From IMG/VR virus record IMGVR_UViG_3300008113_000425, positions 1 to 28,669 of that record: DNA of 28,669 nt; one strand, 5' to 3'. Positions 1 through 28,669 of this stretch are shown here, piece by piece. The number at the start of each line of letters is the position of its first letter. Positions within the stretch are counted from its first letter, which is position 1. The notes under the pieces were generated by a model. It was not told the DNA's origin. It saw nothing but the letters and a program-made list of their open reading frames with translations, and searched no databases. A program made the translations under genes and the position numbers. The DNA comes from a virus.

Positions 1-1
1 A

Positions 2-544
2 GATAGAGGTGACATAATACAATCAACTTATGACAATTGTGTCGCTGTGGAGTTCTTTTTATCTGATAGCTTTGGACTTACTTTAAATTCTGCGAGGTAC
101 ACCGTTACTTTCTCAGACGTTTGTTTCGACAATGGAGCTAATATTTTATGGTTAAATAAATACGGATCGTATGACAATTTTAGATTTACATATAATTCGA
201 GATATAAAGCTAAGATTGAAAGTAAATCGTATAGTAAAAAGCAAGGTGAATGGAATGCAATAAGCAATAGTTATAATGTCAATAATAACACGTTTGGTAA
301 AATAGACTATCTTAAAACTATTACTAAACAATTAGAGCTGTCCTCTGACTGGTTAAATGAGACCGTTCAAAATTGGTTAGTACAATTATACGAAAGTCCT
401 TTGATTTATCTTAATGAAGGTACGGAAATGGAAAACGTAGTAGTAACAGATTCGAGTTACCAAATAAAACAATTTGAACACGATGAGTTATTTAATGAAG
501 TTATAAATATTGAGTTCACGGATTATAAAAGTATTTCGCTATGA
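2..544 (+). CDS. Tail/baseplate structural protein, C-terminal part (5' end outside window)
   Basis: The reading frame is open to the left edge, so only the C-terminal 180 or so residues are visible; the GTG at 47 is an internal codon, not a start. The visible part is rich in Asn, Tyr and Ser, has no membrane segment, and ends with alternating beta-like segments (VVVTDSSYQIKQF, EVINIEFTDY). The W-x(2)-L-x(2)-SPLIYL arrangement recalls a tail protein family of Bacteroidota phages. Its stop overlaps the next tail gene by 4 bases (ATGA), so the two are translationally coupled. The location upstream of tail-tip genes and the tape measure supports a distal tail role; the exact function is unknown. 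Confidence 0.65.
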   Translation, partial: DRGDIIQSTYDNCVAVEFFLSDSFGLTLNSARYTVTFSDVCFDNGANILWLNKYGSYDNFRFTYNSRYKAKIESKSYSKKQGEWNAISNSYNVNNNTFGKIDYLKTITKQLELSSDWLNETVQNWLVQLYESPLIYLNEGTEMENVVVTDSSYQIKQFEHDELFNEVINIEFTDYKSISL

Positions 545-1209
545 ATAGTAGGTTAGTAGTTAATGGTTACGAAATAGATTTGTCAGAAAGTATTGCAGTA
601 CCTTTAAACCTTTCGATTACTGATATTAAAGAACCTGAGAAACGTAAACGTTCATTCTCCAAGACTTTAACGTTAGAGGGCACTAGTAATAACATGGCTT
701 TCTTTATTGCGGCGTATTCGTTGGATATAAGTATTGAAGAAAGTACAAACATACAATTTACGCCTAATTTAAGATACGATTGTGAGTTTTTTAAGAATGA
801 CTTATTAGTGTTTAGAGGCAAATTCAAACTAAACGAGGTTAAGATATTAAATGGTAACTATACCTTTGATTGTAACCTGTTAAGTGATGCTGTAGATATA
901 TTTGCTAAGTTAAAAGATAAGAAACTAAACGAGTTGAATTGGTCTGAGTACGATCACTTACTAACGAGAACTAACGTTATTAATTCATGGAGTGAGGGTA
1001 TTAAACTAAATGGTGTAGATAATAGAAACTTTGGTGCTGATTCTAGAGGGTATCAACCTAAATCATACGGATATATTTATCCACTTGTAGACTATGGATA
1101 CAACATGGTTGGTAATTCACCTTTGAATTTTAGAATTAATCAATTATACCCTTTCATATACGTAAAAGAGGCGGTTAAGAAAACGTTAGACTTTTTTTGG
1201 TGGTGGTGA
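541..1209 (+). CDS. Tail tip/baseplate-like protein, 5' part of a frameshifted gene
   Basis: This ORF holds the N-terminal 222 residues of a larger tail protein. Near the N-terminus is DIKEPEKRKRSFSKTLTLEG, a signature I associate with a large tail-tip or baseplate protein of Bacteroidota phages. The frame ends abnormally: after KKTLDF it reads a 7-T tract (1192-1198), then Trp-Trp-Trp and a stop. One base over, the sequence continues as a long open frame with the same composition, from 1190 to 2680. Removing one T would join both parts into a protein of about 712 residues. The break is a real mutation, a +1 recoding site or a homopolymer error. It overlaps the upstream gene by 4 bases. Confidence 0.7.
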   Translation: MNSRLVVNGYEIDLSESIAVPLNLSITDIKEPEKRKRSFSKTLTLEGTSNNMAFFIAAYSLDISIEESTNIQFTPNLRYDCEFFKNDLLVFRGKFKLNEVKILNGNYTFDCNLLSDAVDIFAKLKDKKLNELNWSEYDHLLTRTNVINSWSEGIKLNGVDNRNFGADSRGYQPKSYGYIYPLVDYGYNMVGNSPLNFRINQLYPFIYVKEAVKKTLDFFWWW

Positions 1210-2680
1210 ACAATTAAAGCTAAATGCAGACCAAATAAATCAATCTCAAGTATTAATAAACGATGCTACAAGTTTTGGTTTTTTTCCTTCAAAAAATAGC
1301 GGTGGTGTTTATAAATTTGCAACTCAATCTAACATACTAGATGAGTTTGTTTTTACACCTACTTACGATGCTAACGTATTAAACCAAAATACGGGGCGTA
1401 TTACTATTAATATGGCTGGTAAGTATAAACTATCATTATCTACTGAGTCGGTTTATAACACATCAATTATTGGAGCTTATTCAAACATAAATATACCCAC
1501 ATACAACACTATTATAATTTATGTAGATGGTGAAAGTAAATATACTTATCAATGGAAACAAAAAATTGACGTTGTAACTCCTTTGTCTTTTACCACTAAC
1601 TTAGATTTACAAATAGGTCAACAAGTATATATGGAGTTAACTTTTGCAGGTGGGTGTACTTCTGCTGGTTATACTAATACTCAATCATTCTCTTTAAGTT
1701 TTTCAAATACAGATATTAATTTAATTGCTGATAATTCTACTATATTAACTGACAATTCACCCGTAACTTTATCGAGTGCAATTCCTGATATTAAGTGTTC
1801 GGAGTTTTTAAAGGGAATTTTAAACCTTTTTTACGCTTATATGAGCGACCCTATTTACGACCCTGTTACTAATAAGTCAACAATTTATATTGATTCATTT
1901 GTTAACTACTATTTACCACAAGAAGAATTCGATAATTGGACTGATTTAATAGACGAAAATAAAGACATTACAATACAATCTAACAGCTTAGTTGAGGGTA
2001 ATGTATATCAATACACATTTAGTGAGGAGAAAGACGTTCTAAACACGAAATATAGAGATTTAGTAGGTATTAGTTACGGTGAAAAGCAACTAGAAATAGA
2101 TACGTGGTTAAATGGAGTAGTGAAATTCGAGCTACCCTTTAATACTTATGTACCTTATAAGATTGAAAACAGCCAATTGATATACCCTATCATTAAAGAA
2201 CAAAGTATAGACTCTAATAATAACACTGTTTCAAAACCCTACAAAGGTAAAGGAATGCTATGTTTCTATAATGGTTTGAGAAGTGGTATAGTAAACATTT
2301 ATAATGCTTCAAATGATACTTATACGATTAAATACGACTATCCATTAATCCACCATTTGAGGTTTAAAGACAATACAAACTTTGAGCCTCTATTTGATTT
2401 ACATTTCGCACCTAGAAACGCAACCTTTGATGGTATTAAAGCAGTACCTAGCGTAAACACGTTCACAAAGTATCATGAGAAATTCTTGAATGAGATAACC
2501 TCGATTGATTCTAAATTAGTAAATTTACATTTGAAACTTTCATATAAAGATATTAACGAATTGGACTTTGCTAAACTTAAATTAATTGACGGAGTGTTAT
2601 ACCGATTAAACACTATCAAAGATTTCGATTCAGATGCCTATGGTACTACGGAAGTTGAACTAATTAAATATCTAGGATAA
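1190..2680 (+). CDS. Tail tip/baseplate-like protein, 3' part of the frameshifted gene
   Basis: This frame is open from 1190, just after an in-frame TAG at 1187, to 2680. Its first ATG is at 1412, which would give a 422-residue protein, but the 70 or so codons before it (GGGEQLKLNADQINQ and onward) look like normal coding sequence, so 1412 is unlikely to be the true start. The part after 1412 is beta-rich (YKLSLSTESVYN, VYMELTF), and the C-terminus contains INELDFAKLKLIDGVLYRL, as expected for a tail-tip protein. The stop TAA overlaps the ATG of the next gene by one base. See the 541-1209 entry for the upstream part. Confidence 0.7.
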   Translation, partial: TFFGGGEQLKLNADQINQSQVLINDATSFGFFPSKNSGGVYKFATQSNILDEFVFTPTYDANVLNQNTGRITINMAGKYKLSLSTESVYNTSIIGAYSNINIPTYNTIIIYVDGESKYTYQWKQKIDVVTPLSFTTNLDLQIGQQVYMELTFAGGCTSAGYTNTQSFSLSFSNTDINLIADNSTILTDNSPVTLSSAIPDIKCSEFLKGILNLFYAYMSDPIYDPVTNKSTIYIDSFVNYYLPQEEFDNWTDLIDENKDITIQSNSLVEGNVYQYTFSEEKDVLNTKYRDLVGISYGEKQLEIDTWLNGVVKFELPFNTYVPYKIENSQLIYPIIKEQSIDSNNNTVSKPYKGKGMLCFYNGLRSGIVNIYNASNDTYTIKYDYPLIHHLRFKDNTNFEPLFDLHFAPRNATFDGIKAVPSVNTFTKYHEKFLNEITSIDSKLVNLHLKLSYKDINELDFAKLKLIDGVLYRLNTIKDFDSDAYGTTEVELIKYLG

Positions 2681-3237
2681 TGGCTATAGTTAATGTAAAG
2701 CAATACGAGGACTATATGTTACAATACTGGGACGTTAGTGTTTCAGATAATTGGTATAATGGTTCGTACATAGAAATCAATTCAAATGACACCACAACAG
2801 GTGAATTTAATACTCAAATAATTGTAGCAGAACAAGGTGCTGGAACGTATGCGGCTAGTATTTGTGATAGTGCAACCGATGGAGGTAAAACAGATTGGTA
2901 TTTACCTAGTACCGATGAGTTAGTAGCCTTGTATAATTCTGGTGTTACAATGTCAAATACAGCATGGAGTTCAACCGAAGTAGATGGAACTGATGCCTAT
3001 GTAGTAGACTTAGACACAGGAGATGTGTTAACCTTAGATAAAAACACAAGTACTTTGGTTTTTAAGTTTAGAAAAGAATATACAACAAGCTATGTTACGA
3101 TTGAAAGAATGAATGTACAATCGAAAAATGCACCTATATTAAGAGGTGGTGAAAATAACTCTGACGAGGACGTTTATAAAATGTTAGGAGGTGTAAATGG
3201 AATATCTAAAAATTCAAATATATTGACAAATGAGTGA
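2680..3237 (+). CDS. DUF1566 (Lcl C-terminal)-like tail protein
   Basis: Residues about 48-115 match the DUF1566/Lcl_C pattern: alanine-rich ICDSATDGGKTDWYLPSTDE, then ELVALYNS, then W-SSTE and a YVVDLDTG strand. This domain is related to the formylglycine-generating/C-type-lectin group of folds and is often found in surface-exposed, ligand-binding proteins. In a phage tail operon the natural inference is host surface recognition. The N-terminal 40 residues are probably the attachment part. The gene overlaps its upstream neighbour by 1 base and its downstream neighbour by 8. I see no reverse transcriptase or template repeat in the window that would make it a diversity-generating target. Confidence 0.65.
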   Translation: MAIVNVKQYEDYMLQYWDVSVSDNWYNGSYIEINSNDTTTGEFNTQIIVAEQGAGTYAASICDSATDGGKTDWYLPSTDELVALYNSGVTMSNTAWSSTEVDGTDAYVVDLDTGDVLTLDKNTSTLVFKFRKEYTTSYVTIERMNVQSKNAPILRGGENNSDEDVYKMLGGVNGISKNSNILTNE

Positions 3238-4261
3238 TGAAACTAGAAGAATAATTATTAAGAAGGGAGCTGGTATTCCTACGATTCCAACAAGTCCAGA
3301 CCATAGAGATGGTAGCTGGTTAGCAACTGATTTATATATTGGTGAATTCTATATGGACACCGTAACAGGTAGTATTTACACACGTACATTAAGTGGTATT
3401 GAAGAAATTATTTATGATGTTGCAAACTTTGAATTGTTAGCGAATAAAGCGACTAATTTTAGTGTAATTAACAATACTAAATATCCAACAACACAAGCAG
3501 TAGAAAATCAAATTGATGCTAAATTAGTAGTTCAAAATTATTGGAATGTAGGAAGTTCAGAAATTGCTAGGGGTTATAGAGCGCAACACAACTCCACAAC
3601 TGTATTATCTGAAAATATAGCAACAGGAACTTTACAAGGTACAGCGACAGCAGTAGCGGTTTCAAACACTTCTATACAAACTAAAAAAACACGTTTAAAA
3701 ATTGGTGTTTCAACGCCTGCTGCAAATGGTATTTGTGGTTATAGGTCAACAAGTGCTTTTAATATCATGGAAACAGGATGGAAAATATGTGTTGCTTTTG
3801 GTGTATCTGATACTGGATTCAATACTGGAGCTAGGCAATTTTACGGAATGACAAGCTCAACAGCCTCTTTGGGTATTTCGTCAACGGTAACGGTTGCAAG
3901 TTTGACAAATATAGTAGGTATTGGCTCAGATGCTACAGATACTAATTTACAAATATTTTACAACGATTCAACAGGAACAGCAAGCAAAATAGATTTAGGT
4001 TCAAACTTTTTAGCAAATAGAACAAGTGGAGCGGCTGCTACTGATTTCTTTGTGTTAGACATGTACAATCCTTTTAATTCAAATACTGTTTATTATAAAG
4101 TAACTTCTTTAGAGAATAATTTTACAGTTGAAGGCTCTATTTCAAGTGATTTACCAAGTAATACAACACCAATAACAATACAAGCGGTTAGGACTTCGGG
4201 TTCAAGTTCAAATGCTTGCAGTTTTGATATTTCACAATTAACATTAAATTGTTTGTCATGA
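3230..4261 (+). CDS. Tail fibre-like protein
   Basis: This 343-residue protein has an N-terminal segment of the type seen in phage fibres (DLYIGEFYMDTVTGSIYTRT, residues about 30-55). Next comes a fibre repeat-like segment, LANKATNFSVINNTKYPTTQ, leading to AVENQIDAK; the same motif type occurs in the fibre gene at 12656. The C-terminal 220 residues are Ser/Thr/Gly-rich, low in charge and beta-like, as in receptor-binding head domains. No enzyme motif is visible. The receptor is unknown. It is coupled to the next small gene by an ATGA overlap. Confidence 0.65.
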   Translation: MSDETRRIIIKKGAGIPTIPTSPDHRDGSWLATDLYIGEFYMDTVTGSIYTRTLSGIEEIIYDVANFELLANKATNFSVINNTKYPTTQAVENQIDAKLVVQNYWNVGSSEIARGYRAQHNSTTVLSENIATGTLQGTATAVAVSNTSIQTKKTRLKIGVSTPAANGICGYRSTSAFNIMETGWKICVAFGVSDTGFNTGARQFYGMTSSTASLGISSTVTVASLTNIVGIGSDATDTNLQIFYNDSTGTASKIDLGSNFLANRTSGAAATDFFVLDMYNPFNSNTVYYKVTSLENNFTVEGSISSDLPSNTTPITIQAVRTSGSSSNACSFDISQLTLNCLS

Positions 4262-4416
4262 TAGAAGTAATACAAGAAGTGAGAGGTTCTTATACCTATG
4301 TAGAAAGTAGTTATTCAAATATTATTAGAGTAGGTAACGAGGTTTTAAATGCTAACGTATCAAGTGAGATAACAGCGCAAGAAACAATTATTAACGATTA
4401 TATTGCTTCATTATAA
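4258..4416 (+). CDS. Small tail-operon protein, 52 aa
   Basis: A short ORF fits exactly between its neighbours. Its ATG overlaps the stop of the fibre-like gene (ATGA at 4258-4261) and its TAA shares one base with the tape measure ATG. The product begins MIEVIQEVRGSYTYVES and ends TIINDYIASL, with no membrane segment or cysteine. Overlaps at both ends and the same coding style make it likely real. Sitting between a fibre gene and the tape measure, it may be a tail accessory protein, but I do not recognise the family. Confidence 0.6.
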   Translation: MIEVIQEVRGSYTYVESSYSNIIRVGNEVLNANVSSEITAQETIINDYIASL

Positions 4417-6494
4417 TGGCTCAAGAAGAAATAATATTTAAAGTAGGTGTTGACACTGGAGATTCAGTACAAGACGTTAACAAGGTAGGAGATGCAATCG
4501 AGAACGTAGGTAAGGATGCAAAGAAAACCGATGGGTCATTTGTTAACCTACGTAAAGAATTAAAACAACTTACAGTTCAATTACAGAATTTAGATCCTGC
4601 AAGTAAAGAATTTGAAACTGTTGCGAAAAGGGCAGGTCAAATCAAAGAACAAATGAGGGGTGTTGCTGATGCTATCAACGATGCCGACCCTGAAAAGTTT
4701 GGAGGTAAATTCCAACGTACAGCAGAGGGAATTGCTGGTGCTTTTTCAGCGGTTACGGGTGCACAAGCTTTGTTTGGTCAACAATCTGAAGAAATTGAAA
4801 AGCAAATGCTAAAAGTTCAGGGTGCTATTGCTTTAACTCAAGGTATTAGTGCAATGAAAGAGTTGAAAAACGATGCTTTAGACTTCGCTACATCTATTAA
4901 AACAAAGTTAGTAGGTGCTTTTACTTCGCTAACAGCTGCTGAATTAACAAATGCACAGGCGACAGGTACAATGACAACACTACAAAAGGTGTATACATTT
5001 GTTGTAGGTGCTTCAACAGGGGCTATGAAAGCATTCAGGATTGCTTTAGCAGCCACAGGAATTGGTGCAGTTGTTGTATTATTAGGGTTAGCTGCAGATG
5101 CTATGGGATTCTTTGGTGATAGTACTGATGAAACAGCGGAAAAGGTGAAGAAACTAAAGGAAAAACAACAAGCGTATAAAGACCAATTACAAGCTGAATT
5201 AGATTTATTAACTAAATTAAGAGCAGAACGTAAAGACGGTACTACTCAATTAGAGAATAATATTCGTGTAATGAAAGCAAAAGGGGCTTCGGATAAAGAA
5301 GTTTACGAAGCAGAAAGGGCTTTGATTAAAACGCAACTTAATGAATTAGCATTTGCTTTAGGTTATAAAGGTAGTTTGAATTTAGAAGAACGAAATAAGA
5401 AAAGACAATTGTTAACTGACTTACAAGTGTTAGATGCTGAATACAACCGTAAAACAAAAGAGGATCAAATAAAAGCAAATTCAGACGCACTTGCAAAACA
5501 AAAAGAAAATAGTCAAAAGAATAAAGAGCAAAGAGAAAAAAACGCTCAAGAACAACTTGCATTACAAAGGAAAATTGAAGATTTAACAGTTGCAAATATT
5601 GACGATGCAAACACTAGAGATATCATGTCATTGAAATTAAAGCATGATAGGGAACTTGAAGAAATGCAAAAGCAATATGGTAAGAAAAAAGAATTTGCAG
5701 AACTTGAAAAACAACTATTGATTCAACAAGACGCTGAAAAAACAGCATTGTTAGATGAACAAAACAAGGTGAAATCCGAAAAGGAAAAGGAAGAACAAAA
5801 TAAAAAGTTTGAAGATCAAAAAGCGTTTATTGAAGCTGATTTAATTAGAGCAGAAGAAGATTTTAACCTTAAACAACAAAAGCGTATTGAGTTAGAGAAT
5901 AAAGATTTTGAGATTCAAATGGCAAATACTGAATTGTCTAACGGTCAAAGGGAATTATTAAAAGCACAACACGAGGCTAATTTAGTAGGAATTGCAAAAG
6001 AAAGCGCTGACAGACAAAAGCAAATTGACGAGGCTACTAAGCAAAGTAAAATGGAGTTAATGAATGCAGTCGGTTCGATATTTGGTGAACTTGCTGGTTT
6101 ATCAAAACAAGCCTCTGGAGTTCAAAAGGCTTTTGCTATTACTCAAGTTGCTATCGATACGGCAACGGCTTTAAGTGGTTTGACTTCTATTTCATTTAGT
6201 CCAACAAATGGAGATAATATAGTTAACCCGTTAGGACCATACATTAAACTAGCAACGGGAACAGCAAAAATTATTTCTAACATGAGTAGGGTTAAACAGA
6301 TTCTAGGTAGTGGAGTTCAAGTCGCACCGCCAACAACGGGAGGTGGACCAACAGCAAATCTAGGAATAGGAGCGACACAAGGTACACAGCAAAACATACA
6401 AGCTCAATCTACCTATAAGGTAGTAGTAGTTGATTCAGATATCACGAAAATGCAAGACAAAACAAAAAAAGTTAATGCAATAAGTACTATTTAA
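4416..6494 (+). CDS. Tail tape measure protein
   Basis: A 692-residue protein with the typical composition of a tape measure. An N-terminal beta strand (IIFKVGVDTGDS) leads into long helices and a Gly/Ala region around residues 95-145. A hydrophobic helix pair lies at about 205-233 (ATGIGAVVVLLGLAADAMGFF), followed by about 300 residues of Lys/Glu/Gln-rich coiled coil. The C-terminal quarter is less charged (FAITQVAIDTATALSGL). Tape measure length sets tail length, and at 692 residues this implies a medium tail, so a siphovirus or myovirus. Unusually it lies upstream of the protease and capsid genes. It shares one base with the 52-aa gene before it. Confidence 0.88.
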   Translation: MAQEEIIFKVGVDTGDSVQDVNKVGDAIENVGKDAKKTDGSFVNLRKELKQLTVQLQNLDPASKEFETVAKRAGQIKEQMRGVADAINDADPEKFGGKFQRTAEGIAGAFSAVTGAQALFGQQSEEIEKQMLKVQGAIALTQGISAMKELKNDALDFATSIKTKLVGAFTSLTAAELTNAQATGTMTTLQKVYTFVVGASTGAMKAFRIALAATGIGAVVVLLGLAADAMGFFGDSTDETAEKVKKLKEKQQAYKDQLQAELDLLTKLRAERKDGTTQLENNIRVMKAKGASDKEVYEAERALIKTQLNELAFALGYKGSLNLEERNKKRQLLTDLQVLDAEYNRKTKEDQIKANSDALAKQKENSQKNKEQREKNAQEQLALQRKIEDLTVANIDDANTRDIMSLKLKHDRELEEMQKQYGKKKEFAELEKQLLIQQDAEKTALLDEQNKVKSEKEKEEQNKKFEDQKAFIEADLIRAEEDFNLKQQKRIELENKDFEIQMANTELSNGQRELLKAQHEANLVGIAKESADRQKQIDEATKQSKMELMNAVGSIFGELAGLSKQASGVQKAFAITQVAIDTATALSGLTSISFSPTNGDNIVNPLGPYIKLATGTAKIISNMSRVKQILGSGVQVAPPTTGGGPTANLGIGATQGTQQNIQAQSTYKVVVVDSDITKMQDKTKKVNAISTI

Positions 6495-6506
6495 CATAAT
6501 AATATT

Positions 6507-6514
6507 TATATTTA
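6507..6514 (+). promoter_or_regulatory. Weak candidate promoter (-7 box TATATTTA)
   Basis: In the 37-base gap between the tape measure and protease genes there is TATATTTA, one base from the Bacteroidota -7 consensus TAnnTTTG. The predicted start would be near 6521, giving a very short leader before the ATG at 6532. No convincing TTTG lies at the -33 distance, so this is only a possible late promoter for the head genes. Confidence 0.25.
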
Positions 6515-6531
6515 CAAAAACGTTCTTTTAT

Positions 6532-7020
6532 ATGTTACCTTTTTACGAATTGGTTATCGATGATAGTGAAGATACAGGTGTTGATTTTAATGCCTTTGTA
6601 TTAAGACCAGCGCATGGTAAACCTTACTTCGCTTTCAACAAAGTAGTTACGGGTGTAATGATGAGTGCAAATACTCCAATATACCGTAGCAATCCAGACC
6701 GATTCGTATTATTCAAAGGTGAAACAATAAAAGCAATAAGAACGAAATTTCACACAAACGGATTCCATAACAACGTAAACGAAGAACACAACCCTGACTT
6801 GAAACTAGAAGGGGTTAACATGATTTCTAGTTATATCGTTTCAAACCCTAATCACATTCCTAGCCAATTTAAAGCAATGAACTTGCAAAATGGCACTTGG
6901 ATAGCTTCATACAAAATTGATAACCCTACGGTATGGAATAAGATAAAAAAAGGGGAGTTTAGTGGGTATTCTGTTGAGGGATATTTCGACCAAAAAGAAA
7001 TTAAATTAAAACAAATATGA
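6532..7020 (+). CDS. Prohead maturation protease, XkdF-like
   Basis: A 162-residue protein matching the XkdF-like putative serine protease pattern. It has an early VTGVMMSANTPIYR strand, HTNGFHNNVNEEH around residues 74-86 (candidate catalytic His), SSYIV, and the terminal part W-x-ASYKID...WNKIKKGEFSGYSVEG. Such proteases cleave scaffold and capsid N-termini during head maturation. The position directly before a small acidic protein and the major capsid protein supports this. It overlaps the next gene by 4 bases (ATGA). The catalytic Ser is not certain from sequence alone. Confidence 0.75.
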   Translation: MLPFYELVIDDSEDTGVDFNAFVLRPAHGKPYFAFNKVVTGVMMSANTPIYRSNPDRFVLFKGETIKAIRTKFHTNGFHNNVNEEHNPDLKLEGVNMISSYIVSNPNHIPSQFKAMNLQNGTWIASYKIDNPTVWNKIKKGEFSGYSVEGYFDQKEIKLKQI

Positions 7021-7499
7021 GTAAATCAATTTTCGATTTCTTCAAAAAAGAAGAAAACAAAGTAGTTTTTTCGGAGGTTAAAACTATTGATGGGATTGTA
7101 CTTCAATACGATGGTGAACTTGCTGAGGGTACACCTTTATTCGTATTAGATGAGGAAGGCAATCAAATTCCTGCGCCTGAGGGTGAATACCAAGTTGAAT
7201 ATGAAGATCAACTATGGGTAGTATCTATTGACGTTAATGGCGTTCTAGTAAAATTAGAAGCTGTAAACGTAGAAGAAGAACCTATGTCTGAAGAAGAGCC
7301 TGTTAATGAAATGATGAGCAAACAAGAATTTGATGCTATCATTCAACAAGTAATCACAGATACGGATTCAAGAATTACAGCACTTGAAACAAAGTTCGCT
7401 GAATTATTAGAAGTAAAAGAGTCAAAGTTCAAAGACGAAAGAAAAAAAGTTGAAATGTCTAAGGAGCTTACAGTAAAAGAAATATTAACTAAAAAATAA
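7017..7499 (+). CDS. Head scaffold-like protein
   Basis: A 160-residue acidic protein. The first 80 residues alternate short strands (GIVLQYDGELAEGTPLFVLD). An acidic linker follows (VEEEPMSEEEPVNE, residues about 85-98). The last 60 residues are predicted helical or coiled coil, ending in KELTVKEILTKK. An acidic, helical protein between the protease and the major capsid gene is the usual place and look of a scaffold. It could instead be a head decoration or assembly protein. The start is coupled to the protease stop by ATGA. Confidence 0.5.
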   Translation: MSKSIFDFFKKEENKVVFSEVKTIDGIVLQYDGELAEGTPLFVLDEEGNQIPAPEGEYQVEYEDQLWVVSIDVNGVLVKLEAVNVEEEPMSEEEPVNEMMSKQEFDAIIQQVITDTDSRITALETKFAELLEVKESKFKDERKKVEMSKELTVKEILTKK

Positions 7500-7507
7500 A
7501 AATCAAA

Positions 7508-8476
7508 ATGTCAATTAAAAGAACACTTAAAGAAAAATTCGGTTACGATGTATCTGGATTAGCAGCATGGAAAGATAACAACCTTCCAAACATTACACCA
7601 GATTTAATTTCAACTTCTAGATTCTTAGAAAAATTAATGTTAGAAGAAGGTGTTAAAGGATCTCGTGAAATCGCTTTATTATCTTCATCTGTAGCGTTAC
7701 AGGCAAAGGCAGCTTGTACACCTTCACCTGATGGGTCTGTAGTTTTCACTGAGAAAGTTTTAACAACTAAACCTTTGTATATGGGTGTTGAGTTTTGTAA
7801 CGAAACTTTAAACACTAAAATGACTCAAGTATTGAATGCTTTAGGGATGAAAAACCAAGAAGGTCAATTACCTGCACCACTTGAAACTATCCTTATGGCT
7901 TACTTAACTAAACAATTACAGAAAAAAGCTGAGCGTTTAGTATGGTTAGGTGATACAGCGTCTTTAGATACTGAATTAGTACACTTTGACGGTTTAGTAA
8001 AAACTTTAAAAGCAGATACAGCTGTATTAAAAACTACTACTACTTTCGCTACTATTACAACTTCTAACGGTTATGATGCAGCTTATGAGGTTTTCACTAA
8101 GATACCTGCAGAGATTTTCGACAACCAAATGGAAGTTGCGTTGTATACAGGACGTACTGAGGCTTTGGCTATCATTTCAGACTGGAATGCTTCAAACGCT
8201 TACGATCGTATTCAATACACTTCAGAGGGTGGTTCTATTCGTTTCATTTTGCCACAAACTAACGTAGAAGTAATCACAGTACCTGCATTAGATGGTCAAA
8301 ACGAAATTTTTGCAATCCCTACAGCATTAGTATTTTTAGGTGTTGATGCACGTGAGGATGAAAATTTTGATATTAAATACGATGCTTACAACGAAAAATT
8401 GAAAGTTGATACTTCTTTCAGATTAGGTGTACAGTATGTATTCCCTCAATACTTTGTAAGAGTTAAAAGAGCTTAA
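7508..8476 (+). CDS. Major capsid protein
   Basis: A 322-residue protein with the features of the major capsid protein of Bacteroidota tailed phages. It has an N-terminal helical arm, a central domain with KKAERLVWLGDTAS, a Thr-rich loop region (residues about 165-180), an EVALYTGRTEALAI segment, and a closing LDGQNEIFAIPTALVFLGVD followed by FRLGVQYVFPQYFVRVK. I infer an HK97-like fold from order and length. It follows the protease and scaffold candidates and is followed directly by a terminator, consistent with high expression. Codons are strongly A/T-ending, with TTA and GTA common. Confidence 0.82.
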   Translation: MSIKRTLKEKFGYDVSGLAAWKDNNLPNITPDLISTSRFLEKLMLEEGVKGSREIALLSSSVALQAKAACTPSPDGSVVFTEKVLTTKPLYMGVEFCNETLNTKMTQVLNALGMKNQEGQLPAPLETILMAYLTKQLQKKAERLVWLGDTASLDTELVHFDGLVKTLKADTAVLKTTTTFATITTSNGYDAAYEVFTKIPAEIFDNQMEVALYTGRTEALAIISDWNASNAYDRIQYTSEGGSIRFILPQTNVEVITVPALDGQNEIFAIPTALVFLGVDAREDENFDIKYDAYNEKLKVDTSFRLGVQYVFPQYFVRVKRA

Positions 8477-8487
8477 TTATTAATCTA

Positions 8488-8508
8488 GGGGTGTAAAAAC
8501 CCCTTTTT
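8488..8508 (+). terminator. Rho-independent terminator after capsid gene
   Basis: GGGG (8488-8491), an 8-base A-rich loop and CCCC (8500-8503), followed by five T. The stem is short but G/C-only, 12 bases after the capsid stop. It may work as a partial terminator that lowers expression of the downstream genes relative to the capsid gene. Confidence 0.6.
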
Positions 8509-8522
8509 AAAATATTATAAAT

Positions 8523-9047
8523 ATGTGTGAATTAAGTGCGGGCTTTAATGCCTTAAATTGTGACTCATCTGGTGGTGTTGCGACACTTTACATAGGGTCA
8601 TTAAGAGATGCAACTACAGGAGCTGCAAACTATACGTACACACGTACGGCTGGTGAACTTACTGCAATGGCTAACGTTGGAGCTAAATTATTCTATACAG
8701 TTACTGTAGATGCTGAAATGTCTGATTTTACTGTTAATGCTATCGGTTCTCGTGAAAACGCTTCGACTGGTTTTGAGATAACAGGAAATATTAAATTGGC
8801 TGGTAACACAGCGGCTATGATTGAACAATTAGAAAAACTTTCAAAAGACCGAGTTTGTTTAATTGCTAAATTAAATGACGGGACTAACGAGGTTTTAGGA
8901 GTTGATAACGGTTTAAAATTCTTATTTAATCGTACTTCTGGAACTAAGTTTGACGACATGAACGGTGTAACTTTGACTTTTACAGGACGTGAAAAGAAAA
9001 ACGCTCCGAAAGTTAGTGATGTAATCGTTGCTGCTTTATTAGTATAA
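8523..9047 (+). CDS. Major tail (tube) protein candidate
   Basis: A 174-residue protein beginning MCELSAGFNALNCDSSGG and ending with VTLTFTGREKKNAPKV and a hydrophobic VIVAALLV tail. It is beta-rich with few charges (FTVNAIGSRENASTGFEITG), as expected for a tube or other abundant virion subunit, and it stands alone between two terminators, as highly expressed virion genes often do. A head-decoration role is the alternative. I recognise the general pattern from Bacteroidota phages but cannot prove tube identity. Confidence 0.55.
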   Translation: MCELSAGFNALNCDSSGGVATLYIGSLRDATTGAANYTYTRTAGELTAMANVGAKLFYTVTVDAEMSDFTVNAIGSRENASTGFEITGNIKLAGNTAAMIEQLEKLSKDRVCLIAKLNDGTNEVLGVDNGLKFLFNRTSGTKFDDMNGVTLTFTGREKKNAPKVSDVIVAALLV

Positions 9048-9070
9048 TTAGAATTATGTTAAATAGAATT

Positions 9071-9096
9071 AAGGGTAGTTTCGGCTGCCCTTTTTT
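9071..9096 (+). terminator. Rho-independent terminator after tail tube candidate
   Basis: AAGGGTAG (9071-9078), loop TTTCGG, CTGCCCTT (9085-9092), then a T run to 9096. The stem is 8 pairs with one G-T, making this one of the stronger terminators in the window. It lies 23 bases after the stop of the tail tube candidate. Confidence 0.82.
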
Positions 9097-9108
9097 AATA
9101 CTTATATT

Positions 9109-9300
9109 ATGGAATATTTAGAGAATTTTAAAGGTAAAAACGTCTATATAGATAAAATAAAGGGTTTTTTAGTGGCAAATGAAGAAAATAAAGAGATTTT
9201 ATTTAAGTTGTTGCCTAATATTTTTGTAGAAATTAGTAATTTAGTAGAAAATAAACCTGTCAAACGTGTTCTTTCTAATCGAAAAAAGCCAAAACAATAG
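9109..9300 (+). CDS. Small protein, 63 aa, unknown
   Basis: It begins MEYLENFKGKNVYID and ends with a basic tail (RVLSNRKKPKQ). The ATG lies just after the preceding terminator. It overlaps the next ORF by about 35 bases if that starts at the GTG at 9266. The size and place between tube and portal genes allow a tail assembly chaperone or head-tail factor, but there is no recognisable motif. Confidence 0.5.
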   Translation: MEYLENFKGKNVYIDKIKGFLVANEENKEILFKLLPNIFVEISNLVENKPVKRVLSNRKKPKQ

Positions 9301-9637
9301 CATTTGTTTAACTCTTAATGAGAAAATGAATGATAACTATCCTGAGATATGGTTATTTCGATTTGTAAATGAACAATCTAAGAAGGAATACTTCTGCAAT
9401 CTTACCGATTTATCTACTACAAAAAAGCGTTTTAATCTTTTTAATCTATACGAAGGTACTAGTATCACTTTACCTTTGGGAGATTATCAATATTACGTTT
9501 ATCAAATGGAGATAATTGATGAAGAAAACTATAATCTAGGATTTTTATGTGAACAAGGTAAAGCACGTGTCAAAACTGATTCAGTTGCTATTCCAACGTT
9601 CACACAAACAACTACAATAAAGAACATTTATGAGTGA
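9266..9637 (+). CDS. Conserved phage structural/connector protein
   Basis: The product contains ICLTLNEK, then WLFRFVNEQSKKEYFCNLTD and LPLGDYQYYVYQM. I associate this succession with a small conserved virion-associated protein of Bacteroidota phages: a TLTEK strand, an LFRF strand, and a GxYxYxVY strand. I place the start at the GTG at 9266 so that the TLNEK strand is kept; an ATG at 9326 would remove it. The gene overlaps the portal start by 8 bases. A beta-sandwich head-tail role is inferred only from context. Confidence 0.55.
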   Translation: MFFLIEKSQNNSICLTLNEKMNDNYPEIWLFRFVNEQSKKEYFCNLTDLSTTKKRFNLFNLYEGTSITLPLGDYQYYVYQMEIIDEENYNLGFLCEQGKARVKTDSVAIPTFTQTTTIKNIYE

Positions 9638-11510
9638 TCAATACATATTTAGGGAGGCAAAAATTCCTTTACCAATAGAGAAACAAAAAGCTGGCCAAAG
9701 TTGGATTAGTTGGGGTGAACAAAACGACTACCCTCAATTTTTAGTTGGGCTTTTTTATAACTCATCCATCCATCAGGGTATAGTTAATTCTAAGGTGAAA
9801 TATATTGCCTCAAGTGGTTTAGATGCTCAAACGAATGATTTGCCTAAATGGGAATTGATTAAAAAGAACGGGAATGCACCTTTCTCTTTAGATGAAATTT
9901 CTTTAATGGTGGCAAAAGATTTTGAGTTGTTAGATTCATTTGCTATTATGTTTAGAAAAAATCCTATTTCTAAATTTTGGGATGCTCATCACGTAAGTTC
10001 TGAATTGATTCGTAAAGGTGAAGATTCAAGTTTCTTCTACTATTCTGAAAACTGGAAAGAACGTAACCAAACTGAAGAAAAAACAGGATTTAAAAAGATT
10101 AAGAATATAGAGGATTTAAGCCTAGAAGATAAAGAATGTTTACTTTATGTTAGTTCACGTTCTAAGCAGCATATATTGGACGAGAAAACGGGTTTATTGA
10201 CTAAGTCGGTTTATCCTATTCCTTCATATAGCGGTGCTATAAAATCAATCATGGCTAGTATTGAAATGAATTACTTCAGATATTCTGAGGTAGTGAATAG
10301 TTTCAAGGGGGGTACAATGATTAACATACCAACAGGTGCACCTGATAATGAACATGACAAAAAGAAATTAATTGCTCAATTAAAAGGTGATGCAAGTGAT
10401 AGAGATAAGCAAGGTGGTATCGTAGTTACTTTCTCAAGAGGTAGCGAAAACGCTCCAACTGTTACGCAAATAAACGGGAATAACTTAGATCAAAGATACC
10501 TATTAACGCAAGAAAGTATAATTGATGATATTATGGTAGGTCATAGTGTAATTAGTCCGACTTTATTCTCAATTAAAACAGCTGGTCAATTAGGCGGTTC
10601 TAGTGAGTTAGAAACATCGTATCAATTGTTTATGAATAATTACGCTTTGGAACGTCAAAAGATAATTACAGATGCTTTACAATACGCACACTACACACTA
10701 AATAGTTTTGTAGGTGATATATTCTTTATAAGTAAGCCTTTGAATTTAAGCGGTAAAACAGAAGAGGTTTCTGAAATAGCGAAAAAAATAAACGTATTAG
10801 AGCCTAATTTACAAAATGTAATCTTACAGAAATTAACAGTAAACGAATTACGATCTATAGCTGGTTTAAACCCTATTCCAAACGGAGATATTATACAACA
10901 ATCATTTAAAAATGAAGTGAGTGACGAGACTGTTATTAGTTGGTTTTCTGAATTAGGGCGTACGGATTACAAAGAAGTTTTTTCACAAGAAGTAAAAGAC
11001 TTTGCTAAACTTGAAATGTCGGAGAAAGAATTACTTTCAAAATACTCTTTTGCTAACGACTTAACTCAAGACCAATTGAAGATAGTTGAAATGATTAATA
11101 ACGGTGAAAGTTACGGATCAATTGTTAAAGCTATCGACAAAGGTGCAACTTATGTATCTCGTCAATTAGTAGAGCTTGAAAAGTTAGGAATGATTAAAGG
11201 TTTTGAGCTTACACCAAAAGGAAAAACAAACGTAGGGGAAGTTTCTTTTGAGGTTGTTTACCAATATAGAGAACGTGAAGGAATACCACCACTAAAAGGA
11301 GGTTCTTCTAGACCATTTTGCAAAAACTTAATGGATTTAAAAAGAGTATTCACAAGGGACGAAATAAACCAAATTACAGCACGTTTAAAAGCAAATGGTA
11401 TAGATCGTAATGTTTGGGAATACAAAGGTGGCTGGTATCATAACCCTGAGACTAACAGAAATACACCAAGCTGTCGACATACATGGTTTCAAGTTATTAT
11501 AAATAAGTAA
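9630..11510 (+). CDS. Portal protein with C-terminal winged-helix-like and Cys/His extension
   Basis: A 626-residue protein. The N-terminal 440 residues look like a portal: SWGEQNDYPQFL, a DSFAIMFRKN strand, a stem region with PIPSYSGAIKSIMASIEMNY, and VTQINGNNLDQRYLLTQESI before a helical part. The portal is the dodecameric ring through which DNA enters the head. Residues about 470-536 resemble a winged-helix module (LTQDQLKIVEMINNGESYG...VSRQLVELEKLGMIKG). The last 90 residues carry SSRPFCKNLMDLKRVFTRDE, KGGWYHNPETNR and PSCRHTWFQV, a Cys/His domain seen at the end of portal or minor-head proteins in related phages. The portal follows the capsid here, the reverse of the common order. Confidence 0.8.
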   Translation: MSDQYIFREAKIPLPIEKQKAGQSWISWGEQNDYPQFLVGLFYNSSIHQGIVNSKVKYIASSGLDAQTNDLPKWELIKKNGNAPFSLDEISLMVAKDFELLDSFAIMFRKNPISKFWDAHHVSSELIRKGEDSSFFYYSENWKERNQTEEKTGFKKIKNIEDLSLEDKECLLYVSSRSKQHILDEKTGLLTKSVYPIPSYSGAIKSIMASIEMNYFRYSEVVNSFKGGTMINIPTGAPDNEHDKKKLIAQLKGDASDRDKQGGIVVTFSRGSENAPTVTQINGNNLDQRYLLTQESIIDDIMVGHSVISPTLFSIKTAGQLGGSSELETSYQLFMNNYALERQKIITDALQYAHYTLNSFVGDIFFISKPLNLSGKTEEVSEIAKKINVLEPNLQNVILQKLTVNELRSIAGLNPIPNGDIIQQSFKNEVSDETVISWFSELGRTDYKEVFSQEVKDFAKLEMSEKELLSKYSFANDLTQDQLKIVEMINNGESYGSIVKAIDKGATYVSRQLVELEKLGMIKGFELTPKGKTNVGEVSFEVVYQYREREGIPPLKGGSSRPFCKNLMDLKRVFTRDEINQITARLKANGIDRNVWEYKGGWYHNPETNRNTPSCRHTWFQVIINK

Positions 11511-11513
11511 GTT

Positions 11514-12035
11514 ATGGCACATTTAATTAGTACAACAAATTTAAAAGCGTTATCCTATATTAGTTCAAATGTAGATGATTTATTGCTTTCAACTTTAATA
11601 ACTAGGGTACAAGATACCGTTTTAGAGTCTATTTTAGGAAGTCAATTATTCAACAGACTTTTAACAGGTGTGGATAATGATGATTTAAACCCTGATGAGG
11701 TTCTATTGTTAGATACTTATATTAGTCCTTGCTTAGTGGCTGCAGTTGAAAAAAAAGCGACTGATATGACAACCTTAGAGATTCGACAAATTGGTGTAGC
11801 TCGAGTTAGTTCGGAGGGTGTTAACACTGTAAATGAAGACGAATTAAACCGATTAAGCAACTCTTTAAATAGAGATTATAATTTCTATAGGGAACGTTTA
11901 ATAAGGTTCTTAAAATTGAACTATACGGTTTATCCTGAGTACACTTCATATTACGATTATTTATACCCTTGTGATGATTTAAACCAAATCAATCCGGACA
12001 GGGGCTTTTCAGATACTAATATCAATTTTGCATGA
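11514..12035 (+). CDS. Head-tail connector protein
   Basis: A 173-residue, mostly helical protein beginning MAHLISTTNLKALSYISSNV, with VQDTVLESILGSQLFNRLL and later YRERLIRFLKLNY. The pattern of a short helix-forming N-terminus, an 'LG..LF..L' helix and a terminal helix followed by a Tyr-rich tail (YPEYTSYYDYLYP) matches the gp6-like/head-completion proteins of Bacteroidota phages. The position directly after the portal fits. It overlaps the next gene by 4 bases (ATGA). Confidence 0.65.
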   Translation: MAHLISTTNLKALSYISSNVDDLLLSTLITRVQDTVLESILGSQLFNRLLTGVDNDDLNPDEVLLLDTYISPCLVAAVEKKATDMTTLEIRQIGVARVSSEGVNTVNEDELNRLSNSLNRDYNFYRERLIRFLKLNYTVYPEYTSYYDYLYPCDDLNQINPDRGFSDTNINFA

Positions 12036-12652
12036 TAACGAGTATAAACCAACTTTCAGCGGAGCTACAAGCTATTCAAGATTCACACTATCAATTGAAC
12101 TCTTATTATTTTGGGGAGTTTAATTTAGCTTTACAGAATAGAGAATTAGAATATCCATTACTAGTTTGTGATTATAACAACGGTTCTATTAACGTTTCTA
12201 ATACTAGCGTTCAATTATTCATTATAGTAGCGGATAAAGTCTATAAAGATAATTCTAATCTAATCGAAACTAAATCGGACACTTTGCAAATTTGTAGGGA
12301 TATATTCAATATCATGAAGAAGTCTCAAAGGTGGCAAGTTTTAGGACGTGTGACACAGGGGAATGTAACTTCATTTGTTGAAAGAGGTAAAGATGAGGTT
12401 GCTGGTCACGTGATGAATGTAACTATTGAGTTAAGGGATTCGAATGGAATATGTGATTTACCTATGAATGGTTACGATTTCGGAGGTAGTGGAGCTTATG
12501 CATGTGATCCTGTTTTAATAGTAAATTCAAACGGTACATTTAGCGTTTCTACTCCAAGTGGAAGTACGTACGAGTTAGAAGATATGATTTTTGAAGTGTA
12601 TGTAAATAGTAATTTTAAAGAAGATATAACAATAATAACCTTAGATAATTAA
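12032..12652 (+). CDS. Tail completion/terminator-like protein
   Basis: A 206-residue protein with DSHYQLNSYYFGEFNLAL near the N-terminus, a YPLLVCDY strand, a VQLFIIVADKVY strand and SDTLQICRDIFNIM. This order is typical of the tail completion (terminator) protein that caps the tail at the head. A C-terminal extension from about residue 155 (CDPVLIVNSNGTFSVSTPSG...EVYVNSN) is a small beta module also found alone in such phages. It is coupled to the connector gene by ATGA. Confidence 0.6.
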   Translation: MITSINQLSAELQAIQDSHYQLNSYYFGEFNLALQNRELEYPLLVCDYNNGSINVSNTSVQLFIIVADKVYKDNSNLIETKSDTLQICRDIFNIMKKSQRWQVLGRVTQGNVTSFVERGKDEVAGHVMNVTIELRDSNGICDLPMNGYDFGGSGAYACDPVLIVNSNGTFSVSTPSGSTYELEDMIFEVYVNSNFKEDITIITLDN

Positions 12653-12655
12653 ATT

Positions 12656-14056
12656 ATGGCAAATACGGTAAACATTTATGTAAATAAAGCTGATTTAGGT
12701 CTGAATTTGGTCGACAATACAAGTGACTTGAATAAACCAATATCAAACGCCACCCAAACAGCTTTAAATGGTAAAGAAGATGTTGCTAATAAGTCAACAA
12801 ACACAAGTTTAGGAACTAGCGACACGCTGTACCCTAGTCAAAAAGCAGTAAAAACTTATGTAGATACAGCGGTTAGTGGCGCAGCTGTACCAACTTTGGC
12901 TCAAGTAACAGCAGCGGGGAGCGGAACTAGTACACCAATTTCTGTTTTAAACGCAACTTTTAATTCTAATATCACACCTAGTCAGATAACTACATTTAGA
13001 GGTACTAAGGGAGTTGTTAACGATGCTGAAGGTGAAGTATGGATAAGTACAAATGGTAACTACACAGGCAAGTTTAAAACGACTAACTTAACTAACAATA
13101 TTACCTTAGAAATGCCTGTTAAAAATACGGGTACATATACTATTGCAACGACTGATTTAATAGGTGCTGCGAATGGTTTAGCTGAGTTAGATGGCACAGG
13201 AAAAGTTCCAAGTTCACAACTACCTAGTTTTATTGACGATGTTGTAGAGTATGCAAATTTAGCTGCATTCCCTGTGACGGGTGAAAGTGGTAAAATATAT
13301 GTTGCTTTAAATACAAACATTACTTATAGATGGGCTGGCAGTACTTACGTAGAGATTAGCCCTAGTTTAGCATTAGGTGAGACTATTGATTCAGCTTATA
13401 GAGGGGATAGAGGTAAGATAGCATACGATCACTCACAATTAACAAGTAGTAACCCTCATAATGTTACAAAAACAGATGTTGGACTTTCAAACGTGCCAAA
13501 TTTAGATGCTACAAACCCTGTTAATATTGTTCAAACTTCTAGTTATAGATTTGTAACTGATAGTGAAAAAAGCACGTGGAATGGTAAAGAGAACGCTATT
13601 ACAGCAGGTACAACTTCGCAATATTATAGAGGTGATAAAACATTCCAAACACTTGATAAAACAGCAGTAGGGCTTTCAAATTGCGACAATACAAGTGACG
13701 CTAATAAACCTATCTCAAGTGCCACTCAGACCGCTTTAAACGATAAATCCGATAAGAACATAACGTTAGATAGAAAAACAGCAAGTTACACGCTAGTTGC
13801 TACTGATAATGGTAAAATGATTGAGATGAATGTTGCAACGGCTAACACGTTAACAATTAACGCTAGTATTTTTTCAGCAGGTAACCAGATTTTAATATCT
13901 CAATACGGAGCAGGTCAAACGACTATCACAGCTGGTGCTGGTGTAACTTTAAGAAGTAGTGGTGGAAAGTTAAAAACTTCGGCACAATATTCTTTGGTTA
14001 CGCTAATTGTAATTTCAAGTACTGAGTTTTACGTAGCAGGTGATTTAACAGCATAA
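12656..14056 (+). CDS. Tail fibre protein with repeated DNTSDxNKPIS modules
   Basis: A 466-residue fibre protein. Two copies of a repeat (residues about 14-40 and 338-364) read (L/V)GL(N/S)xxDNTSDxNKPIS followed by AT-QTALN, a common trimeric-fibre shaft repeat. Between them are a TLYPSQKAVKTYVD segment, a collar-like ANGLAELDGTGKVPSSQLPS segment and AYRGDRGKIAYDHSQ. The C-terminus (NQILISQYGAGQTTITAGAG) looks like a beta-rich head or knob. This protein probably forms the shaft carrying the adhesin encoded next. It starts 4 bases after the upstream stop. Confidence 0.78.
   Translation: MANTVNIYVNKADLGLNLVDNTSDLNKPISNATQTALNGKEDVANKSTNTSLGTSDTLYPSQKAVKTYVDTAVSGAAVPTLAQVTAAGSGTSTPISVLNATFNSNITPSQITTFRGTKGVVNDAEGEVWISTNGNYTGKFKTTNLTNNITLEMPVKNTGTYTIATTDLIGAANGLAELDGTGKVPSSQLPSFIDDVVEYANLAAFPVTGESGKIYVALNTNITYRWAGSTYVEISPSLALGETIDSAYRGDRGKIAYDHSQLTSSNPHNVTKTDVGLSNVPNLDATNPVNIVQTSSYRFVTDSEKSTWNGKENAITAGTTSQYYRGDKTFQTLDKTAVGLSNCDNTSDANKPISSATQTALNDKSDKNITLDRKTASYTLVATDNGKMIEMNVATANTLTINASIFSAGNQILISQYGAGQTTITAGAGVTLRSSGGKLKTSAQYSLVTLIVISSTEFYVAGDLTA
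12695..12775 (+). repeat. Fibre repeat, copy 1
   Basis: This 81-base segment of the fibre gene is repeated in frame at 13667-13747. The best conserved core, GACAATACAAGTGAC (12713-12727 and 13685-13699), is identical; the rest differs mostly at third codon positions, so selection has kept the protein repeat while the DNA diverged. Confidence 0.7.
13667..13747 (+). repeat. Fibre repeat, copy 2
   Basis: Second copy of the 81-base in-frame module described at 12695. Here the encoded module starts VGLSNCDNTSD instead of LGLNLVDNTSD. The 972-base spacing is a multiple of three, so recombination between the copies would shorten the fibre without breaking the frame. Confidence 0.7.
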
Positions 14057-14058
14057 TT

Positions 14059-14850
14059 ATGATACTAGCAAGTAACGGAATAATAAGTGTGAGTAGGGGT
14101 GATTCAGATGCACAAGCATTTATAACAGCTGCTGGAATAACCGACAATACACAAAAAACAGCTATAACACAATTAGTAACTGATTTAAAGACTAATTCTT
14201 TATGGACTAAATTTTACGCATTTTATCCATTCGTAGGAGGTACAGCTTCAGCTCATAAATTCAATTTAAAAGACCCTAGAGATTTAGATGCCGCTTATAG
14301 ATTAACATTTGCAGGCGGTGGCACACACTCATCGTTAGGTTATGTAGGTAACGGAACAAGCGGTTACGCTAATACATTTATAACGCCTAACGGTCTTATA
14401 ACACAAAATAATTTACATATAAGTTATTATTCGCAAACAGCCGGTACGGGTACAGCTGATGATATTGGAGTATTTCAATCTGGAAAAGCACCTATTGAAA
14501 TTTACATGAGATATAACACAACTTCTTCATTATTATATTTAAATGCAAGTGCTGGTAATTCACCAACTACAACAGGTAGGAAGTATACAGTAGCTTCAAG
14601 AACTAATGGTACTACTATTTCATCGACAAATAATGGAGTTAGTACAAGTGTATCAAGTAATTCAGCGAGTAGTTTATGTACTGTGCCAATATTTATTCAC
14701 TCATTAAACAACAACGGTACACCATTAGGTTATTCATCAAGAACAGCCTCAACAATTACAATAGGTGTAGGGTTAACAGATGCAGAGGCACAATCTTTAA
14801 GCACAATTGTAAACACTTATAATACAACTTTATCAAGAAATGTTTATTAA
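14059..14850 (+). CDS. Tail adhesin/receptor-binding protein
   Basis: A 263-residue protein starting MILASNGIISVSRGDSDAQA, followed by FITAAGITDNTQKTAI and LWTKFYAFYPFVGGTASAHK, then FNLKDPRDLDAAYRLTF. I recognise this N-terminal block from putative fibre-tip proteins of flavobacterial phages. The C-terminal 150 residues are Thr/Ser/Gly-rich and beta-like, reminiscent of concanavalin-type (LamG) sandwich domains. The position just after the fibre shaft gene, 2 bases away, fits a receptor-binding tip. The C-terminal variable part is where host range would be set. Confidence 0.62.
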   Translation: MILASNGIISVSRGDSDAQAFITAAGITDNTQKTAITQLVTDLKTNSLWTKFYAFYPFVGGTASAHKFNLKDPRDLDAAYRLTFAGGGTHSSLGYVGNGTSGYANTFITPNGLITQNNLHISYYSQTAGTGTADDIGVFQSGKAPIEIYMRYNTTSSLLYLNASAGNSPTTTGRKYTVASRTNGTTISSTNNGVSTSVSSNSASSLCTVPIFIHSLNNNGTPLGYSSRTASTITIGVGLTDAEAQSLSTIVNTYNTTLSRNVY

Positions 14851-14851
14851 T

Positions 14852-15064
14852 ATGCAAGTTTTTAAAATTACACAAGAACAAAAAGATCTTTTAATCGGTC
14901 AAACATGGGACGGAGTTACATTCTTTAACCCTACAATTGACGCAACAGGTCAGTATTTCGTATCTCAAGAAGAAGTAAACGGTTGTGATAAACCCGAATT
15001 TCAATGGTTAAAATCGTGTGAATTGATTGAACACAACCCCGTAGTAGTTAATTTTCCTTTATAA
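14852..15064 (+). CDS. Small conserved virion-associated protein
   Basis: A 70-residue protein, MQVFKITQEQKDLLIGQTWD...FFNPTIDATGQYFVSQEE...FQWLKSCELIEHNPV. Small proteins of this pattern commonly follow the fibre gene in Bacteroidota phages. I choose the ATG at 14852, just after the upstream TAA, over the ATG at 14840, which lies inside the previous gene. No catalytic motif is seen; a fibre chaperone or assembly role is possible but unproven. Confidence 0.6.
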   Translation: MQVFKITQEQKDLLIGQTWDGVTFFNPTIDATGQYFVSQEEVNGCDKPEFQWLKSCELIEHNPVVVNFPL

Positions 15065-15080
15065 TTCTTAAATTCGCACT

Positions 15081-15695
15081 ATGAACGAAATTAAAAGCAT
15101 TTTAGAGGTAATTAGAAGAATGAAAACTACTGTAATTTTAATCTTGTTTGTGGTGTTTGTTTTGTTTTATTACAAGCCACTTATAACGGAGGTAGTAACT
15201 ATTAAGGTAAAAAAGCCTGATGAAGTAAAGAAGGATATAAACGGGAATGTATTAATACAACAAATGTTAAATGAATTAATGTTAAAATACAAAGCTGATA
15301 GGGCGTACATATTCCAGTTTTCAAATAATGTGATGTACTACGACCAAACACACCGAAATCATACTTCAATGAGTTTTGAAGTTTGTGCAAATGGTGTTAG
15401 TTATGAGTCTAGAGAATTACAAAAGTTACCCGTTAGTCTATTCCCTATCTTTTTACAAGACGTAATGTTGGATAAATGTAAATATACCGATGTAGATTGC
15501 ATGAAAGAAACGTCAACTAAAATATCATTAAAGAAACAAGGTATTAAATCATTGATAGTAGCACCTTATTTTAAAGATGGTTATTTCGTAGCGTATATTG
15601 GTTTGGATTTTGTAAAAGAGTATAATGATTTGAAATTTAATTATAAAGAATTTAAAGACAAAACAAACGAAATAGGTAACATTTTAACACAATAA
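15081..15695 (+). CDS. Membrane-anchored GAF-like protein of the lysis module
   Basis: A 204-residue protein with one N-terminal transmembrane helix (residues about 16-31, TVILILFVVFVLFYYK) and a soluble domain. The soluble part, from KADRAYIFQFSNNVMYYD to KSLIVAPYFKDGYFVAYIGL, has the strand order and 'ADRxxIFQFxN...GxxS...G.IGLDF' pattern of GAF-type domains. Similar anchored proteins occur beside holin and endolysin genes in other phages, but their role is not established; control of lysis timing or sensing is speculation. It lies directly upstream of the holin candidate. Confidence 0.5.
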   Translation: MNEIKSILEVIRRMKTTVILILFVVFVLFYYKPLITEVVTIKVKKPDEVKKDINGNVLIQQMLNELMLKYKADRAYIFQFSNNVMYYDQTHRNHTSMSFEVCANGVSYESRELQKLPVSLFPIFLQDVMLDKCKYTDVDCMKETSTKISLKKQGIKSLIVAPYFKDGYFVAYIGLDFVKEYNDLKFNYKEFKDKTNEIGNILTQ

Positions 15696-15700
15696 TAAAT

Positions 15701-15925
15701 ATGAAATTTTTAGAAAAAATAAAAGGCAAAACGCCTAGAAAAAACAAAGTAATAGGTCAAGTTGTTACCGTATTAGGTGCAGTTTCTTTGGCTATTGCTG
15801 AAAGTGGTATAGTAGACCATAAACCACTATTAAAAATAGGCTTAGAAGTCTTATCGGTTAAGTTAGGGGCTGCCGCTTTGTATAATGCACAAAAAGTTGA
15901 AGATGGATCAATTGACGTTAAGTAG
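15701..15925 (+). CDS. Holin candidate
   Basis: A 74-residue protein with a basic N-terminus (MKFLEKIKGKTPRKNK), a hydrophobic segment (VIGQVVTVLGAVSLAIAE, residues about 17-34) and a second, more moderate one (LLKIGLEVLSVKLGAAAL). Size, charge pattern and overlap with the M15 peptidase gene fit a small holin that opens the inner membrane at lysis. I see no family-specific motif, so the call rests on context. Confidence 0.55.
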   Translation: MKFLEKIKGKTPRKNKVIGQVVTVLGAVSLAIAESGIVDHKPLLKIGLEVLSVKLGAAALYNAQKVEDGSIDVK

Positions 15926-16382
15926 AATTAAACTCGCTCACCCTAACATAAGACAGGAATTAGAGCAATATTATATTGAATGTAATAATCTTTTACCAAA
16001 AGGTGTTAGATTACGCTTTTCACACGTGTATAGGAGTATAAAAGAACAAGACGCTTTATTTAATCAACGTCCGAAAGTAACCAATGCTAGAGGTGGTCAA
16101 TCAATACATAATTACGGTTTAGCACTAGACTACGTTATACTATTAGATAAGGACAACAACGGAACTTTTGAGACTATTGAATGGGACTTGAAGTCACCTT
16201 ATCATAAAATTGTTTGGGATTACTTTAAAAGTAAAGATTATGAATGGGGCGGTGACTGGAAAAAGTTCAAGGACTATCCACATTTTCAAAAGTCATTTGG
16301 TTACACGTGGCAACAATTAAAGAAAAAAGTTGATTCTGGTGATATTATTCGAGTAGATAATATTGTATATCCAAAAATATAA
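15903..16382 (+). CDS. Endolysin, M15-family D-Ala endopeptidase
   Basis: A 159-residue peptidase of the VanY/L-Ala-D-Glu endopeptidase type. It has the zinc motif SxHxxGxAxD at residues 67-76 (His69, Asp76), preceded by SHVYRSIKEQDALFNQR, and the terminal EWGGDWKKFKDYPHFQ with Trp115, Asp118 and the third zinc ligand His127. It would cleave peptidoglycan stem or cross-link peptides. The ATG at 15903 gives MDQLTLSRIKLAHP, a typical beginning; another ATG at 15885 would add 6 residues. It overlaps the holin candidate by 23 bases, so the two are co-translated. There is no signal peptide, so it needs a holin. Confidence 0.85.
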   Translation: MDQLTLSRIKLAHPNIRQELEQYYIECNNLLPKGVRLRFSHVYRSIKEQDALFNQRPKVTNARGGQSIHNYGLALDYVILLDKDNNGTFETIEWDLKSPYHKIVWDYFKSKDYEWGGDWKKFKDYPHFQKSFGYTWQQLKKKVDSGDIIRVDNIVYPKI

Positions 16383-16429
16383 GTATATTTGATCATTCAT
16401 TTCTTTTCATAATTTTTAAATTAAACACT

Positions 16430-16455
16430 AAGCCTAGTTAATTCTAGGCTTTTTT
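16430..16455 (+). terminator. Strong Rho-independent terminator after lysis genes
   Basis: AAGCCTAG (16430-16437), loop TTAATT, CTAGGCTT (16444-16451) and a T run. It is a perfect 8-pair stem and the end of the late operon. Confidence 0.88.
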
Positions 16456-16462
16456 ATTGCCT

Positions 16463-16657
16463 ATGAAATTAATCGACTTAGAAACTAAACTTAAAGAAAT
16501 TAAGGAGTTTAAAAACCTTAATCTTTCACATGGAACTATTTCAGATCCTCAAAAATTCATTGATCTTAATATTTCTTATCTTAAATCTCAATCTGGCAAT
16601 CGTAGGTATTTAGCGTACTACGAAAGATTATTAGAGTTTTATTTGTTAAACAAATGA
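16463..16657 (+). CDS. Small conserved protein, 64 aa
   Basis: It begins MKLIDLETKLKEIKEFKNLN and contains DPQKFIDLNISYLKSQSGNR and YLAYYERLLEFY, a helical protein of a type often found as a single small gene in flavobacterial phages. The ATG at 16463 lies only 7 bases after the terminator T run, so it has no obvious promoter of its own and may be read through. It is followed by the leader of the HNH gene. Confidence 0.45.
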   Translation: MKLIDLETKLKEIKEFKNLNLSHGTISDPQKFIDLNISYLKSQSGNRRYLAYYERLLEFYLLNK

Positions 16658-16673
16658 TAAAATAGTATCTTTA
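16642..16673 (+). promoter_or_regulatory. Candidate promoter for HNH gene
   Basis: TTTG (16642-16645), 20 bases, then TATCTTTA (16666-16673), one base from the Bacteroidota -7 consensus TAnnTTTG. The -33 box lies in the 3' end of the 64-aa gene. The predicted transcript would start near 16680, at the 5' arm of the foldable leader. Confidence 0.5.
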
Positions 16674-16675
16674 AT

Positions 16676-16735
16676 ATGTGGATAGGTTAGAGGTAATTGG
16701 CTAACCGAAAAGTGAAGCGTTAACACCTTCCACAT
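16676..16735 (+). ncRNA. Foldable leader, three-way-junction-like, upstream of HNH gene
   Basis: Outer arms ATGTGGA (16676-16682) and TCCACAT (16729-16735) pair perfectly. Inside are a 6-bp hairpin GGTTAG/CTAACC (16685-16690 and 16701-16706) and a weaker GTG/CAC (16712-16714 and 16724-16726). The bases GAAA follow the first hairpin. The whole unit lies 36 bases before the HNH start codon. The fold is read by eye; function could be control of translation or a processing site. Confidence 0.4.
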
Positions 16736-16771
16736 TTCATTTTTAACGCATAAATTTTAACGTAAAAAATA

Positions 16772-17278
16772 ATGGAAGAAATTTGGAAAGCAATACCAGG
16801 TTATGAAGGTATGTATGAAGTATCTAGTTTAGGTAGAGTAAAAAGTCTATCAAGAATAAAGACAAACACAAGGGGTTCTTATATGACTAAAGAAAAAATA
16901 TTAAAAGTTTCTTCTGATGGAAGAGGATATCTTCACGTATGTTTGTCTAATTATAACAAAAAAATTTATAGAATACATCAACTTGTAGCAATGACTTTTT
17001 TAAATCATAAAAGAGATGGTCATAAATTAGTGGTAGACCATATTAACAATATTCAAACAGATAATAGATTAGAAAACTTACAAATTATTACTCAAAGAAA
17101 AAATACCATTAAAAACAAGACAAATAAAACTTCAAAATATGAAGGTGTCGATTGGCATAAAGCATCTAATAAATGGAGGGCTAGAATATATATTAATGGT
17201 AAGTATGAATATTTAGGAATTTTCTCAAATGAAGAACAAGCATATTCCAAATATAAAGAAAGACTTCTTAATAAGTAA
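16772..17278 (+). CDS. HNH homing endonuclease (NUMOD4-HNH-AP2)
   Basis: A 168-residue homing endonuclease with three modules in order. NUMOD4 lies at residues 3-50 (WKAIPGYEGMYEVSSLGRVK). The HNH core at about 69-103 has HQLVAMTFLNH, VVDHINNIQTDNRLENL with the metal-binding His90, and NLQIITQRKN. An AP2-like DNA-binding module at about 121-165 reads SKYEGVDWHKASNKWRARIY...LGIFSNEEQAY. It would cut a specific site to spread itself and the flanking DNA. It is a free-standing gene with its own promoter and foldable leader, separate from the late and early operons. Catalytic residues look complete. Confidence 0.92.
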   Translation: MEEIWKAIPGYEGMYEVSSLGRVKSLSRIKTNTRGSYMTKEKILKVSSDGRGYLHVCLSNYNKKIYRIHQLVAMTFLNHKRDGHKLVVDHINNIQTDNRLENLQIITQRKNTIKNKTNKTSKYEGVDWHKASNKWRARIYINGKYEYLGIFSNEEQAYSKYKERLLNK

Positions 17279-17317
17279 ATCAAATATTAAAATTTCATTA
17301 AAAAATATAACTTTTAT

Positions 17318-17347
17318 TTTGTAGTTAGGTTATTTTGTATATCTTTG
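17318..17347 (+). promoter_or_regulatory. Early promoter
   Basis: TTTG (17318-17321), 18 bases, TATCTTTG (17340-17347), an exact match to the Bacteroidota TTTG/TAnnTTTG pattern. It lies 22 bases before the ATG at 17369 and opens the early gene block. Confidence 0.7.
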
Positions 17348-17368
17348 TGTATATAAAAATTAAATGAT

Positions 17369-17650
17369 ATGCGAAATAAGGAACTATTTGAACTGTATAA
17401 AGAGTACTTTTCAAAGGATATGCTGAATACTCAGGAGTGGACAGCATTAAAGGTTATAGCAATTAAAAGACTAAAAGCAAACCGATTCAAGTTAAAAGAA
17501 ATACAAGAAGCTATTGGTATTTGCTACAAGAACACGCTCAAGCTCAATAACCGAGATGTGAATAAAGAGTTAGATTTATTATTCGACACTCTAATAACTG
17601 AAAAAATTTACCCAATTAAACAAAACAACAAAGTATCATGGACAAAGTAA
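17369..17650 (+). CDS. Early protein, 93 aa, helical
   Basis: The first gene behind the early promoter. A basic helical protein, with KVIAIKRLKANRFKLKEIQE followed by AIGICYKNTLKL, which could be a small helix-turn-helix. It overlaps the next gene by 13 bases. The family is not recognised. Position suggests an early takeover or regulatory role. Confidence 0.55.
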   Translation: MRNKELFELYKEYFSKDMLNTQEWTALKVIAIKRLKANRFKLKEIQEAIGICYKNTLKLNNRDVNKELDLLFDTLITEKIYPIKQNNKVSWTK

Positions 17651-17823
17651 TTTATTTAGGCATTTTAATAGCTTATTTCTTAATCGTAAGAGCTTTATTT
17701 ATTAGAATGGAGTATAGAGCTGAAGAAAGAAGAAAACGAGCTGAGAAAAGAGAAAGAGTACGTAATTTTGAAACTATTAATTATGAAAATTTTAATCCAC
17801 AAACAGGAAGGTACGAAAACTAA
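17638..17823 (+). CDS. Small membrane protein with basic tail
   Basis: A 61-residue protein with one N-terminal transmembrane helix (VIYLGILIAYFLIVRALFI, residues about 4-22) and a very basic cytoplasmic part (EERRKRAEKRERVR). It overlaps both neighbours. The family is not recognised. Confidence 0.55.
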   Translation: MDKVIYLGILIAYFLIVRALFIRMEYRAEERRKRAEKRERVRNFETINYENFNPQTGRYEN

Positions 17824-18112
17824 AAAAAAGTATCATTCAAACCACTTCAAGAACTTGCCAGCAGAAAACCAAAAAAGAATTTACGATTTAATTTCACGTG
17901 GCAAAACTTTGTATCAAATTATAAAGTTAGAAAAGGTTTCAGTATCAAGTTTACACCTATTGTTCGCCGAAGTACAAAAGCCAGTATCACGTGGTAAAAT
18001 TGGTTATAGAGATGAGGCCTATTGGAGTGAGGAAGAAATGATTAACGGATATCAGATTCCAACTTATAACGAGTTAAGTGAAAGTGAAAAATTAATTTAT
18101 AATAGATTATGA
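17783..18112 (+). CDS. Helix-turn-helix-like early protein
   Basis: I start at the ATG at 17783 (109 aa), because the TTG at 17768 lies deep in the upstream gene. Residues 20-70 contain NLPAENQKRIYDLISRGKTL and YQIIKLEKVSVSSLHLLFAE, resembling a helix-turn-helix of the Hin/recombinase-like type. A YWSEEEMINGY segment follows near the C-terminus. It overlaps the next gene by 4 bases (ATGA). It could be a small regulator; this is inferred from the helix pattern only. Confidence 0.5.
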   Translation: MKILIHKQEGTKTKKKYHSNHFKNLPAENQKRIYDLISRGKTLYQIIKLEKVSVSSLHLLFAEVQKPVSRGKIGYRDEAYWSEEEMINGYQIPTYNELSESEKLIYNRL

Positions 18113-18336
18113 TTGAAAGTACAGTATTTATGGTCAAAAATATGTTTAAAGATGTTAAGCAATATTTTGACAAAGAAGATTTAGAACGTTATGAAAACGA
18201 TTTAAAGAACTTAGAGGAACTATTTGAAGAACAAATGAAACAGGCGTACATGCAAGGCTATCAAGACAGGTGGCACGTTGATAGGAGTGATTTAAATCAA
18301 GCGTTTAATGATTATTTTAAAACCTACAAATCATGA
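18109..18336 (+). CDS. Small acidic/helical protein, 75 aa
   Basis: MIESTVFMVKNMFKDVKQYF, then a run of Glu- and Asp-rich helix (DLERYENDLKNLEELFEEQ), then MQGYQDRWHVDRSDL. Coupled by 4-base overlaps at both ends. The family is unknown; it appears cytoplasmic. Confidence 0.5.
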   Translation: MIESTVFMVKNMFKDVKQYFDKEDLERYENDLKNLEELFEEQMKQAYMQGYQDRWHVDRSDLNQAFNDYFKTYKS

Positions 18337-18587
18337 AACAATTAAATATAATGTACCAAATTATCTTATTATCTCAAGTTACTTTGGAAAAATTAGAGGA
18401 CTTAGAAGATAATAACCTTTTCAAAAAGAACAACAAAGAACTATTCGATAAATTTTATGAAGTGATTACAGACCTTGCTGAAAATAGTACGGATAAATTA
18501 AACGACCAACAGATAAAGTCATTCCAATATAATACGGATCGAATGAGAAAATTAGTAGATAAAATAAATATAAAATCAATTTTATGA
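18333..18587 (+). CDS. Small helical protein, 84 aa
   Basis: It begins MKQLNIMYQIILLSQVTLEK and is helical throughout, rich in Asp, Asn and Lys, with no cysteines. Coupled by 4-base overlaps to both neighbours. Not recognised. Confidence 0.5.
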   Translation: MKQLNIMYQIILLSQVTLEKLEDLEDNNLFKKNNKELFDKFYEVITDLAENSTDKLNDQQIKSFQYNTDRMRKLVDKINIKSIL

Positions 18588-19000
18588 AAGTAGGAAATGA
18601 AGTAAAAGCAATTAAACAATATGTTTATGCGGCAGGACACCCTAACGGAGGACGTAATGCTTTAATAGTTGGCGCACGTTATAAAATAACAGATTTCAGC
18701 TGGTCAATGAGTACGTTTGCAATAGTAGATAACTTTGGCAATAAACTTTGGTTTAACACAAATAATGAATATTTCGAAATGCAAAAAAAAGATGCGATTG
18801 TCGAAAGTGTAATAAATAAATATCAACAACGATCTAAACTAGGAATTGGAAAATACGGTACTACCTTAGAAGAAAACAACACCGATAACTTTCTTATACA
18901 TTTACAAGAAGAATTGATGGATGCTTCACTTTACATTGAGAAGTTGTTAAGTCAAATGAGAAATGAAGATAAAGAAGAAATAGGAGGTTATTTAGGATAG
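18584..19000 (+). CDS. Two-domain early protein with MazG-like C-terminal helices
   Basis: The N-terminal 65 residues are a small beta domain (MKVGNEVKAIKQYVYAAGHP...NALIVGARYKITDFSW). The C-terminal part, residues about 75-125, has VINKYQQRSKLGIGKYGTTL then FLIHLQEELMDASLYIEKLL. This 'Rxx.GxxKYGxxL...HLxEELxDAxxYIE' pattern is common in phage nucleotide-metabolism-like proteins related to MazG. It could hydrolyse nucleoside triphosphates, but key acidic positions cannot be fixed by eye. Confidence 0.5.
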   Translation: MKVGNEVKAIKQYVYAAGHPNGGRNALIVGARYKITDFSWSMSTFAIVDNFGNKLWFNTNNEYFEMQKKDAIVESVINKYQQRSKLGIGKYGTTLEENNTDNFLIHLQEELMDASLYIEKLLSQMRNEDKEEIGGYLG

Positions 19001-19002
19001 TT

Positions 19003-19260
19003 ATGAAAAGTAGAAAATGTTTCACGTGTCAGGTAGAAAAACCTTTATCTGACTTCACACCCTCGAAAAGAAAGTACCAAGTTAAAAAGTACCTTAACCA
19101 TATGATCAATTGTGATGAATGTATTTTAGACAATACCAAAAGGCAAAAAGGAACTGTTTGGTTTAATTTCGAAACAAACAAATTCGAGATATTCAACTTT
19201 GAAACAGAAGAAGAAATGCTTTTATTCTTTGATGATAAACTTTCAAAATTTAAGAAATGA
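19003..19260 (+). CDS. Zinc-ribbon-like small protein
   Basis: An 85-residue protein with C-F-T-C near residues 6-9 and C-D-E-C at about 37-40, a CxxC...CxxC pair that could hold one zinc ion. Between them is the FTPSKRKYQVKKY linker. The last 35 residues are acidic and aromatic (WFNFETNKFEIFNFETEEE). Similar small zinc proteins in phages bind nucleic acid, but this one is not identified. The stop overlaps the next ATG by 4 bases. Confidence 0.55.
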   Translation: MKSRKCFTCQVEKPLSDFTPSKRKYQVKKYLNHMINCDECILDNTKRQKGTVWFNFETNKFEIFNFETEEEMLLFFDDKLSKFKK

Positions 19261-19442
19261 GAAAAATAGATAAATCTCCAGTTGGTTTCACTTGCCCTGC
19301 AATTGATGAAGCAATACAGATAATCGAAAACATAGAGATGAGTAATTACGACCGCCTTTTAGTCTTAGATTTACTAGAAGAACTACGAGAGGACAACGCT
19401 AAATTAAGAGAATGTATTAACGAAGTATTAGAAAATAATTAA
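19257..19442 (+). CDS. Small protein, 61 aa
   Basis: MRKIDKSPVGFTCPAIDEAI followed by two amphipathic helices, the second ending REDNAKLRECINEVLENN. The pattern 'SPVGFTCPxIDxxIxxI' is familiar from phage early regions; no function is known to me. It is the last gene of this operon before a new promoter. Confidence 0.5.
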   Translation: MRKIDKSPVGFTCPAIDEAIQIIENIEMSNYDRLLVLDLLEELREDNAKLRECINEVLENN

Positions 19443-19445
19443 AAA

Positions 19446-19477
19446 GTAACCTATATTAGAAATAAGTGTTATATTTG
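19446..19477 (+). promoter_or_regulatory. Early promoter of the shared phage type
   Basis: GTAACCTATATTA (from 19446) and TATATTTG (19470-19477). The same arrangement, with closely similar bases upstream, recurs at 22684-22715 and 23770-23802, which points to one phage-specific promoter class. It drives the lipoprotein genes. Confidence 0.65.
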
Positions 19478-19502
19478 TTCTATAATTAAAAACGAAAAAG
19501 AA

Positions 19503-19760
19503 ATGAAAAAATTAGTATTAGTATTAGGATTAGCAACTTTATTCAGTTGTGATAAAGAAGATAAGGTTTGTGATTGTACTTTAACATGGGAGCAAAAAAT
19601 AGATGAGTATGGTAGTACTTATAACCCAAAAGAAGATGTTAACCTTAAATGGTATTGGAGAACAGTAGAGACATATCCAGATAAAAAAGATTTTTGTGAT
19701 AATGCTATGATACAATATTACAATGATAGTGTAGATAGACAAAGATACGTTTGTAAATAA
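19503..19760 (+). CDS. Lipoprotein 1
   Basis: An 85-residue protein with a lipoprotein signal: basic MKK, a hydrophobic core (LVLVLGLAT) and lipobox LFSC with the lipid-bearing Cys16, followed by DKED. The mature part is about 70 residues, with C-D-C plus further cysteines near the C-terminus, aromatic and acidic. It should sit on the periplasmic face of a membrane. The next gene is a short relative in signal type, so they form a pair. Early-expressed phage lipoproteins are known in other phages to block superinfection; that role here is inference. Confidence 0.65.
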   Translation: MKKLVLVLGLATLFSCDKEDKVCDCTLTWEQKIDEYGSTYNPKEDVNLKWYWRTVETYPDKKDFCDNAMIQYYNDSVDRQRYVCK

Positions 19761-19777
19761 TTTAAAATTTAAAGAAG

Positions 19778-19987
19778 ATGAAAAGAATAATTTTAGCTTT
19801 AGCAGTAGTAACGTTATTCAGTTGCGAAAAGGAAAATCAATCATGTGGTTTAATTATTGATGACAATGTAAAGGATTACTCTATTACAATTAGAAAACCA
19901 AATGGGTCAATTGAAACACACGTTTTGTATCCTGGTGATTGGGTGAACGCTCACGTAGGTAGTGAAATATGTATTCAAAAGTATTAA
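19778..19987 (+). CDS. Lipoprotein 2
   Basis: A 69-residue protein with MKRIILALAVVTLFSCEKE: the same 16-residue signal layout and lipobox (Cys16) as the gene before it. The mature part has two further cysteines and a beta-like SITIRKPNGSIETHVLYPGD. The matching signal peptides with unrelated mature parts suggest duplication followed by fast change, or repeated capture. It lies 17 bases after lipoprotein 1 and is probably in the same transcript. Confidence 0.62.
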   Translation: MKRIILALAVVTLFSCEKENQSCGLIIDDNVKDYSITIRKPNGSIETHVLYPGDWVNAHVGSEICIQKY

Positions 19988-19988
19988 T

Positions 19989-20258
19989 ATGGAAACTTGG
20001 AAACATTTAGAAGGTCAGTATTCAATCTCTAATTTTGGACGAATACGCAACGATGAAAGAGGCACATTTTTAAAGCCATTCCTTAAAGGTAAGCACTCCG
20101 CACGTGTTAGACTAACGTTAGAGAATGCAAGTCGTTTTAAAACAATCTATATAGCAAGTGAGGTAGTAAGAAAGTTTATTACACCAGATTTTAAAAAGGT
20201 TGTAAGGAAAGATAAAAATATTTTTAACAATCACGTGGATAATTTGATTGTATATTAA
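19989..20258 (+). CDS. NUMOD4-like remnant of an HNH endonuclease
   Basis: I start at the ATG at 19989 (89 aa), one base after the lipoprotein 2 stop. METWKHLEGQYSISNFGRIR is a NUMOD4 opening, and the end NNHVDNLIVY resembles the tail of an HNH domain, but the central HNH residues are not there (IYIASEVVRKFITPDF instead). It is probably a degraded or minimal homing-endonuclease derivative that may still bind DNA. Confidence 0.5.
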   Translation: METWKHLEGQYSISNFGRIRNDERGTFLKPFLKGKHSARVRLTLENASRFKTIYIASEVVRKFITPDFKKVVRKDKNIFNNHVDNLIVY

Positions 20259-20277
20259 AATAAAAAGGTTATATTTG
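20248..20277 (+). promoter_or_regulatory. Promoter of the small RNA gene
   Basis: TTG (20248-20250), 19 bases, TATATTTG (20270-20277), an exact -7 consensus. The -33 element lies in the end of the NUMOD4-like gene. No ORF follows for 140 bases; the hairpin RNA does. Confidence 0.65.
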
Positions 20278-20283
20278 TAAAAT

Positions 20284-20374
20284 AGTTCGCTCCTACAATA
20301 TAGAACTTAAAGAAATTTGAAACCCTAATGATGAGTAACGAGGTAGGAGCCGTGAAAATTGTTAGGGTTTTTTT
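20284..20374 (+). ncRNA. Small RNA with kissing-loop or pseudoknot and own terminator
   Basis: A predicted RNA of about 91 bases. Hairpin one is AGTTC/GAACT (20284-20288 and 20303-20307), whose 14-base loop exposes GCTCCTAC (20289-20296). A terminator hairpin AAACCCTAA/TTAGGGTTT (20320-20328 and 20362-20370) holds GTAGGAGC (20343-20350) in its loop. The two 8-base loop segments are perfectly complementary, so the RNA can form a kissing-loop or pseudoknot. Its own promoter lies just upstream, and no plausible ORF is seen. It may act as a trans-acting RNA or as an attenuator for the next gene. Confidence 0.62.
20320..20374 (+). terminator. Terminator of the small RNA gene
   Basis: Perfect 9-bp stem AAACCCTAA/TTAGGGTTT (20320-20328 and 20362-20370) with a long 33-base loop, followed by T to 20374. 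The unusual loop length is because it carries the GTAGGAGC kissing segment. Confidence 0.7.
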
Positions 20375-20417
20375 ATTAAATAAAAGTTACTGGTTATCTT
20401 AAAACCTTTAATAAAAT

Positions 20418-20609
20418 ATGATTAGTTTAAATTTTCATGATGTACAAGACGGTACAATTTTAACAGTTGACTCAATTCCAGAAAATGGAACTATTTTTAT
20501 TCACCTTGATTGTGAAAGTGAAGATAAAAGTTGGGGTATTTATTTAGATAGATCAACTGCTATAAAATTTTCAAAAGAATTACGCAAACAAATTGCTCAA
20601 ATTGATTAG
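20418..20609 (+). CDS. Small protein, 63 aa
   Basis: MISLNFHDVQDGTILTVDSI...IFIHLDCESEDKSWGIYLDR...AIKFSKELRKQIAQ. One small mixed alpha/beta domain ending in an amphipathic helix. It lies 2 bases before the replication initiator-like gene and 43 bases after the small RNA terminator. Not recognised. Confidence 0.5.
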   Translation: MISLNFHDVQDGTILTVDSIPENGTIFIHLDCESEDKSWGIYLDRSTAIKFSKELRKQIAQID

Positions 20610-20611
20610 TT

Positions 20612-21343
20612 ATGGCAGAAGATAAAAAAGGATTTTTACTGTATGCTGATCTAATACATACAATTGAAAAAATGCCAAATGATAAGGCTGGTTTATTATT
20701 TAAACACATATTAAATTATGTAAATGATTTGAATCCTGTTACTGATGATTTGATAGTTGAATTGACTTTTGAGCCTATCAAACAACAGTTAAAACGTGAC
20801 TTATTAAAATACAAAGAAACTAAAATTGATAAAAGCAATGGTGGTAAATTAGGCAATCTTAAAAGGTGGCATAAAGATTTGCACGACAAAGTTGTTAAAA
20901 ATGAGTTAGATATAAATGAAGCGTTAGAAATCGCTAACAATCGCAAAACATCGCATACCGATACTATGCAATCGCAACCGATCGGACAAATCGCTGTTAA
21001 TGTAAATGATAATGTAAATGTAAATGATAAAGTAATAAATAATATTAAAGACCGCAAAACAAGTTTTGCTATTTCTTTAGAGCCTTATTTAGAATTTTAT
21101 AATAGAGAAATGTTAAACAACTTTTATCTGTACTGGACTGAACATGGTGAAAAAGATAAAAAGATGAGGTATGAAAAAGAAAAATCATTTGATATAAAAT
21201 TAAGGTTGCTGAATTGGAGTAAAAGAAGTGAAAGCTTTAAACAAAAAGAATTTAAAAAAGATGTTTTATTTGTAACACCAGAGGGAATAGAAATCACTGA
21301 TAAGTTAGCATTACACGTTTACCAACAAACAGGAAAAGTATGA
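20612..21343 (+). CDS. DUF6291-like replication initiator/loader candidate
   Basis: A 243-residue protein. The N-terminal KKGFLLYADLIHTIEKMPND, AGLLFKHILNYVNDLNPVTD and FEPIKQQLKRDL match DUF6291, a domain often found beside helicase genes in phages. The middle is a low-complexity linker (VNVNDNVNVNDKV). The C-terminal domain (EFYNREMLNNFYLYWTEHGE, RLLNWSKRSE) resembles the DnaD/helicase-loader-like tail of phage initiators. The linker codons carry an iteron-like array with an AT-rich flank (see 20930), as the ori does in lambda O. It overlaps the ATPase gene by 4 bases. Confidence 0.68.
   Translation: MAEDKKGFLLYADLIHTIEKMPNDKAGLLFKHILNYVNDLNPVTDDLIVELTFEPIKQQLKRDLLKYKETKIDKSNGGKLGNLKRWHKDLHDKVVKNELDINEALEIANNRKTSHTDTMQSQPIGQIAVNVNDNVNVNDKVINNIKDRKTSFAISLEPYLEFYNREMLNNFYLYWTEHGEKDKKMRYEKEKSFDIKLRLLNWSKRSESFKQKEFKKDVLFVTPEGIEITDKLALHVYQQTGKV
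20930..21050. other. Candidate replication origin: iteron array plus AT-rich DUE
   Basis: ATCGC occurs at 20930, 20940, 20950, 20971 and 20990, with ATCGG at 20981: starts fall about 10 bases (one helical turn) apart, with one missing step near 20961. Directly after, 20996-21050 is almost entirely A/T with a direct repeat of GTAAATGATAA (21002-21012 and 21020-21030). Iterons followed by an AT-rich unwinding element inside the initiator gene is the layout of lambda ori. The encoded linker is not under obvious structural constraint. Confidence 0.45.
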
Positions 21344-22314
21344 TACTTAAAGACGGACATTCAACACAAACTATTTTAGATTATAAAAATGGTTTGATGC
21401 CTAAAGGACTTGAATTAGGTATTTACTTTGATGAGTTCTTTGTGCATAAGCAAGGACAATTAAATTTTGCTTTAGGACATGATAACGTAGGTAAAACTTA
21501 TTTTATGGAGTGGTATTTTTTAGCACTAGCAACAAATCATAATTTAACTTTCACTTTGTTCATGGATGAAAATCCACCTTATAAAGTGCTCAGAGATATG
21601 CTTAAAATGTATTTAGCAAAACCACTAGAGCAAATGAGTGAATTAGAAATTAAAAGAGGTTTAATTAAATTAGAGCATCATTTTAAGTTTGTAGACAATA
21701 CCAAAAGGTACACACCAGAAGAGCTTTTAAACGTATTTAATGAAACTAATACAGATGTTTATTTAATAGATCCTTTTAACGCTTTAAAATCCTCAATGAC
21801 TTATGCAGGTAATTACGATGTATTAAACGAATTGAAAATGTTTTGTAAACGTACCGGAAAAACTATTTACATAAATGCTCATCCGTCAACTGCTGCAGGT
21901 CGTAAACAATCTGTATATCCAAAAAATCACACATGGGAAGGTCATATAATGTTTCCTTTTAAGGATGATATTGAAGGAGGTAAACCATTTTCAAATAAAG
22001 CAGATGATTTTATAATTATCCATCGTTTTAATGGACATGAAAATTTAAGGTTTACAACATTAGTGGAAGTAAAAAAAATAAAAGATACTGATACAGGTGG
22101 AAGACAAACTCTAAATGAACAGCCTATTATGTTTGATTATAATTATGGTTATGGTTTTAAATGTGGTGGTAAAGACGTTATTAAAAGACCTAAAGACGTG
22201 CAAACAGATGCTTTTATACCAAAAGATGAACCGATAAAACCAGCTAATCTAATGAATATAGGTAGAGAGGTAAACGAATTTAAACCACTAGAAGACAAAG
22301 ATTGTCCTTTTTAA
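21340..22314 (+). CDS. RecA/DnaB-fold ATPase, replicative helicase-like
   Basis: A 324-residue P-loop ATPase. Walker A is GHDNVGKT at residues 46-53. Walker B is the YLID at 141-144 (VYLIDPFNALK). A sensor-like TIYINAHPST lies at 175-184. These are in the order seen in DnaB/RepA-like hexameric helicases and RAD55-like ATPases, but there is no separate primase domain. The C-terminal 40 residues are acidic and end EDKDCPF, resembling a single-stranded-DNA-binding-type tail. It probably unwinds phage DNA together with the DUF6291 partner, to which it is coupled by a 4-base overlap. Confidence 0.75.
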   Translation: MILKDGHSTQTILDYKNGLMPKGLELGIYFDEFFVHKQGQLNFALGHDNVGKTYFMEWYFLALATNHNLTFTLFMDENPPYKVLRDMLKMYLAKPLEQMSELEIKRGLIKLEHHFKFVDNTKRYTPEELLNVFNETNTDVYLIDPFNALKSSMTYAGNYDVLNELKMFCKRTGKTIYINAHPSTAAGRKQSVYPKNHTWEGHIMFPFKDDIEGGKPFSNKADDFIIIHRFNGHENLRFTTLVEVKKIKDTDTGGRQTLNEQPIMFDYNYGYGFKCGGKDVIKRPKDVQTDAFIPKDEPIKPANLMNIGREVNEFKPLEDKDCPF

Positions 22315-22316
22315 TT

Positions 22317-22682
22317 ATGAAAGAACTAGATTTAATATTGAGCCAACAAAGGCTATTGAAAAATATCATTAAGATTCAAAACTCTGTTCAAGATATAGAA
22401 CTAAAGCATAAAGATCGAAAAGATTTAATCGACTCGATGAATGAAAGTATTTACGAACTTACGGATGTTTTAAAAGATTTTAGGAATTTAGAGCAAAACT
22501 TCAAAACAGTTTCTCAGATGAACGATAAGGTTAATGAACGATATTATATACTAAAAAGAGAATATAATTCACTAGAAGCCGCTAAAACGTCAAATATCGA
22601 TAACGAAACTTATATCTTATCTTTGGAAAATGAAAATAGGGAATTGAAAAATAAATTAGATATTTTAATAAAAGAATTATAA
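22317..22682 (+). CDS. Coiled-coil protein next to the helicase
   Basis: A 121-residue protein, helical throughout (KELDLILSQQRLLKNIIKIQ, LENENRELKNKLDILIKEL), very rich in Leu, Asn and Lys. I use the ATG at 22317, after the helicase stop; an upstream start at 22302 would lie inside the helicase gene. It might be a helicase-associated dimerising protein; not identified. Confidence 0.5.
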   Translation: MKELDLILSQQRLLKNIIKIQNSVQDIELKHKDRKDLIDSMNESIYELTDVLKDFRNLEQNFKTVSQMNDKVNERYYILKREYNSLEAAKTSNIDNETYILSLENENRELKNKLDILIKEL

Positions 22683-22683
22683 A

Positions 22684-22715
22684 GTAACTTATATTAAAAA
22701 TAAAAGTTATATTTG
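22684..22715 (+). promoter_or_regulatory. Early promoter of the shared phage type
   Basis: GTAACTTATATTA (from 22684) and TATATTTG (22708-22715), nearly the same 32 bases as at 19446-19477. It drives the gene at 22738. Confidence 0.68.
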
Positions 22716-22737
22716 TAGAAATTTAAAACTAAAAGTT

Positions 22738-23028
22738 ATGATTAATAAAGAGATTAAAGAGAATGTGACTTATTTACTAAGAAACTTTCCAGAAACAAAA
22801 GACTGTGACTTAAAATTAGTCGCTAGGTATTGGGATAAATTTGACGGGTTTTCTACTGCTGTTTACTTTGAAGATATATATTACGGTCATGTCACCCACT
22901 TTGAAAGTATTAGGCGTATTCGACAAAAGTTACAGCAAGACAATGAAGAACTTAGAGGCTTAAGGTATAAGACAAGAAAAAACAAGTTAGAAAAAGAAGT
23001 TCGTGAACAGGTCAAAACTGATTTCTAA
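22738..23028 (+). CDS. Conserved phage early protein, 96 aa
   Basis: MINKEIKENVTYLLRNFPET, then LVARYWDKFDGFSTAVYFED, then FESIRRIRQKLQQDNEELRG and KTRKNKLEKEVREQVK. The last half is a strongly basic helix. A similar 'S..R.RR/K.Q...R...KE..VR' tail occurs in other phage early proteins. The function is not known. It is the first gene behind its promoter and overlaps the next by 26 bases. Confidence 0.5.
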   Translation: MINKEIKENVTYLLRNFPETKDCDLKLVARYWDKFDGFSTAVYFEDIYYGHVTHFESIRRIRQKLQQDNEELRGLRYKTRKNKLEKEVREQVKTDF

Positions 23029-23218
23029 AATACATATTATGTTCGCTAGGTTAGATGAGTTTTACGGTCAACCAAAAAACACTTGTAAAAATGCGATTAA
23101 AAATAATTTTGGAATAAAAAGTATAAAAGATTTAAACCATGAGGAATTAAGTTACCTTGCTAGGTATACGGATAATATTTTACTCGCTAACGGAATTGAT
23201 ATTGATGAACACAAATAG
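23003..23218 (+). CDS. GemA-like (DUF1018) small protein
   Basis: I keep the GTG at 23003: the N-terminal RSKLISKIHIMFARLDEFYG matches the start of Mu GemA/DUF1018-type regulators (K/R-x-LI-x-KIHI-x(3)-LG). An ATG at 23039 would cut this motif. The product is only 71 residues, against about 140-170 for full GemA, so it would be a short form. It overlaps its neighbours by 26 and 14 bases. Confidence 0.45.
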   Translation: MNRSKLISKIHIMFARLDEFYGQPKNTCKNAIKNNFGIKSIKDLNHEELSYLARYTDNILLANGIDIDEHK

Positions 23219-23783
23219 AAACATAAATCAAAAAAAGTGTAAATACTGCGAAACTCTTTTTTATCCTATTAGAACTACACATACCACTTGTACTTATGAA
23301 TGTGCTATGCTTTACGCAAAAGAAAAAAGCGAAAAGAAGAAAGCAAAGGAGTGGAATGTTAGAAAAAAGGAATTGAAAGAGGGGTTGATGAGTTTGCAAA
23401 ATTGGATTAAGATTGCACAAACACACGTTAATACATACATTAATTTAAGAGATAAAGGTAAACCTTGCATAAGTTGTTTTAAACCCATTAAAGGGCGTGT
23501 AAATGCATCTCATTACTTTAATGCTAATAACCATTGGAACGTTAGATTTAATGAAGATAATATTCACAGCAGCTGCATTACTTGTAACCAGTACTTATCT
23601 GGCAACCTAATTAATTACAGAATAGGTTTAATTGAAAGGATAGGTTTAGATCGTTTAGAACATTTAGAAAGTATAGCAAATGAAACTAGAAAGTTTACTA
23701 TTCCAGAGGTTAAAGAGATAATTGAGATTTACAAAGAGAAAGTTAAAACATTAAAAAATCTTAAAAAGATAACTTATAATTAA
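23205..23783 (+). CDS. ninG: NinG-like recombination protein
   Basis: A 192-residue protein of the lambda NinG (Rap) family. An N-terminal zinc finger-like part has C12-x-x-C15 and C29...C33. A basic linker (AKEKSEKKKAKEWNVRKKE) follows. The HNH-like core has PCISCFKPIKGRVNASHYFN, then NVRFNEDNIHSSCITCNQYL, and LINYRIGLIERIGLDRLE. NinG proteins are Holliday-junction-acting endonucleases in phage recombination. I start at the ATG at 23205, which overlaps the upstream gene by 14 bases. The neighbours ERF and exonuclease fit the role. Confidence 0.85.
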   Translation: MNTNRNINQKKCKYCETLFYPIRTTHTTCTYECAMLYAKEKSEKKKAKEWNVRKKELKEGLMSLQNWIKIAQTHVNTYINLRDKGKPCISCFKPIKGRVNASHYFNANNHWNVRFNEDNIHSSCITCNQYLSGNLINYRIGLIERIGLDRLEHLESIANETRKFTIPEVKEIIEIYKEKVKTLKNLKKITYN

Positions 23784-23802
23784 AAAATAAGTATTATATT
23801 TG
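23770..23802 (+). promoter_or_regulatory. Early promoter of the shared phage type
   Basis: TAACTTATAATTA (from 23770) and TATATTTG (23795-23802). It is similar to the blocks at 19446 and 22684 and drives the ERF operon. Confidence 0.66.
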
Positions 23803-23826
23803 TGTATAATTTAAAAATAAAGAAAG

Positions 23827-24360
23827 ATGAAAATTTATGGAAAGCTACTGAATGCAAAGAAAAGCATTGGTAAAGTTCACAAGAACGCAAAGAACCCACA
23901 CTTTAAAAAAAATTATGCTGATATAAATGCATTAATTGAAGCGGTTGAGCCTATCTTATTAGAAAATGGTTTAGTGTTGTTACAGCCTGTTTTAAATGGT
24001 AAAGTGATTACTAGAATAGTGGACGTTGAAACAGGTGAAAATGTTGAGTCAATTATGGAGTTGCCAACTTTAACAAACCCTCAACAGATGGGAAGTGCAA
24101 TCACTTACTATAGAAGATACACTTTACAAAGTCTTTTAAGCTTACAAGCGGATGACGACGACGGAAACGCAGCTAGTAAACCACAAGCTAAGGCAAAACC
24201 AACTTTAAACGATAAAGGATTTTCACAAGCTATCGAAAGAATTCTTAACGGTGAAATCGAGTTAGTAGATAAGATCAAGCAAACATTCACGCTAACGCCA
24301 CAACAAGAAGTAGAACTTAACGAAGTATTAAATGACAAACAATTTACACAAAATCCCTGA
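23827..24360 (+). CDS. erf: ERF-family single-strand annealing protein
   Basis: A 177-residue recombinase of the ERF superfamily. The diagnostic segments are NPHFKKNYADINALIEAVEP with LLENGLVLLQP (residues about 23-55) and PQQMGSAITYYRRYTLQSLL followed by SLQADDDDGNAA (residues 85-116). ERF proteins anneal complementary single strands and work with a 5'-3' exonuclease; that partner is encoded at 24481. The C-terminal 60 residues are less conserved. It overlaps a 50-aa gene at the end. Confidence 0.88.
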   Translation: MKIYGKLLNAKKSIGKVHKNAKNPHFKKNYADINALIEAVEPILLENGLVLLQPVLNGKVITRIVDVETGENVESIMELPTLTNPQQMGSAITYYRRYTLQSLLSLQADDDDGNAASKPQAKAKPTLNDKGFSQAIERILNGEIELVDKIKQTFTLTPQQEVELNEVLNDKQFTQNP

Positions 24361-24484
24361 ATTTACTGAGACGGTAATCAGAGCAATCGAAGAAAATGAT
24401 GCGGAAACATTTAGCAAAGATTTAGTTATCTACTTACTGAATGAGATAAAGAAAAACGAACTATTAAGAATTGAAATGATATGA
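24332..24484 (+). CDS. Small protein, 50 aa, between ERF and exonuclease
   Basis: An ATG at 24332 lies within the end of the ERF gene, and the stop TGA overlaps the exonuclease ATG by 4 bases (ATGA). The product is MTNNLHKIPEFTETVIRAIE...LRIEMI, helical and acidic. The tight overlap on both sides supports a real gene. Not recognised. Confidence 0.55.
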   Translation: MTNNLHKIPEFTETVIRAIEENDAETFSKDLVIYLLNEIKKNELLRIEMI

Positions 24485-25110
24485 AAATAAGATGTTCAAG
24501 CCTACCAAAGATAATGACTAACTCCCGTACAAAAGACGGGGGATTATCTGAAACTGCAAAGTCTGAAATGATTAAAATAGCAAAAGAAGACTTCTACGGA
24601 TATAGCTCGCAAATGACAAACAAATATGTAGAAAAAGGAATAGAAGTAGAAGATAAATCAATAGAGCTTTTAAGCTTGGTTAAATTTGGTCAATACACTA
24701 AAAATAAGGTTCGAGTAAATAACGACTTTCTAACAGGTGAATGTGATATTAATGACGAGGTGAACGATGAAATAATAGATATCAAATCTAGCTGGTCATT
24801 AGAAACGTTCCCAGCTTTACCAAATGATATAAATATCAAAGACTACGAAATGCAATTAAGGGGTTACATGATGTTATACAACCGTTCAAAGGCTAGCGTA
24901 TGTTATTGTATGGTTTCAACTCCAGAGGGCTTGACAATGTACGAAAACAAGTTATTGCATGAAGTAGAACATATTGATCCTTTTGCACGTGTTACGATGC
25001 TATCAATTGAAAGAGATTTAGAGATTGAGAAACAAATAGAGGCTAGGTGTAAAGCAGCGATTGAGTTCTATTATGATTATATTCGACAACTAGCAAATAA
25101 AAACGTATGA
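24481..25110 (+). CDS. PD-(D/E)XK exonuclease, recombination partner of ERF
   Basis: A 209-residue nuclease with the phage exonuclease/YqaJ-like pattern: an early KYVEKGIEVEDKSIELL helix (Glu55, Glu57), GECDI with Asp89, IIDIKSS with Asp100 and Lys102, and YEMQLRGYMMLYN with Gln125. These are the metal and strand residues of the PD-(D/E)XK fold. It would resect 5' ends to make the 3' tails on which ERF acts. It overlaps the 50-aa gene and, by 4 bases, the RlpA-like gene. Confidence 0.82.
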   Translation: MKIRCSSLPKIMTNSRTKDGGLSETAKSEMIKIAKEDFYGYSSQMTNKYVEKGIEVEDKSIELLSLVKFGQYTKNKVRVNNDFLTGECDINDEVNDEIIDIKSSWSLETFPALPNDINIKDYEMQLRGYMMLYNRSKASVCYCMVSTPEGLTMYENKLLHEVEHIDPFARVTMLSIERDLEIEKQIEARCKAAIEFYYDYIRQLANKNV

Positions 25111-25430
25111 GAACAATAATTGGAATAATTTGTTTCTTTTGCTTAACTTCATTTTACGAGGGCACATGGTACAACCTAGAAGGTAATATAACCAAAAGCG
25201 GTGAGGTGTTTAAAAGTAACGGAATGACTTGTGCCTCAAATAAATTCCCTATCGGTGCAATACTGAAAGTAACTAACAAGGAAAATAAACGGTCGGTAAT
25301 AGTTCGAGTAAATGACTGTGGAAAAATGAAAGATAATGTAATCGACCTATCAAAAGGAGCATTCAAGAAAATAGCAAAGTTAGAAGATGGACGCATAAAT
25401 GTCCGAGTATCAATAATTAAATGGAAATAA
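25107..25430 (+). CDS. RlpA-like double-psi beta-barrel protein, exported
   Basis: A 107-residue protein with an N-terminal signal peptide (MRTIIGIICFFCLTSF) and an RlpA-type barrel: EGTWYNLEGN, SGEVF (residues 31-35), FPIGAILKVTN (47-57), IVRVNDCGKM (65-74) and VIDLSKGAF (78-86). The 'TSGE...P.GT..VTN...VRVND.G...DLS..A' order is diagnostic of RlpA, whose members bind or cleave denuded peptidoglycan glycans. The active-site Asp in RVND is present. Its place among recombination genes, far from the lysis cassette, is odd. Confidence 0.8.
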   Translation: MRTIIGIICFFCLTSFYEGTWYNLEGNITKSGEVFKSNGMTCASNKFPIGAILKVTNKENKRSVIVRVNDCGKMKDNVIDLSKGAFKKIAKLEDGRINVRVSIIKWK

Positions 25431-25432
25431 AA

Positions 25433-25801
25433 ATGGGAATTCGAGAACTACAAAAACAAATCCATAAAAATGCAATAAGCAAGGGATTTTATGACAAAGG
25501 TCAAAACTTCGGAACATCGTTAATGCTGGTTGTTTCAGAGTTAGGTGAATGTATAGAAGCACACCGCCAGAATGATTGGTGTGATATTAAAGCGTTCAAT
25601 GAAGTAATGGTAAACGAAACATTTGACTTTGAAACGTGCTTTAAAAAGTATGTGAAAGATACGGTACAAGATGAGATAGCAGATGCTTTTATTCGTATCT
25701 TAGATATGTGCGAGTATTATGGTATAGACTTACAGAAACACGTTGAACTTAAAATGGAATACAATAAATCAAGACCTAGACTTCATGATAAGAAATATTA
25801 A
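25433..25801 (+). CDS. MazG-like nucleotide pyrophosphohydrolase
   Basis: A 122-residue protein from the ATG at 25433; an ATG at 25421 overlaps the RlpA end by 10 bases and would add 4 residues. The core SLMLVVSELGECIEAHRQND (Glu36, Glu39, Glu42) and DEIADAFIRILDMCEYYGID (Glu81, Asp84) is the EExxE...E/D pattern of all-alpha NTP pyrophosphatases. A conserved MEYNKSRPRLHDKKY tail follows. It may sanitise or deplete nucleotides during infection. Confidence 0.78.
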   Translation: MGIRELQKQIHKNAISKGFYDKGQNFGTSLMLVVSELGECIEAHRQNDWCDIKAFNEVMVNETFDFETCFKKYVKDTVQDEIADAFIRILDMCEYYGIDLQKHVELKMEYNKSRPRLHDKKY

Positions 25802-25919
25802 ACCAAAACTCTCAAAGCGAGAACTAAGGTTAAAAAGAATAAAGTTAAGACACTCAAGGTGTCACTTTAGATTAGAAATAAACAAATCAAAAAACAACGA
25901 AAACGAAGATGGAAACTAG
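25785..25919 (+). CDS. Small very basic peptide, 44 aa
   Basis: MIRNIKPKLSKRELRLKRIK, then LRHSRCHFRLEIN. The first 30 residues are rich in Lys and Arg; the rest is Asn-rich. It overlaps the ends of MazG by 17 bases and of the next gene by 11, filling the 107-base gap between them. It could bind nucleic acid. The call rests only on its fit and composition. Confidence 0.35.
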   Translation: MIRNIKPKLSKRELRLKRIKLRHSRCHFRLEINKSKNNENEDGN

Positions 25920-26103
25920 AGAAAAAGAATTAAAAGACTTAATCGATAACTTAAGAGCGGAAATAACGGGCAACCTGTTAGAAGATTGTGAGGTACAAGC
26001 AGAGATTTATGAGTTAAAAAAAGAACTCGCAAAACTGTCTGGAATAACGATTGAACAGTATGAGTCAAATGATGATTATGTTTGCGAAAATTGTGGTAGT
26101 TAA
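25909..26103 (+). CDS. Small coiled-coil protein with terminal CxxC
   Basis: 64 residues: a helical body (KELKDLIDNLRAEITGNLLE, EIYELKKELAKL) and an acidic, aromatic end with CENCGS. The CxxC at the last residues could bind metal with a partner. It is the last gene before the attC-like region. Confidence 0.5.
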   Translation: METREKELKDLIDNLRAEITGNLLEDCEVQAEIYELKKELAKLSGITIEQYESNDDYVCENCGS

Positions 26104-26109
26104 TTACTA

Positions 26110-26199
26110 CTAACGGTTGGGTATATGTGAAGTACCTAACAACAGAACTTTAAAATTTAGTATAAACTTTACAAGGTATTTCACATATACCTTGTTATA
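26110..26199. repeat. attC-like inverted repeat 1
   Basis: CTAAC (26110-26114), spacer, then GGTATATGTGAAGTACC (26120-26136), a 38-base loop, GGTATTTCACATATACC (26175-26191, one G-T pair), TT, then GTTATA (26194-26199). The 17-bp arms, with AAC outside on the left and GTT outside on the right, have the R-L-loop-L-R order of attC sites, though not the strict RYYYAAC/GTTRRRY consensus. Confidence 0.6.
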
Positions 26200-26211
26200 A
26201 ACTGTAAAATT

Positions 26212-26358
26212 ATGAATTGGATAGAAAATTTAAAAGAACCTATTACGAAATTGGATATTTTGTATAGTGTGTGTGGATATTTAATCTACAAATGGGGTAT
26301 TATTTTTTGGGAAATAGGCAAAAAGATGTATAAAAATATCAGAGAAGATAAACGGTAA
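26212..26358 (+). CDS. Small gene in cassette-like position, 48 aa
   Basis: An ATG at 26212, 12 bases after GTTATA of element 1, gives MNWIENLKEPITKLDILYSV, a semi-hydrophobic, aromatic segment (GYLIYKWGIIFWEIG) and a basic end (KMYKNIREDKR). It stops 13 bases before TATAAC of element 2. It is probably membrane-associated. Its exact fit between two elements is how an integron-type cassette would look. Not recognised. Confidence 0.45.
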   Translation: MNWIENLKEPITKLDILYSVCGYLIYKWGIIFWEIGKKMYKNIREDKR

Positions 26359-26371
26359 TAATTTTATTGTT

Positions 26372-26694
26372 TATAACGGACAGCGATAGGCGATGTAAAA
26401 AGAAAACACTAATAAAAACTAAAGACGAAAAGATGATAACAATAAGTTGTAAAAATGGAAGAATTTTCACAGGTATAAATGAAGATTTTTTAGATGCAGA
26501 AACTAAATTACAAATTGCATATTATAAAGCACAAGGATGTGTTATTGAAACTATTGAAAGTTTTAGATTTAATGGCGAATGTGATTGTGAACATTGTGAA
26601 AGTTTAGAACACGAATTTGAAGATTTGATAGAACAGATTATAGACGAAGCGAACTCTTAAAGTTTTCTTTTTATATTGCCTATCGTGTGTTATA
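26372..26694. repeat. attC-like inverted repeat 2 enclosing a gene
   Basis: TATAAC (26372-26377), a 6-base spacer, CGATAGGC (26384-26391), then a whole gene, then GCCTATCG (26678-26685), spacer TGT and GTTATA (26689-26694). Both arm pairs are perfect. The order is the same as element 1, but with a gene in the loop. Confidence 0.6.
26433..26660 (+). CDS. Small acidic protein with CDCEHCE motif, 75 aa
   Basis: I start at the ATG at 26433; the TTG at 26367 would run through the left arm of element 2. MITISCKNGRIFTGINEDFL, then AETKLQIAYYKAQGCVIETI, then FNGECDCEHCESLEHEFEDL. The Cys cluster near residues 50-56 suggests metal binding; the last 20 residues are acidic and helical. The gene lies inside the arms of inverted repeat 2. 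Not recognised. Confidence 0.5.
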   Translation: MITISCKNGRIFTGINEDFLDAETKLQIAYYKAQGCVIETIESFRFNGECDCEHCESLEHEFEDLIEQIIDEANS

Positions 26695-26730
26695 AGTAAG
26701 CGATAGCGACCCGATAGGGTTACTTATAAC
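26689..26730. repeat. Perfect palindrome between elements 2 and 3
   Basis: GTTATAAGTAA (26689-26699) and TTACTTATAAC (26720-26730), perfect 11 bp, with a 20-base loop that contains CGATAG twice (26701 and 26712). The outer ends are the right GTTATA of element 2 and the left TATAAC of element 3, so neighbouring elements are joined back to back. Confidence 0.65.
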
Positions 26731-26908
26731 GTTCCTCGTGTATGCGTAGGGCGAATTATTAACTATAAAATTAATTAGAATGACAGATAGAATATTGAAA
26801 ATTTTAGACAATGTAAGATATTGGGAAACTTGCCCAGAAGATTATAAGAAGGATATAGAAACTTTCTTAGAAGCACAAAGCCAAGCCTTACGCATACACG
26901 ATGTTGTA
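26725..26908. repeat. attC-like inverted repeat 3 reaching into a gene
   Basis: TATAAC (26725-26730), a 6-base spacer, CGTGTATGCGTAGGGC (26737-26752), then GCCTTACGCATACACG (26885-26900), AT, GTTGTA (26903-26908). The 16-bp arms have one G-T pair; the outer boxes pair with one G-T. The right arm is inside the ORF at 26780. Confidence 0.6.
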
Positions 26909-27025
26909 GGGCAAAGCGAACTGTTGAATGCTTTTCTTGACTATTCGGATAAAATTTATTGGGCTGAGAATGACGTTACGGATAGAAGAGAAGTTATTGA
27001 ACAGTTTTTAAAAAGCATTCAATAG
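26780..27025 (+). CDS. Small protein with inverted-repeat arm inside it, 81 aa
   Basis: MTDRILKILDNVRYWETCPE, helical, then a stretch coded by the right arm of element 3 (ALRIHDVVGQ, residues about 36-45), then ELLNAFLDYSDKIYW and REVIEQFLKSIQ. The arm-coded part adds about ten residues without breaking the frame. The last part is itself flanked by inverted repeat 4. It may be a normal small helical protein into which the element was inserted or drifted. Not recognised. Confidence 0.5.
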   Translation: MTDRILKILDNVRYWETCPEDYKKDIETFLEAQSQALRIHDVVGQSELLNAFLDYSDKIYWAENDVTDRREVIEQFLKSIQ

Positions 27026-27033
27026 CCTACAAC
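26903..27033. repeat. Inverted repeat 4
   Basis: Outer GTTGTAGG (26903-26910) and CCTACAAC (27026-27033), inner TTGAATGCTTTT (26924-26935) and AAAAGCATTCAA (27011-27022), all perfect. The outer left box is shared with the right end of element 3. The polarity of the outer GTT/AAC is opposite to elements 1-3. Confidence 0.6.
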
Positions 27034-27041
27034 ACAAAGAT

Positions 27042-27063
27042 AAGAGCCGTTTTAATGGCTTTT
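27042..27063 (+). terminator. Weak terminator-like hairpin
   Basis: AAGAGCC (27042-27048), loop GTTTTAAT, GGCTTTT (27057-27063) with one G-T. Short, with few T after; it could end the cassette-like transcript. Confidence 0.45.
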
Positions 27064-27081
27064 ATCAACTGTTAGGAGTAG

Positions 27082-27181
27082 TTAAATAAGTAATAAGGGA
27101 GCGAGGCAGTGAGTTTTAAACAGGTGGCGTTGTGTACAAACGAAAGTTAATGACTGCATTCTACTACCTACCCTTATTTAA
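27082..27181. other. Gene-free stretch with long-range complementarity
   Basis: No ORF is seen between 27026 and 27194. AATAAGGG (27092-27099) pairs with CCCTTATT (27171-27178), and GCAGT (27106-27110) with ACTGC (27153-27157). TTAAATAAG (27082-27090) with CTTATTTAA (27173-27181) is an alternative to the first. The loop holds a near-palindrome around TTGTGTACAA. It may be a structured RNA or another element of the inverted-repeat series; no promoter match is seen. Confidence 0.4.
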
Positions 27182-27194
27182 TTAAATTTAAAGA

Positions 27195-27341
27195 ATGAAA
27201 ATAATATTAACCATAGAAGAGGACGAGTTCGGGGACTTGAACTCAGAATTAGTGACTGAAGATATCGAGATATTAGAAGCACTAGAAATAATAAAAGATG
27301 CTCAAGAGGAGCTGTATATAAGTAGAATAAATTTAAACTAA
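27195..27341 (+). CDS. Small acidic protein, 48 aa
   Basis: MKIILTIEEDEFGDLNSELV, then EDIEILEALEIIKDAQEELY: a short strand and a long acidic helix. The ATG is 14 bases after the structured region and the stop is 5 bases before the DUF3127 gene, so it is probably in the same transcript. Not recognised. Confidence 0.5.
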   Translation: MKIILTIEEDEFGDLNSELVTEDIEILEALEIIKDAQEELYISRINLN

Positions 27342-27346
27342 AAAAC

Positions 27347-27694
27347 ATGAGTACAGAAGTAAAAGGAACGATTAAAGAAATCAAAGTAACACAAGTAGTA
27401 AGTGAAAAATACAAGAAAAGAGAATTTGTCTTAACTACAGAGGATAAATACCCTCAAGACGTATTATTCCAACTTTCACAAGATAATTGTGATTTAGTGA
27501 ATATTTTTAAAGCTGGTGATAAAGTAACACTTGCTTATAATCTAAGAGGTAGAGAATGGGTAAATCCACAAGGTGAAACAAAATATTTTAATACTTTGGA
27601 AGTATGGAAAATGAATTACCAAGATGAAACTATTAAACCAGTAGTAAAGGAAGAAGTACAAGAAGTAAAAGAAGTGGACTCGTTACCATTTTAA
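27347..27694 (+). CDS. DUF3127 single-stranded-DNA-binding-like protein
   Basis: A 115-residue protein with the DUF3127 pattern: GTIKEIKVTQVVSEKYKKRE and FVLTTEDKYPQDVLFQLSQD, then AGDKVTLAYNLRGREWVNPQ and KYFNTLEVWKM. An OB-fold is likely from strand order. After an acidic linker it ends in DSLPF, like the C-terminal tip of SSB proteins that recruits partners. It probably covers single strands during replication. Confidence 0.78.
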   Translation: MSTEVKGTIKEIKVTQVVSEKYKKREFVLTTEDKYPQDVLFQLSQDNCDLVNIFKAGDKVTLAYNLRGREWVNPQGETKYFNTLEVWKMNYQDETIKPVVKEEVQEVKEVDSLPF

Positions 27695-27704
27695 AATAAA
27701 TTAC

Positions 27705-27712
27705 TATATTTG
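27705..27712 (+). promoter_or_regulatory. Promoter -7 box (TATATTTG)
   Basis: TATATTTG at 27705-27712, an exact consensus, preceded by the A/T-rich AAATAAATTAC. No clear TTTG at the -33 distance. It would start transcription near 27719, at the hairpin that follows. Confidence 0.55.
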
Positions 27713-27714
27713 TG

Positions 27715-27748
27715 AAAGGGTAGTCGGCCAAGCGAGGCGTTGCCCTTT
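27715..27748 (+). promoter_or_regulatory. Leader hairpin at transcription start
   Basis: AAAGGG (27715-27720) and CCCTTT (27743-27748) with inner GCC/GGC (27727-27729 and 27736-27738), then one T and a C. It shares AGCGAGGC (27731-27738) with the gene-free stretch (27100-27107). Because it begins at about the transcription start it could protect the RNA end or attenuate transcription. Confidence 0.4.
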
Positions 27749-27764
27749 TCTAATTTAAATCTAT

Positions 27765-27995
27765 ATGACAAATATCATTATAAGTCTTTTCGTTACTTTC
27801 ATAATTCACCAAGAATTAAACTTTGGGTATTATGTAAGAAAATGGACAGGCACAAGAATAAGTAAACCAATTAAAGTATTAGATTGCTTTCCATGTTTCT
27901 CATTTTGGACAGCAGCAATAATAAGCATATTCACTCAAGACTACCTAACCCCGTTAGCAGTCTTTTTAATAATAAAGTTTTATGATAATAAGTAA
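27765..27995 (+). CDS. Small membrane protein with CFPC motif
   Basis: 76 residues with two hydrophobic segments (TNIIISLFVTFIIH and FWTAAIISIFTQDYL...AVFLIIKFY) and LDCFPCFSFW between them. The CxxC facing a membrane segment resembles a small family of phage membrane proteins. It overlaps the next gene by 14 bases. The function is unknown. Confidence 0.55.
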   Translation: MTNIIISLFVTFIIHQELNFGYYVRKWTGTRISKPIKVLDCFPCFSFWTAAIISIFTQDYLTPLAVFLIIKFYDNK

Positions 27996-28251
27996 ACAAG
28001 CATACGAAAGTTTTTTAAAGGTAAAGGACTTAATCGACAAACCTCAAATTAAATATACTAACGAAGAGTTTTTATTGCTTTCAGAAGTATATGCAGAGAT
28101 AACAAAGAAGCCTCTAACAAAGGGTTGTGCTGGTTGTTTAGAAACAGGATTAAAGATTCTTAAGAATTGGTCAAATCTATTCTCAGAAGCAACTAAACTA
28201 GCATATGAAACAAAAGAAGTAGTAAAGAAAGTAAGAAAGAAAAAAGCATAA
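27982..28251 (+). CDS. Conserved small phage protein, 89 aa
   Basis: MIISKQAYESFLKVKDLIDK, then LLLSEVYAEITKKPLTKGCA, G-C-LETGLKILKNW, and a basic end (KKVRKKKA). The 'KGCxxC' centre is familiar from phage genes next to terminase small subunits. It may be DNA-binding; not proven. Confidence 0.5.
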   Translation: MIISKQAYESFLKVKDLIDKPQIKYTNEEFLLLSEVYAEITKKPLTKGCAGCLETGLKILKNWSNLFSEATKLAYETKEVVKKVRKKKA

Positions 28252-28255
28252 GATA

Positions 28256-28669
28256 ATGCACCCTACTAGAATATTTAAAGAAGATAAAGACCTACAAAAA
28301 GCGTGGAGTGAATACAAAGAGTATTTAACCAAAGAGGCTAATAAGTGGCTTAAAATTCAATATGTAGGTAAAGATGGTGAAAGAGTTGCAGACGCTCAAA
28401 AAGTACCTTACACGTTAGAAGGTTTCAAAAGATTTTGTCGTGAAAATTACGGAGAAGTAGAACAATATTTTTCAAATCAAAGCAATTATTACGATGACTT
28501 CGTTGGTATCTGTCGTGCGATAAGAGAAGAAATAAGAGAAGATCAGATAGTTGGTGGCTTATTAGGTTTCTACAACCCTAGCATTACACAACGTTTAAAT
28601 GGACTTGCTGAGAAAACTCAAAATGAAAATAAGACTGTAGAAAGATTCGATTTCGATGTCAACGATTAA
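28256..28669 (+). CDS. Terminase small subunit candidate
   Basis: A 137-residue protein. An N-terminal helical part (KAWSEYKEYLTKEANKWLKI), a middle GFKRFCRENYGEVEQYF, then ICRAIREEIREDQIVGGLLG and FYNPSITQRLNGLAEKT, a segment I associate with terminase small subunits of Bacteroidota phages. The small subunit recognises pac or cos and brings DNA to the large subunit. The gene ends with TAA exactly at the window edge, so the large subunit is expected directly outside. A basic patch is not obvious. Confidence 0.65.
   Translation: MHPTRIFKEDKDLQKAWSEYKEYLTKEANKWLKIQYVGKDGERVADAQKVPYTLEGFKRFCRENYGEVEQYFSNQSNYYDDFVGICRAIREEIREDQIVGGLLGFYNPSITQRLNGLAEKTQNENKTVERFDFDVND

Follow-up and report, generated by a model that had tools for sequence, protein, structure and literature searches.

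Positions 26114-27032 of the virus record analyzed here very probably hold a run of three mobile cassettes, belonging to an integron-like system of Bacteroidota phages in which a phage tyrosine recombinase would be supplied in trans. The window, i.e., the whole stretch of DNA that was analyzed, is a virus record of 28,669 bases. It encodes a portal, a tape-measure protein, an exonuclease, an SSB-like DUF3127 protein and a small terminase. Comparisons at the sequence level demonstrate that the region is built of cassettes, that exchange takes place within AAC, that sites occur empty and with swapped content, that hairpin arrays are linked to a recombinase and an attI-like site, and that structure is conserved above sequence. 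An earlier note on this DNA had proposed an integron-type cassette series in a phage, and comparisons with homologous phages and with hairpin arrays support that proposal. Viruses appear to run a gene-swapping system that has so far been known mainly from bacteria.

Cassettes of the window and their boundaries

We scanned the window for hairpins of the design AAC-spacer-stem-loop-stem-spacer-GTT. Only three strong ones were found on the + strand, all within the studied region; the scan placed E1 at 26111-26197, E2 at 26374-26692 and E4 at 26727-26906. In 30 Markov shuffles the mean was 0.13 when loops of up to 400 were allowed, and no hairpin was found when the limit was 80. A short hairpin at 27030-27078 is the fourth (E5). 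With these four sites from our own scan, a phage genome and no integrase, the window has the composition of a phage CALIN (at least two attC). A search of Rfam gave no match. The earlier note had described a series of four elements ending at 27033. Its first three are real and correspond to E1, E2 and E4, but its fourth (GTTGTAG..CTACAAC, 26903-27033) runs in the opposite direction and is no site of its own, being the complementary end boxes of the third cassette; the next real hairpin, E5, extends beyond the interval 26110-27033.

Judging from its boxes and from related phages, region 26114-27032 is a set of three cassettes inserted within one TAAC. At the left junction, CTACTAA|C (26107-26114, + strand), phage DNA runs through AA and cassette 1 starts from C; up to this point the sequence is common to L022, which has an empty site, and L005, which has other cassettes. 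All three cassettes and their features are on the + strand. Cassette 1 (26114-26376) consists of E1 (26111-26200; 19-bp stem, 36-nt loop), box GTTATAAAC (26194), an ORF of 48 aa (26212-26358) and the complementary box GTTTATAA (26369-26376), and its box pair is complementary at 9/9 places. E1 scored 87 bits with covariance model R1, in which E1 itself is included, and the hairpin region of this cassette is 94% identical to an element of L145 that precedes the recombinase there by 1.0 kb on its upstream side. In cassette 2 (26377-26729), the attC-like arms of E2 (26374-26696; 25 to 29 bp) surround a gene of 75 aa that lies entirely in the loop (26433-26660, beginning with ATG; TTG at 26367 is a possible alternative start), followed by box GTTATAAG (26689) and the complementary box CTTATAA (26723-26729). 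The 11-bp palindrome GTTATAAGTAA/TTACTTATAAC (26689-26730), which had been read as built from end boxes, is real and corresponds to both end boxes of this cassette. Cassette 3 (26730-27032) contains E4 (26727-26910; 17-bp stem, loop of 132), box GTTGTAGG (26903), an 81-aa ORF (26780-27025) that starts in the E4 loop and passes through its right arm, and the complementary box CCTACAA (27026-27032). The arms of E4 are 94-96% identical to those of an element in recombinase contig L104/L191. The ORFs of the three cassettes matched no known family; that of cassette 3 has relatives in L002-L004. To the right follows E5 (+ strand, CAAC ACAAA GATAAGAGCC..GGCTTTTATC AACT GTTAGGAG), a resident attC-like hairpin and the target of the insertion. 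Two more imperfect inverted repeats, GGGAGCGAGGCAG-like and AAGCGAGGCGTTGCCC-like, were observed 5' of small genes outside the cassette region (27079-27184 and 27703-27750).

The boundaries follow a simple logic: each hairpin is followed by a box (GTTANNNN) whose reverse complement (N'N'N'N'TAAC) ends the same cassette. The window pairs are GTTATAAAC/GTTTATAAC, GTTATAAG/CTTATAAC and GTTGTAGG/CCTACAAC, which sets the unit limits given above. Matched boxes were found in 40/61 site pairs of a first set, and exact 4-base matches in 98 of 123 neighboring site pairs of related loci (shuffle mean 6.1, maximum 14), the rate being lower for gaps over 700 bases, where a site was probably missed.

Related phages were located via the SSB-like gene and compared by BLAST, which revealed a single hypervariable interval among the relatives of the window. 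L022 represents the empty site: window base 26114 is joined directly to 27031 (TTACTCCTAA|CACAAAGATAAGAG), and boxes CTCCTAAC and GTTAGGAG form a perfect pair around E5. L005 carries a different, 879-bp insert at identical points, between flanks that are 96.7% and 95.3% identical to the window, and this insert encodes a Mom-family DNA modification protein (PF25680, L005 2148-2837). Still other sequence occupies the interval in L009, L010, L013, L014 and L019. In L022, E5 has no cassettes next to it; in L005, L013, L014 and L019 other cassettes lie to its left, and the right boundary is again AA|CACAAAGATAAGAG. A T/C difference at the right junction places the exchange within AAC, the complement of the GTT at which integrons exchange, and no target-site duplication was seen when empty and filled sites were compared. 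Thus, the region is not carried unchanged by homologous phages, as would be expected of an immobile one, but is gained, lost and swapped exactly at the boxes. The expected break at G/TT of GTTATA was right as to the complement; the break itself, as read from these junctions, lies at AA|C (which is complementary to G|TT) of the left TAAC box, and the hairpin therefore belongs to the gene after it. We had considered that a start codon in the hairpin means a gene broken at every exchange, an idea that was dropped because attI places the crossover at the left box. Homologous recombination between repeats was also rejected, as neighboring hairpins are alike only in their boxes and general design.

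Hairpin arrays and a linked phage recombinase

Outside the window, the exact E1 pattern was found in 25 viral contigs of IMG/VR, and these hold arrays of hairpins with other stems; E1 DNA had no match among GenBank phages and plasmids. A recombinase (PF00589) was detected in 7/34 array records. Alignment A1 of the array-linked recombinases matched about 75 viral contigs and only 3 convincing genome contigs, one of which is a prophage-like region of Polaribacter; arrays with a recombinase are known from metagenomic contigs. The covariance search proposed in the earlier note found many copies elsewhere, with R1 hits in 44/46 array or recombinase records, although the design assumptions behind the model and the scan are also those of the elements counted. 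T4-type portal genes were present in 13/44 recombinase records, suggesting that many are large tailed phages; the others are fragments.

Around 76 recombinase loci, every hairpin (217/217) lay on the recombinase strand, and 214 were upstream of the recombinase (in 399 kb) versus 3 downstream (in 527 kb). A conserved TAACTATTATATAT directly before the recombinase ORF closes the array, and in 48/76 loci a conserved TAACTATNATATAT lies directly 5' of the recombinase, with a junction that is variable on the cassette side. By its position and by the turnover next to it, this is an attI-like site beside the recombinase gene, as in integrons. In five pairs of loci (L160/L162, L162/L163, L103/L136, L160/L164 and L163/L164), attI and the recombinase start were ~100% identical and identity fell to random level just upstream of TAA; loci with identical attI and recombinase carry unrelated last cassettes, the identity extending from the C of TAACTATTATATAT into the start of the recombinase. 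The end boxes of the cassette adjoining attI were complementary in 25/31. The 75 non-redundant cassette proteins hit six Pfam families, mainly DNA methylases, and nearly all others are unknown. One contig of 62 kb (G010, the contig of L094) had 24 hairpins across ~39 kb and no recombinase detected; these are either a very large array or several arrays.

The earlier note was correct that the boxes of the window differ from the attC consensus and that no integrase is present, as tblastn found no recombinase in the window; the cognate recombinase, however, exists in other phages. Since the window lacks this gene while near copies of E1 and E4 occur in recombinase-bearing arrays, its cassettes were probably gained in trans. 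The link between window and recombinase is one of site type, not one in cis.

Structure of the sites and of the recombinase

Among 200 distinct hairpins, boxes and spacers were fixed (4-5 and 1-2 bases) and the stem varied with compensatory changes, with a stem covariation score of 0.611 versus 0.166 in shuffles and 98.1% of cells paired. One stem place, a T 15 nt before GTT, forms a G.T pair in 192/200, whereas G.T occurs at most other places in 0-2%. In integrons, strand choice is set by extrahelical bases on the bottom strand; in the present hairpins this pair, which is C.A when the other strand folds, makes the stem asymmetric at a constant position, and no bulge was seen. E1, E2 and E4 all have it (26132/26179, 26395/26674 and 26749/26888, respectively), and hence the inner arms of none of them match perfectly, although the earlier note had called its second element (E2) perfect. 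The sites agree with the description of attC as imperfect palindromes with RYYYAAC/GTTRRRY boxes whose structure, not sequence, is conserved: GTT is invariable, GTTA almost so, and the remainder varies yet is complementary within a cassette. The strict RRRY letters are often not followed, e.g., in GTTATAA and GTTATGT.

Loop lengths fall into two groups, around 30 and around 70 bases. Of the 119 cassettes that have a forward ORF, 52 have its start within the hairpin, as in cassette 3, and complete gene-in-loop cassettes like cassette 2 recur in recombinase loci, although a few long-loop hits among these are two adjacent hairpins with similar stems. The longest ORF was on the recombinase strand, reading towards attI and the recombinase, in 119/124 cassettes with an ORF, instead of reading away from attI under a common promoter Pc as in integrons.

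Several features of the loops were also observed. Those at L103 2205-2331 and 2596-2722 and at L144 ~7727-7900 have tRNA-like T-arm sequences (GGTTCGATTCC, GGTTCGACTCCC); ARAGORN called no tRNA gene in the L103 loops. Small units without a gene, in which complementary boxes flank a loop like CGTTTTAATG (just before attI in L128, L139, L144 and L183, in E5, and at L016 3880-3990) look like mini-cassettes or terminators. Hairpin-encoded N-terminal peptides of ~25 aa, often ending ..LHISDV.., recur before different proteins (L104 4160, L086 4838, L107 9917).

The array-linked tyrosine recombinase (~267 aa) has all six catalytic residues in alignment A1. Among solved structures, its AlphaFold model (mean pLDDT 84, pTM 0.64) is closest in fold to integron integrase 2a3v. 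Its match to TIGR02249 was split and reached 154.7 bits versus a cut-off of 265, and its alignment with IntI has a gap of ~45 residues. The distance from the Lys-loop to HxLRH is 58-65 in 55 recombinases versus 106 in IntI1, and the I2 insertion of the IntI family was missing in 55/55. According to PMC7790495, cassette capture requires the I2 helix within that insertion, a helix known from IntI only; it is regarded as the invention that enabled single-strand cassette recombination and as absent from every other protein. A recombinase without an insertion held necessary for capture speaks against an integron-like reading. Either these recombinases recognize the hairpin by some other means, or their substrates are double-stranded sites. 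The covariation seen in stems of free sequence argues for the first possibility, although it is not proof.

Proposed mechanism, alternatives and known systems

Each cassette has the form (+ strand) C-hairpin-GTTNNNNN-gene-N'N'N'N'NAA. In a putative circular intermediate, the ring would join its two complementary boxes and thereby re-form a full hairpin site. The phage-encoded tyrosine recombinase, as the presumed catalyst, would exchange strands at AA|C between the hairpin, probably folded from a single strand, and a second site, either the attI-like sequence (TAACTATTATATATAA) that adjoins the recombinase gene or a further hairpin, e.g., E5. The cassettes of the window were probably inserted by a recombinase acting in trans, e.g., from a co-infecting large phage, and would now serve as small accessory genes of the window phage. 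It also seems rather probable that this is a separate phage-borne class of integron, which uses single-stranded hairpins without the I2 helix and reads the fixed C.A/G.T instead, has genes directed towards attI or inside the attC loop, and has large Bacteroidota phages as its platform and small phages as users in trans.

The main competing idea is that these are ordinary integron cassettes, a phage attC cluster without integrase that a canonical IntI of the host moves, the phage recombinase being a bystander. Such clusters have been published, including that of the cultured Polaribacter phage P12002L, one site of which (attC2) recombined with attI1 under IntI1 (PMC9892861). P12002L (NC_028924) carries hairpins of the present family with matched end boxes, one of them at 38035-38089; attC2 may be among these hairpins. 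The window has no recombinase. However, we consider this explanation unlikely, as hairpins are tied in strand and position to the phage recombinase and the last cassette turns over right beside it. Moreover, hairpins are rare in hosts (6/201 Flavobacteriaceae genomes, with one or two weak hits each), and the exact E1 pattern was absent from 84,980 species genomes.

The location of hairpins just 5' of genes, the 52/119 ORF starts within them, and a + strand that folds with G.U and not with a true mismatch would also suit leader RNA elements (regulators or processing sites), with gene content varying by ordinary phage mosaicism. This would leave unexplained the end-box complementarity across whole cassettes, the exact empty site and the linkage to attI and recombinase, and with the absence of an Rfam match it is very improbable. 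Outer inverted boxes around a gene, as in E2, resemble terminal repeats, but miniature transposons with such repeats or hairpin-guided HUH (IS200/IS605-like) elements are scarcely credible given the absence of target-site duplication, the strict same orientation within arrays and the linked tyrosine recombinase.

If the integron-like reading is correct, part of the unknown small phage genes, among them DNA modification genes (Mom, DNA methylases), could come from this system, through which unrelated phages would share such genes. In addition, a recombinase family without I2 beside hundreds of hairpin sites makes the claim that I2 is necessary directly testable.

With Xer-type recombinases and the integrases of temperate flavophages, e.g., that of Cellulophaga phage Ingeline (38.8% identical), the phage recombinase shares fold and length and is nearest in the tree, where the placement of such long branches is unsure; with a single IntI on a long branch (IntI1 alone came from plasmid sampling), the family could not be placed. 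A Persicobacter plasmid recombinase and that of Ingeline were examined as platforms and rejected, as no array lies beside either. With phage CALINs, the window shares an attC cluster in a phage with no integrase in sight; the paper describing them knew no cognate phage platform and used heterologous IntI1 (PMC9892861). Searches of open-access journal papers turned up phage CALINs but no comparable phage-borne platform. The likeness to integrons, including sedentary chromosomal ones with conserved attC, e.g., of Vibrio, comprises arrays of one-gene cassettes that all point the same way, palindromic attC whose boxes are G|TTR, end boxes complementary within a cassette, an attI-like site adjoining a tyrosine recombinase, structure conserved above sequence, and perhaps a fixed asymmetry in the stem. 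In contrast to integrons, the recombinase is ~267 aa long, lacks the I2 insertion and falls short of the TIGR02249 cut-off, and its sites have a G.T at a fixed place (C.A on the other strand), not a demonstrated extrahelical base. Viewed in integron orientation, the cassette genes occupy the opposite strand and point towards attI. Each hairpin precedes its own gene (on the 5' side), which may start in or fill the loop, and the present system is carried by phages.
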